DNA from: Candidatus Allofournierella excrementigallinarum
GTDB taxonomy: Bacteria > Bacillota > Clostridia > Oscillospirales > Ruminococcaceae
Direction: 5' to 3'
Assembly (NCBI GenBank): GCA_019119025.1
Contig: DWXV01000051.1
Coordinates: 1 to 64,000 of the forward strand
DNA length: 64,000 nucleotides
Shown: one piece after another, positions 1 through 64,000 of the stretch
Position numbering within the stretch: position 1 is the first letter of the stretch
How the letters are laid out: each line of letters opens with the position of its first letter
Notes under the pieces: generated by a model
What the model saw: only the letters and a program-made list of their open reading frames with translations
Told to the model about the DNA's origin: nothing
The model's database searches: none
Position numbers and translations under genes: made by a program

Positions 1-45
1 CACGAATTCCAGTTGTCCTCGATTTTCTGCGTTCTTTACCAGCAT
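1..45 (-). CDS. transposase N-terminus (partial), IS1182-like
   Basis: Only the first 15 codons are inside the window: an ATG at 45-43 reading MLVKNAENRGQLEFV off the left edge. A GGGTGAG-type ribosome-binding site lies just upstream on the reverse strand, and a TATAAT box (63-68) sits about 18 bases from the ATG. The peptide resembles my memory of the opening of clostridial IS1182-family transposases, which continue with a 'LVPKDHLLRKID'-type stretch; that continuation is not visible here. The reading frame, RBS and promoter are seen; the family call is recollection from a very short peptide and could be wrong. Confidence 0.45.
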   Translation of the reverse strand, partial: MLVKNAENRGQLEFV

Positions 46-92
46 TTTTCTCACCCTGCTCCATTATACCGCATTTCTTCCCTTTATACGAC

Positions 93-120
93 AAAAAGGC
101 CACCGAAAGGTGACCTTTTT
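93..120. terminator. hairpin with A/T flanks, possible IS-end or bidirectional terminator
   Basis: A 12-base arm AAAAAGGCCACC (93-104), GAAA loop and arm GGTGACCTTTTT (109-120) form a stem with one C/A mismatch on the forward strand, which becomes a G-U pair on the reverse strand. It lies just outside the transposase promoter. It may insulate the element or mark its outer end. Confidence 0.5.
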
Positions 121-130
121 CGACAAGCTG

Positions 131-160
131 ATCCACCGGCTTTCGCCGGTGGATTTTTTT
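131..160 (+). terminator. Rho-independent terminator
   Basis: Perfect 10-bp stem ATCCACCGGC/GCCGGTGGAT with a TTTC loop, followed by seven T. It points rightward, but the only thing seen to its left is the start of a reverse-strand transposase. The forward gene it originally served must therefore lie beyond the left edge or beyond an inserted element. Confidence 0.8.
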
Positions 161-221
161 GCGTATATCCTTTATAATAAGATACAAAACGGCGGTGCGC
201 CGAAAAACGGAGGGCTGCGCG

Positions 222-1337
222 ATGGAAAAAACGGTCACGGCGGTGCTGGTGGCGGCGGGTTCGTCCCGCCGGATGGGGTTCGACAAACTCTCGGCCCCGC
301 TGGGCGGCGGCACGGTGCTGTCTGCCAGCGCGGCAGCCTTCGACCGCCATCCCCTCGTCACCGACCTGGTGCTGGTCACCGGGGCGGACGAGACCGCGGC
401 CCGCGCCGCAGCGGCCCGCTGCCAGAAACCGGTGACGCTGACAAAGGGCGGCGCCACCCGCGCGGCCAGCGCCCTGGCGGGCGTGCGGGCGGCGAAGGGG
501 GAGCTGGTGGCCATCCACGACGCGGCCCGGCCCTTCGTCAGCGAAGCGATCATCACCCGCGTGCTGGAAGCGGCGGAAAAAACGGGCGCGGCTGCCCCGG
601 CGGTGCCGGTGAAGGACACCATCAAGCTGGCGGACGGCGCGGGCCTTGTGGAGAGCACCCCGCCCCGCCAGAAGCTCTTTGCCATGCAGACGCCCCAGTG
701 CTTTGACCGGGCGGCGTATCTTGCGCTGGCCGGCGACGAGGCGGTCACCGACGACTGCCAGCTGTTCGAGCAGGCGGGCCGGCCGGTGCGGCTGGTGGCG
801 GGCGAGTACGAAAACTACAAGATCACCACCCCCGACGACCTGAAAGGAGAAAAGACCATGCGCATCGGCCACGGCTACGACGTACATAGACTGGTGGAGG
901 GCCGGGACCTGATCCTGGGCGGGGTGAAGATCCCCTGTGAAAAGGGCCTCCTGGGCCATTCCGACGCGGACGTGCTCACCCACGCGGTGATGGACGCGCT
1001 GCTGGGCGCGGCGGCCCTGGGGGACATCGGCAGGCACTTCCCGGACTCGGACCCCGCCTACAAAGGGGCGGACAGCCTGGCCCTGGCCCGCCGCGTGGCG
1101 GCGCTGCTGGCCGAACAGGGATACCGCCCCGTGAACGTGGACGCCACCATCCTCTGCCAGGCGCCCAAGCTCGCGCCCCACATCCCCGCCATGGCCCAAA
1201 ACCTTGCCGCGGCCCTGGGGCTGGAGCCGGGCGCGGTGAGCGTGAAGGCCACCACGGAGGAGCATCTGGGCTTCACCGGCCAGGGCCTGGGCATCGCCGC
1301 CCACGCGGTAGCCCTGCTGGAAGGCGGCAAAATATAA
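222..1337 (+). CDS. ispDF: bifunctional IspD-IspF (MEP pathway)
   Basis: Fusion of two enzymes of the MEP isoprenoid pathway. Residues 1-212 are IspD (2-C-methyl-D-erythritol 4-phosphate cytidylyltransferase): nucleotide-binding [14 protein letters not shown] near the start and HDAARPFV in the middle. Residues 213-371 are IspF (MECDP synthase): [29 protein letters not shown] with metal-binding Asp/His, and [20 protein letters not shown] at the end. The start is ATG 222, 8 bases after GGAGG (209-213). TATAAT at 173-178 is a likely -10 box. Fused IspDF is well known in alpha- and epsilon-proteobacteria and less usual in Clostridia. The junction keeps a good RBS (AGGAGA 845-850) before the IspF methionine (ATG 858), so free IspF may also be made. 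Both domains look complete. Confidence 0.95.
858..1337 (+). other. ispF: possible internal translation start for free IspF
   Basis: ATG 858 opens exactly at the first residue of the IspF domain ([12 protein letters not shown]), 7 bases after AGGAGA (845-850). The 159-residue product would have the usual length of stand-alone IspF. The frame is the same as the upstream IspD part with no stop between, so this would be a second product nested in ispDF. Seen in sequence; use of this start is inference. Confidence 0.4.
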
Positions 1338-1365
1338 AATATAACGGCATGCCGCGAAAAAAACT

Positions 1366-1393
1366 TTGCAAGAAAACAACGGTATGTTATACT
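1366..1393 (+). promoter_or_regulatory. sigma-A promoter of cdaA operon
   Basis: TTGCAA (1366-1371), 16-base spacer, TATACT (1388-1393). It lies in the 114-base gap after ispDF, about 60 bases before the cdaA start, and is the only clear promoter before the long run of closely spaced genes down to 14185. Confidence 0.7.
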
Positions 1394-1451
1394 AAAAGTT
1401 GAGATTTTCGGCGCCCGGCTGGACTGGGGCGCCTGACAGGGAGGGCTTGGC

Positions 1452-2339
1452 TTGGCAGACTGGTTCGAAAGCGGAACGCTGACCATGGTATTCAACAATT
1501 TCCGTGCCATCACCCAGGACCCGCGCAACATCCTGGACATCCTGATCGTCGCCTTCGTCGTCTACGAGGTGATCGCCCTGGTGCGCAAGACCCGGGCGGC
1601 GCAGGTGGCCAAGGGCGCGGGGGTGCTGCTGGTGGGCTACGCCGTGGCCTACGCGCTGGAGCTGCGCACCGTGACCTATCTGATGAACGCGGTGCTGCAG
1701 ATCGGCTTTCTGGCGCTCATTGTGCTGTTCCAGCCGGAGCTGCGCCGGGCGCTGGAGCAGGTGGGCCGCACCGACAAATGGGCGTCGAACCTGTTCCACA
1801 GCCGGCGGACAGACCCCAGCCTGCGGGGCAAATGGCAGAACGCCTGCCTTGCCATCTGTGACGCCGCCGAACAGCTCAGCGACACCAACACCGGCGCGCT
1901 GATCGTGCTGGAGCGCGGCTCCAACCTCTCGGAGATCATCCGCACCGGCACCGCCATCAACGCCGACGTGAACCCGGAGATCCTGGGCACCATCTTTTAT
2001 GAGGGCACCCCCTTGCACGACGGCGCGGTGGTGGTGCGGGACGGCACCCTCAAGGCCGCGGGATGCGTTCTGCCCCTTTCCGACAATCTGGAGATCGGCA
2101 AGGACATGGGCACCCGCCACCGGGCGGCTTTGGGCATGAGCGAAAACTCCGACGCGGTGGTGGTGGTGGTCAGCGAAGAGACCGGCATCATCTCCATGGC
2201 CAAAAACGGCGTGCTGATCCGCCGTCTGGACCGGCAGAATCTGTTCAACCTGCTGCAGGAGGAACTGGTGCCTCCCGAGGAGAAGGAATCCAAGAAGGCG
2301 CTGTTCTGGAGAGGGAAAAATGAAAAAAAGAAAGATTGA
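1452..2339 (+). CDS. cdaA: diadenylate cyclase CdaA (membrane)
   Basis: Makes the second messenger c-di-AMP from two ATP at the cytoplasmic membrane; c-di-AMP controls potassium and osmotic balance and cell-wall homeostasis in Firmicutes. The N-terminal third is hydrophobic (membrane helices about residues 25-90). The DisA_N catalytic domain follows, with the DGA motif (LHDGAVVV, about residue 190) and the RHR motif (GTRHRAALG, about residue 221). At 295 residues it is a little longer than the usual CdaA of about 270. The start is TTG 1452, with GGGAGGG (1439-1445) 6 bases upstream; no ATG suits the RBS. The 3' end overlaps cdaR by 20 bases, so the two are translationally linked. Confidence 0.95.
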   Translation: MADWFESGTLTMVFNNFRAITQDPRNILDILIVAFVVYEVIALVRKTRAAQVAKGAGVLLVGYAVAYALELRTVTYLMNAVLQIGFLALIVLFQPELRRALEQVGRTDKWASNLFHSRRTDPSLRGKWQNACLAICDAAEQLSDTNTGALIVLERGSNLSEIIRTGTAINADVNPEILGTIFYEGTPLHDGAVVVRDGTLKAAGCVLPLSDNLEIGKDMGTRHRAALGMSENSDAVVVVVSEETGIISMAKNGVLIRRLDRQNLFNLLQEELVPPEEKESKKALFWRGKNEKKKD

Positions 2340-3600
2340 CCGTTCCTTTTTGAACAACCGGGGCGTGAACATCCTGCTCTCGCTGGGCATCGCCCTGCTG
2401 ATCTGGACCATCGTCACCGTCTACGTCGACCCGGATCAGACCAACAGGCTCAAGGGCGTGCCGGTGAACTTTGAGCAGGACAGCCAGATGTACACCAGCC
2501 TCGGGCTGGACATCATCAACGAACCCCAGGCCCAGGCCACGGTGGAGCTGGCGGGCAACGGCACCGACGTCTACGGCCTCACCGCGGACAATGTGCTGGT
2601 CTACCCCGACTACTCGGTGGTCAAGGGCGCGGGCACCTGGGAACTGAACCTGCTGGTGCGGGTGCTGGGCAACAGCGCCTCCCGGGTCACCGCCGCCACC
2701 TCCGACACCGTGACCGTGGTGTTCGACACCATCGAGAGCAAGGAGTTCACCGTGCAGGTGGAGATGGACCAGCAGATCACCATCGCCGACGGATACGTGC
2801 TCCACAGCACCACCGCCGCGCCTTCCATCGTGACGGTGCGCGGGCCGGAGAGCGAGGTGGAGAAGATCGGCAGCATCGTGGCCAAGGTGCCCGCCAGCAC
2901 CGACCTGGAGAACCTGTCCACCAGCAAGATCGCCACCGTCACCCTGGAAGTGCGGGATGTGAACAACCAGCCCATGGACCTGGAATTCTCCAGCCTGGAC
3001 AATTCCATCGTGGACGTGAACCTCACCGTCTACCAGAACGCTGAACTTCCCCTGAGCGTCAACTTCATCAACTATCCGCCCAACTTCGACCTGGAGTCTC
3101 TGGACTACACCCTCAGCCAGGAGACCATGGCGGTCTCCGGCCGCTCGTCGGTCATCCAGAACCTCACCGAGATCACCGTCAGCGACTTTGACCTGTCCAG
3201 CTTCCAGCTGGACAAGGTCTACCAGCTGCAGGTGAACCTGCCCAGGGGGGTGGAGAGCCGCGACAACATCACCACGGTCAACCTCACCTTCAACACCCAA
3301 GGCTACGCCGCCAAGACCATCAACGTCAGCCAGATCCGGGTCATCAACCAGCCGGCCAACATGCAGATCAGGGCGCTGGATTCCCGCATCAGCAGCGTGA
3401 CGCTGGTGGGCCCCGAGGAGGAGCTGGAGGCCCTGAGCCCCAACAGCGTGGTGGCGGTGGTGGACGCTTCCGACATCCAGATCGCCGAAGGCCGCGAAAA
3501 GCTGGCCGCCAGCATCCAGATCCCGGCTTCCACCACCATCTTCGCCACCGGCAGCTACTCGGTGGAGTGCCAGGTCAGCGCCAGCAGCGCGCAGGACTGA
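2320..3600 (+). CDS. cdaR: YbbR-domain regulator CdaR
   Basis: Regulatory partner of CdaA: in Firmicutes the extracytoplasmic YbbR domains modulate the cyclase. The 426-residue protein has a short basic N-terminus, one membrane helix at about residues 18-37 (GVNILLSLGIALLIWTIVTV) and then a long, beta-rich, Thr/Val-rich exported region consistent with about four YbbR repeats. Start ATG 2320 lies inside the end of cdaA, with GGAGAGGG just upstream. The third usual member of this operon, glmM, does not follow; instead a flavoprotein gene starts on the last base of the cdaR stop codon. Confidence 0.9.
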   Translation: MKKRKIDRSFLNNRGVNILLSLGIALLIWTIVTVYVDPDQTNRLKGVPVNFEQDSQMYTSLGLDIINEPQAQATVELAGNGTDVYGLTADNVLVYPDYSVVKGAGTWELNLLVRVLGNSASRVTAATSDTVTVVFDTIESKEFTVQVEMDQQITIADGYVLHSTTAAPSIVTVRGPESEVEKIGSIVAKVPASTDLENLSTSKIATVTLEVRDVNNQPMDLEFSSLDNSIVDVNLTVYQNAELPLSVNFINYPPNFDLESLDYTLSQETMAVSGRSSVIQNLTEITVSDFDLSSFQLDKVYQLQVNLPRGVESRDNITTVNLTFNTQGYAAKTINVSQIRVINQPANMQIRALDSRISSVTLVGPEEELEALSPNSVVAVVDASDIQIAEGREKLAASIQIPASTTIFATGSYSVECQVSASSAQD

Positions 3601-5192
3601 TGCTGCTGGTGCGCGGGGTTCGCCTGCCCCTGGATACGCCCCGGCCCGAGGCCGAGGCGGCGGGCCGGGCGATGAAGATTTTGAAGATATGCCCCGGCGA
3701 TGCGGCCGGCGCAGGCGTGGCCCGCCTTTCGGTGGACGCCCGCCACGGCCGGCCCTCGCTGGTGTATACCATCGGCGTGCGCCTCAAAGACGAAGGTGCG
3801 GAACTGGCTTTGGCCGGTTCCGCGCCTTGTGTTGCATTGGCCCGCCATGCCGAGTACCGCCCGCAGCCCGGCGGCGCGCCGCTGGACGACCCGCCGGTGG
3901 TGGCGGGCCTCGGGCCCGCGGGGCTTTTCGCCGCGCTGGCGCTGGCCCGGGCGGGCTACCGGCCGCTGGTGCTGGAGCGGGGCCCGGCCCTCGAAAAGCG
4001 GGTGGCCGCAGTGGAGCGCTTTTTCGCCGGCGGCGCGCTGGAACCCGGCGCCAACATCCAGTTTGGCGAGGGGGGCGCGGGCACCTTTTCCGACGGCAAG
4101 CTCACCACCCGCATCGGGGACGAGTTGTGCGGCTTTGTCACCGACACCCTGCTGGCCCACGGCGCGCCCGCCGCGATCGCCTGGCAGCAGAAGCCCCATG
4201 TGGGCACCGACCTCTTGCGGGGGGTCATCGCCTCCATCCGCGCCGAGATCGAGGCCCTGGGCGGCCGGGTGCTCTTTGAGACCGCCCTCACCGGGCTGAA
4301 AGAAAAGAACGGGCGGCTGACCGCCGCAGACACCACGGCGGGGCTCATCCCCTGCCAGCGTCTGGTGCTGGCGGTGGGCCATTCCGCCCGGGACACCTTC
4401 GCCATGCTGGCCGAAAACGGCCTGCCCCTGACCGCAAAACCCTTTTCGGTGGGCTTTCGGGCTGAGCATCTGCAAACGGACATCGACCGCGGCCTCTACC
4501 ACGCCGCCGCCGGCCACCCGGCGCTGCCGCCGGGGGAGTACCAGCTGAGCCATCATGTGGGCAAGCGGTGCGTCTACACCTTCTGCATGTGCCCCGGCGG
4601 GCAGGTGGTGGCCGCCGCCAGCGAGGAGGGCGGCGTGCTGACCAACGGCATGAGCTACCACGCCCGGGCGGGCAGAAACGCCAACGCGGCGGTGGTCATC
4701 AGCGTGGACGGCTCCGACTTCGGGGGCGACGCCATGAAGGCGGTGGCCTTCCAGCGGCAGCTGGAGCAGGCGGCCTTCAAGGCGGGCGGCAGCGACTACA
4801 CCGCCCCCGCCGAGACCGCGCAGAGCTTTTTGAACGGGGAGGGAGCCCTGCGCCTTGGTGCGGTGCGGCCCACCTATGACCGGGGCGTGCGCGCCTTCGA
4901 CCTGGGCAGCCTGCTGCCCGGAGAACTGGCCGCCGGCCTGCGCGCCGGCCTTGCCGCCTTTGACCGCAGGCTGCCGGGCTATGCCGGGCCGTCGGCGGTG
5001 CTCACCGGCCTCGAGACCCGCACCTCCAGCCCCGTGCGGCTGGAGCGGGGGGCGGACTTCCAGTGCGCCGCGCTGCCCGGGCTCTACCCCTGCGGCGAAG
5101 GCGCGGGTTACGCCGGCGGCATCATGAGCGCCGCGGTGGACGGCCTGCGGGTGGCCCGGGCCATCATCGAAAGCAGCGCCCCCGCAAAGTAA
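3600..5192 (+). CDS. FAD-dependent dehydrogenase, COG2509 family
   Basis: Uncharacterised NAD(P)/FAD-dependent oxidoreductase conserved in Clostridia. The Rossmann-type dinucleotide motif is slightly diverged (VVAGLGPAGLFAALALARAG, about residues 100-119). GEGGAGTFSDGKLTTRI follows in the middle, and the C-terminus carries the FAD-closing pattern YPCGEGAGYAGGIMSAAVDG. It is 530 residues, normal for the family. The ATG at 3600 shares its A with the cdaR stop (TGATG) and has only a weak RBS, so it is probably translated by coupling to cdaR. An in-frame ATG at 3567 is possible but lies inside cdaR. Substrate and role are unknown. Its position directly after cdaR says it is co-expressed with c-di-AMP synthesis, not that it takes part in it. 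Confidence 0.85.
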   Translation: MLLVRGVRLPLDTPRPEAEAAGRAMKILKICPGDAAGAGVARLSVDARHGRPSLVYTIGVRLKDEGAELALAGSAPCVALARHAEYRPQPGGAPLDDPPVVAGLGPAGLFAALALARAGYRPLVLERGPALEKRVAAVERFFAGGALEPGANIQFGEGGAGTFSDGKLTTRIGDELCGFVTDTLLAHGAPAAIAWQQKPHVGTDLLRGVIASIRAEIEALGGRVLFETALTGLKEKNGRLTAADTTAGLIPCQRLVLAVGHSARDTFAMLAENGLPLTAKPFSVGFRAEHLQTDIDRGLYHAAAGHPALPPGEYQLSHHVGKRCVYTFCMCPGGQVVAAASEEGGVLTNGMSYHARAGRNANAAVVISVDGSDFGGDAMKAVAFQRQLEQAAFKAGGSDYTAPAETAQSFLNGEGALRLGAVRPTYDRGVRAFDLGSLLPGELAAGLRAGLAAFDRRLPGYAGPSAVLTGLETRTSSPVRLERGADFQCAALPGLYPCGEGAGYAGGIMSAAVDGLRVARAIIESSAPAK

Positions 5193-5252
5193 AACTGTTT
5201 TTTCGCCCCTTTGCGGGCGCAAAGATACCCCTTGGAAAGGCAGGTGGCCGTT

Positions 5253-6518
5253 ATGGCCGAGAACCAGAAACCCAGAGACCCCTATCAATACGAGCGCATC
5301 CTGCGCCAGAAGGTGCAGCAGACGTTCAACGAGCAGAAAAACGCCGGAAAGCCGGCCGATGGGCAGGGCGGCGCAACACCGCCGCCCCCGGTGCGGGACT
5401 CTGCCCAGGAGCTGGCCCAGAGCATCCATGAACTGGGCCGGGTCATCGCCCAGGAGGTGGGCGGCGCTTTGGGCGACGCCACCCGTGAGATGGGCAGCGC
5501 TTTGAGCGGCGCGGCCCGGGACGTGCGCAAGAACGCCGCCCAGCAAAAACACCAGAGCCAGGCCCAGCAGGCCGCCCGGCGGGCGGGAGACGCCCTGGCC
5601 TCCCGGATGAACCAGGCCGGTTCGAGCCTTTCCTCCGGCCTGCGCGACGGGCTTTGCATCTTCGGCGGCACCCTGGCGGTCATCTGCGCGGTAGTCGCCG
5701 GCCTCATGGCGCTGACGGCGCTCCTCAGCCTCGCTTTTTACTTTGATGTGATCGTCCTCATCTCTCTGGTGTTCCTGCTGGGCGTCACCGCCGCTTTCGC
5801 TTTCGCCGCCCGCTGGGCCTTCAGCCAGCCCGCCCGCCGCGGGCGTATGCGGCGGTATCTGGCCGCCATGGGCAGCGACCGCTCGGCGCCGCTGCAGCGC
5901 ATGGCCGAAGCCGTCCGCCGTCCGGTGAACTACGTCAAAAAAGACCTGGACCGCATGATCCGCCAGGGCTGGCTGCCCGACGCCTTTTTGGATGACGACG
6001 ACGGGGTGTTCTTCATCAGCGCCGCCGAGTACCGCAACCTGCAGCGCCGGCAGGAGGCCGCCGCCCGGGCCGAGGCGGCGCCTTCCGGCGCGAACGAGCT
6101 GGCGGAACTGATGCAGCAGTGCACCGACTTCGATTTTCTGCTGGGCGAGCACATCGCCTCCATGACCGACCAGCCCGAACTGCGGGACAGCCTGCTCCAC
6201 ATGCGGGTCACCACCGCCGACATCCAGAACTGGGTGAAGGCCCACCCCGCCAGCGCGGGCAAGGTGCGCAAGTTCGCCCGCTACTACATGCCCACCACCC
6301 TCAAGCTGCTGCGCACCTACGCCGACGTGAAGGACCAGCAGGGCGAGGCCGCAGGCAGCATCCGCCAGGAGATCGGCGGCATCCTCGCCACCCTGAACAC
6401 CGCCTTCGACAACCTGCGAAACGACCTGCTTTCCGACACCGCGCTGGACATCTCCAGCGAGATCAGCGCCATGCAGACCATGCTGGCCCAGGACGGGCTG
6501 GCGGAATACCAATCTTGA
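5253..6518 (+). CDS. XpaC-family membrane protein
   Basis: 421-residue protein. The first 120 residues are charged and Gln/Ala-rich; two hydrophobic segments fall at about 130-155 and 160-190. The C-terminal half matches the XpaC ('5-bromo-4-chloroindolyl phosphate hydrolysis') family: a LRDSLLHMRVTTADIQNWV-like region, KFARYYMPTTLKLLRTYADV, and a terminal ISSEISAMQTMLAQDGL. The biochemical function of XpaC is not established; it is often encoded beside a TelA-type tellurite-resistance protein, which is absent here. The start is ATG 5253 after GGAAAGG/AGGTGG. It follows the flavoprotein by 60 bases and precedes recJ by 19, within the same transcription run. Confidence 0.8.
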   Translation: MAENQKPRDPYQYERILRQKVQQTFNEQKNAGKPADGQGGATPPPPVRDSAQELAQSIHELGRVIAQEVGGALGDATREMGSALSGAARDVRKNAAQQKHQSQAQQAARRAGDALASRMNQAGSSLSSGLRDGLCIFGGTLAVICAVVAGLMALTALLSLAFYFDVIVLISLVFLLGVTAAFAFAARWAFSQPARRGRMRRYLAAMGSDRSAPLQRMAEAVRRPVNYVKKDLDRMIRQGWLPDAFLDDDDGVFFISAAEYRNLQRRQEAAARAEAAPSGANELAELMQQCTDFDFLLGEHIASMTDQPELRDSLLHMRVTTADIQNWVKAHPASAGKVRKFARYYMPTTLKLLRTYADVKDQQGEAAGSIRQEIGGILATLNTAFDNLRNDLLSDTALDISSEISAMQTMLAQDGLAEYQS

Positions 6519-6537
6519 CCATAAGGAGCTCTGACCC

Positions 6538-8571
6538 ATGAATTTCCGCACCTGGCAGGTACCCAAGCCCGATGAAAAAACCGTGGCCAGACTGGCCGCG
6601 GCCATCGGCGCGCCCGGCCTGCTGGCGCGCATCCTTGTGGCCCGGGGGCTCTCCAGCCCCGAAAAGGCCATGGCCTTCCTCACCCAGGACGCTCCGTTGA
6701 GCGACCCCTTTGCGCTGAAGGATATGGACAAGGCCGCGGCGCGTATCCTGAAAGCGGTGGATTCGGGCGAAGCCATCGTCATCTTCGGCGATTACGACGT
6801 GGACGGCATCACCGCCACCGCCCTGCTGTTCGAGCATCTGCGGGGCATGGGCGCCAGCGTGCGCTGCAAGCTGCCCAGCCGGGACGAGGAGGGCTACGGC
6901 CTCACCGTGCCCATCGTGGAAAGCCTTGCGGAAAAAGGGTTCAAGCTCATCATCACGGTGGACAACGGCATCTCGGCGGTGCAGGAGGTCAGGCGCGCCG
7001 CCGAGCTGGGGGTGGACGTGGTGGTCACCGACCACCATCTGCCCGGCGCGGCGCTGCCCGAGGCGGCGGCGGTGGTGGACCCCGCCCGCGCCGACGACGA
7101 AAGCCCCTTCAAATGCCTTTCCGGCGCGGGGGTGGCCTTCAAGCTGTGCGCCGCGCTGGACGGCTGCCCTGCCGAGGAGCTGCTGGAGCAGTGCGGGGAC
7201 CTGGCGGCCATCGGCACGGTGGCGGACGTGATGCCCCTCACCGGCGAGAACCGCACCATCGTCAAGCGCGGCCTCGCCTTGCTGGAAAACTGCGAGCGGC
7301 CCGGCCTTGTGGCGCTGCTGGAGGGCTGCGGCCTGGACGGCAAGCCCGTCACCTCCGAGAACATCAGCTTCGCTCTGGCGCCGCGGCTCAACGCCGCCGG
7401 CCGGATGGACTCCGCCTCCACCGCGCTGCAGCTGCTGCTGTGCGAAGATCATGAAAGGGCCCAGGCCCTCACGGCCCGCCTGAACCAGGCCAACGCCGGC
7501 CGGCAGGCCGCCGAACAGGCCATCCTCTCCGAGGCCGAGGCCCAGATCGCCGCCGACCCCGCCCGCCTGCGGGACCGGGTGCTGCTGGTCTGGGGCGAGG
7601 GCTTCCACCCCGGCGTCATCGGCATCGTGGCCAGCCGCCTGGTGGAAAAATACGCCCGGCCCGTGCTGGTCATCAGCGTGCAGAACGGCGAGGGCAAGGG
7701 CTCCGGGCGCAGCGTGCCCGGCTTCAACCTCCACGGGGCCATCAGCGCCTGCGCGCCGGTGCTCATCCGCTTCGGCGGCCACGCCATGGCGGCGGGCCTG
7801 TCGGTGAAGGAGGAGAACATCCCCGCTCTGCGCCGGGCCATCAACGAGTTCGCTGCCAAAGAGTATCCCGTGCTGGAGACCCCGCCCCTGCGCCTGGACG
7901 CAGCCGTTCGGCTGGACTCCCTCACCGTGGCGGACGTGGAGAGCCTTTCCTATCTGGCCCCCTGCGGCCACGAAAACCCCGCCCCTGTCTTCTTTTTGCA
8001 GGACGCGGTGGTGGACGGCGTCTTCCCGGTGAGCGACGGCAAGCACACCCGGCTGCGCCTGCGGCAGGGCAGCGGCAGCATCTTTGCCGCCTGCTTCGGC
8101 ACCGCCCCCGCCCAGCTGGCCTACCAGCCGGGAGACCGGGTGGACGCGGCTTTGAGCCTCTCGGTTTACGAGGGCAAAAACGGGCCCCAGCTCTCCGCCC
8201 GGGTGCGGGCGCTGCGCCCGGCGGGCTTTGCCGACGAAGCCGTGCGGCAGGCGGCCCTTTACGAAGCGTTCAACTGCGGCGCGTCCCTCGCAAGCGAGGA
8301 AAAGCGCCTGCTTTTGCCGGACCGGGCCCACATCGCGGCCCTCTACCGGCTCATCCGGCAGGAGGGCGCCTCGGTGGACGACCTGCTGCCCCTGCTGGCG
8401 CGCATGGGGGCGCAGAACACCGGGCGCACCCTTGTGGGCCTCAAAGCCCTGCGCCAGCTGGGCCTGGTGCAGGTGCGGCGGGAAAACGGCGCCCGCCGGC
8501 TGGCCCCGGCGCCGGTGGAAGGCAAGAAGGATCTTTCCGCCGCGCCCATTCTCAAAGCTCTGGAGGCATGA
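6538..8571 (+). CDS. recJ: single-strand exonuclease RecJ
   Basis: 5'-3' single-strand DNA exonuclease of recombination and mismatch/base-excision repair, Mn/Mg-dependent. DHH-phosphoesterase motifs are in order: IFGDYDVDGITA (about residue 80), TVDNGIS, VVVTDHHLPG and IGTVADVMPLTGENR. The DHHA1 part follows with GEGFHPGVIGIVASRLVEKY, GSGRSVPGFNLHGA and FGGHAMAAGLSV. Then comes an OB-like region and a divergent C-terminal domain. At 677 residues it is nearer the proteobacterial length than the roughly 780 of Bacillus RecJ. The start is ATG 6538 with AAGGAG (6522-6527). It ends three bases before the RSH gene. Confidence 0.95.
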   Translation: MNFRTWQVPKPDEKTVARLAAAIGAPGLLARILVARGLSSPEKAMAFLTQDAPLSDPFALKDMDKAAARILKAVDSGEAIVIFGDYDVDGITATALLFEHLRGMGASVRCKLPSRDEEGYGLTVPIVESLAEKGFKLIITVDNGISAVQEVRRAAELGVDVVVTDHHLPGAALPEAAAVVDPARADDESPFKCLSGAGVAFKLCAALDGCPAEELLEQCGDLAAIGTVADVMPLTGENRTIVKRGLALLENCERPGLVALLEGCGLDGKPVTSENISFALAPRLNAAGRMDSASTALQLLLCEDHERAQALTARLNQANAGRQAAEQAILSEAEAQIAADPARLRDRVLLVWGEGFHPGVIGIVASRLVEKYARPVLVISVQNGEGKGSGRSVPGFNLHGAISACAPVLIRFGGHAMAAGLSVKEENIPALRRAINEFAAKEYPVLETPPLRLDAAVRLDSLTVADVESLSYLAPCGHENPAPVFFLQDAVVDGVFPVSDGKHTRLRLRQGSGSIFAACFGTAPAQLAYQPGDRVDAALSLSVYEGKNGPQLSARVRALRPAGFADEAVRQAALYEAFNCGASLASEEKRLLLPDRAHIAALYRLIRQEGASVDDLLPLLARMGAQNTGRTLVGLKALRQLGLVQVRRENGARRLAPAPVEGKKDLSAAPILKALEA

Positions 8572-8574
8572 CCC

Positions 8575-10740
8575 ATGGCAGACTACATCACCTATGCTGA
8601 TTTGAAAAAGGCGGTCACCGACACCGGCCGTCCCTACGACCTGCAACTGCTGGATAAGGCCTACGCCCTGGCAAACGCCGCCCACGCGGGGCAGCTGCGC
8701 CGCTCCGGCGAGCCTTACATCTGCCACCCGCTGAACGTGGCGCTGCTGCTGGTGGAGCTGGGCATGGACACCGAGAGCCTTGCCGCCGCTTTGATGCACG
8801 ACGTGGTGGAGGACACCGCCACCGCCCTGGAGGACATCCAGTCCCAGTTCGGGCCGGATGTGGCCCGCCTGGTGGACGGCGTCACCAAGCTGACCAAAAT
8901 CCAGTTCTCCAGCGTGGAGGAGCAGCAGGCGGAAAACCTGCGCAAGATGCTGCTGGCCATGAGCCAGGACGTGCGGGTGATGATCATCAAGCTGTGCGAC
9001 CGGCTGCACAACATGCGCACCGGCGATGCCTGGCCCGAGCAGAAGCGGCGGGACAAAGCCCTGGAGACCATGGAGGTCTACGCCCCCATCGCCCACCGCC
9101 TTGGCATCAGCAACATCAAGGAAGAGCTGGAGGACCGCAGCCTGCGCTATCTGGACCCGGTGGGCTACCAGGAAATCAAAGACCTGCTGGCGGGGGCGGG
9201 CGGCGAGGCCTTCGTGGCCGAGACCAGCCGCGTCATCCAGCAGCGCCTGGCGGAGAACGGCATGGAGAACGCCGCCATGAAGAGCCGGGTGAAGAGCGTC
9301 TACGGCATCTACCGCAAGATGTTCATCCAGGACCGGGACTTCGCGGAAATTTACGACGTCTACGCGGTGCGCATCATCCTGGACACGGTGGCCGAGTGTT
9401 ACAACGCCCTGGGCGTCATCCACGACATGTATCATCCCATCCCCAACCGCTTCAAGGACTATATCTCCACCCCCAAGCCCAACGGCTACCAGTCGCTGCA
9501 CACCACCGTCATCGGCCACGAGGGCATCCCCTTCGAGGTGCAGATCCGCACCCGTGAGATGGACCAGATGGCGGAGTACGGCGTTGCCGCCCACTGGAAG
9601 TACAAGGCGGGCGTGCAGGGCTCCGACCGGCTGGACGAGCGCCTGGCCTGGGTGCGCCAGCTGCTGGAAAGCCAGCGGGAGAGCGACGACGCGGGCAGCC
9701 TGCTTCAGGACATCAAGGGCGACCTTCTGCCCGAGGAGGTCTTTGCCTTCACCCCCCGGGGCGACGTCATCAACCTGCCCGCCGGCGCCACCGCCATCGA
9801 CTTTGCCTACGCCATCCATTCGGCGGTGGGCAACCGCATGATAGGCGCCAAGGTGAACGGGCGCATCGTGCCCATCGACCACAAGGTGGCCACCGGCGAA
9901 ATTATTGAGATCCTCACCGGCCCGGCGGACAAGGGCCCCAGCCGCGACTGGCTGAAGATCGTCACCACCAGCGAGGCCCGCAACAAGATCCGCAACTGGT
10001 TCAAGAAGGAGCGGCGGGAGGAGAACATCCAGGAGGGCCGCGAGGCCCTGGAAAAGGAGATGCGCCGCAACCTCATCAACGTGCCCGACGACCAGTGGGA
10101 CGACTTCATGGCCGAGATCGCCCGCCGCCAGCGGCTCAACTCGGTGGAGGAGATGTACGCCGCCCTTGGATATGGCGGCCTGCAGCTCAGCCGCCTGATG
10201 GGCAAGGTGAAGGACGAATACGCCAAGCTCAAGGCTGCCCAGCCAAAGGCCGCCGCCCTGTCGGACATCCCCATCAAAACCACCAAGAGCACCGACGGCG
10301 TGGTGGTGGAGGGCATCGACAACTGCCCCGTCAAGTTCGCCAAGTGCTGCACCCCGCTGCCCGGCGATGAGATCGTGGGCTTCATCACCCGGGGCTTCGG
10401 CGTGTCCATCCACAAGAAGAGCTGCCAGAACGTGCAGGCCAGCCTCGCGAACCCCGAGAACCGGGGCCGCTGGGTGCCCGCCCACTGGGAGGGGGGCGAG
10501 CAGGAGAACTACCAGGCCACCCTGGAGCTCATCTCCATGAACCGGGACGGCCTGGTGGGGGACGTGGCGGTGGCCCTGGGCGAGCTGCGGGTGCCCATCT
10601 ATGCCATGAGCGCCCGCGCGGTGGACAACGGCCGCGCCTCCATGAGCATCACCCTGGGCATCTCCAACACCGAACATCTCAACAGCGTGCTGGCGAAGCT
10701 TCGCAAGGTGAGGGACGTCATCCAGGTCATCCGCATCTAA
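8575..10740 (+). CDS. relA: bifunctional (p)ppGpp synthetase/hydrolase (RSH)
   Basis: Long RelA/SpoT homologue that makes and degrades the stringent-response alarmone. Domains in order: HD hydrolase (residues about 25-180, with the HD pair in LMHDVVEDT, so hydrolase-competent); synthetase (about 230-350, SVYGIYRKM, DVYAVRIIL, PKPNGYQSLHTTV, EVQIRT); TGS (about 390-455); a helical/zinc-finger region with CPVKFAKCCTPLPGD; and a C-terminal ACT domain. At 721 residues it has the usual length. ATG 8575 is 8 bases after TGGAGG, which lies inside the end of recJ. The dtd gene follows, the order typical of Firmicutes (relA-dtd). Confidence 0.95.
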   Translation: MADYITYADLKKAVTDTGRPYDLQLLDKAYALANAAHAGQLRRSGEPYICHPLNVALLLVELGMDTESLAAALMHDVVEDTATALEDIQSQFGPDVARLVDGVTKLTKIQFSSVEEQQAENLRKMLLAMSQDVRVMIIKLCDRLHNMRTGDAWPEQKRRDKALETMEVYAPIAHRLGISNIKEELEDRSLRYLDPVGYQEIKDLLAGAGGEAFVAETSRVIQQRLAENGMENAAMKSRVKSVYGIYRKMFIQDRDFAEIYDVYAVRIILDTVAECYNALGVIHDMYHPIPNRFKDYISTPKPNGYQSLHTTVIGHEGIPFEVQIRTREMDQMAEYGVAAHWKYKAGVQGSDRLDERLAWVRQLLESQRESDDAGSLLQDIKGDLLPEEVFAFTPRGDVINLPAGATAIDFAYAIHSAVGNRMIGAKVNGRIVPIDHKVATGEIIEILTGPADKGPSRDWLKIVTTSEARNKIRNWFKKERREENIQEGREALEKEMRRNLINVPDDQWDDFMAEIARRQRLNSVEEMYAALGYGGLQLSRLMGKVKDEYAKLKAAQPKAAALSDIPIKTTKSTDGVVVEGIDNCPVKFAKCCTPLPGDEIVGFITRGFGVSIHKKSCQNVQASLANPENRGRWVPAHWEGGEQENYQATLELISMNRDGLVGDVAVALGELRVPIYAMSARAVDNGRASMSITLGISNTEHLNSVLAKLRKVRDVIQVIRI

Positions 10741-10767
10741 AAGCCGGCGCAAAGGAGGAAAGGACCC

Positions 10768-11217
10768 ATGCGGGCAGTCATTCAGTGCGTGCGCAAGGCG
10801 GACGTGTCGGTGAACGGGGGCGAAGCGCGAGCCATCGGCCCCGGCATCGTCATCCTGCTGGGCGTCAAAGACACCGACACTCTGGACATCGTGCCCAAAC
10901 TCGCCGAAAAGTGCGCCAACCTGCGCGTCTTCCCGGACGAGGAGGGCAAGCTGAACAAGAGCGCCGTGGACCTGGGCTATTCCGCTCTGGTGGTGAGCAA
11001 CTTCACCCTCTACGGCGACACCAAAAAGGGCAAGCGCCCCAGCTACACCACCGCCGCAAAGCCGCCCCTCTCCATCGACGCCTATGACCTGTTCCTGGCC
11101 GAGATGGAAAAGCAGGGCCTGAAAGAGGTCAAGCACGGGGAGTTCGGCGCGGATATGCTGGTGAACATCGCCAACGACGGACCGGTGACCATCGTCATCG
11201 ACACCGACCAGTGGTGA
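10768..11217 (+). CDS. dtd: D-aminoacyl-tRNA deacylase
   Basis: Removes D-amino acids (and glycine from tRNA-Ala) mischarged on tRNA; a homodimeric cytoplasmic proofreader. The 149-residue length and the fold-wide pattern fit Dtd. The GPVT motif is present (NDGPVTIVI near the C-terminus). The other active-site motif, normally SQFTL, reads SNFTLYGD here, with Asn for Gln. Start ATG 10768 follows AAAGGAGGAAAGG. It sits between the RSH gene and a metallo-hydrolase with short gaps. Confidence 0.93.
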   Translation: MRAVIQCVRKADVSVNGGEARAIGPGIVILLGVKDTDTLDIVPKLAEKCANLRVFPDEEGKLNKSAVDLGYSALVVSNFTLYGDTKKGKRPSYTTAAKPPLSIDAYDLFLAEMEKQGLKEVKHGEFGADMLVNIANDGPVTIVIDTDQW

Positions 11218-11246
11218 AACGCCCCACGTCAAAAAAGGAGCCACTC

Positions 11247-11846
11247 ATGAAAGTATTCCATCTCAACGGCCCCGCCCCCCTCGAGACCAACAGCTTCGTG
11301 CTGGTGGGGGAAGGGAACAAGGCCGTGGCCATCGACCCCGCGCCCGGCCTTGCCGCCTTTGACAAGGTGCTGGAAGGGGAGGGGGCCTCGCTGGAGGCCA
11401 TCCTGCTCACCCACGGCCACTACGACCACATGACCGGCCTGCCCGAACTGCAAAAGCGGTGGAACTGCCCGGTCTATCTCGACTCGGCGGATGCGCGCGG
11501 CACCCAGCTGATGCCCGCCGGACCCGGCGCCCTGGGCTATGCCGACGGCGGCACGCTCACCCTGGCGGGCCTTTCCATCACCACCTGGCACACCCCCGGC
11601 CACAGCAGGGGCAGCTGGGTGCTTTACTGCGAGGGCCTGCTTTTCACCGGCGACACCCTCTTTGCCGGCGATGTGGGTCGCACCGACCTTGCCGGCGGCA
11701 GCTGGGACGAAATGCGCCAGAGCCTTGCGAAGCTGCGGGCGCTGCCCCTGCCGGACGACACCCGGGTGCTGCCCGGCCACGGCCCCTTCTCCACCCTGGG
11801 GGAGGAAAAGGCTTCCAACCCCTATCTCAACGTCAAGGAGAACTGA
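11247..11846 (+). CDS. metallo-beta-lactamase-fold hydrolase (glyoxalase II-like)
   Basis: 199-residue MBL-fold protein with the complete two-metal set: THGHYDHMTG (HxHxDH), TPGHSRGS, FTGDTLFAGDVGRTD and the late His in LPGHGPFS. The family includes glyoxalase II-type thioesterases and persulfide dioxygenases; the short length without extra domains fits the 'YcbL-like' group, substrate unknown. Start ATG 11247 comes after AAAAAAGGAG. It is separated from hemZ by one base beyond the stop codon, so the two are surely co-translated. Confidence 0.88.
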   Translation: MKVFHLNGPAPLETNSFVLVGEGNKAVAIDPAPGLAAFDKVLEGEGASLEAILLTHGHYDHMTGLPELQKRWNCPVYLDSADARGTQLMPAGPGALGYADGGTLTLAGLSITTWHTPGHSRGSWVLYCEGLLFTGDTLFAGDVGRTDLAGGSWDEMRQSLAKLRALPLPDDTRVLPGHGPFSTLGEEKASNPYLNVKEN

Positions 11847-11847
11847 C

Positions 11848-13293
11848 ATGAACATCTGTGTCCGGGGCCTCGCCTCGGTCTATGAGCCGGAAAACGTGGC
11901 CCGGCTGTTCTTTGCGAACGCCCGGCTGGTGCGCCGCCTGCCTCGGAAGGAGGACGCGGTGCTGGCCCGGGCGGGCCGCCGCCTTATGGCGGGGGTGCGC
12001 CTGGACGGCAGGCGCACGGTGCTGTACGCCCCCCGGCCCGCCGGCGAAAAGCAGGCGGAGTACGAGCTGGCCAGCCTTGTGTATGAACTTCTCAAACAGG
12101 TCACCGGCATCCGCCCGCCCTGGGGCAAGCTCACCGGCGTGCGCCCGGTGCGCATCATCCACGACCGCCGCGCCGCCGGCCTCTCCGAAGAGGGCATCCG
12201 CCGCCTGTTTGTGGAAAAATACGACTGCACCGAGGAAAAATTCCGGCTGGCAAAGTCCATCGCCGACCTGCAAAAGCCCATCCTGGCGGGCCGCGGGGCG
12301 CGGGACTTCAGCCTCTACATCGGCATCCCCTTCTGCCCCTCCCGGTGCAGCTATTGCAGCTTCGTCTCTTTGTCCACCCAGCGGGAAGGCAGGCTGATGG
12401 AGCCCTATCTGGACGCCCTTTGCAACGAGGTGCGCGCCATCCGAAACCAGGCGGAACGCTGCGACCTTGCGCTCAAGACCGTTTACATCGGCGGCGGCAC
12501 CCCCACGGCCCTTTCGGCCGACGGCCTGCGCAAGCTGATGGGCGCCGTGGCCGAGTGCTTCGACCTTTCGGGGCTGGAAGAGTATACCGTGGAGGCGGGC
12601 CGCCCCGACTGCACCGACGCGGAAAAACTGGCGGTGCTCAAAGAATACGGCGCCACCCGCATCTCCATCAACCCCCAGACCTTCAGCGACGAAGTGCTGG
12701 CGCGCATCGGCCGCAGGCACTCGGCGGCAGACATCCTGCGCTGCTTTGAGGAGGCCCGGGCCGCCGGCCACGACAACATCAACATGGACCTCATCGCCGG
12801 CCTGCCCGGCGACACGGTGGAAGGCTTTGAAAAGAGCCTTTCCACCGCCATCGCCCTTTCCCCGGAAAATATCACCGTCCACACCCTCACCCTGAAGCGC
12901 GCCTCCAACCTGGTCATCGGCAGCGCCGCCGCCGACTACGGCGACGTGGCCGCCATGCTGGAAAAGTGCGGCGCGCTGAGCGAGGCGGGCTACCGGCCCT
13001 ACTACCTCTACCGCCAGAAAGGCACGCTGCAGAACCTGGAAAACACCGGCTGGTGCAAACCGGGCAGGGAAGGGTATTATAATATCTATATCATGGAGGA
13101 AGTGCACTCCATCCTGTCGGCGGGGGCGGGCGGCTCCACCAAGCTGGTGCAGCCCGGCGGCGAGCGCATCCAGCGCATCTTCAACTACAAGTATCCCGCC
13201 GAGTACATCAGCGGATTTGACACCATCCTCCAGCGCAAGGAAGGAGTGAGCGAATTCTATGCCCGCTATCTGGATCCCCAAACGTCTCGTTGA
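11848..13293 (+). CDS. hemZ: HemZ-like radical-SAM coproporphyrinogen III oxidase
   Basis: Oxygen-independent coproporphyrinogen III dehydrogenase-like radical SAM enzyme. The 4Fe-4S/SAM motif CPSRCSYC (CxxxCxxC) lies at about residue 165, in FCPSRCSYCSFVS. It is followed by YIGGGTPTAL, the EAGRPD, ISINPQTF and NMDLIAGLPGDT blocks typical of HemN/HemZ, and TLTLKRAS. The 481 residues with an N-terminal extension ahead of the radical domain match HemZ of Firmicutes. No other haem genes are nearby, so the true substrate is inferred from the family only. ATG 11848 follows AAGGAG (11835-11840). The last 35 bases overlap the downstream kinase. Confidence 0.9.
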   Translation: MNICVRGLASVYEPENVARLFFANARLVRRLPRKEDAVLARAGRRLMAGVRLDGRRTVLYAPRPAGEKQAEYELASLVYELLKQVTGIRPPWGKLTGVRPVRIIHDRRAAGLSEEGIRRLFVEKYDCTEEKFRLAKSIADLQKPILAGRGARDFSLYIGIPFCPSRCSYCSFVSLSTQREGRLMEPYLDALCNEVRAIRNQAERCDLALKTVYIGGGTPTALSADGLRKLMGAVAECFDLSGLEEYTVEAGRPDCTDAEKLAVLKEYGATRISINPQTFSDEVLARIGRRHSAADILRCFEEARAAGHDNINMDLIAGLPGDTVEGFEKSLSTAIALSPENITVHTLTLKRASNLVIGSAAADYGDVAAMLEKCGALSEAGYRPYYLYRQKGTLQNLENTGWCKPGREGYYNIYIMEEVHSILSAGAGGSTKLVQPGGERIQRIFNYKYPAEYISGFDTILQRKEGVSEFYARYLDPQTSR

Positions 13294-14185
13294 GATAAGC
13301 CTCATCAACACCGCGGCGGAAAGCGCCGAGAGCTTCGTGCGCCACTGCGAAATGGAGTACGAGGGCCGCATCCACGCGGCGGCCAGCGAGGTGCTGGCCA
13401 GCGGCTGCCGCATCGTCATGCTCACCGGGCCCTCCGCCTCCGGCAAGACCACCACGGCGAACAAGCTGGCGGCGGCGCTGCGGGTGCGGGGCTGCCCTTC
13501 CCAGGTGGTCAGCCTGGACAATTTTTATAAAAATCTGGACGAATACCCCCGCCTGCCGGACGGCAGCAAGGACTATGAGAACGTCACCGCCCTGGACATG
13601 AAGGAGATCCACCGGTGCCTGAAAGAAATTCTGGCCACCGGCGAGACCCTCCTGCCGGAGTTCGACTTCGTCACCGAGACCCGCAAGGAGGAAAAGATCC
13701 CCCTGTCGGTGCCCGGCGGGGTGTGCATCATCGAGGGCATCCATGCCCTGAACCCGGAGCTCACCGCGCCGCTGCCCGCCGGCAGCGCCTACAAAATTTA
13801 CGCTGGCCTGCGGGAGGAATACAGCCACCGGGGCCAGCGGGTGCTGCCCACGAGGGATATCCGCCTTGCCCGCCGCATGCTGCGGGACTGCAAGTTCCGC
13901 GGCCACAGCATTGAAAAGACCCTGGGCATGTGGGGCGGCGTGTGCGCCGGCGAGGACAAGTTCATCAAGGTGTTCAAGCCGGAGGCGGACCTTTTGATGG
14001 ACACCTCCTTCAGCTATGAGATCTGCCTGCTGGCGCCCTTCGTGGCGTCGCTGGCGGGCAGCCTGCCCCCGGAGCATCCCTTGTGCGAGACGCTGAACAG
14101 CCTTGCCGGGCGCTTTGCGCTGGTGGACGCGCTGGACGAGAGCCTCGTGCCGGCCACCTCCATGCTGCGGGAGTTTTTGGGCTGA
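13259..14185 (+). CDS. uridine kinase-like nucleoside kinase (P-loop)
   Basis: 308-residue P-loop kinase of the phosphoribulokinase/uridine kinase family. It has a Walker A motif GPSASGKTTTANKL (about residues 52-65), SLDNFYKN for the nucleoside-binding Asp, and GVCIIEGIHALNP (Walker B-like). Clostridial relatives often carry an N-terminal TGS/threonyl-tRNA-synthetase-like extension of about 200 residues; this one has only about 50 residues before the P-loop, so it is a short form. Start ATG 13259 follows AAGGAG (13240-13245), both inside the end of hemZ in another frame. It is the last gene of the run beginning at cdaA; a fresh promoter follows. Confidence 0.85.
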   Translation: MPAIWIPKRLVEISLINTAAESAESFVRHCEMEYEGRIHAAASEVLASGCRIVMLTGPSASGKTTTANKLAAALRVRGCPSQVVSLDNFYKNLDEYPRLPDGSKDYENVTALDMKEIHRCLKEILATGETLLPEFDFVTETRKEEKIPLSVPGGVCIIEGIHALNPELTAPLPAGSAYKIYAGLREEYSHRGQRVLPTRDIRLARRMLRDCKFRGHSIEKTLGMWGGVCAGEDKFIKVFKPEADLLMDTSFSYEICLLAPFVASLAGSLPPEHPLCETLNSLAGRFALVDALDESLVPATSMLREFLG

Positions 14186-14189
14186 ACGG

Positions 14190-14218
14190 TTGCGCCGCAG
14201 AACGCGGCGCAGTATAAT
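14190..14218 (+). promoter_or_regulatory. sigma-A promoter for zinc-ribbon gene
   Basis: TTGCGC (14190-14195), 17-base spacer, TATAAT (14213-14218), directly after the kinase stop and 48 bases before the next start. Confidence 0.7.
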
Positions 14219-14265
14219 GAACACAGAAACATCCGGCGTCTGCCGGCAGAAAGAGGTGCACTGCA

Positions 14266-14658
14266 ATGAACGTGAACATCGACATCGACCGCATTCTGGA
14301 GGCCGGCGCCAAAGCCGTGGACACTGCCAAGAAGACCGCCGCCGACCTGGCCCGCGAGGGCAAACGCCAGACCGATCTGCTGGCGCTGCAGGGCAAGAAG
14401 GCCAAGGCCGAGCGCCAGCTGGGCGCGCTGGTCTACAGCCTGGCCAAAAACGGCGAGGAGAACCGCCCCCTGGTGGAAAAATACATCGCCGCCATCGGCG
14501 CGCTGGACGACAGGATCCACGAGCTGAAAAACCAGTCCGCCGCCGAGGGCGAAGCGCCCATCGACGCGCCCGAGGCCCCCACCAGGACCTGCCCTCAGTG
14601 CGGCTGCGAGGTGGAAGAGGATGCCCTGTTTTGTCCTGGCTGCGGGGCACAGCTGTAA
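14266..14658 (+). CDS. small coiled-coil protein with C-terminal zinc ribbon
   Basis: 130 residues. The first 90 are helical and Lys/Ala/Glu-rich (coiled-coil-like, no membrane segment). The C-terminus is a zinc ribbon with two Cys pairs, CPQCGCEVEEDALFCPGCG. Such 'zinc-ribbon domain-containing' proteins are common in Clostridia and have no assigned function. It has its own promoter and a GAGGTG RBS before ATG 14266, and forms a single-gene unit. Confidence 0.75.
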   Translation: MNVNIDIDRILEAGAKAVDTAKKTAADLAREGKRQTDLLALQGKKAKAERQLGALVYSLAKNGEENRPLVEKYIAAIGALDDRIHELKNQSAAEGEAPIDAPEAPTRTCPQCGCEVEEDALFCPGCGAQL

Positions 14659-14736
14659 GCTGGGCCGGAAGGGCAGCGGCGGCGCGGTGGTGCTCACCGT
14701 GAGTCGCGGCGAAAAACAGCAATAAAACACAAAAAC

Positions 14737-14773
14737 GAACGGCGGATGGGGCTTTGCACACATTCCGCCGTTC
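14737..14773 (+). terminator. possible terminator hairpin
   Basis: 10-bp perfect stem GAACGGCGGA/TCCGCCGTTC with a 17-base loop, followed by a T-rich but broken tract. It lies between the zinc-ribbon gene and the mazG promoter. Confidence 0.45.
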
Positions 14774-14842
14774 TATTTGTATCGAATTTTGTTCAGAAGT
14801 ATGAAAACCGCCCGGATGGGGCAAAAATAGGGGCAAAGGGGC

Positions 14843-14871
14843 TTGAAAAGGCCTTTTGCGTGGAGTAAAAT
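14843..14871 (+). promoter_or_regulatory. sigma-A promoter of mazG
   Basis: TTGAAA (14843-14848), 17-base spacer, TAAAAT (14866-14871), 27 bases before the mazG start. Confidence 0.75.
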
Positions 14872-14898
14872 GAAAAAGCGATCAAGGAGGTGTGCCGT

Positions 14899-15708
14899 TT
14901 GGTGGAATTTGAGCGAAAAGAGCGCTATACCGCCCAGGACCTGGTGCGCATCGTCGCCCTTCTGCGGGACCCCGTGAACGGCTGCCCCTGGGATAAGGAA
15001 CAGACCCACCAGTCCATCCGCGCAAACTTCATCGAGGAGACCTACGAGGCGCTGGAAGCCATCGACCTTGCCGACGCCCACCTCCTGGAAGAAGAACTGG
15101 GGGACGTGCTTTTGCAGGTGGCGCTCCACTGCCAGATGGAGGCCGAAAAAGGCGTCTTTGACTTCGATTCCGTGTGCGACGGCATCTGCAAAAAGCTCAT
15201 CTACCGCCACCCCCACGTCTTTGGCGACACGGTGGCCGCGACCACCGGCGAGGTGCTCTCCAACTGGGAGGCGCTGAAAAACGCCGAGAAGGCGCGCACC
15301 ACCGCCAGAAGCCGGCTGGAAAGCGTGCCCGCGGCCTTTCCCGCGCTGATGCGGGCGGCCAAGGTGCAAAAGCGCGCCGGGGCCTACGGCTTTGCCTACC
15401 CGGACGCCGCCGCCGCGCTGGCGGACCTGGAGAGCGAGCTGGCCGAGCTGAAAGAGGCCATGGCCTCGGGCCAGGGCGTCGAGTGGGAGCTGGGCGACGT
15501 GCTGTTTGCCGCCGTCAACCTGGGCCGCATGCTCGGGCAGGACAGCGAGCAGGCCCTCGGCCGGGCCACCGCCCGCTTCCAGGACCGGGTCATCTCCTGC
15601 GAGGAGCAGGCCGCCGCCGAGGGCAAAGCCCTGGAAGAGGTATCTCCCGCCGCCCTTGACCGCTACTGGAAAGTGGCCAAGCAGACTGAACAGACATCAA
15701 AGGGATGA
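14899..15708 (+). CDS. mazG: nucleoside triphosphate pyrophosphohydrolase MazG
   Basis: House-cleaning NTP pyrophosphatase, all-alpha. It has tandem MazG domains: the first with GCPWDKEQTH, the FIEETYEALEAID helix and EEELGDVLLQVALH (ExxE...ExxD Mg site); the second with KVQKRAGAYGFAYPD, LESELAELKEA and WELGDVLFAAVNLGR. At 269 residues it is a two-domain MazG without the N-terminal methylase domain of Bacillus YabN. The RBS AAGGAGG (14884-14890) favours TTG 14899 (or GTG 14902) over the GTG at 14890 that overlaps it. It starts the 'yab' gene order shared with Bacillus (mazG, rqcP, yabP, yabQ, divIC, S1). Confidence 0.92.
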   Translation: MVEFERKERYTAQDLVRIVALLRDPVNGCPWDKEQTHQSIRANFIEETYEALEAIDLADAHLLEEELGDVLLQVALHCQMEAEKGVFDFDSVCDGICKKLIYRHPHVFGDTVAATTGEVLSNWEALKNAEKARTTARSRLESVPAAFPALMRAAKVQKRAGAYGFAYPDAAAALADLESELAELKEAMASGQGVEWELGDVLFAAVNLGRMLGQDSEQALGRATARFQDRVISCEEQAAAEGKALEEVSPAALDRYWKVAKQTEQTSKG

Positions 15709-15747
15709 CCCCTTTGTGCTGGCATAAATTTTTGGAGGTAAAACATC

Positions 15748-16023
15748 ATGACCAAAGTTGAACTGATCGCGGCTGTCGCTGAGGCTGCCGAGCTGACCAA
15801 GAAGGACGCCGAGAAGGCTGTCAACGCCACTGTGGAAGTCATCACCAAGGCCCTGGCCGACGGCGATAAGGTCTCTCTGGTTGGCTTCGGCACCTTCGAG
15901 ACCCACAAGCGCGCCGCCCGCACCGGCATCAACCCCCGCACCAAGGAGACCATCCAGATCGCCGCTACCACCGCCCCCGCTTTCAAGGCCGGCAAGGCCC
16001 TGAAGGACGCGGTGTCCAAGTAA
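15748..16023 (+). CDS. hup: HU-family DNA-binding protein
   Basis: 91-residue histone-like protein that bends and packages DNA as a dimer. The sequence matches HU throughout: [39 protein letters not shown], and the beta-arm [22 protein letters not shown]. The RBS TTTGGAGGTAAAA precedes ATG 15748. Codon use looks optimised, as for a highly expressed gene. A terminator follows, so it can be a short abundant transcript inside the mazG-rqcP run. Confidence 0.97.
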
Positions 16024-16044
16024 TCACAGCGGACCCGATCTTCA

Positions 16045-16081
16045 ACGGCTCTGCCGCCGCGCCGCGGGGCAGGGCCGTTTT
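16045..16081 (+). terminator. terminator after hup
   Basis: Stem ACGGCTCTGCC (16045-16055) with GGCAGGGCCGT (16068-16078), one G-U pair, 12-base GC loop, then TTT and C. It is placed between hup and rqcP. Confidence 0.65.
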
Positions 16082-16120
16082 CTCGTTCGCCGGGCGCCCG
16101 GCGGGAAAGGAGCGAGCTTT

Positions 16121-16363
16121 ATGCGCATCGACAAATACCTGAAGGTCAGCCGCCTCATCAAGCGGCGCACCGTGGCCAACGAGGTGGCCGACGCGGGCCG
16201 CATCCTGGTGAACGGCAAGCCCGCCAAGGCCAGCTACGCCGTCAAGGAGGGGGACGTCATCGAGATCACCTTCGGCAACAAGCCGGTCAAGGTGCGGGTG
16301 CTGTCCACCCTGGCCCCCGCCGGCAAGGATGTGGCCCGGGAGATGTACGAGGTCATCGAGTGA
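16121..16363 (+). CDS. rqcP: S4-domain protein RqcP (Hsp15/YabO)
   Basis: 80-residue S4 RNA-binding protein (MRIDKYLKVSRLIKRRTVANE, GRILVNGKPAKASYAVKEGD). In Bacillus, RqcP works with RqcH in ribosome-associated quality control, stabilising peptidyl-tRNA on 50S during alanine tailing. The length and position in the mazG-yabP neighbourhood are as in Bacillus. GGAAAGGAG precedes ATG 16121. A very strong hairpin follows and separates it from the inserted regulator cassette. Confidence 0.93.
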   Translation: MRIDKYLKVSRLIKRRTVANEVADAGRILVNGKPAKASYAVKEGDVIEITFGNKPVKVRVLSTLAPAGKDVAREMYEVIE

Positions 16364-16380
16364 CCTCGCCCCAGCAGAAC

Positions 16381-16427
16381 AAACGCCCGGGGGGCCGCAG
16401 CCTTTGGCTGCGGCCCCCCGGGCGTTT
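16381..16427. terminator. very strong bidirectional hairpin
   Basis: Perfect 22-bp stem: arms 16381-16402 and 16406-16427 with a 3-base TTT loop, with AAA at the left foot and TTT at the right. It separates rqcP (forward) from the reverse-strand XRE genes and can stop transcription from both sides. Confidence 0.8.
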
Positions 16428-16429
16428 CA

Positions 16430-16681
16430 CTATTTCACTTCCTGTTCCAGGCCGCGGAACAACTCACTTGCAAAGAATTCCTGCATGGCGTTGCCCAGCC
16501 CGTCGCACAGCTTCTTCACGGTGGACACGGTGGCGCTGCGGTTGCGGCCACTGACGATGTTGTTCACGGTGGACTAGGTCACGCCGCTGATGTTGCACAG
16601 GTGGTTGACGGGAATATCCCGTTGCCTGCACAATTCCAGAATGCGCAGGCGCACAACCTCGCCAATGTCCATGGACGTCAT
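16430..16681 (-). pseudogene. XRE-family regulator interrupted by an amber codon
   Basis: Reverse-strand frame from ATG 16681 to TAG 16432-16430, 84 codons, broken by an in-frame TAG (16576-16574, codon 36). The 35 residues before (MTSMDIGEVVRLRILELCRQ ... CNISGVT) and the 47 after (STVNNIVSGRNRSATVSTVK ... EFFASELFRGLEQEVK) together make one Cro/C1-type helix-turn-helix protein. The stop sits where relatives of this kind have a glutamine (GVTQSTVNNI), so a single C-to-T change explains it. The stop splits the recognition helix, so no working regulator is expected without readthrough. The start overlaps the stop of the upstream XRE gene (ATGA), showing they were co-translated. Confidence 0.8.
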
Positions 16682-16986
16682 CGGATCTGATCGATCAGGG
16701 CAAGGACGGCGGCCTGCTGTTCGCGGTTGAGTCGGCTCCAGCGGTCCAGCAGGCGGCGCTGTTCCTCTGTCAGTTCCACCGGGTCTCCCTCTTCGGCAAA
16801 CAGCTGCGACAGGGTGATGTCGAACGCGGTGCAGATTTTTTCCAGGGAGGGCAGAGTGGGTACCATCTGCTTGCGATACCAAGAGGAGATGGTGGACTGG
16901 GGCAACCCCGAATGCTCTGCTAACTGGTATTCTGTCCAGCCCCGCGCCTGCCGCAGGGCCGTGATGACAGCGAGCACATCTTTCAC
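16678..16986 (-). CDS. XRE-family transcriptional regulator
   Basis: 102-residue Cro/C1-type DNA-binding protein: ALRQARGWTEYQLAEHSG, LPQSTISSWYRKQMVPTLP (helix-turn-helix), EKICTAFDITLSQLFAEEGD, then a charged C-terminal helix. Proteins with this sequence pattern are common in gut Clostridia; targets are unknown. The GTG at 16995 overlaps the RBS GGGAGG (17000-16995), so the downstream GTG 16986, spaced 8 bases, is the better start. It is transcribed divergently from the SLOG gene through a shared AT-rich region with repeated AACGAT boxes, so autoregulation is likely (inference). Confidence 0.85.
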   Translation of the reverse strand: MKDVLAVITALRQARGWTEYQLAEHSGLPQSTISSWYRKQMVPTLPSLEKICTAFDITLSQLFAEEGDPVELTEEQRRLLDRWSRLNREQQAAVLALIDQIR

Positions 16987-17020
16987 CTGCGCCACCTCCC
17001 GGACATTGTGCTTTTCGTAA

Positions 17021-17077
17021 ATTATACTGCGATAAATCGTTGTATTTTAATAACGATTGTCGTATAATTTTAACGAT
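17021..17077. promoter_or_regulatory. divergent promoters with repeated AACGAT operator boxes
   Basis: AT-rich island in GC-rich DNA. Forward promoter: TTGTAT (17040-17045), 17 bases, TATAAT (17063-17068), reading to the SLOG gene. Reverse -10: TATAAT on 17026-17021, reading to the XRE pair. Three AACGAT boxes: inverted at 17036-17041, direct at 17052-17057 and 17072-17077. The two direct copies are 20 bases (two helical turns) apart and flank the forward -10; the inverted copy overlaps the forward -35. The layout suggests binding by the adjacent XRE protein; this is inference. Confidence 0.65.
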
Positions 17078-17100
17078 AAACACAACTACGGAGGAAAGCC

Positions 17101-17550
17101 GTGAAACGGAACATCTGCTTTTTCATCGGCCACCGGGAGTGCGGGCAGGAACTGTACCCGACGCTGTGCGCGGCGGTGGAGCGGCACATTGTGGAAGAGG
17201 GTGCCACCGAGTTCTGGGTGGGCAACTATGGGGGCTTTGACCATATGGCCGCCCGGGCGTTGCAGGCGGCAAAACAGCGGCACCCGGAAATAAAGCTGTT
17301 CCGGCTACTGGTGTGGCACCCTTGCCGCCGGGCGGTGGAACTGCCACAGGGGTTCGACGGCAGCATTTACCCGCCGGACATGGAACGCGTGCCGCCCCGT
17401 GCCGCCATTCCGCGGGCAAACCGCTACGCGGTGGACAACGCCCGCTGGGTCATCGCCGCCGTCTGGCGCCCGGCCAGCAATGCCCGCGATCTTGTGGAGT
17501 ACGCCCTCCACCGCACCGGCGGACCTCAGGTCACACTGCTGCGCCGATGA
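17101..17550 (+). CDS. SLOG-superfamily protein (YpsA/DUF1273-like)
   Basis: 149 residues. The pattern FFIGHREC at the start, EFWVGNYGGFDHMAARAL, a KLFRLLVWHP strand and a late NARWVIAAVW block fits the Rossmann-like SLOG (YspA/YpsA-related) family, thought to bind nucleotides or nucleotide-derived ligands. No enzymatic activity is established for this branch. GTG 17101 follows GGAGG (17090-17094). It is the forward half of a cassette with two XRE genes placed between rqcP and yabP, which are near neighbours in the Bacillus gene order. Function unknown; a ligand sensor or stress-conflict component is possible. Confidence 0.75.
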   Translation: MKRNICFFIGHRECGQELYPTLCAAVERHIVEEGATEFWVGNYGGFDHMAARALQAAKQRHPEIKLFRLLVWHPCRRAVELPQGFDGSIYPPDMERVPPRAAIPRANRYAVDNARWVIAAVWRPASNARDLVEYALHRTGGPQVTLLRR

Positions 17551-17564
17551 TCCCCCGCCGCCGG

Positions 17565-17596
17565 TCATAACCGCCCGCCGCCTTGGCATATACATT
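17565..17596 (+). promoter_or_regulatory. possible sigma-E-type promoter for yabP-yabQ
   Basis: GGTCATAA (17563-17570) and GCATATACATT (17586-17596) resemble the -35 and -10 elements of mother-cell sigma-E promoters, with a spacing near the expected range. In Bacillus yabP and yabQ are sporulation genes. No sigma-A promoter is seen in this gap. Confidence 0.3.
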
Positions 17597-17618
17597 GGCG
17601 AAAAGGCAGGTGCAGACC

Positions 17619-17924
17619 ATGCAGGAAAAAAAGACCTCCGCCGCACGGCCCGCCGAAGCGCCGGCGGCAAAGCTTCCCCACCATCTCATCGTGGAGGACC
17701 GCAGCGTCCTCACCGCCACCGGCGTGACGCGGGTGGTGAGCTGCGACGAGACCGGCGCCACCCTCGAGACCCAGCAGGGCACCCTGCTGGTGGGGGGCGA
17801 GGGCCTGTCGGTGAGCGAACTGTCCATTCAGACGGGCGAGGTGAAAATTTTCGGGCGCATCGAGTCCATGCAGTACACCGAGCCTGCGCCGGCGGGCGGC
17901 CTGTGGCGCCGCCTGCTGCGCTGA
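17619..17924 (+). CDS. yabP: sporulation protein YabP
   Basis: 101-residue YabP/YqfC-family sporulation protein. The core HHLIVEDRSVLTATGVTRVV, a TQQGTLLVGGEGL turn and LSVSELSIQTGEVKIFGRIE is the family signature; a proline/alanine-rich N-terminus precedes it. Relatives are made in the mother cell; YqfC is needed for spore formation, while the molecular role of YabP is unclear. Start ATG 17619 follows AAGGCAGGTG; a TTG at 17583 in frame lacks an RBS. It ends 6 bases before yabQ. Confidence 0.85.
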   Translation: MQEKKTSAARPAEAPAAKLPHHLIVEDRSVLTATGVTRVVSCDETGATLETQQGTLLVGGEGLSVSELSIQTGEVKIFGRIESMQYTEPAPAGGLWRRLLR

Positions 17925-17930
17925 AGGCCC

Positions 17931-18761
17931 ATGGTGGCCCTTGCCGCCCCGCCCTACGTCCTGGCGGACACGCTGTGCTGCCTGGGCCTGGGCTTTTTCC
18001 TTGCGGTGTGCTACGATCTGGCCCGCTTCTTTTTGGGCGGCAGCCGCCCGGTGTGCTTTGTGCTGGACGTTGCCGCCGCCTTTGCCGCCGCGGTGCTGGC
18101 CTGCGGCTTTGCCGCCTCCCGCAGCTACAGCGGCGTGGTGCGCTGGTACATGGCCGCGGGCCTTGTTCTGGGGCTGGCAGGGTACTTTTTTGTGCTGGCG
18201 CCGGGGTGCGCCGCGGCCCAGCGCCTGGTAAAATGGGCCATCGCCCGGCCCTTTGTGCTTTTGTGGCTGCTGGCGGTGCGGCCCCTCGCACGCCTTTGCG
18301 GGCGGGCAGGACGCACCGCGGCGGACAAATTGCACGCAGCGGCCCAAAAACGCCGCAAAAAACAGTTGAAAAACAAAGGGCGTGTGTTGTATAATTCAGA
18401 TAACCCGTTGGCAACTCCACGGGGGCAATGCGCTCATTTTTCGGCAAAGGAGGCCGGCGGCATGGAGAAAAAGCAAAAGCGCGCGCCGCTGCTGCCCCGC
18501 TTTTTCCTGCGGGCGGGCCTCGTGCTGATCGGCGGCTATCTGGTGGCGGGCCTTGTGTTCAATCAGGTGGACATCGCCGCCAAGCAGAAGGAGCTGCAGG
18601 ACCTGGAGAATCAGCTGGAACAGCAGCGCCAGCAGAACGACGAGCTGGAGCGGGTGCTGGAATCCGGCAGCGACGCCGAGATCATCGAGCGGGTCGCGCG
18701 GGACAAACTGGGTTACGCCAAGCCCAACGAGCGGGTGTTCATCGACGTCACCGGCCAGTAA
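17931..18761 (+). CDS. yabQ: YabQ, continuous in frame with DivIC/FtsB
   Basis: The frame opening at ATG 17931 encodes a YabQ-like sporulation membrane protein: hydrophobic segments at about residues 15-35, 45-62, 70-95 and 98-115, then a basic tail (QKRRKKQLKNKGR, about 145-157). YabQ is required for spore cortex formation in Bacillus. No stop codon follows the tail; the frame runs about 20 further residues into the divIC start codon (residue 178) and on to its end, giving 276 residues in all. A vegetative promoter lies inside the yabQ 3' end. Either yabQ lost its stop and yields a YabQ-DivIC fusion during sporulation, or a sequencing difference hides a stop. Residues before 178 have no other known domain. 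Confidence 0.75.
   Translation: MVALAAPPYVLADTLCCLGLGFFLAVCYDLARFFLGGSRPVCFVLDVAAAFAAAVLACGFAASRSYSGVVRWYMAAGLVLGLAGYFFVLAPGCAAAQRLVKWAIARPFVLLWLLAVRPLARLCGRAGRTAADKLHAAAQKRRKKQLKNKGRVLYNSDNPLATPRGQCAHFSAKEAGGMEKKQKRAPLLPRFFLRAGLVLIGGYLVAGLVFNQVDIAAKQKELQDLENQLEQQRQQNDELERVLESGSDAEIIERVARDKLGYAKPNERVFIDVTGQ
18366..18395 (+). promoter_or_regulatory. sigma-A promoter of divIC inside yabQ
   Basis: TTGAAA (18366-18371), 18-base spacer, TATAAT (18390-18395), in the coding end of yabQ and 67 bases before the divIC ATG. It gives division gene expression independent of the sporulation genes upstream. Confidence 0.75.
18462..18761 (+). CDS. divIC: septum formation initiator DivIC/FtsB
   Basis: 99-residue bitopic division protein: a basic cytoplasmic tip (MEKKQKRAPLLPRF), a membrane helix at about residues 15-34 and an external leucine-zipper coiled coil (QKELQDLENQLEQQRQQNDE). 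The FtsB/DivIC end pattern follows (IIERVARDKLGYAKPNERVFID). It pairs with FtsL and FtsQ/DivIB in the septal peptidoglycan activation complex; ftsL and ftsQ are in the dcw cluster further along. A strong AAAGGAGG (18447-18453) is 8 bases before ATG 18462, showing an independent start although the frame is open from yabQ. Confidence 0.92.
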   Translation: MEKKQKRAPLLPRFFLRAGLVLIGGYLVAGLVFNQVDIAAKQKELQDLENQLEQQRQQNDELERVLESGSDAEIIERVARDKLGYAKPNERVFIDVTGQ

Positions 18762-18837
18762 ACGACGGCACAAAGGCCGCGGCACACCGCCGCGTTGCGG
18801 GCCTTTTGCAGAATAAACATAAAGGGGTTATATCGCG

Positions 18838-19299
18838 TTGCAGTTAGAGGTAGGGGCCATTCTGGAAGGAAAGATCACCGGCGTCAAGAAGTTCGGCGCC
18901 TTTGTTGCGCTGCCCGGCGGAAAGACCGGCATGGTGCACATTTCCGAAGTGTCCAACAGTTTTATCGAGGACCTGTCCACCGTGCTCAGTGAGGGGCAGG
19001 AGGTCAAGGTCAAGGTGCTCAGCATCGCGGAGGACGGCAAGATCGCCCTCTCCATCAAGCGCACCCTTCCTCCCGAGCCGCGCCCGAACCGGGGCGGCGC
19101 CCACGGCGGCCAGCGCGGCGGCCAGCGGGGCCGCTCCGATGCGCCCCGGGTCTGGCAGCCCAAGGCTGCCGCGCCCCAGGGAGAGATGAGCTTTGAGGAC
19201 ATGATGGCCAGGTTCAAGAGCCAGAGCGAGGAGAAGATCTCCGACCTCAAGCGGGTCACCGAGAACCGCCGCGGAGGCGGCTACTCCCGCCGGCGCTGA
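18838..19299 (+). CDS. yabR: S1 RNA-binding domain protein (YabR-like)
   Basis: 153 residues. The N-terminal 72 form an S1/OB domain (VGAILEGKITGVKKFGAFVA, GKTGMVHISEVSNSFIED, VKVKVLSIAEDGKIALSIK). An Arg/Gly-rich linker (GGAHGGQRGGQRGRS) and a short helical tail ending in RRGGGYSRRR follow. It is the usual last gene of the yab cluster, similar to Bacillus YabR/general stress protein 13, thought to bind ribosomes or RNA. The start is TTG 18838, 10 bases after AAAGGGG. A terminator follows at 19322. Confidence 0.88.
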   Translation: MQLEVGAILEGKITGVKKFGAFVALPGGKTGMVHISEVSNSFIEDLSTVLSEGQEVKVKVLSIAEDGKIALSIKRTLPPEPRPNRGGAHGGQRGGQRGRSDAPRVWQPKAAAPQGEMSFEDMMARFKSQSEEKISDLKRVTENRRGGGYSRRR

Positions 19300-19321
19300 G
19301 CATCGGCCCGCGGAAGAACAA

Positions 19322-19360
19322 GGCAAAAGGGCGGACTGCGGCGGCAGTCCGCTTTTGCTT
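19322..19360 (+). terminator. terminator after yabR
   Basis: Stem GCAAAAGGGCGGACTGC/GCAGTCCGCTTTTGC with two unpaired bases and a GGCG loop, ending CTTTTGCTT. It closes the yab run. Confidence 0.75.
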
Positions 19361-19411
19361 AGCACAGAAAAACGGCGGCGCTTGCGCCGCCGGGGAAAGG
19401 AAGTCAGAGCG

Positions 19412-21109
19412 ATGAAAGTGATCGTGATAGGCGGCGTGGCCGCCGGCGCCAGCGCAGCGGCGCGCCTGCGCCGGCTGGACGAAAAAGCCGAGATCGTCAT
19501 CTTTGAGCAGGGCGAGCACGTATCCTTCTCCAACTGCGGCCTGCCCTATCATCTGGGCGGCGTCATCCCGGACGCGGACGACCTGGTGCTGATGACGCCC
19601 CGCGCCTTCAAGGCGCGCCACAACATCGAGGTGCGGGTGAACAGCCGGGTCACGGCCATCGACCGCAAGGCCAAAACCGTGACGGTGCAGCCGAGTGACG
19701 GCCCCGCCTACACGGAAAGTTACGACAAGCTCATCCTCGCCCCCGGCGCCGCGCCCATCGTGCCCGGCTCCATCCCCGGCGTGCGCAGCCCCCACGTGTT
19801 CACCCTGCGCAGCGTCACCGACGTGAAGGCCATCAAAGCCTACATCGACGAGCAGGATGTGACATGCGCGGCGGTGGTGGGCGGCGGCTTCATCGGCGTG
19901 GAAGTGGCGGAGAACCTGGCCTGCGCCGGCCTGCTGGTCACGCTGGTGGAAGGCGCGGACCAGGTGCTGGCCCCCTTCGATTACGACATGGCCCAGATAC
20001 TGCACAAGGAACTGATGGACAACGGCGTGCAGCTGGAGCTGAACAGCCTGCTTGCCGCCGTGCACCCGGACCGCATCACCGTCACCCGCCACGGCGAAGC
20101 CCATGACCTGCCCGCTCAGATGGTGGTGCTGGCCATCGGCGTTTCGCCCGAGACCGCCCTCGCCAAAGACGCGGGCCTTGCCATCGGCGAGACCCGGGGC
20201 GTCAAGGTGGACGCCAATTGGCGCACCGAGGACGAGGACATCTACGCCGTGGGCGACGCGGTGGAGAGCTTTGACCGGCTGGCCCGGCGGCCCGGGCGGC
20301 TGGCCCTGGCGGGCCCGGCCCAGCGTCAGGCCCGCGCGGCGGCGGACCACATCTGCGGCCGCCCGGCAGACAACCGGGGCTTCATCGGCTCGGCCTGCGT
20401 GCGGGTGTTCGACCAGAACGCCGCCGCCACCGGCCTTTCCGAAAAGGCGGCCTGCAAAGCGGGCATCCCCTGCCGGTCGGTGCTGCTCTATCCCACCGAC
20501 AAAGTCGGCCTCATGCCCGACGCGGCCTGGATGGCCTTCAAGCTGGTGTTCGAGACCCCCACCGGACGCATCCTGGGCGCCCAGGCCATCGGCCGGGGCG
20601 ACGCGGTGCGCCGCATCGACGTCATCGCCACCCTCATCTCCATGAACGGCGCCCTGGCGGACCTGAAGGAGCTGGAACTGTGCTACTCGCCGGTCTACGG
20701 CACCGCCAAGGACGTGGTGAACCTGGCGGCGCTGGTGGGCCTGAACGTGCTGGAAGGCCGGGTGAAGCAGGTGCCGGTGAGCGCCGTGCGCCGCCTGGTG
20801 GAGCAGGGGGCCTGCATCATCGACGTGCGGGAGGAGCGGGAGTTCAATGCCGGCCACCTCAAGGGCGCGGTGAACATCCCCCTGTCCCAGTTCCGGCGGC
20901 GGATGGGCGAGGTGCCCAAAGACGTGCCGGTCTACCTCCACTGCCGCACCAGCCAGCGCAGCTACTATGCCCTGTGCGAGCTGCTGGGCAGCGGCTATGC
21001 CAATGTTTACAACATCAGCGGCTCCTTCCTGGGCATCTGCCTCTACGAGTATTTCAACGACCGCACCCTGGGCCGGGAGCCCATCGTCACGGCCTATAAC
21101 TTCAATTGA
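19412..21109 (+). CDS. CoA-disulfide reductase with rhodanese domain
   Basis: 565-residue flavin disulfide reductase (FAD/NAD(P)H) with a fused C-terminal rhodanese. N-terminal FAD motif VIVIGGVAAGASAAARLRRL; the single redox Cys lies in SFSNCGLPYHLGG (about residue 43), as in CoADR/NADH oxidase-type enzymes. A second Rossmann motif is AAVVGGGFIGVEVAENLA, and the FAD-closing motif is DEDIYAVGDAVE. The rhodanese (about residues 470-555) has its active Cys in YLHCRTSQRS. Known members reduce CoA-disulfide, CoA-persulfide or polysulfide; the rhodanese fusion favours persulfide/sulfur handling. ATG 19412 follows GGGGAAAGGAAG. The cupin gene starts 15 bases after it. Confidence 0.92.
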   Translation: MKVIVIGGVAAGASAAARLRRLDEKAEIVIFEQGEHVSFSNCGLPYHLGGVIPDADDLVLMTPRAFKARHNIEVRVNSRVTAIDRKAKTVTVQPSDGPAYTESYDKLILAPGAAPIVPGSIPGVRSPHVFTLRSVTDVKAIKAYIDEQDVTCAAVVGGGFIGVEVAENLACAGLLVTLVEGADQVLAPFDYDMAQILHKELMDNGVQLELNSLLAAVHPDRITVTRHGEAHDLPAQMVVLAIGVSPETALAKDAGLAIGETRGVKVDANWRTEDEDIYAVGDAVESFDRLARRPGRLALAGPAQRQARAAADHICGRPADNRGFIGSACVRVFDQNAAATGLSEKAACKAGIPCRSVLLYPTDKVGLMPDAAWMAFKLVFETPTGRILGAQAIGRGDAVRRIDVIATLISMNGALADLKELELCYSPVYGTAKDVVNLAALVGLNVLEGRVKQVPVSAVRRLVEQGACIIDVREEREFNAGHLKGAVNIPLSQFRRRMGEVPKDVPVYLHCRTSQRSYYALCELLGSGYANVYNISGSFLGICLYEYFNDRTLGREPIVTAYNFN

Positions 21110-21124
21110 AACGAGGGAAAAGCA

Positions 21125-21484
21125 ATGAAGATCCTCTGCAAAGACCAGCTGGAAGAAGTGCGCCCCAAGATGGCAGGGGGCGAAGGGGAGTGCACCGTGC
21201 GCCACATCCTGCCCGCCGATCGCGCCTATGGCTCCGGGCGGCTGTTCGCCGTGAACACCCTCGAACCCGGCAATTCCATCGGCTATCACAAGCACCAGGG
21301 CGAGTATGAAGTCTACTATATCCTGGAGGGTGTGGGCCATGTGGTGGAGGACGGCGTGGAGTACGACCTGGCCGCCGGCGATATGATGCAGTGCCGGGAC
21401 GGCTCCTCCCACTCCATCGAGAACCGCTCCGACAAGCCCCTGCGCTTTCTGGCGCTCATCATCAATGTGCGCGACCCGGCCTGA
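21125..21484 (+). CDS. small cupin-domain protein
   Basis: 119-residue single cupin. Metal-binding motif 1 is seen in NSIGYHKHQGEYEVYYILEG (two His and a Glu) and motif 2 in GDMMQCRDGSSHSIENRSD (late His). It is typical of a small metal-dependent sugar-binding or dioxygenase-like cupin; the substrate cannot be told from sequence. It is co-transcribed with the CoA-disulfide reductase and followed by a terminator, so the pair is a two-gene unit. Confidence 0.85.
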   Translation: MKILCKDQLEEVRPKMAGGEGECTVRHILPADRAYGSGRLFAVNTLEPGNSIGYHKHQGEYEVYYILEGVGHVVEDGVEYDLAAGDMMQCRDGSSHSIENRSDKPLRFLALIINVRDPA

Positions 21485-21503
21485 ATTTTTCGCTGGCCGG
21501 CGG

Positions 21504-21536
21504 CCCGCCGCTCCTTTGCAGGCAGCGGCGGGTTTT
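21504..21536 (+). terminator. terminator after cupin gene
   Basis: 9-bp stem CCCGCCGCT/AGCGGCGGG with an 11-base loop, then TTTT. Confidence 0.7.
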
Positions 21537-21700
21537 GTGCATTTTCACACACCTTTGCCACAAAAACTTTACAGACTGTACACCCCTTTCCTCTGGTGTT
21601 TTTTGTGCAATATTGCTATAATAATAGTATCAAAGCGGTGGAGGCTGTGCAAAGGGCAAAAGCCCGGCGGCAGCCATACGCCAAAAGGAGGCATAGGTTT

Positions 21701-22213
21701 ATGAAGGTCACATGCACTGGCCGCAGAGTTTCCCTGAAACCCTCGTTCATCGAGAAAGCGGAGAAGCGCCTGGCAAAGCTGGATAAGTTCTTCCCTGAGG
21801 AGGCCCAGGCGCAGGTCACGGTCACGGTGGAAAAAAGCCGCCAGACGGTGGAGATCACCGTCTATGACAACGGCATCACCGTGCGGGCCGAAAAGACCGC
21901 CGACCAGATGGAAGCCGCGCTGGAGGATGCGGCGGACCTTTTGACCCGCCGCCTGGTGAAGAACCGCAAGCGTCTGAGCACCAAAATGACCCGGGCCGCG
22001 GAGTGGCCCGTCGACCCCGAGCCGGAGGAGACCTTCGAGGTCATCCGCGAAAAGCGCTTTGCCGTCAAGCCCTGCACCACCGACGAGGCCATCCTGCAGA
22101 TGAACCTGCTGGGCCACAGCTTCTTTGTGTACCGCAGCATGGAGAACGACCAGATCCAGGTGGTCTACCGCCGCGCCGATGGCGGCTACGGCGTGCTCAT
22201 CCCCCTGAACTGA
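21701..22213 (+). CDS. hpf: ribosome hibernation promoting factor, long form
   Basis: 170-residue long HPF (YvyD type) that dimerises 70S ribosomes into inactive 100S particles in stationary phase or stress. The N-terminal S30AE domain (KVTCTGRRVSLKPSFIEKAE ... VEITVYDNGITVRAEKTADQM) is joined through a charged linker to the conserved C-terminal dimerisation domain (EVIREKRFAVKPCTTDEAIL ... GHSFFVYRS ... GGYGVLIPL). ATG 21701 follows AAAAGGAGG. A TATAAT box at 21617-21622 has no clear -35, which may mean an activator or alternative sigma factor. A terminator follows directly. Confidence 0.95.
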   Translation: MKVTCTGRRVSLKPSFIEKAEKRLAKLDKFFPEEAQAQVTVTVEKSRQTVEITVYDNGITVRAEKTADQMEAALEDAADLLTRRLVKNRKRLSTKMTRAAEWPVDPEPEETFEVIREKRFAVKPCTTDEAILQMNLLGHSFFVYRSMENDQIQVVYRRADGGYGVLIPLN

Positions 22214-22219
22214 CCCACC

Positions 22220-22259
22220 AAAGCCGCCCCGGCTGCAAAAGGCCGGGGCGGCTTTTTTT
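22220..22259 (+). terminator. terminator after hpf
   Basis: Perfect 14-bp stem AAAGCCGCCCCGGC/GCCGGGGCGGCTTT with an 8-base loop, followed by four more T. Confidence 0.9.
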
Positions 22260-22281
22260 GCCGGGCAGCGATAAAATCATC

Positions 22282-22310
22282 TTGCGCGCCGGGGCGGGGG
22301 ATGCTATGAT
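22282..22310 (+). promoter_or_regulatory. sigma-A promoter of RNA methyltransferase gene
   Basis: TTGCGC (22282-22287), 17-base spacer, TATGAT (22305-22310), 72 bases before the start codon. Confidence 0.6.
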
Positions 22311-22382
22311 AATATCCCGGCGAAAACTGCCGAACACCGACCCGCCGTTTCGGGGCGGGCCGCAGAAAAAGGAGCTGCCTTT

Positions 22383-23492
22383 ATGAAATTTGAACTGATC
22401 GCGCCCTGCTACTTCGGCGCCGAGAGCACCGCCGCCTTTGAGGTGCGGCGGCTGGGGGCCCAGGACGTGCAGGTCACCGACGGGCGCATCGCCTTCTCGG
22501 GAGACGAGAGCATGATCGCCGCCGCGAACCTGAACCTGCGCTGCGCCGAGCGGGTGCTCATCCTGCTGAGGCGCTTTCCCGCAAACACCTTTGACGAACT
22601 GTTCGACGGGGTGTTTTCCGTGCCCTGGGAGGAGCTGCTGCTCGCCGACGCCGCCTTCCCGGTGAAGGGGTCCAGCCTGTCCAGCACCCTGTCCAGCGTG
22701 CCCGCCTGCCAGAGCATCGTGAAAAAGGCGGTGGTGGAGCGGCTGAAAAAGGGCCACAAGACCCTGTTCCTGCCCGAGACCGGCGTGCAGTATAAGATCC
22801 GCTTCTCCATCCGCAAAAACCAGGCGGAGCTGATGCTGGACACCAGCGGCGACGGCCTGCACAAGCGGGGCTACCGGCGCAACGCCACCGGCGCGCCCAT
22901 CAAGGAGACGCTGGCCGCCGCCATCGCCGACCTGGGCCGCGTGCGGCGGGACACCGCGGTGGCCGACCCCTTCTGCGGCAGCGGCACGCTGGTCATCGAG
23001 GCCGCGCAGAAGGCGATGAACATCGCCCCGGGCCTGCGCCGCCGCTTTGCCGCCGAGCAGTACAGCTTCTGCCCGCCCGCCGTCTGGGCCGCCCAGCGGG
23101 AGAAGGCCCTGTCGGAGATCCGCAAAGACGCCGCCTTCGAGGGCTGCGGCTTCGACATCGACCCCGCCGCCGTGGAGCTGGCGGCCCACAACGCAAAGCT
23201 GGCCGGCGTGGGCGAGCGCTGCCGCTTCGCCGTGGCCGACGCGGCGGATTTCGCCCCCGCCCCGGAGCAGACGGTGCTCACCAATCCCCCTTACGGCGAG
23301 CGGCTGGGGGATCTTTCCGAGGCCGCCCGGCTGGCGGGCGTGCTGGGCGCGCGCCTTGCCGCTCACCCCGTGAAGGGCGCCTATGTCATCACCGCCGACG
23401 CCGATTTTGAAAAGCACTTCGGCAAAAAGGCCTCCCGCCGCCGCAAGCTCTACAACGGCATGATCCCCTGCCAGGTATACATGTATTATTGA
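22383..23492 (+). CDS. THUMP-domain class I rRNA methyltransferase (RlmL/YpsC-like)
   Basis: 369-residue SAM-dependent methyltransferase. The N-terminal ferredoxin-like/THUMP part is about residues 1-155. The Rossmann methylase part has ADPFCGSGTLVIEAA (SAM motif I) and the catalytic NPPYGERLGD motif (N6-adenine/N2-guanine type). The C-terminus KLYNGMIPCQVYMYY is typical of the COG0116 family, which modifies 23S rRNA (RlmL, m2G) in E. coli; the exact site in Firmicutes homologues is not certain. It has its own promoter and AAAAAGGAG RBS, and ends at a shared terminator with the convergent PLP gene. Confidence 0.9.
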   Translation: MKFELIAPCYFGAESTAAFEVRRLGAQDVQVTDGRIAFSGDESMIAAANLNLRCAERVLILLRRFPANTFDELFDGVFSVPWEELLLADAAFPVKGSSLSSTLSSVPACQSIVKKAVVERLKKGHKTLFLPETGVQYKIRFSIRKNQAELMLDTSGDGLHKRGYRRNATGAPIKETLAAAIADLGRVRRDTAVADPFCGSGTLVIEAAQKAMNIAPGLRRRFAAEQYSFCPPAVWAAQREKALSEIRKDAAFEGCGFDIDPAAVELAAHNAKLAGVGERCRFAVADAADFAPAPEQTVLTNPPYGERLGDLSEAARLAGVLGARLAAHPVKGAYVITADADFEKHFGKKASRRRKLYNGMIPCQVYMYY

Positions 23493-23518
23493 CGCGCCGC
23501 CCCGCAGGCGGAAACGCA

Positions 23519-23558
23519 GGGAAGGGCCGCCGCCCCGGCCGGGGCGGCGGCCCTTCCC
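23519..23558. terminator. shared bidirectional terminator
   Basis: Perfect 18-bp GC stem (23519-23536 with 23541-23558), GGCC loop, between convergent genes. It directly abuts the stop codon of the reverse-strand PLP gene. Confidence 0.75.
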
Positions 23559-24488
23559 TCATTCATACAGCTGCCTGCCGCTGAACACGCACAGGGCGCT
23601 TTTGGCCTTGCCCTGCTCCAGCAGCGTGCGGGCGGCAAAAAGCGTTGCCCCCGCGCTGGGCGCGGCGGGGATGGCGTCGGTGCGAAGCACGTCCCGGGCG
23701 GCCCGCAGCGCCTCGCCGGTGGCCACCGCCACCACCCGGTCCACGATGTAGGGGTTGTAGTTCTGGGGCACAAAGCCGGCCCCAAGCCCCGGAATGCCGT
23801 GGCGGCCGATGAACCCGCCGCCGATGGCCTGGCTCTCATAGGGTTCCACCGCCACCATGCGGATGTGGCTGGTCCAGGCTTTCACGTGCTCGCCCACGCC
23901 GGTCACCGTGCCGCCGCTGCCCACCCCCGCCACGATGGTGTCGATGTCCTCGCCGCCGTGGGTGGCCTTCAGGATGGCCGGGCCGGTGATGCGCCGGTGG
24001 TATTCCGGGTTGTCGTCGTTGTTGAAGTAGTCCAGGTAATAGCCGCCCCTCTCCTCGGCGGTGCGCAGGGCCTTTTCCCGGGCGGCCTTCCGGCGGGACA
24101 TGCCCTCCGGGCACAGCACCAGCTGGGCCCCCAGCCGCTGCAGCAGCTTCTGCCGCTCGCCCGGCAGGGTGGGGGAGACCACCAGATACACCGGGTGGCC
24201 GCTGCGCCTCGCCGCGATGCACAGCGCCGCCGCAAAAGTGCCGCCGCTGGCCTCCACCACCGGCTGGCCCTTTTTCAGGTCCCCCCGCTGGGCTGCCAGC
24301 GCCAGCATGCCTTCCGCCAGGCCGTCCTTGGCGCTGCCGGTGGGGCCCGCAAAGTCAAGATAGGCGAAAATGCGCCCCGGCGCCTCAAAGCGGGCGGTGT
24401 AGCCGGTGAGCTCCACCACCGGGCAGGCGTAGAGGTACTGATAGTAGTTCTTGAACACCGCCACGGCCCGCCGCCCCCCTTTTGCCAT
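23559..24488 (-). CDS. cysteine-synthase-like PLP enzyme (fold type II)
   Basis: 309 residues. The lysine expected to hold PLP is in GPTGSAKDGLAEG, and the phosphate-binding glycine loop is VGSGGTVTGVG. The substrate-side loop, T-S-G-N-T-G in CysK, reads EASGGTFAAAL here, so the asparagine that contacts the PLP ring is Gly. It therefore belongs to the cysteine synthase/cystathionine beta-synthase superfamily but may not make cysteine. An ATG at 24488 lies only about a dozen bases after the -10 and has no RBS; GTG 24464 (codon 9) has AAAGGGGGG 9 bases upstream and may be the true start. It is a single-gene unit between two terminators/promoters. Confidence 0.8.
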   Translation of the reverse strand: MAKGGRRAVAVFKNYYQYLYACPVVELTGYTARFEAPGRIFAYLDFAGPTGSAKDGLAEGMLALAAQRGDLKKGQPVVEASGGTFAAALCIAARRSGHPVYLVVSPTLPGERQKLLQRLGAQLVLCPEGMSRRKAAREKALRTAEERGGYYLDYFNNDDNPEYHRRITGPAILKATHGGEDIDTIVAGVGSGGTVTGVGEHVKAWTSHIRMVAVEPYESQAIGGGFIGRHGIPGLGAGFVPQNYNPYIVDRVVAVATGEALRAARDVLRTDAIPAAPSAGATLFAARTLLEQGKAKSALCVFSGRQLYE

Positions 24489-24499
24489 AAATTACTTTT

Positions 24500-24527
24500 A
24501 TTATAGCAAATGCGACCCTCCCGTCAA
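24500..24527 (-). promoter_or_regulatory. sigma-A promoter of PLP-enzyme gene
   Basis: Reverse strand: TTGACG (24527-24522), 16-base spacer, TATAAT (24505-24500). It is so close to the ATG at 24488 that the transcript would be nearly leaderless from that codon. Confidence 0.75.
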
Positions 24528-24602
24528 TGCGCCGCCTCCCTTCGCAGCCCAGTTTTCTGCACTTTTTCACAAAATGCGGCCCTTCTTTTTGTTCAATGCC
24601 TC

Positions 24603-24631
24603 TTGACAGGCGGCGGTTATTCTGCTATAAT
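24603..24631 (+). promoter_or_regulatory. consensus sigma-A promoter of ylxM-ffh
   Basis: TTGACA (24603-24608), 17-base spacer, TATAAT (24626-24631): exact consensus at both elements. A strong constitutive promoter fits SRP and ribosome-assembly genes. Confidence 0.9.
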
Positions 24632-24684
24632 GTGGACTGTAAAGTAAAAACCTTTACAAACCTCGCGAAAGGATGGGCTGCCCC

Positions 24685-25050
24685 GTGGCAAAGAACCTGG
24701 AGATCTCTTTTCTGCTGGATTTTTACGGCGACGTGCTCACCGAGCGTCAGCGCGAGGTGATGGAGCAGTACTATAACGACGATCTGTCGCTGGCCGAGAT
24801 CGCCGATAATTTCGGCATCACCCGCCAGGGCGTGCGCGACTCCATCAAGCGCGGCGAGGGCATCATCCTGGATCTGGAGCAGAAGGTGGGCTTCGCGGCC
24901 CGCTACCGGGCGGTGCAGCAGGGCGTGGCCCAGCTGGAAAGCCTGGTCCGCTCCATCCGCTTTGCCAACTCCAACTCCTACTCGCCCAACCCGGAGATCG
25001 AGCGGGACACAGAGCGGATGCTGGAGGAGATCCGGCGCATCACCGACTGA
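24685..25050 (+). CDS. ylxM: SRP-associated HTH protein YlxM
   Basis: 121-residue helix-turn-helix protein of the YlxM/p13 family, always next to ffh and reported to affect SRP function. The core ISFLLDFYGDVLTERQREVM, QYYNDDLSLAEIADNFGITR and QGVRDSIKRGE matches. GTG 24685 (VAKNLEI) is preferred over ATG 24673, because the AAAGG RBS directly touches the latter and Bacillus YlxM begins near this point. It is 20 bases upstream of ffh. Confidence 0.9.
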   Translation: MAKNLEISFLLDFYGDVLTERQREVMEQYYNDDLSLAEIADNFGITRQGVRDSIKRGEGIILDLEQKVGFAARYRAVQQGVAQLESLVRSIRFANSNSYSPNPEIERDTERMLEEIRRITD

Positions 25051-25070
25051 GAAGGGGGGCTTGAAGCACA

Positions 25071-26396
25071 ATGGCATTTGAATCCCTTTCCCAGCGCCTG
25101 GGCGGCGTGTTCAAGCGCCTGCGGGGCAAAGGCAAGCTCACCGAGGCGGACATCAAGGCCGCCATGCGGGAAGTGCGCATGGCCCTTCTGGAAGCCGACG
25201 TCAACTACACGGTGGCCAAAAGCTTCATCGCCCAGGTCACCGAGCGGGCCATGGGCCAGGAAGTCATGGAAAGCCTCACCCCCGCCCAGCAGGTCATCAA
25301 GATCGTCAACGAGGAACTCACCCGGCTCATGGGCGGCGAGGAAGCCGCCCGCATCCACATCAAGTCCAAGCCTCCCACGGTCATCATGCTCTGCGGTTTG
25401 CAGGGCAACGGCAAGACCACCCACGCCGCAAAGCTGGGCAAGTGGTTTTTGAAGGCCGGGCACCGGCCGCTGCTGGTGGCCTGCGACGTCTACCGCCCCG
25501 CGGCCATCGAGCAGCTGCAGGTGGTGGGCAAACAGGCGGGCGTGCCGGTGTTCACCCAGGGCACCGAAAAGCCGGAAGCCATTGCAAAGGCGGCGGTGGC
25601 CCACGCCAAGGACTACGGCAACGACATCGTCATTCTGGATACCGCCGGCCGTCTGCATGTGGACGAAGCCCTCATGGCAGAGCTCTCCCGCATCCGCGAA
25701 GCGGTGACGGTGGATGAAGTTCTGCTGGTGGTGGACGCCATGGCCGGCCAGGACGCGGTGAACGTGGCCAAGGCCTTCAATGAGGCGGTGGCCGTGGACG
25801 GCATCATCCTCACCAAGACCGACGGCGACACCCGCGGCGGCGCGGCCCTCAGCGTGAAGGCGGTCACCGGCAAGCCCATCAAGTTCCAGGGCACCGGCGA
25901 AAAGCTGGACGACCTGGAGGTCTTTCACCCCGCCCGCATGGCCAGCCGCATCCTGGGCATGGGCGACGTGCTCACCCTCATCGAAAAGGCCCAGGAGACC
26001 CAGGACCAGAAAAAGGCCGCCGAGACCGCAAAGCGCATGATGGACAGCAAGTTCGACATGAACGACATGCTGGACCAGCTTGCCCAGATGAAAAAGATGG
26101 GCGGCGTTTCCGCCATGCTCTCCATGCTGCCGGGCGGCGCGAAGGTCAACCCCGACGAGGTGGACGAAAAAGCCTTTGTCCGGGTGGAGGCCATCATCCT
26201 CAGCATGACCCCCGCCGAGCGGGCAAAGCCCGCCATCATCAACCCCAAACGCAAGCGGCGCATCGCCGCCGGCAGCGGCACCTCTGTTGAAGAGGTCAAC
26301 CGCCTTTTGCGCCAGTTCGAGGCCATGCAGAAGCTGATGAAGCAGGTCAAGAAGAACCCCCGCGCCTTTGGCCGGCGCATGAACATGGGCTTTTGA
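25071..26396 (+). CDS. ffh: signal recognition particle GTPase Ffh
   Basis: 441-residue SRP54 protein that targets nascent membrane and secreted proteins to the Sec translocon. N domain helix bundle (1-90). G domain: G1 GLQGNGKTTHAAKLG (here GNGKTT rather than the common GSGKTT), VACDVYRPAAIEQL, LDTAGRLHVDE and ILTKTDGDTRGGAA. The methionine-rich M domain (from about 320) binds 4.5S RNA through the conserved end region NPKRKRRIAAGSGTSVEEVN. Start ATG 25071 follows GAAGGGGGG. A hairpin separates it from rpsP. Confidence 0.97.
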   Translation: MAFESLSQRLGGVFKRLRGKGKLTEADIKAAMREVRMALLEADVNYTVAKSFIAQVTERAMGQEVMESLTPAQQVIKIVNEELTRLMGGEEAARIHIKSKPPTVIMLCGLQGNGKTTHAAKLGKWFLKAGHRPLLVACDVYRPAAIEQLQVVGKQAGVPVFTQGTEKPEAIAKAAVAHAKDYGNDIVILDTAGRLHVDEALMAELSRIREAVTVDEVLLVVDAMAGQDAVNVAKAFNEAVAVDGIILTKTDGDTRGGAALSVKAVTGKPIKFQGTGEKLDDLEVFHPARMASRILGMGDVLTLIEKAQETQDQKKAAETAKRMMDSKFDMNDMLDQLAQMKKMGGVSAMLSMLPGGAKVNPDEVDEKAFVRVEAIILSMTPAERAKPAIINPKRKRRIAAGSGTSVEEVNRLLRQFEAMQKLMKQVKKNPRAFGRRMNMGF

Positions 26397-26414
26397 GAGG
26401 CCCTTCCCAACTTG

Positions 26415-26464
26415 ATAAAACCTCTGGGGCCCAGCGGGCGTTTTGCCCGGGGCCGGGGTTTTAT
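26415..26464 (+). terminator. hairpin between ffh and rpsP, probable attenuating terminator
   Basis: Outer arms ATAAAACC/GGTTTTAT and inner GC helix (GGGCC..., GCGGGC/GCCCG) with a GTTTT loop; the 3' arm ends in TTTTAT. No clear promoter was found before rpsP, so partial readthrough is expected. Confidence 0.5.
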
Positions 26465-26514
26465 AGAATAAACGCCCAGCCAATGGGCCCCAATTTTAAC
26501 AGGAGGTGACAGGA

Positions 26515-26757
26515 ATGGCTGTCAAGATCAGACTGCGCCGCATGGGCGCCAAGAAGGCTCCGTTCTATCGTGTTGTGGTGGCGGATAGCCGCTTCCCCCG
26601 CGATGGCCGCTTTATCGAGGAGATCGGCTACTACGACCCCACCAAAGAGCCCTCTGTGATCAACATCGACGCCGAGAAGGCCAAGAAGTGGATCGCCAAC
26701 GGCGCTCAGCCCACCGACACGGTGCGCGCTCTGCTGAAGAAGTCCGAGATTCTGTAA
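26515..26757 (+). CDS. rpsP: 30S ribosomal protein S16
   Basis: 80 residues, complete S16: [40 protein letters not shown] and [15 protein letters not shown]. Binds 16S rRNA early in 30S assembly. ATG 26515 follows AGGAGGTGA (26501-26509). First of the classical rpsP-khpA-rimM-trmD order. Confidence 0.98.
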
Positions 26758-26778
26758 CAGGCAATGGAGGACGTCAAA

Positions 26779-27012
26779 ATGCAGGAGTTGCTGCTTGCTG
26801 TGGCCCGGGGACTGGTGGATGAGCCGGACGCGGTGACCGTCACCGTGGACGATCCCCGTGAGGACGGCACCATCGTCTACCACCTGAGCGTGGCCGAAGG
26901 CGACATGGGCCGTGTGATCGGCAAACAGGGGCGTATTGCAAAGGCGATCCGCGTTGTGATGCGCGCCGCCGCCGTCCGCAAGGGGCAGAAGGTCCTGGTC
27001 GAGATCGACTGA
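26779..27012 (+). CDS. khpA: KH-domain RNA-binding protein KhpA
   Basis: 77-residue single KH-domain protein (YlqC/KhpA). The GxxG RNA-binding loop is in GRVIGKQGRIAKAIRVV. In Firmicutes it pairs with KhpB/Jag in RNA binding and affects cell elongation. ATG 26779 is 8 bases after TGGAGG (26765-26770); the upstream ATG 26764 overlaps that RBS and is unlikely. Confidence 0.93.
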   Translation: MQELLLAVARGLVDEPDAVTVTVDDPREDGTIVYHLSVAEGDMGRVIGKQGRIAKAIRVVMRAAAVRKGQKVLVEID

Positions 27013-27039
27013 CCTTTTGCCGCCCAGGCACAAGACCGA

Positions 27040-27066
27040 CAGGGCCCTTTGTCCCAAAGGGCCCTG
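27040..27066 (+). other. perfect hairpin between khpA and rimM
   Basis: 12-bp perfect stem CAGGGCCCTTTG/CAAAGGGCCCTG with a 3-base loop, 25 bases before the rimM start, with no U-tract. It is a likely RNA processing or pausing element rather than a terminator. Confidence 0.5.
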
Positions 27067-27090
27067 CTCCCATTTCAAGGGGGGATCCTC

Positions 27091-27621
27091 ATGCAAGAAT
27101 ATCTCGAAGCCTGCAAGGCAGTCACCACCCACGGCGTCTCCGGCGAGGTGAAGGTGGAGCTCTGGTGCGACAGCGCCGCCTTTTTGTCGGGCTTTTCCCG
27201 CCTCTACCGCGGGCCCCAGGGCCAGAATCCCATCGGCCTTGTGAAGGTGCGGCCCCACAAGAACATGGCCCTGCTCACGCTGGAGGGCGTCCATGACCCC
27301 GAGGCCGCCCGCGAGCTGGTGGGCACCGTGTTCTACATCGCCCGCGCCGAGGCGAAACTGCCCAAGGGGCATTATTTCAAGGCGGACCTGTTGGGCCTGC
27401 CGGTGGTGGACGCCGCCAGCGGCCGCGTTTACGGCACCATCGCCTCCGTCACCCGTCCCGCCGCCCAGGACATCTACACCGTGCGGGACGAAACCGGCGC
27501 CGAGACCCTGTTCCCGGCGGTGAAGCCTTTTTTGAAGCAGGTGGACCTGGAAAACGGCCGCGTGCTGGTGGAGCCCATCCCCGGCATGTTCACCGAGGCC
27601 GAGAACGGAGACCGCCCATGA
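27091..27621 (+). CDS. rimM: 16S rRNA processing protein RimM
   Basis: 176-residue ribosome maturation factor that binds S19 during 30S head assembly. The N-terminal RimM barrel (EACKAVTTHGVSGEVKVELW) and the C-terminal PRC-barrel (LPKGHYFKADLLGLPVVD ... IYTVRDETG ... LFPAVKPFLKQVDLENGRV) are both complete. ATG 27091 comes after AAGGGGGGATCC. It overlaps trmD by four bases (ATGA). Confidence 0.95.
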   Translation: MQEYLEACKAVTTHGVSGEVKVELWCDSAAFLSGFSRLYRGPQGQNPIGLVKVRPHKNMALLTLEGVHDPEAARELVGTVFYIARAEAKLPKGHYFKADLLGLPVVDAASGRVYGTIASVTRPAAQDIYTVRDETGAETLFPAVKPFLKQVDLENGRVLVEPIPGMFTEAENGDRP

Positions 27622-28340
27622 GCATGCGCATCGACATCGCCACCCTCTTCCCGGACATGTGCCGGCAGGTGCTGGACGAGAGCATTCTGGGGCGGGCGGC
27701 CCGCAAGGGCCTCATCGAGACCCACTGCCACCAGATCCGGGACTACACCCTCAACCGCCAGAAGCAGGTGGACGACTACCCCTACGGCGGCGGCTGCGGC
27801 ATGGTGATGAACGCCCAGCCCATCTACGACTGCTGCCAGGCCATCCTGGCCCAGTTCGAGGAGCAGGGCCGCCCACGTCCGCATATCGTGTTCATGACCG
27901 CCGCCGGCCAGCCCTACACCGAGCAGGTGGCCAGGGAGCTGGCCGCCCAGGACGGCCTCATCCTGGTCTGCGGCCACTACGAGGGAATGGACGAGCGGGT
28001 CATCGAGGAACTGGCCGATCGGGAGATCTCCATCGGCGACTATGTGCTCACCGGCGGCGAGCTGGCGGCCCTTGTGGTGGCGGACAGCGTGCTGCGCCTG
28101 CAGCCGGGCGTTCTGGCCGAGCCCCAGGGCTATCAGGAAGAGAGCCACTGGAACGGCTTGCTGGAATATCCCCAGTACACCCGCCCCGAGGAATGGCGGG
28201 GCCGCAAGGTGCCCGGGGTGCTGCTCAGCGGCCACCACGGCAACATCGACGCATGGCGTGCGAAGATGAGCCTGGAGCGCACAAAACAGCGCCGCCCGGA
28301 TTTGTACGAAAAGCTGCCCGATGAGCTCAAAAAAGTTTAA
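27618..28340 (+). CDS. trmD: tRNA (guanine-N1)-methyltransferase TrmD
   Basis: 240-residue SPOUT-class enzyme making m1G37 in tRNAs, which prevents +1 frameshifts. Trefoil-knot motifs are present: DDYPYGGGCGMVM, LILVCGHYEGMDERV, EISIGDYVLTGGELAA and VLLSGHHGNIDAWR. The start overlaps the rimM stop. rplS (L19), which usually follows trmD in Firmicutes, is not here; a terminator and an AT-richer gap precede ptsH. Confidence 0.97.
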   Translation: MSMRIDIATLFPDMCRQVLDESILGRAARKGLIETHCHQIRDYTLNRQKQVDDYPYGGGCGMVMNAQPIYDCCQAILAQFEEQGRPRPHIVFMTAAGQPYTEQVARELAAQDGLILVCGHYEGMDERVIEELADREISIGDYVLTGGELAALVVADSVLRLQPGVLAEPQGYQEESHWNGLLEYPQYTRPEEWRGRKVPGVLLSGHHGNIDAWRAKMSLERTKQRRPDLYEKLPDELKKV

Positions 28341-28360
28341 AATGGGAATTGTTCCCTTTT
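28337..28360 (+). terminator. terminator after trmD
   Basis: Stem AAAATGGGAA/TTCCCTTTT with a 3-base TTG loop, one bulged T and an A/T-rich foot, at the very end of trmD. The remaining gap to ptsH (about 200 bases) is noticeably AT-richer than its surroundings and holds only the ptsH promoter. Confidence 0.65.
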
Positions 28361-28480
28361 AAGTTTAAAACTTTTGGAACAAACCCATGATATTGTTGAA
28401 AACTTAATGGAGGAAATGCACAAAGAAACGTTTCCGGGTTTTTCGGCTTTTGCCAAACTGACAAAAATTCCCGAACGCTA

Positions 28481-28509
28481 TCGACAAGCGGGGGCGAATG
28501 GGATATTAT
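28481..28509 (+). promoter_or_regulatory. promoter of ptsH
   Basis: TCGACA (28481-28486), 17-base spacer, TATTAT (28504-28509), about 45 bases before the start codon. Confidence 0.6.
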
Positions 28510-28554
28510 AGTATCAAACCCGTTCAATCTTTTTTGAGTAGGAGTGTATGAACC

Positions 28555-28818
28555 ATGTTTGTGAAAGAAGTTACCGTTGAGAATCAGGTTGGCCTGCATG
28601 CCCGTCCGGCTACTTTCTTCATTCAAAAGGCCAACGAATACAAGTCCTCCATCTGGGTCGAGAAGGAGGAGCGCCGGGTCAACGCGAAGAGCCTGCTGGG
28701 CGTTCTGAGCCTGGGCATCGTGGGCGGCACCACCATCCGCATCATCGCCGACGGCGCCGACGAGCAGGACGCTGTGGAAGGCCTGATCGCGCTGGTCAAC
28801 TCCGGTTTTGCCGAGTAA
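28555..28818 (+). CDS. ptsH: phosphocarrier protein HPr
   Basis: 87 residues. The PTS phosphorylation site His15 is in GLHARPATFF, and the regulatory HPr-kinase site Ser46 is in VNAKSLLGVLSLG. HPr carries phosphate from EI to sugar EIIs, and when Ser-phosphorylated acts with CcpA in catabolite repression. Both sites mark it as true HPr and not Crh. ptsI does not follow, so the gene stands alone with its own promoter and terminator. RBS TAGGAG (28538-28543). Confidence 0.96.
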   Translation: MFVKEVTVENQVGLHARPATFFIQKANEYKSSIWVEKEERRVNAKSLLGVLSLGIVGGTTIRIIADGADEQDAVEGLIALVNSGFAE

Positions 28819-28838
28819 TTTCTTTTTTCATTCATAAA

Positions 28839-28866
28839 CAAAAGGGCGGAGCATTCCGCCCTTTTT
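28839..28866 (+). terminator. terminator after ptsH
   Basis: Stem AAAGGGCGGA/TCCGCCCTTT with a GCAT loop and a T-run to 28866. Confidence 0.9.
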
Positions 28867-28882
28867 CCTTTCCCGCCACGCC

Positions 28883-28911
28883 TTGTAATGGGGGCGGCGG
28901 CGGGATATAAT
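28883..28911 (+). promoter_or_regulatory. sigma-A promoter of uvrC
   Basis: TTGTAA (28883-28888), 17-base spacer, TATAAT (28906-28911), 28 bases before the uvrC start. Confidence 0.8.
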
Positions 28912-28939
28912 AAGGCCGGACGAAAGGAGGCGCGCCGCC

Positions 28940-30805
28940 GTGACCAAGGCCGAACTGTACGAAAAGGCAAAAATGCTGCCGCTGCTGCCGGGGGTCTACA
29001 TCATCCGGGACAAGCGGGACGAAATTATCTACATCGGCAAGGCCAAGCGGCTGCGCACCCGGGTCAGCCAGTATTTCCGGGAGGGCGTGCCCCACGACGC
29101 GAAGGTCACCCAGATGATCGGGCACGCCTTCGCCTTTGACGTCATCGTCTGCCAGAGCGAGTTCGAGGCCCTGGTGCTGGAGGCCAGCCAGATCAAGGCC
29201 CACACCCCGAAATACAACATCCTTTTGAAGGACGACAAGGGATACAGCTACGTCAAGATAACCAGGGGCGACTACCCCCGCATCTCGGCGGCGCTGCAGA
29301 AGGACGACGACGATGCCGACTACATCGGCCCCTTCACCAGCAGCTTTGCGGTGCGCCAGATGGTGGAAACGGCCCAGGACTCCTTCCTGCTGCCCCGCTG
29401 CGGCCGCCGCTTCCCCGAGGACATCGGCAAGGGCCGCCCCTGCCTCAACGCCCACATCGGCAAGTGCATGGCGCTGTGCAGCGGCAAGATCAGCAAAGAG
29501 GTCTATAACGAGGCGGTGAAGGGGGCCGTCCAGCTCATCCGCCACGGCAAAAAGGACATCCTCACCACCATGCGCCGCCGGATGGAGGAGGCCGCCGAAC
29601 GGCTGGACTTCGAGCAGGCCGCCCTTCTGCGGGACCAGATCGCCGCGGTGGAAAAGGTCGCCGCCGGCCAGAAGGTGGTGGTGGACGAGACGGTGGAGAT
29701 GGACGTGATGTCCTTCGCGGCCAGTGGCGCCAGCAGCTGCGCCGCCATCCTGCGCTACCGGAAAGGCCGCCTGGCGGACAAGCGGGAGTTCGTCTTTAAG
29801 GGCAGCACCGACCTGGAGGCCCTGCGGGAGGAATTTCTGCCCCGCTACTATCTCTACGGCGGCGAGATCCCCCGCCGCATCGCGGTGGACGCGCTGCCCG
29901 AGGCCGCCGAGGCCCTGGAGCAGCTGCTGAGCGAGACGCGGGGCACAAAAGTGCAGCTCTATGTGCCCCAGCGGGGGGATGTGGCCCGGCTGGTGACCAT
30001 GGCCTACACCAACGCCGTGGAGCGCCTTGCCCGGGAGAGCGGCCGCACCGACCGGGGCCAGCGCCTGCTGGACGAGACCGCCGCCCTGCTGGGCCTTGCA
30101 AAGCCGCCCCATGTCATCGAAAGCTACGACATCTCCAACTGGGGCGATGGCACCAGCGTCTGCGGCATGGTGGTGTTCCAGGACGGCAAGCCCCTGAAAA
30201 GCGGCTACCGCCGCTTTAAGATGCGCACCGTGCAGGGCACCGACGACTTTGCCAGCATGGCCGAGGCCCTCTCCCGGCGGGCCGGCGAGTATGAAAAGGG
30301 GACGGCGGGCCAGTTCGGCGTTCTGCCGGACCTCATCCTGCTGGACGGCGGCAAGGGCCAGGTGAGCGCGGTGAAAGCCGCCCTGGCGGGCACGGCCCTG
30401 GCGGCGGTGCCCCTCTTCGGCATGGTCAAGGACGACCACCACCGCACCCGGGCCATCGTCACCGCCGGCGGCGGCGAGATCGCCGTCAGCATGCACCGGG
30501 GCGTGTTTACCTTCCTGTCCAACATCCAGGAGGAGGTGCACCGCTTTTCCATCGAGTACCAGCGGGCCAGCCAGAAGAAAAAGTCCTATGCTTCCAGCCT
30601 CACCGCCATCCCCGGCGTGGGGCCCGCCACCGCCAAGGCGCTGCTGGCCCGGTTCAAAACGGTGGGCGCGGTGCGAGAGGCTTCCGCCGAGGAACTGGAA
30701 CAGGCAAAGGGCGTGGGCAGCGCCGCCGCCCGGCGCATTTTTGACTGGTTCCACGGCGGGCCGGCCCTTGACAAAGCCGGTCAAACAGGGGATAATGAAC
30801 CATAA
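28940..30805 (+). CDS. uvrC: excinuclease ABC subunit C
   Basis: 621-residue nucleotide-excision-repair nuclease that makes both incisions with UvrB. N-terminal GIY-YIG domain (GVYIIRDKRDEIIYIGKAKR). Four Cys in CGRRFPEDIGKGRPC...GKCMALC match the cluster-binding cysteines of UvrC. A UVR motif follows (MEEAAERLDFEQAALLRDQI), then an RNase H-like second nuclease domain (ESYDISNWGDGTSVCGMVVF, LILLDGGKGQVSA) and a C-terminal helix-hairpin-helix pair. GTG 28940 is 9 bases after AAAGGAGG. Confidence 0.97.
   Translation: MTKAELYEKAKMLPLLPGVYIIRDKRDEIIYIGKAKRLRTRVSQYFREGVPHDAKVTQMIGHAFAFDVIVCQSEFEALVLEASQIKAHTPKYNILLKDDKGYSYVKITRGDYPRISAALQKDDDDADYIGPFTSSFAVRQMVETAQDSFLLPRCGRRFPEDIGKGRPCLNAHIGKCMALCSGKISKEVYNEAVKGAVQLIRHGKKDILTTMRRRMEEAAERLDFEQAALLRDQIAAVEKVAAGQKVVVDETVEMDVMSFAASGASSCAAILRYRKGRLADKREFVFKGSTDLEALREEFLPRYYLYGGEIPRRIAVDALPEAAEALEQLLSETRGTKVQLYVPQRGDVARLVTMAYTNAVERLARESGRTDRGQRLLDETAALLGLAKPPHVIESYDISNWGDGTSVCGMVVFQDGKPLKSGYRRFKMRTVQGTDDFASMAEALSRRAGEYEKGTAGQFGVLPDLILLDGGKGQVSAVKAALAGTALAAVPLFGMVKDDHHRTRAIVTAGGGEIAVSMHRGVFTFLSNIQEEVHRFSIEYQRASQKKKSYASSLTAIPGVGPATAKALLARFKTVGAVREASAEELEQAKGVGSAAARRIFDWFHGGPALDKAGQTGDNEP
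30768..30796 (+). promoter_or_regulatory. sigma-A promoter of rsmD, at the uvrC end
   Basis: TTGACA (30768-30773), 17-base spacer, GATAAT (30791-30796), inside the last codons of uvrC. Confidence 0.75.
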
Positions 30806-30853
30806 ACTCGGCGCGGCCCCAGGCGGCCGCGGGCAGAAAGGCGGGAATGAAAC

Positions 30854-31402
30854 ATGCGCGTGATCGCCGGAGAGGCCCGGGGCACAAAACTGGAAACGCT
30901 GCCCGGCGAGGAGGTCACCCGGCCCACCATCGACCGGGTGAAAGAGGCCATGTTCAGCGCCCTGCAGTTCAGCCTGCCCGGCGCGCGGGTGCTGGATCTG
31001 TTCGCCGGCAGCGGCCAGCTGGGCATCGAGGCGGTCAGCCGGGGCGCGGCCAGCTGCGTTTTTCTGGACCGTGACCGCCGCGCGGTGGACATCGTGACCA
31101 AAAACTGCAAAGCGGCGGGCGTGTTCGACCGGTGCCGTGTGGCCCAGGGCGAGGCGGAAGGCTTCCTTGCCGCCACAAAAGACACCTTCCACATCGTGCT
31201 GCTGGACCCGCCCTATCGCCAGGGCACGCTGGCGGCCATCCTGCCGGCGGTGGCGAAGGTGACCGCCCCCGGCGGCGCCGTGCTCTGCGAAAGCGAGCTT
31301 GCCGCCGATCTTCCGGATGAGTGCGGCGGCCTTCACAAGAAAAAACAATACCGGTACGGCAAGGTGCTGGTGACCCGTTACGAAAAGGAGCGAGCGGAAT
31401 GA
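30854..31402 (+). CDS. rsmD: 16S rRNA (guanine966-N2)-methyltransferase RsmD
   Basis: 182-residue SAM methyltransferase: MRVIAGEARGTKLETLPGEE, TRPTIDRVKEAMFSAL, motif I VLDLFAGSGQLGIEA and catalytic LLDPPYRQGT. It modifies G966 of 16S rRNA. Often followed by coaD; here it overlaps by four bases (ATGA) with a coiled-coil gene of unknown role instead. Confidence 0.95.
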   Translation: MRVIAGEARGTKLETLPGEEVTRPTIDRVKEAMFSALQFSLPGARVLDLFAGSGQLGIEAVSRGAASCVFLDRDRRAVDIVTKNCKAAGVFDRCRVAQGEAEGFLAATKDTFHIVLLDPPYRQGTLAAILPAVAKVTAPGGAVLCESELAADLPDECGGLHKKKQYRYGKVLVTRYEKERAE

Positions 31403-31857
31403 ACATCGACGAGTTGCTGAACATGATGGAAGAAATGCTGGAAGAGGCCACCGGCCTGCCCTTCGCGGGGGGCAAGCGGGTGGTGGACGCCGACCGCCTG
31501 CAGGACATCATCGACGAGGTGCGCCTCAACCTGCCCACCGAGGTGCGCCAGGCCAAAGCCATCGTGAACGACCGGGCCGAGATCGTGGCCGACGCAAAGC
31601 GGGAGGCCGAAGCCATCGTGAAGAAGGCCGAGGACCGCGCCCGGGTGCTGGTCAGCGAGCAGGAAGTGGTCAAGGCCGCCCAGCAGCGCGCCGCCGAGAT
31701 CGTCTCCTCCGCCCAGACCCAGGCCCGCACCATGCGCACCACCGTCACCGACTACTGCGAGAATATGCTGCGCACCACCGAGGAGCAGCTGGCCCGCAGC
31801 GCCGCCGAAGTCAAGACCGTGCGCGCCAACCTGCGCCAGAGCGCCAAGAACGGCTGA
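31399..31857 (+). CDS. coiled-coil protein of unknown function
   Basis: 152 residues, highly charged, no membrane segment. A short conserved-looking N-terminus (MNIDELLNMMEEMLEEATGL, then GGKRVVDADRLQDIIDEVRL) is followed by a long helix with repeated Ala/Glu/Arg heptads (AEIVADAKREAEAIVKKAED). It resembles the peripheral-stalk (E/H-type) coiled coils of V-type ATPases and DivIVA-like helices in composition only; no ATPase genes are nearby. It is coupled to rsmD by an ATGA overlap, has AAAAGGAG as RBS and is followed by a strong terminator. Function not recognised. Confidence 0.65.
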   Translation: MNIDELLNMMEEMLEEATGLPFAGGKRVVDADRLQDIIDEVRLNLPTEVRQAKAIVNDRAEIVADAKREAEAIVKKAEDRARVLVSEQEVVKAAQQRAAEIVSSAQTQARTMRTTVTDYCENMLRTTEEQLARSAAEVKTVRANLRQSAKNG

Positions 31858-31890
31858 TTTTCCGCCTTTTTCCTTCCAATATCGCCCATC

Positions 31891-31923
31891 GGGCCGTGAA
31901 CCCTGGTTCACGGCCCCTTTTTT
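31891..31923 (+). terminator. terminator before the dcw cluster
   Basis: Stem GGGCCGTGAACC/GGTTCACGGCCC (12 bp) with a 2-base CT spacer, then C and six T. Confidence 0.9.
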
Positions 31924-31989
31924 GTGCCATTCGCCAAATCGGCGTCAAAAAATCCGTCAGGCATGCCCCGGATTTCTACATCCCGCATC

Positions 31990-32053
31990 TTGAATTTCAC
32001 AGGTCCATCCCGTATAATTGAAATAAAAGTGGGTAAGAGTGGGTCAAAGTGGG
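31990..32053 (+). promoter_or_regulatory. dcw promoter with three MraZ boxes
   Basis: TTGAAT (31990-31995), 17-base spacer, TATAAT (32013-32018). Three GTGGG repeats start at 32029, 32039 and 32049, exactly 10 bases apart on the same helix face, about +5 to +30 from the expected start site. MraZ of E. coli and mollicutes binds such direct GTGGG repeats in its own promoter, so this is a near-certain autoregulatory operator for the cluster; position downstream of the -10 suggests repression. Confidence 0.9.
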
Positions 32054-32100
32054 GGAATTCAACCGTTCTCCACATGTTTTCAACAAAGGGGGCGGCCGGG

Positions 32101-32520
32101 ATGCTGATGGGCGAATACAACTACACCATCGATGACAAGGGCCGCCTGAACTTCCCCGCCAAATTCCGCGAGAAGATGGGCACCGCCTTCGTGGTCACCC
32201 GCTGGCTGGACGACTGCCTTGTGGCTTTCCCCGAAACAGAATGGCAGCGCATCACCGACATCCTGCGCTCCAAGAGCATGGTCAAAACGCGGGACATCCA
32301 GCGCTTCCTCTTTGCGGCAGCCCAGGAAGTGGCGCCGGACAAGCAGGGCCGCATCCTGCTGGAGCCGGCGCTTCGCAGCCACGCGGGGCTGCAAAAGGAG
32401 GTCACGGTCATCGGCGTGGGCAGCTACGCCGAGATCTGGGATACCGCGGCCTGGCAGAAAAAACAGGCCAGCCTCTCCGGGGCCGACATCGAAGCGGCCA
32501 TGGAGGAACTGGATTTTTAA
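32101..32520 (+). CDS. mraZ: transcriptional regulator MraZ
   Basis: 139 residues with two SpoVT/AbrB-like repeats: GEYNYTIDDKGRLNFPAKFR and AAAQEVAPDKQGRILLEPAL (DxxGR in each). Forms a ring that binds the GTGGG repeats upstream and controls the dcw operon. ATG 32101 (or 32107, two codons on) follows AAAGGGGGC; an ATG at 32074 in frame is too far from any RBS. Confidence 0.95.
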   Translation: MLMGEYNYTIDDKGRLNFPAKFREKMGTAFVVTRWLDDCLVAFPETEWQRITDILRSKSMVKTRDIQRFLFAAAQEVAPDKQGRILLEPALRSHAGLQKEVTVIGVGSYAEIWDTAAWQKKQASLSGADIEAAMEELDF

Positions 32521-32553
32521 ACGACACGGCCCGCAGGAAAGGGGGAGGACAAG

Positions 32554-33477
32554 GTGGAATTCAGTCACGTGCCGGTGCTTTTGAACGAGTGCCTGGAGGG
32601 CCTTGCCATCGACCCCGCGGGAACCTATCTTGACGGTACGGCCGGCGGCGGCGGGCACTCGGGCGAGATCGCCCGGCGCCTTGTCACCGGGCGCCTCATC
32701 AGCCTGGACCAGGACCCGGATGCGGTGGCAGCCGCCACCGAGAGACTTAAGGGCCTGCCCGCCACGGTGGTGAGGACGAACTTCCGCTATGCCCGCCGCG
32801 CGCTGGCCGGCCTTGGCGTGACCTCCCTCAACGGCGCGCTTTTGGACCTGGGCGTTTCCTCCCATCAGCTGGACGACGGCGAGCGGGGCTTTTCCTACCG
32901 GCAGGATGCGCCGCTGGACATGCGCATGAGCCAGTCCGGCCCCACCGCCGCGGACCTGGTGAACAGCGAAAGCAGGGAGGAGCTGGCCCGCATTTTGCGG
33001 GAGTACGGCGAGGAGCCCTACGCCTGGGCCATCGCCGGGCGCATCGTGCGCCAGCGCCAGCAAAAGCCCTTTGCCACAACCCTGGAACTGGCGGACGCCA
33101 TCGCTTCGGCGCTGCCCCCGGCAGTGCGCCGCAAGGATAAAAACCCCTCCCGCCGCAGCTTCCAGGCCATCCGCATCGCTGTCAACGGCGAGATGGAGGC
33201 TTTGAGCGAAGGGCTGGACGAGATATTCGACCTGCTGGCCCCCGGCGGGCGCTTTGCCGTCATCACCTTCCACTCGCTGGAAGACCGGCTTGTGAAGAAC
33301 CGCTTCCGCCAGTGGGCCACCGCCTGCACCTGCCCGCCGGAATACCCGGTGTGCGTGTGCGGTGGCAGGGCGAAGGCAAAGCTCATCACCCGCAAGCCCA
33401 TCGAGGCCGCGCCCGGCGAGCTGGAGCTGAACCGCCGCAGCCGCTCTGCAAAGCTGCGGGTCATCGAAAAACTGTAA
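32554..33477 (+). CDS. rsmH: 16S rRNA (cytosine1402-N4)-methyltransferase RsmH
   Basis: 307-residue SAM enzyme acting on C1402 in the ribosomal P-site. HVPVLLNECLEGL start, TYLDGTAGGGGHSGEI (SAM motif), GALLDLGVSSHQLDDGERGF, DKNPSRRSFQAIRIAVNGE and FAVITFHSLEDRLVK are all present. GTG 32554 follows GGGGGAGG. Normal place in the cluster, between mraZ and ftsL. Confidence 0.97.
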   Translation: MEFSHVPVLLNECLEGLAIDPAGTYLDGTAGGGGHSGEIARRLVTGRLISLDQDPDAVAAATERLKGLPATVVRTNFRYARRALAGLGVTSLNGALLDLGVSSHQLDDGERGFSYRQDAPLDMRMSQSGPTAADLVNSESREELARILREYGEEPYAWAIAGRIVRQRQQKPFATTLELADAIASALPPAVRRKDKNPSRRSFQAIRIAVNGEMEALSEGLDEIFDLLAPGGRFAVITFHSLEDRLVKNRFRQWATACTCPPEYPVCVCGGRAKAKLITRKPIEAAPGELELNRRSRSAKLRVIEKL

Positions 33478-33528
33478 AGACCGCAGGCAGGGACGCCGCC
33501 CTTCCTGCCCGGAAAGGAGGTGGCCGCC

Positions 33529-33996
33529 GTGGCGCAGCCCGCATACGATCTTGAACTGTTTGAAAACCGCGCCCAGCGGCCCCGCGCAAAGGTCCGGGCC
33601 GTCCGGGGCAAAAAAAGGGCCTCCCGCCTCAACCTGCAAACCGTGAAAACGGCGGCGGTGGCGGTGGTGATGGCCGCCCTGGTGGTGGGCTTCCTCTACA
33701 GCCAGGCCACCATCACCGAGCTCACAGTGGACATCCAGAACGTCCAAAGCGACCTGGTGAGCGAGCAGAGCACCTACAACTACCTCTCCGGCGTGCTGGA
33801 CTCCAAGACCAGCCTGCGCAGCGTGGAGCAGATCGCCGCCGGCGAGCTGGGCCTCGTGAAGGTGGACCGCAGCCAGGTGACCTACTTCTCACTGGAAAGC
33901 GAGAGCGTGATCAACCGGCCCGAGACCGCCGCCCAGAAGATCACCGAATTCTTGAACACCGGCCTGCTCAGCCTGATGGAGTATCTGAACCCGTGA
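33529..33996 (+). CDS. ftsL: cell division protein FtsL
   Basis: 155-residue bitopic protein: basic cytoplasmic region, one membrane helix at about residues 42-61 (AAVAVVMAALVVGFLYSQAT), and an external coiled coil with a LDSKTSLRSVEQIAAGELGL segment. Forms the FtsQLB-type complex with DivIC and FtsQ. The RBS AAAGGAGG ends at 33520, so GTG 33529 is preferred to the GTG at 33520 that overlaps it. Identity rests on topology and position more than on sequence, as usual for FtsL. Confidence 0.85.
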   Translation: MAQPAYDLELFENRAQRPRAKVRAVRGKKRASRLNLQTVKTAAVAVVMAALVVGFLYSQATITELTVDIQNVQSDLVSEQSTYNYLSGVLDSKTSLRSVEQIAAGELGLVKVDRSQVTYFSLESESVINRPETAAQKITEFLNTGLLSLMEYLNP

Positions 33997-34093
33997 GCCA
34001 GCCCCAGCGTCCTGCCCGCAGCGGGCGGCGGGGGAGGGCTCACGAGTTTGCATTTATACGCTGGGGCGAGGGCCCCGAGAGGAAAGCAAGAGG

Positions 34094-36436
34094 ATGAACA
34101 AACACACAAACGAGCCCTCCAATGGGGTGAACCGTTCGCTGAAGGTGCGCAGCTATGTGCTGCTGGGGCTGTTCCTGGCCGTGGGGTGCGGCCTTCTTGT
34201 CTGGCGGCTGTACACCTGGCAGATCGTGCGCCACGACGAGATGCTGAACGCCGCCGCCAGCCAGCAGATGAAGGACATGACCATCACCCCCCAGCGGGGC
34301 CAGATCTACGACGCCACCGGCAAGGTGCTGGCCAAGAGCAGCATCGTCTGGACCATCACCGCCGACCCAAGCCAGATCAAAGCGCCCAGCCTTTCCAAGG
34401 AAGAATGGGAGGCCATGGGCGGCGCCGAGTCCGACGAGTCCAAAGCCCAGCGCCGGGCCGCCCGCATCCAGTCCGTCAGCGAGGACCTGGCGGAGATCCT
34501 GAGCATGGACGCCCAGGAAATTTACGACAAGCTCATCGACTCCTCCAAGCAGTATGTGCTGCTGGCAAAACAGGTGGACAAGCCTGTGGCGGATGAAATT
34601 TCCCAGTATGCCAGCGACAACAAGCTCAGCCTCATCGTCTCCCAGGACACCAAGCGGGAATACCCCTTCGGGGCCTTCGCCGCCAGCGTGCTGGGCTTCA
34701 TGCACGCCGACGGATACGGCTTCTACGGCCTGGAACAATACTATGAGGACGTGCTGGCCGGCACGCCGGGCCGGCTGGTGAGCCAGCGCACCCCCACCGG
34801 CGGCGAGGTGGCCAACGACGACCGGGTGCTCTATGAGGCCAAGGACGGCGATAATCTCATCCTCACCCTGGACACCGAGATACAGGCCATCGCCGAAAAA
34901 TACCTGGAAAACTCGGTGAAGGTGAACAACGTCTCCGAGCGGGGCGTGGTCATCGTGATGGACGTGAACACCGGCGCCATCCTGGCCATGGCCACCAAGC
35001 CGGACTTTGACCCCAACGACCCCATGACCATCTACGACCCCGAGCGAGCCGCCCTGCTGGAAGGGCTGGAAGGGGAGGAGTACACCAAGGTGCAGGGCGA
35101 AGAGCGCCAGCGCCAGTGGAAGAACAAGACCATCACCGACCTCTACACCCCCGGCTCGGTGTTCAAACTCATCACCACCAGCGCCCTGCTGGACTCCGGC
35201 ACCGCCACCGTGAACACCACCTTCAACTGCACCGGCAGTTACACCGTGGTGCCGGGAACCGACCCATACCACTGTGCCGACAACGGCTACGGGGTGCTGG
35301 GGGTCCACGGCTGGCAGAACCTGGGCCAGGTGCTGGAAAACAGCTGCAACATCGCCACCATCCAGGAGGCCCAGCTCATGGGCAAGGAGGTCTTTTCCGA
35401 CTATTACACCGCCTTCGGCTTCACCGAGACCACCGGCATCGACCTGCCGGCGGAGCAGTACCCCTACGAGGGCATCTCCTACCACCCGGTGGAGTCTATG
35501 TCCAAGATCGACCTGGCCTCCACCAGCTTCGGCCAGGCCCAGAAGGTCACCCCCATCCAGATGGCCACCGCCGTCTGCGCGGTGGTGAACGGCGGCTATC
35601 TGGTGCAGCCCCACATCGTGAGCAAGATCGTGGACAACGACGGCAATGTGGTGGAGGAGTTTGAGCCCACCGCCAAGCGCCAGGTCATCAGCGAGGAGAC
35701 CAGCGCCGCGCTGCGCCAGATGATGGAGGACGTGGTGGGCGGCGGCGCCGACGGCGCCGCGGGCCGCAACGCCTATGTGGCGGGCTATCACATCGGCGGC
35801 AAGTCCGGCACCAGCGAAAAGCTGGACCAGCCTGCACGGGAGGATGGCAGCTTCGAGAAGGTGTCCAGCTTCGTGGGCGTGGTGCCCATCGACGACCCGG
35901 AGATTTTGGTGCTGGCCTTCGTGGACGAGCCCCACGCCGAGACCGAGTTCGGCTCCATGCTTTCCGCCCCTCTGGTGGGCAACATCATCAGCGAAGTTGC
36001 GCCGTATCTCGGCATCGAGACCGACCCCAGCCTGCTGCCCACCGGCAGCGTCACCGTGCCCAATCTGGTCAATCCCTCCAATCCCAGCTACCAGCAGTGG
36101 GACATGGCCCAGGTGGAATTGAACAAAAAGGGCTTTGCCCACCGGCGGGTGGGCACCGGCGAGCTGGTGCTGGCCCAGAGCCCCGCGGCGGGTGAAAAGG
36201 TGCCGGCGGGCTCCACCGTCTACCTCTTCACCGACAGCGCCGACGTCCCCACCGTGCCTGTGCCCGGCGTGGTGGGCAAAAGCGCCGCGCTGGCCAGGCA
36301 GATCCTGAGCGCGGCGGGCCTGAACGCTTCGCTTTCTGCCGAGGAGGGCACCGTCACCGCCCAGAGCGTGGCCGAGAACACCGAGGCCAGGATGGGCTCG
36401 GTCATCACCCTCACCGTCACCGGCGCGGAAGGCTGA
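34094..36436 (+). CDS. PASTA-containing class B penicillin-binding protein (FtsI/SpoVD type), copy 1
   Basis: 780-residue peptidoglycan transpeptidase. One membrane helix (about 16-36), a PBP dimer domain (FGAFAASVLGFMHADGYGFY), then the transpeptidase: SxxK in TPGSVFKLIT (about residue 355), SxN in LENSCNIATIQ, and KSG in GGKSGTSEK (about 569). Two PASTA domains close the protein (VPNLVNPSNPSYQQWD ... and VPGVVGKSAALARQIL ...). PASTA repeats in Clostridia occur in both PBP2B/FtsI and SpoVD; position after ftsL favours the division enzyme, but the window has a second such PBP. ATG 34094 follows GAGAGGAAAG. Confidence 0.92.
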   Translation: MNKHTNEPSNGVNRSLKVRSYVLLGLFLAVGCGLLVWRLYTWQIVRHDEMLNAAASQQMKDMTITPQRGQIYDATGKVLAKSSIVWTITADPSQIKAPSLSKEEWEAMGGAESDESKAQRRAARIQSVSEDLAEILSMDAQEIYDKLIDSSKQYVLLAKQVDKPVADEISQYASDNKLSLIVSQDTKREYPFGAFAASVLGFMHADGYGFYGLEQYYEDVLAGTPGRLVSQRTPTGGEVANDDRVLYEAKDGDNLILTLDTEIQAIAEKYLENSVKVNNVSERGVVIVMDVNTGAILAMATKPDFDPNDPMTIYDPERAALLEGLEGEEYTKVQGEERQRQWKNKTITDLYTPGSVFKLITTSALLDSGTATVNTTFNCTGSYTVVPGTDPYHCADNGYGVLGVHGWQNLGQVLENSCNIATIQEAQLMGKEVFSDYYTAFGFTETTGIDLPAEQYPYEGISYHPVESMSKIDLASTSFGQAQKVTPIQMATAVCAVVNGGYLVQPHIVSKIVDNDGNVVEEFEPTAKRQVISEETSAALRQMMEDVVGGGADGAAGRNAYVAGYHIGGKSGTSEKLDQPAREDGSFEKVSSFVGVVPIDDPEILVLAFVDEPHAETEFGSMLSAPLVGNIISEVAPYLGIETDPSLLPTGSVTVPNLVNPSNPSYQQWDMAQVELNKKGFAHRRVGTGELVLAQSPAAGEKVPAGSTVYLFTDSADVPTVPVPGVVGKSAALARQILSAAGLNASLSAEEGTVTAQSVAENTEARMGSVITLTVTGAEG

Positions 36437-36531
36437 AGGCCTGTACACATGCCCGGGCCGGCAGCCGCATACAGTATAGTAAAAACGGACAAGAAGGGCG
36501 CCCCGCGCCCCCGCAAGGGAGGTCTTTCACC

Positions 36532-37920
36532 ATGTATCCCATCCCATTGAATCAGCTTCTGGCGGGTATTGCCCCGGCGGGCAGCCTGGGCGGCGAGCCC
36601 GTCACCGCCGTGGTCACCGACAGCCGCAAGGCGGCCCCGGGCTGCGTGTTCGTCTGCTTTCCCGGCCAGCGGGTGGACGGCCATGACTACGCCGCCGCCG
36701 CCATCGAGGGCGGAGCGCTGTGTGTGGTGGCGAACCACCCGGTAAAGGGCGTCCCGGCCCAAAAACTGGTGCTCGCGCCCAGCAGCCACAGGGCGATGGT
36801 GCGCATGGGGGCCAACTACCGCATGCTCTTTGCGCCCAAAATGATCGGTGTCACCGGCAGCGTGGGCAAAACCACCACCAAGGAGTTCTGCTATGCGGTG
36901 CTTTCCGCCTTTGGCGAGACCATCAAGACCGAGGGCAACCAGAACAACGAAATAGGCATGCCGGGCACCCTGTTCCGCCTTTTGCCCACCACCCGGTACG
37001 CCGTGGTGGAGATGGGCATGAGCGCGCTGGGCGAGATCGAGCGGCTCAGCCGTGCGGCGCGGCCCTCGGCGGGCCTCATCACCTGCATCGGCGTGTCTCA
37101 CATGGAGAGCCTGGGCAGCCGTGAGAACATCCTCAAGGCCAAGCTGGAGATCTGCGCCGGCCTGCCCGACGGCGCGCCCCTGGCCCTGAACGCCGACGAC
37201 GAATACCTGTGCAAGGCAAAGGCGCAGGGGCTCATCCCCGCCCGCCTCGCGCCTGTCTGGTACGGCGTCGAAGCCCCCTGGGCCGACGTGCGGGCCGAAG
37301 AGATCGAAAGCAGCCCCGAGGGCGAGCGCTTCACCCTTGTGGACGGCGGCGAGCGCTTCGCGGCGCGCATCCCCGCCATGGGGCGGCACAACGTCTACAA
37401 CGCGCTGGCGGCCTATGCCGCCGCCAGCCGCCTTGGGCTGGACAAGGCAAAATGCGCCGCGGCGCTGGCAAACTACGAAGCCACCGGCATGCGCCAGCAT
37501 GTGGTGAAAAAGGCGGGCCTCACCGTGGTGGAGGACTGCTACAACGCCAGCCCGGACAGCATGAAGGCCAGCCTTGCCATGTTCAGCGCCCTCGACGCAG
37601 GTTCCGGCAAAAAATACGCCCTGCTGGGGGATATGCTGGAGCTTGGCGCCATCTCGGAAGAAGCCCACCGCCAGGCGGGCCGCTGGGCCGCCGAAGCGCG
37701 CCTTGCGGGGCTGGTGGCCCTCGGGCCCGAGAGCCGCGCCATGGCCGAGGAGGCCGAAAAGGCGGGCCTTGCGGCGGTGCACTGCGACACTCCCGCCGCG
37801 GCGCTTGCGGCCCTCAAGGGCCTTTTAAAGCCCGGCGACGCGCTGCTGGCCAAGGCCAGCCGGGGCATGAAGCTGGAAAATATCCTGAAAGCCCTTTACG
37901 GCGAGGAAACTTTGCAATAA
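36532..37920 (+). CDS. murF: UDP-MurNAc-tripeptide:D-Ala-D-Ala ligase MurF
   Basis: 462-residue Mur ligase that adds D-Ala-D-Ala to finish the stem pentapeptide. VVTDSRKAAPGCVFVCFPGQ (UDP-binding), P-loop GVTGSVGKTTTKEF, EMGMSALGEIERLS, GNQNNEIGMPGTLF, and the C-terminal block DCYNASPDSMKASL with LLGDMLELG. It begins 95 bases after the PBP. The gap holds a CATACAGT element resembling a sigma-E -10 box at 36468 and a TATAGT at 36475; neither has a clear -35. murE, which usually precedes murF, is absent here. Confidence 0.96.
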   Translation: MYPIPLNQLLAGIAPAGSLGGEPVTAVVTDSRKAAPGCVFVCFPGQRVDGHDYAAAAIEGGALCVVANHPVKGVPAQKLVLAPSSHRAMVRMGANYRMLFAPKMIGVTGSVGKTTTKEFCYAVLSAFGETIKTEGNQNNEIGMPGTLFRLLPTTRYAVVEMGMSALGEIERLSRAARPSAGLITCIGVSHMESLGSRENILKAKLEICAGLPDGAPLALNADDEYLCKAKAQGLIPARLAPVWYGVEAPWADVRAEEIESSPEGERFTLVDGGERFAARIPAMGRHNVYNALAAYAAASRLGLDKAKCAAALANYEATGMRQHVVKKAGLTVVEDCYNASPDSMKASLAMFSALDAGSGKKYALLGDMLELGAISEEAHRQAGRWAAEARLAGLVALGPESRAMAEEAEKAGLAAVHCDTPAAALAALKGLLKPGDALLAKASRGMKLENILKALYGEETLQ

Positions 37921-37943
37921 AATAAGACGGGTATCTTTCCGGC

Positions 37944-37974
37944 GGCCCGGTGCGCCGCGGCGTCGCACCGGGCC
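37944..37974 (+). other. hairpin between murF and mraY
   Basis: 11-bp perfect stem GGCCCGGTGCG/CGCACCGGGCC with a 9-base loop and no T-run. It is the only notable element in the 91-base gap; it may modulate processing or pausing. Confidence 0.45.
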
Positions 37975-38011
37975 CAAAGCCCGGCAAAAAGTGAGAGGGA
38001 GTTTTTAAAGT

Positions 38012-39022
38012 ATGGCACGCTATGCGCTCATCCTTGCGGCATTCGCCGGGTTCGTCCTTTCGGCGGTGTCCGGCATCGTCATCGTCCCCTTTTTGCACAA
38101 GCTGCACTTCGGGCAGACCATCAAGGAGATAGGCCCCACCTGGCACAACAAAAAGCAGGGCACTCCCACCATGGGCGGCCTGTGCTTCATCTTCGCCTCC
38201 ACCGTGGCGGTGGCTCTGGCGGCCCTGAGCCTTCTGCACAGCGCCCCTGAACTGCTGGGCGGCCCCACCGCCCGCAGCCTCTACATCGCCATGTTCTCCG
38301 CCTTTGCCTTCGGCATGGTGGGCTTTCTGGACGATTTCATCAAGGTGGTCAAAAAACGCAATCTGGGCCTGCGCGCCATGCAGAAGATCGCGGCGCAGCT
38401 GCTCATCACCACCGCGCTGCTGTTCGCTCTGCACATGAACGGCACCCTCACCACCTTTGTCACCCTGCCGGGCCTGGGCTATGTGGACCTGGGGCTTTTG
38501 TACTTCCCGCTGTCCTACGGCCTTATCATCGGCATCGTCAACGCGGTGAACCTCACCGACGGCATCGACGGCCTGTGCAGCTGCGTGACCTTTGTGTCCA
38601 TGATGGGCTTTCTGACCCTGACAAGCCTTCTGGGCGAGTTCAACCTGAGCATCTTCGCCGCCGCCATGGCAGGCGCGCTCACCGGCTTTCTGTTCTGGAA
38701 CTTCTATCCGGCCAAGACCTTCATGGGCGACACCGGCAGCATGTTCCTGGGCGGCACGGTGGCGGGCATCGCCTACGCCATGGGCCGGCCGGAGCTCATC
38801 TTCTTCTTTGGCGCGGTGTATATCTGGGAGGCCGCCACGGTGGTCATCCAGGTCGCCTACTTCAAGCTGACCCACGGCAAGCGCCTGTTCAAAATGACCC
38901 CCATCCACCACGCCTTTGAGATGCGCGGCTGGAGCGAGGTCAAGATCGACTGCGTGTTCAGCTTCATCGCCTTCGGCGCCGCGGCGCTGGGCGTGCTGTT
39001 CGCCTACGTTTATTACCTGTGA
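38012..39022 (+). CDS. mraY: phospho-MurNAc-pentapeptide transferase MraY
   Basis: 336-residue polytopic membrane enzyme making lipid I. About ten membrane helices. KKQGTPTMGGLCFIF, the Asp pair in GMVGFLDDFIKVVKKRN, NLTDGIDGL and FMGDTGSMFLGG are all canonical. The cytoplasmic His motif, usually PIHHHFE, reads PIHHAFEMRGWSE, losing the third His. ATG 38012 comes after GAGAGGGAG with a long 13-base spacing. Confidence 0.95.
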   Translation: MARYALILAAFAGFVLSAVSGIVIVPFLHKLHFGQTIKEIGPTWHNKKQGTPTMGGLCFIFASTVAVALAALSLLHSAPELLGGPTARSLYIAMFSAFAFGMVGFLDDFIKVVKKRNLGLRAMQKIAAQLLITTALLFALHMNGTLTTFVTLPGLGYVDLGLLYFPLSYGLIIGIVNAVNLTDGIDGLCSCVTFVSMMGFLTLTSLLGEFNLSIFAAAMAGALTGFLFWNFYPAKTFMGDTGSMFLGGTVAGIAYAMGRPELIFFFGAVYIWEAATVVIQVAYFKLTHGKRLFKMTPIHHAFEMRGWSEVKIDCVFSFIAFGAAALGVLFAYVYYL

Positions 39023-39054
39023 TCTTGGGACGTTGAGAAAGGGGGCGCGCCGCC

Positions 39055-40410
39055 GTGTCCACAAGAGATATGTCCGGCCGGCCGCTGCGCCGCCCGCCTG
39101 TGTCCGGGAGCTCCCGCCCCGCCCCTGCGCGGCCCATGCCCGCGCCCGCGCGTTCGGGCCGCATGCGCCCGGTGGGCGCGTCCCGCCGCAAAATGCCCTG
39201 GCCCGCCATGTTCACCAGGGACCCCGGCCCTTTGAGCGGCGGCCTGCTGGCGAACCTGGTGGTGCTGCTGGCGTTCGGCCTCATCGTGCTGTTCAGCGCC
39301 AGCTACGCCATCGCCTACTACAAATTCGGCGACAGCTACCACTACATCCGCAGCCAGGCCATCTATGCGGTGGTGGGCTTTGCGGCCATGCTTGTCATCA
39401 GCCGGGTGAACTACCGCTGGCTGCTTCGGCTGGCCTGGCCTCTCTACTGGGTCACGCTGGTGCTGCTGGTGGCGGTGCTGTTCATGCCGCCCATCAACGA
39501 CGTGCACCGCTGGATCAACATCAAGGGCCTGCCCACCGTGCAGGTGGGCGAGATCGCCAAGCTCTCCATCGTGCTGCTGCTGGCGGCGCTGTTTGAACAG
39601 AACCGCAGCCGCATGCGCAGCTTCCGCCAGGGCATCCTGCTGCCGGGCGTGCTGCTGCTGCCCATCCTGGTGCTGCTGCGCCTGGAGCCCCACAACAGCG
39701 CCATGATCCTGATGTGCTGCATCACCGCCACGATGATGTTCGTGGGCGGGGCGAACCTGATGTGGTTCGGCATGGGCGGCGGCGCGGCGGCAGGCGGCAT
39801 CGCCCTGCTGCTCATCACCAGCAAAGGCTATGTGCAGGAGCGCCTTGCCGGCTGGCTGGACCCCTTCTCCGACGTGCTGGACTCCACCATGCAGACCGCC
39901 CAGGGCCTCTACACCATCGGCTCCGGCGGCTGGTTCGGGGTGGGCCTGGGCAACTCCACCCAGAAGCATTTGTGGCTTTCCGAGGCGCAGAACGACTTCA
40001 TCTTCGCCATCCTGGGCGAGGAACTGGGGTTTGTGGGGGCGCTGCTCTGCATCGCCCTTTTTGCCCTGCTCATCGCCCAGGGCATCTATGTGGCCGTGCA
40101 CGCCCCCGACCGGGCGGGCTGCCTTCTGGTGGTGGGCGTCATGGCGCAGATCGGCTTTCAGTTCTTCTTCAACGTGGCGGTGGTCACCAACACCATCCCC
40201 AACACCGGCATCAGCCTGCCCTTCTTCTCCTCCGGCGGCACCAGCCTTTTGCTGCTGCTGGGCGAGATGGGCGTGGTGTTCAGCGTCAGCCGGGCGGCAA
40301 ACAAGGCAAGGGCCGAACGAAAGGCCCGCCAGGCTGAAGAAAAAGCCGCCCGCCAGGCCGAAGAAAAAGCCGCCCGCCAGGCCCACGTGTTCCGTGCAAA
40401 CAAACCCTGA
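39055..40410 (+). CDS. ftsW: FtsW/SpoVE-type lipid II polymerase, copy 1
   Basis: 451-residue SEDS-family glycan polymerase working with a class B PBP. A 55-residue proline/arginine-rich cytoplasmic leader is followed by about ten membrane helices. SEDS signatures: IVLFSASYAIAYYKFGDSY, TVQVGEIAKLSIV, a QTAQGLYTIGSGGWFGVGLG loop region, and TNTIPNTGISLPFFSSGGTS. The C-terminus is a basic/acidic helix made of tandem RQAEEKAA units. GTG 39055 follows AAAGGGGGC. It is grouped with mraY and murG, so it most likely serves division. Confidence 0.93.
   Translation: MSTRDMSGRPLRRPPVSGSSRPAPARPMPAPARSGRMRPVGASRRKMPWPAMFTRDPGPLSGGLLANLVVLLAFGLIVLFSASYAIAYYKFGDSYHYIRSQAIYAVVGFAAMLVISRVNYRWLLRLAWPLYWVTLVLLVAVLFMPPINDVHRWINIKGLPTVQVGEIAKLSIVLLLAALFEQNRSRMRSFRQGILLPGVLLLPILVLLRLEPHNSAMILMCCITATMMFVGGANLMWFGMGGGAAAGGIALLLITSKGYVQERLAGWLDPFSDVLDSTMQTAQGLYTIGSGGWFGVGLGNSTQKHLWLSEAQNDFIFAILGEELGFVGALLCIALFALLIAQGIYVAVHAPDRAGCLLVVGVMAQIGFQFFFNVAVVTNTIPNTGISLPFFSSGGTSLLLLLGEMGVVFSVSRAANKARAERKARQAEEKAARQAEEKAARQAHVFRANKP
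40324..40386 (+). repeat. 24-bp tandem repeat at the ftsW 3' end
   Basis: Unit starting GCCCGCCAGGC(T/C)GAAGAA repeats at 40324, 40348 and (partial) 40372, two and a half copies with one base difference, encoding ARQAEEKA repeated in frame. A likely site of copy-number variation in the cytoplasmic tail. Confidence 0.8.
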
Positions 40411-40429
40411 CTCCAAAGGAGAGAAAACT

Positions 40430-41548
40430 ATGCGCGTGCTCATCGCCGCCGGCGGCACCGCCGGCCACATCAACCCGGCGCTGGCCATCGCGGGGGCCAT
40501 CAAGGCCCACCGGCCGGACGCCGAGATACATTTTGCGGGCCGCAAAGAGGGCATGGAATACCGTCTGGTCACCCAGGCGGGCTACCCCTTCCACCACATC
40601 GAGGTCAACGGCATCCAGCGGAAACTGACCCCCAAGAACGTCGCCCGCAACCTGCAGGCGGTGTATCATCTGGCCCTCTCCGGGCCCCGGGCCAAAAAGA
40701 TGCTGCGGGCCTTAAAGCCGGACCTGGTCATCGGCTGCGGCGGCTACGTCAGCGGGCCGGTGGTGCGCTGCGCCGCCAAAATGGGCATCCGCACCGCCAT
40801 CCATGAGCAGAACGCCTTCCCCGGCGTGACCAACAAGCTGCTGGCCAAGGACGTGGACGTCATCTTCGCCGCGGTGCCCGCCGCGGTGGAAAAGCTGGGC
40901 GCGCCGGAAAAGACCAGCGTGGTGGGCAACCCCGTGCGGCCCGAAATTTTCATGCAGAACCGCGACCTGGCCCGCGCCAAACTGGACGCCGGCCAGCGCA
41001 TCGTCATCCTCAGCTTCGGCGGCAGCCTGGGCGCGCGGCGCATCAACGAGGTGGTGGCCGAGCTGGCAGCCTGGGAAAAGACCTGCCCCTGGAACATCCT
41101 GCACATCCACGCCACCGGCAGCCGGGGGGTGGAGCTGTTCCGCAGGCTGCTGGCGGAAAAGGGCGTGCAGCCCGGCAGCCGCCTGCAGGTGCAGGAATAC
41201 ATCGAGAACATGCCCGAGCTGCTGGCCGCGGCGGACCTGGTCATCAGCCGCGCCGGCGCGCTGACCCTGGCGGAGCTGGAGGCGGTGGGCCGTGCGGCCA
41301 TCCTCATCCCCAGCCCCAACGTGGCCGAAAACCACCAGTACTACAACGCCCTGGAACTGCAAAAGGCCGGGGCGGCGGTGGTCATTGAGGAAAAGGACCT
41401 CACCGGCGCGGCGCTGGTGCAGGCGGTGCAGCAGCTTGTGCAGGAGAACGGCAAGCTGGCGGTGATGGGCAAGATGGCCCGCGCCCTGGCCGAGCCGGAA
41501 AGCCTCGAAAAAATTTGGGCAAAGCTGGCCGAACTGATGGAACAGTGA
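40430..41548 (+). CDS. murG: UDP-GlcNAc:lipid I GlcNAc transferase MurG
   Basis: 372-residue GT28 glycosyltransferase converting lipid I to lipid II at the inner membrane face. N-terminal GGTAGHINPALAIAGAI, then GCGGYVSGPVV, HEQNAFPGVTNKLLA, C-terminal FGGSLGARRINEVV, EYIENMPELLAAADLVISRAG and the sugar-nucleotide loop IPSPNVAENHQYYNA. ATG 40430 follows AAAGGAG (40415-40421). Confidence 0.97.
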   Translation: MRVLIAAGGTAGHINPALAIAGAIKAHRPDAEIHFAGRKEGMEYRLVTQAGYPFHHIEVNGIQRKLTPKNVARNLQAVYHLALSGPRAKKMLRALKPDLVIGCGGYVSGPVVRCAAKMGIRTAIHEQNAFPGVTNKLLAKDVDVIFAAVPAAVEKLGAPEKTSVVGNPVRPEIFMQNRDLARAKLDAGQRIVILSFGGSLGARRINEVVAELAAWEKTCPWNILHIHATGSRGVELFRRLLAEKGVQPGSRLQVQEYIENMPELLAAADLVISRAGALTLAELEAVGRAAILIPSPNVAENHQYYNALELQKAGAAVVIEEKDLTGAALVQAVQQLVQENGKLAVMGKMARALAEPESLEKIWAKLAELMEQ

Positions 41549-41582
41549 GCAGCGCCCGGCAGAAAAGGAGGCGGCGCAGCCT

Positions 41583-42827
41583 GTGACCAACAAGAAAAAA
41601 CGGACGGTGCGCCGCCCCGGCGAAAAGCCTGCGCCCCAGGCCCCGCTTTTTGACCAGCAGACCGCCCCCATCCCCAGGCAGCCCCGGCGCGGCGCGGGCG
41701 AAATGCAGCAGATGACGCTGCCTTTGGGCGCGGCGGGCATGGAGCCGCTGCATGCCCCGGAGCCCGCCCCCCGGCGGCGCAAAAAGGCGGGGGGCAGGAA
41801 AAGGCCCGAAAGCGGACCCGCACGCCGCCGCCAGATGACAAGGGGCGAGATGCGCCGCCGCCGCAGAAGGCGGCGCTGGCTGGCCTTTCTCTTTGTGGTG
41901 TTTCTGATGGCGGTGGGGTTCATCCTCTCGGTCACGGTGCTGTTCAAGGTCAAGCACATCGTGGTGGAAAACCTGGACAAGACCACCCCCGCCAGCACCG
42001 GCATTTACACCGAAAACGCCATCCTCGGCGCGCTGGCTGTGCCGCTGGAAGAAAACCTCTTCGGCTTTTCGGCGGCGGAAAAGCAGGCGGAGATGGAACT
42101 GCAGCTGCCCTATCTCGAGACCATCCGGGTGCGCCGCCGCCTGCCGGACACGGTGGTGGTGCAGGTGGCCCCCGCCACCGAGAGCTGGTGCGCCAAGACC
42201 GACGCGGGCTGGGCCATCCTCAGCGACGGGCTGAAAGTTCTGAAGGTGCAGCCGGACCAGCCCGCCGGCCTGCCGGCCATCACCGGCCTGGGGGTGAGCG
42301 AGCCCACCGCCGGGCGGCGCCTTTCCACCACCACCCAGGCCCAGAGCGAGCAGATCGCCGGCCTGATGGAGCAGCTCTACGCCCAGGACCTGGCCGGCAG
42401 CTGCACCCGCATCGACATGGGCCTTGGCACCGACGCCTATTTTGTCTATGACGGGCGCATCAAGGTGCTGCTGGGCACCTTCAACAATCTGGATTACAAG
42501 CTGAGCGTGGCCGCCCTGCTCTTAAAAAACGAGAGCGGCGAGTATCTCGGCCCCACCGACCGGGGCACGCTGGATGTTTCCAGCCAGCTGGACGATTCGA
42601 TCCACCGCTTCACCTTCGCCCCCGGCAGCTTTGAGCAGGAGGAAAGCGAGCCTCCGCCGCCGGACAGCTCTGGCTCCGCCTCCGGAAGCACGGCTTCCGG
42701 TTCTGAGGCGGCATCCGGCGCGGCTTCCGGTTCCGCGTCCGCCTCGCAGCCCACTTCCGACTCCGCGCCGGCCTCCGGGTCCGCATCCGGCAGCGCCTCC
42801 CAAAGCGCCTCCCAGCCGGAACAATAA
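41583..42827 (+). CDS. ftsQ: cell division protein FtsQ/DivIB
   Basis: 414 residues: a long basic cytoplasmic domain (about 1-100, Arg/Pro-rich), one membrane helix (about 100-120, WLAFLFVVFLMAVGFILSVT) and a POTRA domain (VKHIVVENLDKTTPASTGIY ... LPYLETIRVRRRLPDTVVVQ). A beta region follows (AWCAKT/GWAILSDG-like, GRIKVLLGTFNNLDYKLS). The end is an unusual Ser/Ala/Gly-rich low-complexity tail of about 55 residues (from about 360), probably disordered on the outside. It completes the FtsQ-FtsL-DivIC trio in this window. GTG 41583 follows AAGGAGG. Confidence 0.88.
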   Translation: MTNKKKRTVRRPGEKPAPQAPLFDQQTAPIPRQPRRGAGEMQQMTLPLGAAGMEPLHAPEPAPRRRKKAGGRKRPESGPARRRQMTRGEMRRRRRRRRWLAFLFVVFLMAVGFILSVTVLFKVKHIVVENLDKTTPASTGIYTENAILGALAVPLEENLFGFSAAEKQAEMELQLPYLETIRVRRRLPDTVVVQVAPATESWCAKTDAGWAILSDGLKVLKVQPDQPAGLPAITGLGVSEPTAGRRLSTTTQAQSEQIAGLMEQLYAQDLAGSCTRIDMGLGTDAYFVYDGRIKVLLGTFNNLDYKLSVAALLLKNESGEYLGPTDRGTLDVSSQLDDSIHRFTFAPGSFEQEESEPPPPDSSGSASGSTASGSEAASGAASGSASASQPTSDSAPASGSASGSASQSASQPEQ

Positions 42828-42832
42828 AAACA

Positions 42833-42874
42833 AAAGGGCCGCCGCTCGATTTTATCAAGCGGCAGCCTTTTCTG
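42833..42874 (+). terminator. terminator after ftsQ
   Basis: Stem AAAAGGGCCGCCGCT with AGCGGCAGCCTTTT (small bulges), 11-base loop, ending in TTTTC. It closes the first half of the dcw cluster. Confidence 0.65.
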
Positions 42875-42914
42875 CGGCGGAATTTGTGCTATACTGAAAA
42901 AAGGGGGTGAGCCT

Positions 42915-43148
42915 ATGGCTTTTATCGGCATCATGCTTCTCTATTTGTTCCTCATGGCTATGTTTGGCATGATGGGGCTGGGCATTTTGGGGCTCATCCT
43001 GGGGGTGGTGTTCCTCCTTTTGTGGCGCGGCGCGAAAAAAAGGGGAGAAAACCGCCAGACCCTGTTTTTGCTGCTGGCCGTCCTGTGCGGCCTGCTGGCC
43101 CTGGCGGGGGCGGTCACCCTGGTGCTGTTCCTGCTGATGCTGTATTAA
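42915..43148 (+). CDS. small membrane protein
   Basis: 77 residues, almost wholly hydrophobic: two helices (about 4-37, Met/Gly/Leu-rich, and 48-76) joined by a basic loop WRGAKKRGENRQ. It has a TATACT -10 (42890-42895), an RBS (GGGGGTGAG) and its own terminator. No recognised family; function unknown. Confidence 0.65.
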   Translation: MAFIGIMLLYLFLMAMFGMMGLGILGLILGVVFLLLWRGAKKRGENRQTLFLLLAVLCGLLALAGAVTLVLFLLMLY

Positions 43149-43160
43149 AAAAGACAAAGG

Positions 43161-43195
43161 GAAAGGCCCGGGCACACTGCCCGGGCCTTTCTTTT
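43161..43195. terminator. shared terminator
   Basis: Perfect 13-bp stem GAAAGGCCCGGGC/GCCCGGGCCTTTC with a 5-base loop, then TTTTC. It serves the small membrane gene and, from the other side, the reverse-strand asnB gene whose stop codon it touches. Confidence 0.85.
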
Positions 43196-45045
43196 CACCG
43201 CCGCACAAAGAACAGTTCGTACCACAAGATAAAACTGTAAAAACTCCAGATCTTCGTCATGCCGCCGTTCTTGCCCGCTTTGTGCTCGTCCAGCAGCTTC
43301 AAAAGCCGGGGCACATTGAAGAACTTCTCGGCCACCGGGCCCTCGAACTTCTCCCGCACCATCTGATAATATTTGTCCTGGCGCAGCCAGTCGTTCAGCG
43401 GCACAGGGAAGCCCAGCTTGCGCCGCCTGGCCACGCTCTCGGGCAGCTCGGCCAGCGCCGCCGCCCGCAGGGCGATCTTCGTTTCACTCTTGGAGGAGCG
43501 GTACTCCACCGGGATGGAGAGGGCCAGCTCCAGCATCTCCCGGTCCAGAAAAGGCACACGCAGTTCCAGGCTGTTGGCCATGCTCATGCGGTCCGCCTTC
43601 AAAAGGATGTCGTAGAGCATCCAGGTGTGGATGTCCACCCACTGCAGCTGGGTGGGCTCATCCAGGTCCTTCACATGGTCGAAGTAGGGCTTGAAATACT
43701 CCTCGGGAGCCTTGGCGTGGTAGTCCTTCTTCAGGTATTCGTCCCGCTCGGCGGGGCTGGAGAACACGTAGTTCGCCCGCATGCACCGCTGCCAGGGCTC
43801 CTGCGCGCCCCGCACAAGGAAGTGCCGGCCCTTGAACGGGGGCAGCGCCTTTGCCAAAGCGCCCGCGCCCTTGCGCAGGGGCCGGGGAATTTTGCCGTAT
43901 TCCTCAAAGTGATGGGCCGCGCAGTAGAGGGGATAGCCGCCGAACAGCTCGTCCGCGCCCTCGCCGCTCAGCACCACCTTCACATAGCGGGCGGCGTTTT
44001 TGGCCAGGAAGTAGAGAGGCACCTCGCTGGGGTTGGGCATCGGTTCGTCCAGATACCACTGGATGGTCTGGTTTGCCTCGAAAAACTCGTCGGCGTTCAC
44101 CTTGTTGGCAATGCTGGGCACGCCAATTTCCTTGCTGAAGCCTTGAGCGTAGGGCAGCTCGGAGTACTTCTCTTCCTCATAGCCCACGCTGAAACTCTTC
44201 ACGTGGGGGGTGCCCTTGGCCACCTCGTTTACCACGAAGCTGGAATCCACGCCGGAGGAGAGGAAGCACCCCACCTCCACGTCGGCGATTTGATGCACCC
44301 GCACGCTCTCGGCAAAGGCGCCGGCGATGGCCTTTTTCCAGTCTTCCAGCGTTTTGCTTCGGTCCACATGGTAGGCGATGTCGTAATAGCGGCTCACCGT
44401 CAGTTTGCCGTCTTTGAAGGTGAAGCGGTGGGCCCCCGGCAGCTTGTAGACGTTTTTGAACATGGTCTCGGCGTTCGGGATGTACTCGATGGAGAGATAC
44501 TCCGGCAGCCGCTCCTCGTTCAGTTCCTTCACAAAGCCGGGATGGGGCAAAAAAGTTTTGATCTCGCTGCCGAAGAGCAGAAGGTCCTCGTTCTGGTAGT
44601 AGTAGAAGGGCTTGATGCCGAAGATGTCCCGCGCGCCGAAGAGGGTGTGGTTCGCTTTGTCCCAGATGACGAAGGCGAACATGCCCCGCAGCTTTTCCGG
44701 CAGCGCCTCGCCCCATTCCTCGTACCCGTGCAGCAGCACCTCGGTGTCGGAGTGGGTGGCAAACACATGGCCCGCCGCGGCGAGCTGCTCGCGCAGCTCC
44801 ATGAAGTTGTAAATTTCGCCGTTGTACACCGTCACGAGGGTCTTATCCTCGTTGAACATGGGCTGGCTGCCGCCCTCCAGGTCGATGATGGACAGCCGCC
44901 GGTGCCCCAGCGCCGCCTGCCCGTCCACATAAAAGCCCTCGCCGTCCGGCCCGCGGTGGGCGATGAGGTCGGCCATGGCCTTCACGGTCCTTTTTGCTTC
45001 TTCAAACTCGTGCTTTGCGCTCACAAAGCCGGTAATTCCACACAT
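43195..45045 (-). CDS. asnB: AsnB-type glutamine amidotransferase, paralogue 1
   Basis: 616-residue class II glutamine amidotransferase/asparagine synthetase fold. The N-terminal Cys2 nucleophile follows directly from the start (MCGITGFV). Glutaminase motifs: HRGPDGEGFY, LGHRRLSIIDLEGG and YNGEIYNFMELREQL. Synthetase domain: the ATP-binding loop CFLSSGVDSSFV and LSGEGADELFGGYP. Start ATG 45045 follows AAAAGGAG; longer reverse-strand openings upstream run through the ligase gene and are not real. It lies 20 bases after an ATP-grasp ligase in the same unit. Relatives make asparagine, amidate meso-DAP (Bacillus AsnB) or amidate D-Asp bridges (Lactococcus AsnH); context points to cell-wall amidation (inference). 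Confidence 0.9.
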   Translation of the reverse strand: MCGITGFVSAKHEFEEAKRTVKAMADLIAHRGPDGEGFYVDGQAALGHRRLSIIDLEGGSQPMFNEDKTLVTVYNGEIYNFMELREQLAAAGHVFATHSDTEVLLHGYEEWGEALPEKLRGMFAFVIWDKANHTLFGARDIFGIKPFYYYQNEDLLLFGSEIKTFLPHPGFVKELNEERLPEYLSIEYIPNAETMFKNVYKLPGAHRFTFKDGKLTVSRYYDIAYHVDRSKTLEDWKKAIAGAFAESVRVHQIADVEVGCFLSSGVDSSFVVNEVAKGTPHVKSFSVGYEEEKYSELPYAQGFSKEIGVPSIANKVNADEFFEANQTIQWYLDEPMPNPSEVPLYFLAKNAARYVKVVLSGEGADELFGGYPLYCAAHHFEEYGKIPRPLRKGAGALAKALPPFKGRHFLVRGAQEPWQRCMRANYVFSSPAERDEYLKKDYHAKAPEEYFKPYFDHVKDLDEPTQLQWVDIHTWMLYDILLKADRMSMANSLELRVPFLDREMLELALSIPVEYRSSKSETKIALRAAALAELPESVARRRKLGFPVPLNDWLRQDKYYQMVREKFEGPVAEKFFNVPRLLKLLDEHKAGKNGGMTKIWSFYSFILWYELFFVRR

Positions 45046-45065
45046 TGGCTGCTCCTTTTGCCCGG

Positions 45066-46286
45066 TCAGTCCACCAGGCTCTTGTTGCCGAAATAGCGTT
45101 TGTATTTGCGGTAGTTGTTCAGCTGGTTCTTGATGTACCAGATGCGGCGCTTGAGCCCCGCATCCTCCTTGCAGAACAGCTGGTGGCTCACCTTGCCCTG
45201 GCGCATCAGTTCTTTCGCCTCCGCCAGCAGCGCCTCGTCCTTCAGATACTTCTTCAAAATGCCCGCCGGGGCGATCATCCACAGATGATGCGCGTCGGCG
45301 ATGGTCAGGCCCTGCTCCTTGTGCTCCACCACGTCCTCCACCAGCCACTTGGCCAGATTGTAGCCGCTGGCGGTCACGAAAAAGCTGCTGCGGCCCTGGC
45401 GGGGGTTCATCTCGAACAGCTTGTACTTGCCGTCCCGCGCGTCGTATTTCATATCGAAGTTGGAGAAGCCTTCCCAGCCCACATCCTCCAAAAAGGCCCG
45501 CATCTTCTCCATCAGCTCGTCGTCCCGCACGTTGATGATGGCGGCGTAGTTGCCGATGCCCTCGGGGGTCTGCTCCTCCAAAAGGGGGCGGCCCAGGGCC
45601 ATCAGCTTCACCTTGTGGTCAAGGCCGGAATAGCAGTTCAGCACCCGCATGCAGTTGTCGTCGCCGGGGATGTATTCCTGCAGCACCAGATTGTCTTGAT
45701 AGCTGGAAGAGTAGATGGCGGCGGTGATGGCGTCGAACTCCTCTTTGTTGTAGGCCACGAACACCTTTTTCTTGTGGGGGAAGCGGCAGTTCCAGTAGGC
45801 CACGCTGTTGCTGGCCTTGATGATGCAGGGGAAGGGGAAGGGCAGCTCCACCGTTTTGTAGTTCTCGCTGGTGCAGCCATGGGTGCGCGGGTAGGAAAGG
45901 CCGTGCCGCTCGCAGGCCTTATAGAAAAACTCCTTGGTGTCCAGCTCCGCCACCAACTCCGGGGTGGGGCAGGCAAACTTGTAATAAGGCTCCAGCGCCG
46001 CCCGGGCCCGGGCCATCAGGCCGGTGTAGTTGTCGCCGCAGCTCACCAGCACCAGTGTTTTGCCGGGGTGGGCCTTGGCGAACTCCGTCAGGGTGCGCAC
46101 GAACACCCCGTCGTCCTCGAGGTTCGGCTCCACCACCGCCATCTTCACCAGTTTCGAGTTCGAGGTGGCGGCCAGCGCCCCCTTGCCGATGGCAAGGCAC
46201 GTTACGCCGTATTCCATGTAAAAGCTGCGGGCCATGCCATAGACGTTGGCGTCGCTGCCCAAAAGCACGGGAAGAAGGTCTTTCAT
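45066..46286 (-). CDS. ATP-grasp carboxylate-amine ligase, D-aspartate-ligase-like
   Basis: 406-residue ATP-grasp protein (COG3919-like). The N-terminus LPVLLGSDANVYGMARSFYM followed by VTCLAIGKGA has the preATP-grasp pattern of the family that includes the D-aspartate ligases AslA/Aslfm, which attach D-Asp to the Lys of the stem peptide in Enterococcus and Lactococcus. ATP-grasp core: PFPCIIKASNSVAYW, VLQEYIPGDDNCMRV, and the metal site KLFEMNPRQGRSS. It is first in a two-gene unit with asnB and is flanked by mur genes. Family membership is confident; the D-Asp substrate is inference, and other COG3919 ligases with different substrates exist. Confidence 0.8.
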   Translation of the reverse strand: MKDLLPVLLGSDANVYGMARSFYMEYGVTCLAIGKGALAATSNSKLVKMAVVEPNLEDDGVFVRTLTEFAKAHPGKTLVLVSCGDNYTGLMARARAALEPYYKFACPTPELVAELDTKEFFYKACERHGLSYPRTHGCTSENYKTVELPFPFPCIIKASNSVAYWNCRFPHKKKVFVAYNKEEFDAITAAIYSSSYQDNLVLQEYIPGDDNCMRVLNCYSGLDHKVKLMALGRPLLEEQTPEGIGNYAAIINVRDDELMEKMRAFLEDVGWEGFSNFDMKYDARDGKYKLFEMNPRQGRSSFFVTASGYNLAKWLVEDVVEHKEQGLTIADAHHLWMIAPAGILKKYLKDEALLAEAKELMRQGKVSHQLFCKEDAGLKRRIWYIKNQLNNYRKYKRYFGNKSLVD

Positions 46287-46323
46287 GATCCATCACCTTT
46301 TTTGAGAATTCTGTGTCGCGTAT

Positions 46324-46353
46324 ATTTTACTTCTTTTATGGGGCCCTTGTCAA
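46324..46353 (-). promoter_or_regulatory. sigma-A promoter of ligase-asnB unit
   Basis: Reverse strand TTGACA (46353-46348), 18-base spacer, TAAAAT (46329-46324), 38 bases before the ligase start. A forward TATAAT (46389-46394) for the second asnB lies beside it, so the two units diverge from one about 160-base gap. Confidence 0.75.
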
Positions 46354-46388
46354 TTTGCGCCCCCCTTTTAAACCGCCGCCGTTTGTAG

Positions 46389-46394
46389 TATAAT
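46389..46394 (+). promoter_or_regulatory. -10 box for second asnB
   Basis: TATAAT, 53 bases before the start codon. No good -35 at the right distance (TTTTAA at best), so it may be weak or activated. Confidence 0.45.
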
Positions 46395-46446
46395 AAACCC
46401 TATATTGGGCAGTCGCGCCCTTTTTGGGGAAAGGAACAAAAACAGT

Positions 46447-48279
46447 ATGTGTGGGATCGTGGGATTTTGCGGCCGGCGCGCCGGCCGTGAGGAAATATTG
46501 AAAGCCATGATGGACGCCATCGCCCACCGCGGGCCGGATGGCGAGGGAACCTACTTTGGCGGCGGGGCGGCGCTGGGGCACCGGCGGCTGTCCATCATCG
46601 ACATCGAGGGCGGCCGCCAGCCCATGTTCAACGAGACGGGAAGCCTTGTTGTGGTGTACAACGGCGAAATCTACAACTTCATGGAACTGCGCGAGCAGCT
46701 CGCCGCGGCGGGCCATGTCTTTGCCACCGACCATTCCGACACCGAGGTTTTGCTCCACGGCTATGAAGAGTGGGGCGAGGGGATGCTGGAAAAGCTGCGG
46801 GGCATGTTCGCCTTCGCCATCTGGGACGAGGCCGGCCAAAGCCTTTTCTGCGCCCGGGACCCCTTCGGCATCAAGCCTTTCTATTACTACGCAAACGACG
46901 GGGGCGAACTGCTCTTCGGCAGCGAGATCAAAAGCTTCCTTCCCCATCCCGGCTTTGCCAAGGAACTGAACGAGGAGCGGCTGGAACTTTACCTCACCTA
47001 CCAGTATTCCCCGGGGGAGGACACCTTTTTCAAGGGCGTCAAAAAACTGCTGCCCGCCCACTGGCTGCGCTGGCAAGCGGGCGAAGTGTCCACCGGCCGC
47101 TACTGGCAGCCCAGGTTCGAGGCGGACGGCGGCCCCGACATGGCCGGCTGGGAAGATAAAATTGAAGCCGCCATGAAGGAGAGCGTGGCCGCCCACAAAA
47201 TCGCCGACGTGGAGGTGGGCTCTTTCCTCTCCTCCGGCGTGGACTCCAGCTATATGGCCTGCCTTGCCAAGGTGGACAAGACCTTCACCGTGGGCTTTGC
47301 CAACAAGCAGTACGACGAGACGGAATACGCTGCCGAGTTCAGCAAATTTCTGGGCGTGAAGAATTTCGCCTACCGCATCGAGCCGGAGGAATACTGGGCG
47401 AATCTCGGCCGCATCCAGTATCACATGGACGAGCCTCTGGCAGACGCCGCCAGCGCCGCCCTCTACTTCGTGAACCGGGAGGCCGCCAAACACGTGAAGG
47501 TGTGCCTTTCCGGCGAGGGCGCGGACGAGTTCTTCGGCGGCTACAACATCTACAAAGAGCCCTTCACCGTCAGCTGGTACGATAAGCTCCCCCTGCCTTT
47601 GCGCCGCGCTGTGGGCGCTCTGGCCGGGCTGCTGCCGCCGGTGCATGGCGTGAATTTCCTTGTGCGGCGCGCAAAACCCCTGGAAGAGCGCTACATCGGC
47701 AACACCAACCTGATGGGCGAGCGGCAGAAGAAAAAGCTGCTCAAACACTACACCGGCCGCGTCAAGCCCACCGACCTCTCCCGCCCCCTCTTTGAAAAAA
47801 CCAAAGGGCTGGACCCGGTCGCCCGCATGCAGTTCACCGACCTGCACCTGTGGCTGGCGGGGGATATCCTTTTGAAAGCGGACAAGATGAGCATGGCGAA
47901 CAGCCTGGAACTGCGGGTGCCTTTTTTGGACAAAGAAGTGTTCGAGGTGGCCCGGCGCATCCCGGTGGAATACCGCGCCAACGCCGGGGGCACAAAGCTC
48001 GCCATGCGGGGCGCGGCGGCCCGCAGCATCCCCGAACGCACCGCCGACAAGAAAAAGCTGGGCTTCCCGGTGCCGGTGCGCGCCTGGCTGCGGGGCGAGC
48101 AGTACGCCGCCGTGGTGCGCAAGGCTTTCGAAAGCGAGGCCGCGGCCCGGTTCTTTAAGACGAAGGAACTGAAAAAGCTGCTGGATGACCATGTCTGCGG
48201 CAGGCGGGACAACTGGCGCCAGATCTGGTGCGTGTTCATGTTCCTTGTGTGGTACGACGAATATTTTGTAAAGCGCTGA
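46447..48279 (+). CDS. asnB: AsnB-type glutamine amidotransferase, paralogue 2
   Basis: 610-residue paralogue of the reverse-strand asnB, with many identical blocks (YNGEIYNFMELREQLAAAGH; HSDTEVLLHGYEEWGE; MANSLELRVPFLD). Cys2 nucleophile in MCGIVGFCG; glutaminase HRGPDGEGTY; ATP loop SFLSSGVDSSYMA; LSGEGADEFFGGYN. Both active sites look intact. It starts the forward unit that continues to a MurE-family ligase 31 bases on. The amide acceptor cannot be read from sequence; beside murE, a peptidoglycan precursor is the leading idea. Confidence 0.88.
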   Translation: MCGIVGFCGRRAGREEILKAMMDAIAHRGPDGEGTYFGGGAALGHRRLSIIDIEGGRQPMFNETGSLVVVYNGEIYNFMELREQLAAAGHVFATDHSDTEVLLHGYEEWGEGMLEKLRGMFAFAIWDEAGQSLFCARDPFGIKPFYYYANDGGELLFGSEIKSFLPHPGFAKELNEERLELYLTYQYSPGEDTFFKGVKKLLPAHWLRWQAGEVSTGRYWQPRFEADGGPDMAGWEDKIEAAMKESVAAHKIADVEVGSFLSSGVDSSYMACLAKVDKTFTVGFANKQYDETEYAAEFSKFLGVKNFAYRIEPEEYWANLGRIQYHMDEPLADAASAALYFVNREAAKHVKVCLSGEGADEFFGGYNIYKEPFTVSWYDKLPLPLRRAVGALAGLLPPVHGVNFLVRRAKPLEERYIGNTNLMGERQKKKLLKHYTGRVKPTDLSRPLFEKTKGLDPVARMQFTDLHLWLAGDILLKADKMSMANSLELRVPFLDKEVFEVARRIPVEYRANAGGTKLAMRGAAARSIPERTADKKKLGFPVPVRAWLRGEQYAAVVRKAFESEAAARFFKTKELKKLLDDHVCGRRDNWRQIWCVFMFLVWYDEYFVKR

Positions 48280-48310
48280 GCATAAAGCAAACAAAAAAGG
48301 AGGGCTGAGC

Positions 48311-49789
48311 ATGAGACTTTCCGAGCTGATGGAAGGGCTGGAATATCTGGTCCTGCAGGGCAGCGCCGAGACGGAGGTGGCGGGCGTGGCCTACGATTCC
48401 CGCAAGGTGCAGCCGGGCTTTGCCTTTGTCTGCGTGGTGGGCACCACCCGCGACAGCCACGACTACGCCGGGGATGTGGCCGCCGCCGGGGCCAGCGTGC
48501 TGGTCATCCAGCACAAGCTGGACGAGATGCCCGCCGGCGCCACGGTGGTGCAGGTGGAGAACAGCCGCCACGCCCTGGCCATCATGAGCTGCAACCTCTT
48601 CGGCAACCCCGCCCGCAAGATGACGATGATCGGCGTCACCGGCACCAAGGGCAAAACCACCACCGCCCACATGATCCAGGCGGCGCTGAACGCCGCGGGC
48701 AAAAAATGCGGCATCATCGGCACCAACGGCACCGCCTTTGCCGGTGAGCGCCACGCCCTGGTCAACACCACCCCCGAAAGCTACGAGCTGCAAAAGCTCT
48801 TTTCCGAGATGCTTGCCGCCGGGTGCGACAGCGTGGTGATGGAGGTTTCCAGCCAGGGCCTGATGATGAGCCGTGTGGACGGCATCCACTTCGACGTGGG
48901 CGTGTTCACCAACCTTTACCCCGACCACATCGGCGGGCCCGGCGAGCACCAGAGCTTTGAGGAATACCGCGCCTGGAAGGGCCAGCTGTTCCGCCGGTGC
49001 GACGTGGGCGTGGTGAACGTGGATGACAAAAACTGCAACACCCTGCTGGCGGGCCACACCTGCCGGCTGGTGAGTTATGCCATGCACCGGGAAGCAGACT
49101 TCGTGGGCAGCGGCCTTGAACTGGAGCGGGGCGAAAACTTTTTGGGCATCTCCTACCGGCTCAGCGGCGCGGCCAGCGCCCGGGTGCGGGTGAACATGCC
49201 CGGCGAATTCAGCGTCTACAACTCCCTGGCCGCCCTGGCGGTGGGCCGGGTGCTGGGCCTGCCCCTCGAGGCCGTGTGCAGGGGCCTGGAGCAGGTCAGC
49301 GTCAAGGGCCGGGTGGAGCTGGTGCCGGTGAGCAAGCGGTTCACCGTGCTCATCGACTTTGCCCACAACGAGGCGGGCACCGAGAACCTGCTCACCACCC
49401 TGCGGGCCTACCAGCCCAAACGGCTGGTGGTGCTCTTCGGCTGCGGCGGCGACCGCAGCCGCCTGCGCCGCTACGGCATGGGCGAGGTGGCCAGCCGCCT
49501 GGCGGACTTCCTCATCCTCACTGAGGACAACAACCGCTTCGAGGAAGTGGAAGCCATCCTGGCGGACATCAAGATCGGCATCGCCCAGGGCCGCCCCGAC
49601 GTGCCCTATGTGGAGATCCCCGACCGGCTGGACGCGCTGCACTACGCTTTGGACCACGCCCAGGACGGCGACATGATCGCCGTCATCGGCAAGGGCCACG
49701 AGACCTACCGCGACCGCAAGGGCAAAAAGACCCCCTTCCTGGAGCGGGAGCTGTTGGAGGAATACGCGCAAAAGATCGGGCTGGAATAA
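48311..49789 (+). CDS. murE: MurE-family UDP-MurNAc-tripeptide ligase
   Basis: 492-residue Mur ligase adding the third stem residue (or related). YDSRKVQPGFAFVCVVG, P-loop IGVTGTKGKTTTAHM, NTTPES (UDP-MurNAc-dipeptide contact), MEVSSQGLMMSRVDG, and a YPDHIGGPGEHQSFEEY segment unlike the usual 'SRDHLDYHG' of standard MurE. The amino-acid selectivity motif, DNPR in meso-DAP enzymes and DNPA in many Lys enzymes, reads DNNR (in LTEDNNRFEE). The retained Arg argues for an acidic substrate such as DAP; the change of Pro to Asn is odd. It is co-directional with asnB 2. Whether this is the main MurE or a paralogue cannot be decided within the window. Confidence 0.85.
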   Translation: MRLSELMEGLEYLVLQGSAETEVAGVAYDSRKVQPGFAFVCVVGTTRDSHDYAGDVAAAGASVLVIQHKLDEMPAGATVVQVENSRHALAIMSCNLFGNPARKMTMIGVTGTKGKTTTAHMIQAALNAAGKKCGIIGTNGTAFAGERHALVNTTPESYELQKLFSEMLAAGCDSVVMEVSSQGLMMSRVDGIHFDVGVFTNLYPDHIGGPGEHQSFEEYRAWKGQLFRRCDVGVVNVDDKNCNTLLAGHTCRLVSYAMHREADFVGSGLELERGENFLGISYRLSGAASARVRVNMPGEFSVYNSLAALAVGRVLGLPLEAVCRGLEQVSVKGRVELVPVSKRFTVLIDFAHNEAGTENLLTTLRAYQPKRLVVLFGCGGDRSRLRRYGMGEVASRLADFLILTEDNNRFEEVEAILADIKIGIAQGRPDVPYVEIPDRLDALHYALDHAQDGDMIAVIGKGHETYRDRKGKKTPFLERELLEEYAQKIGLE

Positions 49790-49831
49790 AGCCCCGAAAA
49801 TCAACGAAACACGAGGAAGCGAACGAACGAC

Positions 49832-51574
49832 ATGCCCATCATCGGAATTGACCTTGGAACCACAAACAGCCTGGCTGCGGTGTACAAGGACGGCGCAAGC
49901 CGCCTTGTGCCCAACGCCTTCGGCGAATATCTCACCCCCAGCGCCGTCAGCATCGACGAGGACGGCGAGGTGCTGGTGGGCAAGGCCGCCAGAGAGCGGC
50001 TCATCACCCACCCCGAGCGCACCGCCGCCGCCTTCAAACGGGCCATGGGCACCGGCAGGAGCTTTTCCCTCGCCGGGCGCACGTTCCTGCCCGAGGAGCT
50101 TTCCGCCCTGGTGCTGCGCCGCCTGAAAGAGGACGCGGAGGCCTATCTCGGCCAGCCGGTGGAGGAGGCCGTGGTCAGCGTGCCCGCCTATTTCACCGAC
50201 TCCCAGCGCGCCGCCACCAAGCGGGCGGGCAAGCTGGCGGGCCTCAAGGTGGAACGCCTCATCAACGAGCCCAGCGCCGCGGCTCTGGCCTGCTACGACC
50301 CCGACCAGGGGGACGCGGCCTTTCTGGTCTACGACTTCGGCGGCGGCACGCTGGACGTCTCGGTGGTGGACTGCTTTGAAAACGTGGTGAACATCCTGGC
50401 CGTCAGCGGCGACAACCAGCTGGGCGGGGGCGACCTGGACGCGGCCATCGCCCACATGTACTGCCAGGAGAACAACATCGACTACGACGCCCTGGATGCA
50501 AGTTCCCGGGCCATCCTGCTGGCCCAGGCCGAACAGTGCAAGCAGACCCTCACCACCGCCCCCATGGCGGTGATGGTGCTGGACCTGCCGGGCCTTGTGG
50601 GCTCCATGAGCCTCACCGGCCAAAAGCTCATCGAAAACGCCGCCACCCTCTTCGGGCGCATGCGCACCCCGCTGCAAAAAGCTCTGCGGGACAGCGGCCT
50701 TGCCCCCCGGGAGCTGCACGGCGTGGTGCCGGTGGGCGGCAGCTGCAAGATGCCGGTGGTGCGCCAGTACCTCTCCCATCTGCTGGGCCGCCCCCTGCTG
50801 GATTCCGGCCACCCGGACACGGTGGTGGCTCAGGGCGCGGGGCTCTACGCCGCCATGAAGGAGCGCAAAGCCGAACTGCGCCAGATGGTGCTCACCGACC
50901 TGTGCCCCTTCACGCTGGGCGTGGGGGTACATAACCCGGCGGACGAGGACAACCTCATCATGAGCCCCATCATCGAGCGCAACAGCGCCCTGCCCACCAG
51001 CAAGGTGGAAAAATATTATACCGTCAGCCCCGGTCAGACCAAGCTGCACATCCAGATCTTTCAGGGCGAGGCGATGTACTGCGCCGACAACCGCAAGCTG
51101 GGCGAGCTGGATCTGCCGGTGCCTCCCGGCCCCGCGGGGCAGGAGGGCGCGGCGGTGCGCTTCACCTACGACATCAACGGCATCCTGGAAGTGGAGGCCG
51201 AGAGCCTCTCCACCGGCAAGGCCATCAGCGCGGTGCTGGTGGGGCCGGGCAGCGGCCTTTCCGAAGCGGAGGCGAAAAAGCGGCTGGAACAGCTGCAAAA
51301 GCTGAAGATCCACCCCCGCGACCGGGAGGAGAACCGCCTGCTGCTGGCCCGGGGCGAGCGCCTGTGGAAAGAGACCCTGGGCGAAGTGCGTGAGCAGGTG
51401 GGCCGGGTGATGGAGGCCTTCCAGGAGGAACTGGCCAGCCAGGAGCCCGCCCGCATCCTGCGTGCCAGGAGCCGCTGCAAGGAGATGCTGGACCGGCTGG
51501 AGGCCGGCAGCGGCCTGGACGAGCAAAACTGGGATGACCTTTTTGACGACGAAGGCGGCGAGGACGAAGAATGA
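49832..51574 (+). CDS. hscC: Hsp70-type chaperone HscC-like
   Basis: 580-residue Hsp70 with complete nucleotide-binding domain: IGIDLGTTNSLAAVYKDG, VVSVPAYFTDSQRAATKRAG, LINEPSAAALACY, VYDFGGGTLDVSVVD and VPVGGSCKMPVVRQYL. The substrate-binding part is shorter than in DnaK (CPFTLGVGV, IIERNSALPTSK, then a helical lid ending in an acidic tail), matching the HscC (Hsc62) group. ATG 49832 has a weak AGGAAG RBS. The J-domain partner overlaps its end by four bases, so the pair forms a dedicated chaperone system separate from DnaK-DnaJ-GrpE. Confidence 0.9.
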   Translation: MPIIGIDLGTTNSLAAVYKDGASRLVPNAFGEYLTPSAVSIDEDGEVLVGKAARERLITHPERTAAAFKRAMGTGRSFSLAGRTFLPEELSALVLRRLKEDAEAYLGQPVEEAVVSVPAYFTDSQRAATKRAGKLAGLKVERLINEPSAAALACYDPDQGDAAFLVYDFGGGTLDVSVVDCFENVVNILAVSGDNQLGGGDLDAAIAHMYCQENNIDYDALDASSRAILLAQAEQCKQTLTTAPMAVMVLDLPGLVGSMSLTGQKLIENAATLFGRMRTPLQKALRDSGLAPRELHGVVPVGGSCKMPVVRQYLSHLLGRPLLDSGHPDTVVAQGAGLYAAMKERKAELRQMVLTDLCPFTLGVGVHNPADEDNLIMSPIIERNSALPTSKVEKYYTVSPGQTKLHIQIFQGEAMYCADNRKLGELDLPVPPGPAGQEGAAVRFTYDINGILEVEAESLSTGKAISAVLVGPGSGLSEAEAKKRLEQLQKLKIHPRDREENRLLLARGERLWKETLGEVREQVGRVMEAFQEELASQEPARILRARSRCKEMLDRLEAGSGLDEQNWDDLFDDEGGEDEE

Positions 51575-52911
51575 ATTTCTGGGAGATACTGGGCATTCCG
51601 CCCACCACCGACCTTGGGGCCATCCGGCATGCCTACGCAGAAAAGACCCGTGCCTGCCACCCCGAAGACGACCCGGAGGGCTTTGACAGGCTGCACACCG
51701 CCTTCCAGGAGGCGACGCAGTACGCCCGGCGCTCCCGACGCCCCGCGCCGGCGGCCCCGCAGGAGGAAAAACGCCCCGCCGCGCCCGCGGCCCCGGCGGT
51801 GGCCGGCACCCGGGAAAGCTGCCTTGCCGCCGAGCAGGCGGCGTATCTTGCCTGGATGAAGAAAAACGGCTCCGCCGCCCGCCAGGCGGGGGAGCAGACC
51901 ACCTTCGATTTTTCCGCAGCGGAGGCCGGCCCCCGCCGCGCTCCCGCGCGGCCAAAGGAGCCGGGCGACGAGGAAGAACAGCCTCCCGCGGCGGCGCAGA
52001 CGCCGCCCGAGCCGCAGCAGTTCGATTTTGACCATCTGCCCCAGCAGGTCAGCCGCCAGCGGCGCCAGCGCGCCCAGGCGCTGGCTGAGCAGCTGCGGGC
52101 GGCCAGCGGCCCCGACGCCGGCCGCTGGCAGGCCAAAGACGTTCTGGAAAGCGAAGAGTTCCGGGAGCTTCAGCACGCCCCGGAATTTCTGGAAACGCTG
52201 GCCCTTCTGCTGAAAAAGGAACCCGCCTGCCTGGAAAAGCTGGCGGTGGACCTGGCCTATGCTTACGACTTAAAAAAAACGGCTGCGGCCCCGGACGCGG
52301 CCCACGAGGAACTTTTCGCCCTGCTGCGCCCGCTGTGGCAGGCCCACTGGCAGAAGGCACGGGAACAGAACGCGAAGGAGGCCGCCCGTCCGGGCAACAT
52401 CATCGCCCTCATCGTGGGCATGACCGTCGTGCTGCCGCTGCTGGCCGTGCTGGACGAACTGCATTTCGCCCTGCGCCTGCCGCTGGCCCTTCTGGGCGGC
52501 GCGGCGGGGACGGTGGCGGTGATGCTGGTGCAGCGCATGCAGGCCCGGGGCTGGCTGCCCGCCACCACTGTTCTGATGCTGCGGGGCTTCCAGCTGCTTT
52601 TCCTGGCGCTCTTTTTCTTCAACGTAGGCCCGGCCAGCGCGGCCGGCCTGCTGGCCTGTTTTGTGGCCGCCGCCCTGCCCGGGCGAAAATGGTACTTCCG
52701 CCTGTCAAAGCGCGCGCGCTTTGCCCTCACCGCCGCCTGCGGCGTGCTCAGCGTGCTCTGGATGCCCGCCTCGGCCTTTCTGATGCCGGAAATCACCGAC
52801 GACGTGGCCTTCGCCGCCATCTTCAGCTGGTGCGCGCTGCCCCTGGCCTTCATCCGCTGCATCGTCAGCAACTGCCGCTTCTACAAGCTGGCCGCCCGCT
52901 ATGGGCTGTGA
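51571..52911 (+). CDS. membrane J-domain protein, HscC partner (DjlC-like)
   Basis: 446 residues. N-terminal J-domain (FWEILGIPPTTDLGAIRHAY ... DRLHTAFQEATQYAR, about 2-52) with HPE-D-D-P in place of the HPD tripeptide, as I recall for other HscC-associated J proteins. A variable Pro/Ala/Glu-rich linker (about 50-160) and a helical region follow, then about six hydrophobic segments from about 275 to 435. It would anchor the HscC chaperone at the membrane. It overlaps hscC (ATGA) and is followed by a terminator. Confidence 0.8.
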   Translation: MNFWEILGIPPTTDLGAIRHAYAEKTRACHPEDDPEGFDRLHTAFQEATQYARRSRRPAPAAPQEEKRPAAPAAPAVAGTRESCLAAEQAAYLAWMKKNGSAARQAGEQTTFDFSAAEAGPRRAPARPKEPGDEEEQPPAAAQTPPEPQQFDFDHLPQQVSRQRRQRAQALAEQLRAASGPDAGRWQAKDVLESEEFRELQHAPEFLETLALLLKKEPACLEKLAVDLAYAYDLKKTAAAPDAAHEELFALLRPLWQAHWQKAREQNAKEAARPGNIIALIVGMTVVLPLLAVLDELHFALRLPLALLGGAAGTVAVMLVQRMQARGWLPATTVLMLRGFQLLFLALFFFNVGPASAAGLLACFVAAALPGRKWYFRLSKRARFALTAACGVLSVLWMPASAFLMPEITDDVAFAAIFSWCALPLAFIRCIVSNCRFYKLAARYGL

Positions 52912-52926
52912 CAAAACGCATACCCG

Positions 52927-52970
52927 CCCCCTCTCCCCGCATAGACTGCCAGGGGAGAGGGGGCTTTTTT
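52927..52970 (+). terminator. terminator that also contains the next gene's RBS
   Basis: 12-bp perfect stem CCCCCTCTCCCC (52927-52938) with GGGGAGAGGGGG (52952-52963), 13-base loop, then C and six T. The 3' arm is also the only Shine-Dalgarno-like sequence before the PBP start at 52972 (8-base spacing), so stem formation would both stop transcription and hide the RBS. Confidence 0.85.
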
Positions 52971-52971
52971 C

Positions 52972-55215
52972 ATGGCGTTGGAACCGATGCTCAAGGCCGC
53001 CCAGGACCGGGGCATGAAACTGCGCGCAAGGCTGGTGGCGGGCTTTTTTGCGCTGGTGTGCTTCGGCGGGCTGGCGGCCCGGCTGTGGCACATCCAGATC
53101 GCCGGCCACGATTTTTACGCCGGGCGGGCCAGCGGCCAGCAACTGCGGGACACGGTGGTCCCCGCGCCCCGGGGCGACATCGTGGACGCGAACGGCGTGC
53201 CGCTGGCGGTGAACGCCACCTGCTGGACCATCCGCGCCTCGCCCCGGGAGATGGCGGACGAGGACGTGGAGCCCGCCAGCCGGGCGCTGGCGGAGCTGGT
53301 GGGCATGGAGTACGAAGAACTTCACGAGATACTGTCCCAGCGGTCCAGCAACGACGCGCTGCTGCTGCGCCGGGCGGACCGGCAGACCGCCGACGCGGTG
53401 CGCGCGCTTTGCGCCGAAAACGGCTGGGAGGGCATCCTGCTTTTGGAGGACACCAAGCGCTGGTACCCGGAAGGGGACTTTGCCGCCAGCCTGCTGGGCT
53501 TCACCAACGTGGACAATGCGGGCATGGCGGGGCTGGAGCTGGAATACGACGAACAGCTCACCGGCAAAAGCGGCCGGGTGCTCAGCGCGAAAAACGCCTG
53601 GGGCTACGACATGCCCACCGGCTACGACACCTACATCCCCCCGGTGCAGGGCAACACCCTCCAGCTCACCATCGACGTGAACGTGCAGCACTACCTCGAA
53701 AACTACCTCAGTTACGCGGTCAAGGCCTACAACGTGAGCCAGCGGGCGGTGGGCATCGTGATGGAGGTGGACACCGGCCGGGTGCTGGCCATCGCCACAA
53801 AGCCGGACTACGACCCCAACGAGCCCCGTGTGCTGGCGGACGAGGAGGCCCGCGCCCTGGTGGACAGCCTCTCCGGCGAGGAGCGCGCCGCCGCCTTGCA
53901 GCTGGCCCAGCAGACCCAGTGGCGCAACAAGGCGGTGAGCGACCTCTACGAGCCGGGCTCGGTGTTCAAGCTCATCACCTGCGCCGCCGCGCTGGACACC
54001 GGGGCCGTCAGCCCTTCCAGCACCTTCTACTGCGGCAAGGCCTACAAGGTGGCGGGCATCCCCTTCCACTGCGCCAACCACAAGAGCCACGGCGCCCAGA
54101 CGGTGGCCCAGGCGCTGGCCAACAGCTGCAACCAGAGCTTCATCCAGATCGGCCAGCGGCTGGGCGTGCAGGACTTCTGCGATTATTTCGAGGCCTTCGG
54201 CCTGCAGGGGGCCACCGGCATCGACCTGCCCGCCGAACCCAAGAAGTCGGAGTATTACACCGCCGGCCGCATGGGCCCGGTGGAGCTGGCCAGCTGCGCC
54301 TTCGGCCAGTCCAGCAAGATCACCCCCATCCAGATGATCACCGCCGTCTGCGCGGTGGTGAACGGGGGCAATTTGATGCAGCCCTATGTGGTGGAAAAGA
54401 TCACCGACGCTTCCGGCAACGTGGTCAGCACCACCGGGCCCACCGTGCGCCGGCAGGTCATCCGAGCCGAGACCAGCGCCCTGATGTGCCAGATGATGGA
54501 GGGCGTGGTGGACGGCGGCAGCGGCAAAAACGCCTATGTAGCGGGCTACCGGGTGGGCGGCAAGACCGGCACCAGCCAGAAGCTGGACTCACCGGACGAA
54601 GAGGCCCGCATCGCCAGCTTTGTGGGCATCGCCCCGGCGGACGACCCCAAAATAGCGGTGCTCATCGCCCTGGATGAGCCCCACACCTTCGCGAGCGGCG
54701 GCGGCGCGCTGGCGGCCCCGGTGGCGGCGCAGGTCATCGAGGAGACCCTGCGCTATTACGGCGTGCAGCCCCAGTACACCCCCGAGGAACAGCAGCGGCT
54801 GGAAAACCAGGTCCCCGCCGTGACCGAGCTCCCGGCGGAGGCCGCCGCGGCAAAACTGCAGGAGGCGGGCTTTGCCGCCCGGGTGGTGGGCGAAGGCGGC
54901 ACGGTGCAGAGCCAGTATCCCGCGGCGGGCCAGACGCTGCCCCGGGGCTCCACCGTGCTGCTCTACACCGAGGAAAACGCCGCCCGCCAGGTCACCACCG
55001 TGCCCAGCGCGGCGGGGCAGACCCTGGATGAAGCCACCGAGACCCTCCACGCCGCCGGGCTGAACATCAAGGCGGAAGGAGCGGCGGAGATGGAAGGGGC
55101 GGTGGCGGTGCGCCAAAGCAGCCCCGCGGGGGAGCAGCTGCCCCAGGGCAGCCTTGTCACCGTGACCTTTTACGACTACACCGTGCCCGCCGACGAGGAC
55201 GTGAAGATGGACTAA
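52972..55215 (+). CDS. PASTA-containing class B penicillin-binding protein (FtsI/SpoVD type), copy 2
   Basis: 747-residue transpeptidase: membrane helix at about 20-40, PBP dimer domain (FAASLLGFTNVDNAGMAGLE), SxxK in EPGSVFKLIT (about residue 329), SxN in ANSCNQSFIQ, KTG in GGKTGTSQK (about 530), and two PASTA-like domains at the end. It differs from copy 1 in having KTG instead of KSG and an acidic C-terminus. Paired 85 bases later with a second FtsW/SpoVE gene. In spore formers one such pair makes the septum (FtsI-FtsW) and the other the spore cortex (SpoVD-SpoVE); which is which cannot be settled here. ATG 52972 depends on the terminator-arm RBS; ATG 53014 is an alternative with a poorer RBS. 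Confidence 0.9.
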   Translation: MALEPMLKAAQDRGMKLRARLVAGFFALVCFGGLAARLWHIQIAGHDFYAGRASGQQLRDTVVPAPRGDIVDANGVPLAVNATCWTIRASPREMADEDVEPASRALAELVGMEYEELHEILSQRSSNDALLLRRADRQTADAVRALCAENGWEGILLLEDTKRWYPEGDFAASLLGFTNVDNAGMAGLELEYDEQLTGKSGRVLSAKNAWGYDMPTGYDTYIPPVQGNTLQLTIDVNVQHYLENYLSYAVKAYNVSQRAVGIVMEVDTGRVLAIATKPDYDPNEPRVLADEEARALVDSLSGEERAAALQLAQQTQWRNKAVSDLYEPGSVFKLITCAAALDTGAVSPSSTFYCGKAYKVAGIPFHCANHKSHGAQTVAQALANSCNQSFIQIGQRLGVQDFCDYFEAFGLQGATGIDLPAEPKKSEYYTAGRMGPVELASCAFGQSSKITPIQMITAVCAVVNGGNLMQPYVVEKITDASGNVVSTTGPTVRRQVIRAETSALMCQMMEGVVDGGSGKNAYVAGYRVGGKTGTSQKLDSPDEEARIASFVGIAPADDPKIAVLIALDEPHTFASGGGALAAPVAAQVIEETLRYYGVQPQYTPEEQQRLENQVPAVTELPAEAAAAKLQEAGFAARVVGEGGTVQSQYPAAGQTLPRGSTVLLYTEENAARQVTTVPSAAGQTLDEATETLHAAGLNIKAEGAAEMEGAVAVRQSSPAGEQLPQGSLVTVTFYDYTVPADEDVKMD

Positions 55216-55300
55216 ACCGGGCGGCGCCTGCGCACACTGTTAGGGCAACGCTCAACGCAAGGAGGCGGTCAGCCTGTTCGCTTCAAACCATTCGTCCCGG

Positions 55301-56518
55301 GTGCAAAGCCCGGCCCCCCGCGCCGCGGCCGCCGCAAAGCCGGCGCGTCGCCGCGCCCGGCCAAAGCGGGAAAAACGGCCCCTGCCGCCCTGGTTGGAAA
55401 AACTGCTGGGCGCGGGCCAGCCTTCCATGGACCTGCCCTTCCTCATCCTGGTGCTGGCGCTGGTGGCCTTCGGGCTGGTGATGCTGTTCAGCGCCAGCTA
55501 TGCGGTGGCCATGTACCGCCGGGGCACGCCCTACGCCTACATCCGGCCCCAGCTGCTCTTCGCGGCGGTGGGCCTGGCGGCCATGTACGCCGCCAGCCGG
55601 GTGGATTACCACATCTACCACAAGCTGGCCTGGCCGGTTCTGGGCCTCTCGGTGGTGCTGCTGGTGGTGGTGCTCTTCATGCCGGAATACAACGGCTGCA
55701 AGCGGTGGATCGTGCTGCCGGTGGGCACTTTGCAGCCCAGCGAGATCGCCAAATTCGCCGTCATATTGGTGTTCAGCCACATCATCTCCCTCAACCACAC
55801 CCGCATGAAGCGGTTCTCGGTGGGGGTGCTGCCCTTCGCCGTCATCCTCGGGGTGCTGGCGGTGCTCATGCTGCTGGAGCCGCACCTGTCCGGCACGCTG
55901 CTGCTCTTCGGCATCGGCGCGGTGCTCATGTTCGTGGGGGGCACGGGGCTGCGGTGGTTCGCCATGGCGGCGGGGGGCGGCATCGCGGCGGTGGCGGCGG
56001 CGCTGGTGTTCCTGCCGGACCTTGTGCCCTACGCCGCCGACCGGCTGAACAGCTGGCTGGACCCCTTCGCCGACCCTCTGGGCGACGGCCACCAGACCAT
56101 CCAGAGCCTCTATGCCATCGGCTCCGGCGGCGCCACCGGGCTGGGCCTGGGCAACAGCCGCCAGAAGTACCTCTATGTGCCCGAGCCCCAGAACGACTTT
56201 ATCTTCTCCATCGTCTGCGAGGAACTGGGCTTCATCGGGGCCTGCCTGGTCATCCTGCTGTTCGTGCTGCTGCTTTTGCGGGGCATCACCATCGCGGTGA
56301 ACGCGCCGGACAAATTCGGCGCCCTGCTCACCGTGGGCTTCACGGTGCAGGTGGTGATGCAGGCGGTGCTGAACATGGCGGTGGTCACCAACACCATCCC
56401 CAACACCGGCATCAGCCTGCCCTTCTTCTCCTCCGGGGGCACCAGCCTGATGATGCTGCTGGGCGAGATGGGCATCGTGCTCTCGGTCAGCCGCCAGGCC
56501 GGCCAGCAAAAGTATTAG
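55301..56518 (+). CDS. FtsW/SpoVE-type lipid II polymerase, copy 2
   Basis: 405-residue SEDS polymerase with a basic Ala/Pro/Arg leader and about ten membrane helices: VMLFSASYAVAMYRRGTPY, TLQPSEIAKFAVI, YAIGSGGATGLGLGNSRQKY and TNTIPNTGISLPFFSSGGTS. Compared with copy 1 it has the classic P-S-E-I-A-K motif (copy 1 has V-G-E-I-A-K) and lacks the long C-terminal helix. The GTG at 55301 has no RBS; a strong AAGGAGG (55259-55265) sits 8 bases before an in-frame CTG (55274), which may be the true start and would add 9 residues. A probable SpoVE or FtsW partner of the PBP just upstream. Confidence 0.9.
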   Translation: MQSPAPRAAAAAKPARRRARPKREKRPLPPWLEKLLGAGQPSMDLPFLILVLALVAFGLVMLFSASYAVAMYRRGTPYAYIRPQLLFAAVGLAAMYAASRVDYHIYHKLAWPVLGLSVVLLVVVLFMPEYNGCKRWIVLPVGTLQPSEIAKFAVILVFSHIISLNHTRMKRFSVGVLPFAVILGVLAVLMLLEPHLSGTLLLFGIGAVLMFVGGTGLRWFAMAAGGGIAAVAAALVFLPDLVPYAADRLNSWLDPFADPLGDGHQTIQSLYAIGSGGATGLGLGNSRQKYLYVPEPQNDFIFSIVCEELGFIGACLVILLFVLLLLRGITIAVNAPDKFGALLTVGFTVQVVMQAVLNMAVVTNTIPNTGISLPFFSSGGTSLMMLLGEMGIVLSVSRQAGQQKY

Positions 56519-56526
56519 AAAAAGCC

Positions 56527-56572
56527 CGCCGGGGCGGCAAGCGGAGATTTCCGCCGCCCCGGCGATTTTTTT
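56527..56572 (+). terminator. terminator after second ftsW
   Basis: GC-rich stem (GCCGGGGCGG with CCGCCCCGGC, plus a CGGA/TCCG extension) followed by GATTTTTTT. Confidence 0.75.
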
Positions 56573-56653
56573 CACCAAAACCGCCCCCGGAACATACAGT
56601 GGGCCATGACACAATGGAACGGCTGGAGGGGGCGAAGGAGATTGACGGAATAC

Positions 56654-57907
56654 ATGCTGATCCGGGGCGGGCACAGGCTTTCGGGAACGGTGCGGCTGCC
56701 GGCGGCGAAGAACAGCGTGCTGCCGCTTTTGGCGGCGTCGCTGCTGTGCGAAGGGGAGAGCACCCTCTCCCAGGTGCCGCGGCTTTCGGACGTGGAGCAG
56801 AGCACGGCCATCCTGACCGCGCTGGGCTGCCGCTGCCAGTGGCGCGGGCGGGGCCTTGTGGTGGACGCGGCCGGGGCAGGAGGCGGCGGCGCGCTGCCCG
56901 AGGCGGCGGTGCGGGCCATGCGCAGTTCGGTGTTCTATCTTGCGCCGGCGCTGCACCGGTGCGGGCGGGTGAGCATGCCCATGCCCGGCGGCTGCAAGCT
57001 GGGCCCGCGGCCCATCGACATCCATCTGGACGGTCTTGTGAAGATGGGCGCAAAGGTGCAGTGGCAGGGCGAGAGCCTCACCGTCACCGCGCCCCAGGGC
57101 CTTTGCGGCGTGGATTACAGCCTGCGCCTGCCCAGCGTGGGGGCCACCGAAACGCTGCTGATGGCGGCAGTGCTGGCCAGGGGGGAGACGGTGCTGCGGG
57201 GCGCGGCGTCGGAACCGGAAATTGCGGACCTGGCGGCCTTTCTCACTGCATGCGGCGCGGATATCCAGGGGGCGGGCACGCCGCTGGTGCGCATCCGGGG
57301 CGTACAGGCGCTGCACGGCGCGCTGCACACCCCCATCCCGGACCGCATCGTGGCCGCAACCCTGGCGGCCGCCGTGGCCAGCGCCGGAGGCCGGGTCAAA
57401 CTGCTGGGCTGCCCCTGGGAGCCGCTGGCCCCCGCCATGGCGATCCTCTGCCGGGCGGGCTGCACCGCCGAGCACGGCGGGAACACGGTGACGGTGAGCC
57501 GGGAGGGGCCGCTCAAGGGGGTGGGCCGGGTCTACACCGGGGTGTACCCCGCCTTCTCCACCGACGCGGCTCCCATGGTGGCGGCGGCGCTGCTCACCGC
57601 CGCCGGGCGCAGCGCCGTGGAGGACACGGTGTTCGAGAACCGCTTCGCCTGCGCCGAAGGCTTTTCCGCCCTGGGCGGAAAAGCGGTGCGCTGCGGCCGC
57701 GCGCTGGAGATAGAGGGCGTGAAGCGCCTGTCGGGCGCGGATCTCACCGCCCGGGACCTGCGGGGCGGCGCGGCGCTGGCGGTGGCGGCCCTGGCCGCCG
57801 AAGGGGAGAGCCGGCTGTTCGGCCTGGAGCACATCCGCCGGGGCTACGGCGACCTTGCGGGCACCCTGCGTTCGCTGGGGGCGGACGCGGTCTGCCGGCG
57901 GCAGTGA
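56654..57907 (+). CDS. murA: UDP-GlcNAc 1-carboxyvinyltransferase MurA
   Basis: 417-residue enolpyruvyl transferase, first committed step of peptidoglycan synthesis and fosfomycin target. LSGTVRLPAAKNSVLPLLAA (catalytic Lys-Asn), the active-site Cys114 in MPGGCKLGPRPIDIHLDG, PSVGATETLLMAAVLARG, PDRIVAATLAAAVA, and a TGVYPAFSTDAAPMVAAALL block. Cys at the fosfomycin position implies normal sensitivity. ATG 56654 follows AAGGAG (56636-56641). A CATACAGT box at 56593 resembles a sigma-E -10, as also seen before murF. Confidence 0.95.
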   Translation: MLIRGGHRLSGTVRLPAAKNSVLPLLAASLLCEGESTLSQVPRLSDVEQSTAILTALGCRCQWRGRGLVVDAAGAGGGGALPEAAVRAMRSSVFYLAPALHRCGRVSMPMPGGCKLGPRPIDIHLDGLVKMGAKVQWQGESLTVTAPQGLCGVDYSLRLPSVGATETLLMAAVLARGETVLRGAASEPEIADLAAFLTACGADIQGAGTPLVRIRGVQALHGALHTPIPDRIVAATLAAAVASAGGRVKLLGCPWEPLAPAMAILCRAGCTAEHGGNTVTVSREGPLKGVGRVYTGVYPAFSTDAAPMVAAALLTAAGRSAVEDTVFENRFACAEGFSALGGKAVRCGRALEIEGVKRLSGADLTARDLRGGAALAVAALAAEGESRLFGLEHIRRGYGDLAGTLRSLGADAVCRRQ

Positions 57908-57911
57908 AAAA

Positions 57912-57942
57912 GGCGGGACGGGCGCAGAACGCCCGCCCCGCC
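57912..57942 (+). terminator. possible terminator after murA
   Basis: 13-bp stem GGCGGGACGGGCG/CGCCCGCCCCGCC with one A/C mismatch and a 5-base loop; no T-run directly after. The rest of the 229-base gap before ftsZ holds only the ftsZ promoter and an untranslated leader of about 75 bases. Confidence 0.45.
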
Positions 57943-58025
57943 CTGCTGTGTTTTGACCGCCGGCGGCCAAGGCGGAAAACGGCAAACTGCGGGCAAAAAA
58001 CCGCAAATTCACCAGCCCCTCCCAC

Positions 58026-58054
58026 TTGAATTTCTGCCGCCCGTCTGCTATGCT
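58026..58054 (+). promoter_or_regulatory. sigma-A promoter of ftsZ
   Basis: TTGAAT (58026-58031), 17-base spacer, TATGCT (58049-58054), about 80 bases before the ftsZ start. Confidence 0.7.
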
Positions 58055-58136
58055 ATTATTAGTTTTACATTCTACGGCGGCACAGTCTGCCCCGCAGCTG
58101 GATGTGGCATAAAAACGCTTAGGGGGAAGTTGCAAG

Positions 58137-59276
58137 ATGGCTTTCATTCTCGATGAAGAGATGATGAATATTACGAACATCAAGGTGATCGGCGTGGGCG
58201 GCGGCGGCGGCAACGCCGTGAACCGCATGGTGGCCGCCGGGCTGCAGGGCGTGGAGTTCATCGCCATGAACACCGACCAGCAGGCCCTGCTGAACAGCAA
58301 GGCCACCCAGAAGGTGCAGATCGGCTCCAAGCTCACCAAGGGCCGGGGCGCCGGCGCCGATCCCGAGATCGGCCAGCGCGCCGCCGAAGAGAGCAAAGAC
58401 GAGATCGCCAACGCCCTGAAGGGCGCGCAGATGGCCTTCATCACCGCCGGCATGGGCGGCGGCACCGGCACCGGCGCGGCCCCCGTGGTGGCCGAGGTGG
58501 CCCACGACCTGGGCATCCTCACCGTGGGCATCGTCACCAAGCCCTTCGCCTTTGAGGGCCGCCGCAAGATGAGCCTGGCCGAGCAGGGCATCGCCGCGCT
58601 GCTGATGCATGTGGACAGCCTCATCGTCATCCCCAACGAGCGGCTGAAGCTCATCAGCCAGGAGAAGATCACCCTGATGAACGCCTTCGAGGCCGCCGAC
58701 AACGTGCTGCGCCAGGGCGTGGAAAGCATCTCCAGCCTCATCAACATCCCCGCCTTCATCAACCTGGACTTCGCCGACGTGCGCAGCATCATGAAGGACG
58801 CCGGCTACGCCCACATGGGCGTGGGCAGCGCCAAGGGCGCGGGCAAGGCGGAAAACGCCGCCAAGGCCGCCGTTTCCAGCCCCCTGCTGGAGACCTCCAT
58901 CGCCGGCGCCCGGGGCGTCATCATCAACATCACCTCCTCGCCGGACATCGGCCTGGAAGAGGTGGAGCAGGCCTCCAGCCTCATCACCCAGTCCGCCCAC
59001 CCCGACGCGAACATCATCTGGGGCACCACCTTTGACGAGAACCTGTCGGACGAGCTGCGGGTCACCGTTGTGGCCACCGGCTTCGAGAACGCGCCCGCTT
59101 CCCAGGCCGCGTCCCGCGCCGCCGAGGCCGCGCCGGTGCATACTATGCCCACCGCCGTGTTCAGCGCAGACGCCGGCACCGCGGCTTCTTCCGCCCCCGC
59201 CGCCGACTCCAAGAGCGAGGACGACGACGAGGATTACTTCAACCAGATCATGGGCCTGCTGAACAACCGCAGATAA
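58137..59276 (+). CDS. ftsZ: cell division GTPase FtsZ
   Basis: 379-residue tubulin homologue that builds the Z-ring. [26 protein letters not shown], tubulin signature [13 protein letters not shown], the T7 synergy loop [11 protein letters not shown], and a C-terminal domain ending in an Ala/Ser/Asp-rich linker. The last residues ([16 protein letters not shown]) do not match the usual conserved tail (I-P-x-F-L-R/K) that binds FtsA, SepF and ZapA-type partners. ftsA is not next to ftsZ here. ATG 58137 follows GGGGGAAG. Confidence 0.97.
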
Positions 59277-59310
59277 GCGGCCCGAAGACTGACCGAAAGG
59301 AGGCGGCGCC

Positions 59311-60288
59311 ATGGCGGACAAGCCCACCCCCGGCGAGTTCAAAACGTCCCTGATGGGCTTTCAAAAAGCCCAGGTGCTTGCCTATATCGACGAACTGAGC
59401 GCCAAGGCGCTGGAAACCCAGAAGCAGCAGGAACAAGCCGCCGAGGCCCTGCGCAGGGAGCTGGAAAACGCCAAGGCGGACAACGGCGTCCTTCTGGAAA
59501 AGACCAGGGAAGTGTGCGACAAGCTCACCAGCGAGGAAAAGCGCGCGGAAGAGGCCGAGAGCCGCGCCCGTGCCGTCAGCGAGCAGCTGCTGCACATGGA
59601 AGAGACCGCCAGCGGCTACAAGAGCCGCCTGTTCACCAAGGAGCAGGAGACGGTGGTCCTGCGGGCGGACAACGCCCGCCTCACCGAGCAGCTGGAGCAG
59701 CAGCACCGTCAGCTGGAACAGGCCCTGGCGGACCTGGAAGCCGCCCGCGCCGAAGGCGAGGAAAAGGCGAGGCAGGGCAGGCAGGAGCTGGAGCGCCAGC
59801 GCAGCGCCTTTGAAGAAGAAAAGCAGGCTGACCTGTGCCGGATGGAACAGGAAAAAGCGGACGCCCAGCGCCAGATGGAGCAGCAGCGGGAGGCCGCCCG
59901 GCGCGAGCTGGAACTGGAGAAAGCCCGCTTTGACCAGACCCGCCGCACCCAGCAGGAGTCCGCCCGCCAAAGCGCCCAACAGATGGCAGACACGGTGCTG
60001 CTTTTACGCAGCCAGCTGGAACAGGTGGACCGGCAGATCGCCGAGGCCGCCGAGCGCCTGCAAAGGGCCACGGGGGCCATCTACACCGCCCTTGGCGAGA
60101 CCGAGCAGAACCTGGCGGCCCTTGGCGCCCAGGCCGACAGCTTCCCAAAGCCCCTGCTCGAGCAGCCCGCCCCGCCGAAAGCCCAGCCCCGCCCCGGGCG
60201 GGACAAGCGCCCGCCCCGCCGCACGGCGCGCCGGCGCACCGTGAGCGAAAGCCTGCTGGACCTTTTGGAGCGAGCCTTAAAAGAATGA
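59311..60288 (+). CDS. DivIVA-like coiled-coil protein
   Basis: 325 residues. The N-terminus (EFKTSLMGFQKAQVLAYIDE) has the DivIVA/GpsB membrane-curvature motif pattern (F-x-x-x-x-x-G-F/Y near the start). A very long Glu/Gln/Arg-rich coiled coil (about 40-245) is followed by a Pro/Arg-rich basic region and a C-terminal amphipathic helix (SESLLDLLERALKE). Position 34 bases after ftsZ with GAAAGGAGG as RBS suggests a role in septum or pole organisation. It is longer than typical DivIVA and may act as a structural scaffold; the exact role is unknown. Confidence 0.75.
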   Translation: MADKPTPGEFKTSLMGFQKAQVLAYIDELSAKALETQKQQEQAAEALRRELENAKADNGVLLEKTREVCDKLTSEEKRAEEAESRARAVSEQLLHMEETASGYKSRLFTKEQETVVLRADNARLTEQLEQQHRQLEQALADLEAARAEGEEKARQGRQELERQRSAFEEEKQADLCRMEQEKADAQRQMEQQREAARRELELEKARFDQTRRTQQESARQSAQQMADTVLLLRSQLEQVDRQIAEAAERLQRATGAIYTALGETEQNLAALGAQADSFPKPLLEQPAPPKAQPRPGRDKRPPRRTARRRTVSESLLDLLERALKE

Positions 60289-60292
60289 GAGA

Positions 60293-60326
60293 AAGAGCCG
60301 CAAGAGAAACTCTCCTGCGGCTTTTT
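60293..60326 (+). terminator. terminator after DivIVA-like gene
   Basis: AGCCGCA/TGCGGCT outer stem with an inner AGAG/CTCT helix, then TTTTT. Confidence 0.75.
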
Positions 60327-60346
60327 CCCTGAAAAGAGAGGAACGA

Positions 60347-62248
60347 ATGACGATGCTGGAAAAGATGAAAGGGCTGGCCGGGCGTGCCTGGCAAAGCCTG
60401 ACAACGCTGGAGCGTGGCCTGATTTGCGCCGGGGCCGGCTTTGTGGCAGTGTGCGCCGCCGGGCTTCTGGTGGCCTATGGCGGGCCGGTGCTGCTGCTGT
60501 GGCTGTCGGGGCTGTGCCTTTTTGGCATGTACTGGCTGCTGCGCAAAACAGCTTCGGTCTGCTTTGAGGCTGACCCATTCGGGGAAAAGGCTTTCCGCAG
60601 GACGCTGCTGATCGTGGCGGTGGCAGGTCTGATCATCGTCTGTTTTTTGATGTATTATCGCGACACTATCTACTACTATGACTACATCAATTACTACAAA
60701 AAGCAGAACACAATGGCAGCCAACTTCGCAGCCAACGGTTTCATGGCTTTGGGCGAGATAATACGAAATCTTATGCGGGACGACTACAAGGTGTTTATGA
60801 ACCTGTTCATTGCGGGCCCCTTCACCTTTACCACCCGCACGGTGGAGAGCTTTGCGATCTGCAGCTATCTGACCTGCATGCTGCCGGTCTATACCGCCTG
60901 GATGCTGGCAGCAAAAAAAATCGGCCTTGCCCTGGGCGTGCGCCGCTGGAACGTTTACTATGGCCTGTGTGGGGCCTTTCTTGTGAGTTGGCCGCTGCTG
61001 CTTTTCCCGCTCACCCATGGCATGCCGGACCCCTTTGGCCTGGCCTTTGCTGCGCTGATTTTGCTGCTCACCGTGGATCACCGCTTTGAGACCCTGCCCT
61101 GGGCGCGGCTGCTGTGCCTGTTCATTGCCACCTTCTGCCTGATTCTCACCCGTCGGTGGTATATGTACTTTATCTTCGCGTACTACCTGTTCTGGTGTGC
61201 CGCAGTGCTGTTCAGCCGCCCGCTGCGCCGGTGGCCGCGGGTGTTGGGCAATATGCTGCTTTTCGGCGGCCTGTCGGCGGCGCTGATCGTGGTGCCTTTG
61301 TTCCCCACCTTCAGGCGGGCTCTTACCTACGACTACGCAGACCGTTACGGCGCGTTCTATGGGGGCGGCATTGCGGAAAATCTTGCCATCCAGAAAGCCT
61401 ATCTCGGGTATGTTCTGCTGGCGGCGCTGGCGGTGGGGGCGGTGGCCCTTGCCGTGCGCCGCAGCACCCGCCTGTGGTTGCCGGTGCTGGCCGGTGCCTG
61501 GGCGGTGGCGTTCTGGATGTTTGCCCGGGTGCAGAGCTTTGGCATCCATCAGTCGCTTTTGCTGGAGCCGGTATATCTTGTTTTGATTTTTGCCGCGCTG
61601 GCGGCGGTGTGCGCGATGCGGCGGCAGCTGGAGGCCCGGGCTGCAGCCTGCCTTTCGGCAGTGCTCATTGGGGCGCAGTTTTTGCTGGCCGCGCCGGCCA
61701 ACACTCTGGGCGGTGCTTTTGGCACCACGCCCCTGGACCTCAGCCGCCGGCAGGACATGGCCCAGATCGACGAAATGGTGGATTATATTCTCGAAGTTTA
61801 TCAGCCCGGCGATAAGGTCTACATCAACGCCACCGGCGACTATTGCGCTCAGGTGTTTTCCGCCGGCCGTATGCCCAACGATCTGGAGTGGCTCATCCAG
61901 TATGAAATATCCGTTCCCTCCACTCACGGCCTGCCCACAGTGATTTTGGATTGCAGCTGGCTGTATGTGCCGAATTCTGACGCTTTTTTGGAGCTGAACA
62001 ACCGTATTAATGCGGCGATGGGGCAGGAAAATGCCCTCTCAGCTCACTTTGAAGCCCAAAGGACCTTCGACTTCCCCGATGGCCTGACCTTCACCGCATA
62101 CAAGCGGATCCAGCCTGCGGACAGCGAGGAACTTGCCTTCCTGCTCAGCCTCTTCCCGGACTGGGACGAGCGCTGGCCCGACATGTTCAGCGACGTGGCT
62201 GCAAGCTACGCCCGGGAGCATGGCTGGGAATGGCCTGTGAGCGATTGA
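60347..62248 (+). CDS. polytopic membrane protein, GT-C glycosyltransferase-like
   Basis: 633 residues with about 10-12 membrane helices over residues 20-450 and a C-terminal soluble region of about 180 residues. An early extracytoplasmic loop rich in Tyr/Asp (YYRDTIYYYDYINYY, about 102-116), before the third or fourth helix, is placed like the catalytic acidic loop of GT-C (lipid-sugar-dependent) glycosyltransferases; this is a topology argument only. Codon choice is visibly less GC-biased than in the flanking genes, hinting at a different history. ATG 60347 follows AGAGAGGAA. No polysaccharide genes are adjacent. It sits alone between two terminators. Function not established. Confidence 0.55.
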   Translation: MTMLEKMKGLAGRAWQSLTTLERGLICAGAGFVAVCAAGLLVAYGGPVLLLWLSGLCLFGMYWLLRKTASVCFEADPFGEKAFRRTLLIVAVAGLIIVCFLMYYRDTIYYYDYINYYKKQNTMAANFAANGFMALGEIIRNLMRDDYKVFMNLFIAGPFTFTTRTVESFAICSYLTCMLPVYTAWMLAAKKIGLALGVRRWNVYYGLCGAFLVSWPLLLFPLTHGMPDPFGLAFAALILLLTVDHRFETLPWARLLCLFIATFCLILTRRWYMYFIFAYYLFWCAAVLFSRPLRRWPRVLGNMLLFGGLSAALIVVPLFPTFRRALTYDYADRYGAFYGGGIAENLAIQKAYLGYVLLAALAVGAVALAVRRSTRLWLPVLAGAWAVAFWMFARVQSFGIHQSLLLEPVYLVLIFAALAAVCAMRRQLEARAAACLSAVLIGAQFLLAAPANTLGGAFGTTPLDLSRRQDMAQIDEMVDYILEVYQPGDKVYINATGDYCAQVFSAGRMPNDLEWLIQYEISVPSTHGLPTVILDCSWLYVPNSDAFLELNNRINAAMGQENALSAHFEAQRTFDFPDGLTFTAYKRIQPADSEELAFLLSLFPDWDERWPDMFSDVAASYAREHGWEWPVSD

Positions 62249-62254
62249 AAAAGA

Positions 62255-62294
62255 ACGCGCCCCTGTCCGGCAGCGAGGCCGGACAGGGGCGCGT
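62255..62294. terminator. strong hairpin after membrane gene
   Basis: Perfect 16-bp stem ACGCGCCCCTGTCCGG/CCGGACAGGGGCGCGT with an 8-base loop; only a weak T tract follows. The next 130 bases hold no recognisable gene. Confidence 0.65.
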
Positions 62295-62422
62295 CTTGCT
62301 ATATAAACCGCCCAAACGATGCGCAGCTTGCGTTTTCCCGTCCGCCGGGCGGCAGGGCCCCCGCAAAAATTTGCGCAAGCAAAGTTTTGTGGAAAAAAGG
62401 AGGAATGACGAAGCGGCATGAG

Positions 62423-62451
62423 AAAAGCCCGGTCTTCTGACCGGGCTTTTT
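62423..62451. terminator. bidirectional terminator serving tRNA-Gly
   Basis: Stem AAAAGCCCGGTC/GACCGGGCTTTT with a TTCT loop and a further T. It lies 25 bases downstream of the reverse-strand tRNA; a short GAATGGA/TCCATTC hairpin lies between. Confidence 0.8.
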
Positions 62452-62476
62452 GAATGGAGCAAAATCCATTCCGATG

Positions 62477-62550
62477 TGGAGCGGGGTACGGGAGTCGAAC
62501 CCGCCTGTTCGGCTTGGGAAGCCGACGCACTACCGATGTACTAACCCCGC
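62477..62550 (-). tRNA. tRNA-Gly (anticodon CCC)
   Basis: 74-base reverse-strand gene including encoded CCA. Acceptor GCGGGGT/ACCCCGC with U73, D-arm GTAC-ATCGGTA-GTGC, anticodon arm TCGGC-TTCCCAA-GCCGA (anticodon CCC, reads GGG), 4-base variable loop, T-arm with TTCGACT loop. All four stems pair. CCC-anticodon tRNA-Gly suits a GC-rich genome. Confidence 0.95.
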
Positions 62551-62566
62551 GGGTGGATACTTGATT

Positions 62567-62595
62567 ATTATACCCGCTGGGCCGCAAAATGTCAA
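62567..62595 (-). promoter_or_regulatory. consensus promoter of tRNA-Gly
   Basis: Reverse strand TTGACA (62595-62590), 17-base spacer, TATAAT (62572-62567): exact consensus, 16 bases before the tRNA 5' end. Confidence 0.92.
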
Positions 62596-62621
62596 ATCCC
62601 TTTTTCCACCCCGGCGGCCTC

Positions 62622-62650
62622 TTGCACCGGGGACGAAAAGGCAATATACT
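62622..62650 (+). promoter_or_regulatory. sigma-A promoter of capA-like gene
   Basis: TTGCAC (62622-62627), 17-base spacer, TATACT (62645-62650), 29 bases before the start codon; divergent from the tRNA promoter. Confidence 0.75.
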
Positions 62651-62679
62651 AAAGAAAACGGTCAAAGGCGGGTGAGCTG

Positions 62680-63819
62680 ATGAAAAATCCGTTGGATGCG
62701 GTCAAAGTGTTTTTGGGGGTCGTGTGCGTTGCCGGGGCCTTTGCCGCGGCGGCCTTCGCGCCCGGCGCCGGCGGGCAGGCCGCCGCCCCGTCGCCCTCTC
62801 CGCCGCCTGCGCCCACTGCCAGCCCCACGCCCAGCCCGCCGCCGAGCCCCGTGCCCGAAGTGACGCTGGCCTTCACCGGCGACGTGAACTTCGCCGACGA
62901 TTGGTACAATATGCTCCACTACGTCAAGACTGCCGGCGTGGAGGATTGCTTTGACCCGCTGCTGCTGGAAGAGATGCGCGGCGCGGACGTGCTCCTTTCC
63001 AACAACGAGTTCGCCTTTTCCCACCGGGGCGCCCCCATGGCGGGAAAGGAGTTCACCTTTCGCTCCCGCCCGGAGAACGTGGAAATATGGCAGCAGCTGG
63101 GGGTGGACATCGTCGGCCTTGCCAACAACCACTGCTTTGACTATGGCGCTGACGCCTTTGCCGACACCCTGACCACCCTTTCGGACGCGGGCATCGCCTA
63201 TGTGGGGGCGGGCGCGGACCTGGAAGAAGCCATGACGCCCCGCTACTTCACGGTGGACGGGCTGACCATTGGATACGTGGCCTGCACCCGCGCCGAAAAG
63301 TACGTCCTCACCCCCGAGGCCGGGGAGGGCAGCCCCGGCGTGCTGCGCTGCTATGACCCGGCGCTGGCGGTGCAGGCCATCGAGGAGGCCAGCAGCCGGT
63401 GCGACTATCTGGTGGTCTACGTCCATTGGGGCACCGAGTACAGCACCCGGCTGGAGCAGGCCCAGGCCGACCTTGCCACCCTTTTTGCCGAGGCGGGGGC
63501 GGATCTCATCGTGGGCAGCCACCCCCACATCCTGCAGGGGGCCGGCTGGCGGGGGGACGTGCCGGTGCTCTACAGCCTGGGCAACTTCTGGTTCAACATG
63601 GAAACGGTGGACACCGCCCTCGTCACCGTCACCCTCACCGGCCCGGGGGCGGAAAACGCCACCGTCCGCCTCATCCCCTGCGTGCAGACCGGCGGGCGCA
63701 CCTCCATCCTCACCGACGAGGGGGAGAAGGCCCGCATCCTGGACCATCTCAACTCCATCAGCGAGAGCGGCTGGTTTGACGAAGACGGCGTGCTCCACCC
63801 GCCCAAAACGGCGGGATGA
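62680..63819 (+). CDS. CapA-family exported metallophosphatase-like protein
   Basis: 379 residues. An N-terminal signal anchor (about 8-27) is followed by a Pro/Ser/Thr-rich spacer (about 35-58), then the CapA/PgsA fold: LAFTGDVNFADD (metal site), LLSNNEFAFSHRG, VDIVGLANNHCFDYG, YVHWGTEYSTR and ADLIVGSHPHILQG, then YSLGNFWFN. CapA is associated with poly-gamma-glutamate synthesis, but many Clostridia have stand-alone copies with no capB/capC, as here, and these may act on other surface polymers. ATG 62680 follows GGGTGAG. Confidence 0.88.
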   Translation: MKNPLDAVKVFLGVVCVAGAFAAAAFAPGAGGQAAAPSPSPPPAPTASPTPSPPPSPVPEVTLAFTGDVNFADDWYNMLHYVKTAGVEDCFDPLLLEEMRGADVLLSNNEFAFSHRGAPMAGKEFTFRSRPENVEIWQQLGVDIVGLANNHCFDYGADAFADTLTTLSDAGIAYVGAGADLEEAMTPRYFTVDGLTIGYVACTRAEKYVLTPEAGEGSPGVLRCYDPALAVQAIEEASSRCDYLVVYVHWGTEYSTRLEQAQADLATLFAEAGADLIVGSHPHILQGAGWRGDVPVLYSLGNFWFNMETVDTALVTVTLTGPGAENATVRLIPCVQTGGRTSILTDEGEKARILDHLNSISESGWFDEDGVLHPPKTAG

Positions 63820-63865
63820 ATTGCAAAAAGCGGCGTCCGGCATTTCAAAAGCCGGGCGATCGTGC

Positions 63866-63871
63866 TATAAT
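63866..63871 (+). promoter_or_regulatory. -10 box before the last gene
   Basis: TATAAT 81 bases before the start of the partial gene at 63947; the -35 region (about TTTCAA) is weak. Confidence 0.45.
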
Positions 63872-63946
63872 AATAAGAAAGTTTTTCAAAAAAACAACAG
63901 GCCCGCGGCGCGGCTTGCCGCAGCCCGGGCATACAGGAGGCTTTTC

Positions 63947-64000
63947 ATGGTCACTTGCTCCAAGACCGGAATGTATTACGCCCGGGGCCAGTGGGTCCCC
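63947..64000 (+). CDS. unidentified gene, first 18 codons only
   Basis: ATG 63947 with ACAGGAGG (63933-63940) six bases upstream opens MVTCSKTGMYYARGQWVP and runs off the window. A real start is very likely from the RBS and promoter. The peptide is too short to name a family. Confidence 0.7.
   Translation, partial: MVTCSKTGMYYARGQWVP

Follow-up and report, generated by a model that had tools for sequence, protein, structure and literature searches.

A YpsA-like SLOG gene under one probable XRE repressor, with a disrupted, probably displaced second regulator, inserted between rqcP and yabP

In the CI/Cro immunity regions of lambdoid phages, the repressor gene is divergent from its target, the operator lies over both promoters, and repressor and operator are exchanged as a block. 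XRE proteins are also frequent antitoxins, and in HipB/HigA-type modules a small XRE antitoxin is linked to a small effector gene. As for SLOG proteins, B. subtilis YpsA has a substrate-binding motif, GxD/E, represented by G53-x-E55, and its overproduction affects cell division (PMC6459960). For the YpsA-like SLOG proteins that phages carry, Iyer et al. (2022, PMC9503650) predict the sensing or cleavage of immune signals of the ADP-ribose type; their emphasis is on large phages and on fusions in which SLOG is joined to a Macro, NADAR or HTH domain.

The locus described here lies in the window, a stretch of 64,000 nucleotides from Candidatus Allofournierella excrementigallinarum (contig C17 of genome G000; 2.1 Mb, 86 contigs); among named organisms, Candidatus Fournierella merdigallinarum (locus L032 = G002:C14) stands closest to it. 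The gene order that an earlier note on this DNA had given, mazG-hup-rqcP-cassette-yabP-yabQ/divIC-S1, was borne out, and rqcP was found in all of the 61 genomes searched. No structured RNA of Rfam matched in 15500-18900. Further to the right, a single open frame of 276 aa (17931-18761) covers both yabQ and divIC (YabQ 15-89, DivIC 198-273), an arrangement present in four congeners and not in G002 or G024; since divIC retains its own Shine-Dalgarno sequence and an ATG near 18463, a fusion is not certain. The features of the junction are the following.

16121-16363, plus strand: rqcP (S4-domain protein), left flank (Pfam S4, E=5e-13)
16381-16427: perfect 22-bp inverted repeat (16381-16402/16406-16427), intrinsic terminator between the convergent rqcP and XRE2
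16430-16672, minus strand: XRE2, a disrupted small Cro/CI-type HTH gene with an in-frame TAG, read as a displaced former regulator
16574-16576, minus strand: premature TAG in XRE2, a Gln codon in relatives
16678-16995, minus strand: XRE1, an intact 105-aa repressor-type regulator (HTH_3, E=1e-10)
16996-17100: control region between XRE1 and SLOG (35% GC), conserved across the six loci of the XRE1 type
17021-17050, minus strand: XRE1 promoter, TTAAAA-18-TATAAT, with the -10 element conserved as ATTATACT on the plus strand
17036-17053: central operator box ATCGTTGNNNTTTAATNA, predicted as the probable XRE1 site
17060-17076: predicted operator box TCGTATAATNNNNACGA, embracing the SLOG -10 element TATAAT (17063-17068)
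17101-17550, plus strand: SLOG-fold gene, YpsA-like, 149 aa, GTG start
17619-17924, plus strand: yabP, right flank (Pfam YabP, E=1e-15)

This arrangement resembles a lambdoid immunity region in that an XRE-fold repressor is divergent from its target, a predicted operator lies over both promoters and block exchange occurs; it differs in controlling, through an operator that XRE1 would bind, one SLOG gene instead of a lytic programme. With HipB/HigA-type modules it shares the linkage of a small XRE regulator to a small effector gene, whereas its genes are divergent, there is no co-operonic toxin and the type of regulator is not conserved.

The divergent gene had been called a SLOG gene, and its ORF does encode a protein with a predicted SLOG domain fold; the amino acid sequence alone scarcely supports the assignment, and it is the predicted fold that does. 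The protein gave no match in Pfam, NCBIfam, PADLOC or PHROGs at E 0.1 or better, and it can be identified solely by the alignment of its family and by its predicted fold. Against Pfam YpsA (PF06908) it scored 11.2 bits, below the gathering cut-off of 27.7, so that membership of this family is not supported. The alignment of its relatives matches YpsA weakly. Of the 25 aligned members, 22, including the window protein, match YpsA at E ≤1, with a best value of 4e-12. The AF2 model (pLDDT 89.5, pTM 0.86) found its best structural match in B. subtilis YpsA (PDB 2NX2; Foldseek E 6e-5), the SLOG Rossmann-like fold being shared across the whole window protein (Z 15.8, rmsd 2.9, 142 residues, 11% identity). 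Further structural matches were ShosA (Z 12.6), DprA (12.5) and LOG (10.8). Judged from the model, membership of the SLOG superfamily is well supported. G44 and D47 are invariant across the family, in a GxFD spacing, and lie near the position of the GxD/E motif of YpsA. Unlike YpsA, the window protein is accompanied by a divergent XRE gene, and the motifs GHRE and ASNARDLVEYA are found in its close family. The window genome contains a second SLOG gene (L002, G000:C72:1-2589), which is 31% identical to the first and also has a divergent XRE gene.

The proposal that XRE and SLOG genes form a linked regulatory unit held well beyond the window. An HMM search placed a divergent XRE gene beside SLOG in 37 of the 41 close-family loci, some of which are near-duplicates and not all independent, and thus in 37 of 39 assessable ones, typically at a distance of about 90-170 bp. 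The four loci where no XRE was detected comprise one at a contig edge, one with a truncated SLOG gene and two that are truly without it (L144 and L161). Most loci of the wider SLOG family also have a divergent XRE, and HTH_3 alone matches 30 of the 35 upstream ORFs scanned; the whole 2.1-Mb window genome contains only 25 HTH_3 matches. The regulators of SLOG loci fall into eleven groups at 40% identity. At four loci (L035, L037, L006 and L019) the divergent regulator is followed by a second XRE of another type, in the way that XRE2 follows XRE1, and at L011 (G003:C52:16873-20259) an XRE gene is flanked on each side by a SLOG gene. Divergent XRE-SLOG pairs were not described in the literature searched; the main comparative survey of SLOG proteins (Burroughs et al., 2015) lay outside this search, and it is uncertain whether the pair as such is new.

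The control region upstream of XRE1 had been described as AT-rich, and indeed its 105 bp have 35% GC, as compared to 65% for the window. In the six XRE1-type loci (window, L032, L038, L007, L149 and L153), this region has conserved boxes at its centre and surrounding the two -10 elements. The central box ATCGTTGNNNTTTAATNA occurs with 0-2 mismatches in all six, and with at least 3 in all other loci; TCGTATAATNNNNACGA occurs with 0-1 mismatches in all six, and with at least 4 elsewhere, save for one locus with 2. The control regions of the four XRE1-type loci tested are 66-87% identical in pairwise comparison (z at least 10.9 against dinucleotide shuffles), and the SLOG proteins of XRE1-type loci outside L032 are just 49-56% identical to the window SLOG. 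Between the window species and its sister species the control region is 87% identical. In the same comparison (G000 vs G002), dN/dS was 0.15 for SLOG and 0.18 for XRE1, as compared to 0.22 for yabP; by this measure SLOG and XRE1 are under purifying selection.

XRE2 is a different case. Two minus-strand XRE genes had been reported, of which XRE1 proved intact and XRE2 disrupted by an in-frame TAG, at a codon that specifies Gln in all four close relatives compared. The ORF that remains has 45 aa and is without the first half of the HTH. The window XRE2 is 70-72% identical to intact XRE2-type regulators that adjoin SLOG in other genomes. In the sister species G002, an internal deletion removes most of the gene. 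The operator arm of XRE2-type loci was absent from the window when searched allowing up to 2 mismatches. Taken together, XRE2 reads as the dead leftover of an earlier repressor, stranded behind XRE1. Such genes are not always lost fast, since XRE2 is intact although stranded in G714 (L153), and behind XRE1 in G065 (L007) it looks intact and has its own operator. We also considered that TAG might be read as Gln, and rejected recoding as the main reading, because TAG ends only 1 of the 41 long window ORFs and because the sister species lost XRE2 by deletion; moreover, the terminal stop of XRE2 itself is also TAG, so that such reading would not yield a normal XRE2. Three SLOG homologues of other genera (L166, L167 and L163) each contain a single in-frame TAG, which in L167 falls on a Tyr position; these are probably decay too, though all are TAG, like that of XRE2.

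XRE2-type loci share a 14-bp arm, AACCCTTTTGAGTT, which in those inspected forms an inverted repeat. This half-site was found with 0-2 mismatches in 10 of the 11 loci that have a close XRE2 (about 70% identical), and with at least 3 in all loci other than these eleven; the exception, L163, is of the XRE2 type, and an over-extended ORF start puts the scanned stretch off. For the two of eleven regulator types whose operators were compared (XRE1 and XRE2), the boxes are confined to loci of their own regulator type, save for L163 and one match with 2 mismatches (L141). The class of the operator tracks the class of the regulator, and not the SLOG phylogeny.

On the SLOG tree 16 regulator changes were counted; since this count had no null comparison and many forks are open, we relied only on supported sister pairs. 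One of them is formed by L153 (G714) and L167 (G664), which come from one genus and whose SLOG genes are sisters (100/99). Their flanks are conserved, XRE2 and its terminator being 93% identical and SLOG 86.5%, and what lies between them is not: 97 bp with the XRE2 operator in L167, and in L153 433 bp that comprise XRE1 together with the control region of its type. In the second case, L149 against its sister pair L150/L132 (93/91), a whole XRE2 unit stands in place of an XRE1 unit within conserved flanks. L007 holds both units in series. By comparison of these loci, regulator and operator are swapped as a block. The layout of the window equals that of L153, with XRE2 now dead; as the two SLOG proteins are just 53% identical, the exchanges were probably separate events. 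For the window locus, of which no XRE2-only ancestor is known, we infer the exchange from the other genomes, and its direction would be that of XRE1 replacing XRE2, because XRE2 was left behind without its operator. The second XREs of L035, L037 and L006 suggest a similar exchange with other regulators. We found no description of exchange at the operator level in the literature searched.

The cassette had been taken for an insertion, and comparison of the rqcP-yabP junction in related genomes supports one that is restricted to this lineage. With the cassette proteins as queries, tblastn found nothing at the junction in seven outgroup genera (G024, G012, G029, G016, G022, G035 and G028), nor in the congeners G001 and G004. 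Near full-length cassettes are present in two species of the genus, the window genome and Ca. Fournierella merdigallinarum, the latter (G002) with XRE1 and SLOG and with XRE2 mostly deleted. At the junction of G003 a relic is left, some 50 SLOG codons that have neither start nor promoter. A four-gene tree of the genus, (((G000,G004,G001),G003),G002), in which the branching of G000, G001 and G004 is poorly supported (43), sets the presences of the cassette around its absences. The simplest reading is that there was probably one old insertion, before the genus diversified, followed by loss or decay. The GC3 of the window SLOG (0.81) is near that of host genes (0.80-0.98), as against 0.37-0.59 in relatives at other places; this agrees with a long stay in the host. 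The SLOG gene of G002 has one T fewer at codon 6-7, and translation could begin at an in-frame ATG a little further upstream; this difference may represent an alternative start, decay or an assembly error.

The perfect 22-bp inverted repeat on the left is real, and its proposed role as a fence of the cassette did not stand: the empty-site genomes G001 and G004 have a comparable GC-rich inverted repeat with a T-run at the same place after rqcP. As species without the cassette have such a hairpin, the repeat is not a cassette edge and is best read as the terminator of rqcP itself, shared with XRE2. Nor does the site speak for present-day mobility, since there is no recombinase between rqcP and yabP, and no target-site duplication was seen by eye at the cassette edges against empty sites.

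The family is patchy, being found in 21 of 397 family genomes and 7 of 391 class genomes. Four IMG/VR viral contigs (L128-L131) bear close homologues of the window protein, which recalls the phage-carried YpsA-like SLOG proteins (PMC9503650), although the window SLOG is stand-alone, divergent from an XRE gene and chromosomal. Serine or tyrosine recombinases, holin and endolysin genes are present in the regions of L128-L131, L033 and L034, the SLOG locus L038 contains a Rep protein, and the homologue L132 (OY725880.1) belongs to a 215-kb plasmid record of Subdoligranulum variabile. In this record the XRE2-SLOG pair has two copies of tet(W) in its neighbourhood, at distances of about 5 and 13 kb. 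The module is probably of mobile-element origin and now resident in a core gene cluster.

We consider it likely that the cassette consists of one SLOG effector, one repressor (XRE1) and a displaced, dead XRE2, and is a partly decayed module. XRE1 most likely binds the conserved boxes, which overlap both divergent promoters as predicted, and would repress its own gene and the SLOG gene until a signal relieves repression; this regulatory reading we hold to be probable. The SLOG protein would then most likely bind or cleave a nucleotide-type ligand, as predicted for phage YpsA-like SLOG proteins. In the past, XRE1 and its operator would have replaced the operator of XRE2 between XRE2 and SLOG, and XRE2, now behind XRE1 and without a binding site, would have decayed.

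The earlier note had seen in the two XRE genes a compact sensing switch, in which both regulators work and jointly control SLOG. Tandem XRE1-XRE2 genes behind a divergent SLOG do recur, compactly in G714 and spaced in G065, and a second XRE follows the first also in L035, L037 and L006; nonetheless, a working switch is very improbable here, as the TAG falls in the HTH of XRE2, the sister species has deleted part of the gene, the XRE2 operator arm was not found in the window, and an XRE1 block replaces the XRE2 operator between two loci of one genus. It is the operator swap and the stranding of XRE2 among relatives that make us prefer a SLOG gene with one repressor to a two-regulator sensor. 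It is unlikely that the whole insertion is by now a functionless remnant: XRE2 is dead, the start of SLOG is altered in the sister species, G003 has a truncated copy and G001 and G004 none, but the dN/dS values of SLOG and XRE1 are similar to that of the neighbouring yabP and the control region is well conserved between the two species.

What the SLOG protein does is a separate matter. As a toxin neutralised by XRE1, it would recall overproduced YpsA, which blocks division (PMC6459960), and would account for the tight linkage of the two genes and for the fact that no intact SLOG of its family occurs in the genus without XRE1. We hold such a toxin-antitoxin pair to be quite unlikely, since the genes are divergent with separate promoters and not in the shared operon of a type II module, intact SLOG genes without an adjoining XRE exist (L144 and L161), and regulators of eleven sequence groups serve one SLOG family, which is hard to reconcile with a matched antitoxin that neutralises the toxin. 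A host anti-phage defence gene regulated by XRE1 would find parallels in Thoeris ThsA, a protein with a SLOG domain that the structural comparison also matched (8wc0, Z 9.0), and in the homologue L039/L131, which adjoins genes resembling a type I restriction system. No PADLOC model matches the SLOG protein, however, the cassette has no effector partner, and homologues lie close to lysis and integration genes of phages, a setting that fits cargo or counter-defence just as well; a defence role seems improbable.

Within the preferred reading, of a SLOG gene with one repressor, handling of a nucleotide signal in phage-host conflict is a tentative suggestion by analogy, which we regard as possible. 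More doubtful is the broader idea that stand-alone YpsA-like SLOG genes are a widespread family of phages and mobile elements, kept under exchangeable XRE repressor-operator blocks that are swapped like immunity regions and leave stacked fossil repressors behind; the specificity of the repressor might then be a compatibility tag, by which a gene for handling nucleotide signals, in counter-defence or exclusion, stays silent as long as no element with another tag comes in.

Seen in this way, an odd gene cluster becomes a readable history, in which a foreign switch arrived, its repressor was probably exchanged, as is seen between two loci of one genus, and the copy in the core locus decayed. The exchange of a regulator-operator block around one small effector is a minimal-scale parallel to the exchange of phage immunity regions. 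The recurrent XRE-SLOG pairing also opens a way to test what phage-borne YpsA-like SLOG proteins do, which so far has only been predicted, since the timing of their production can be approached through the repressor.
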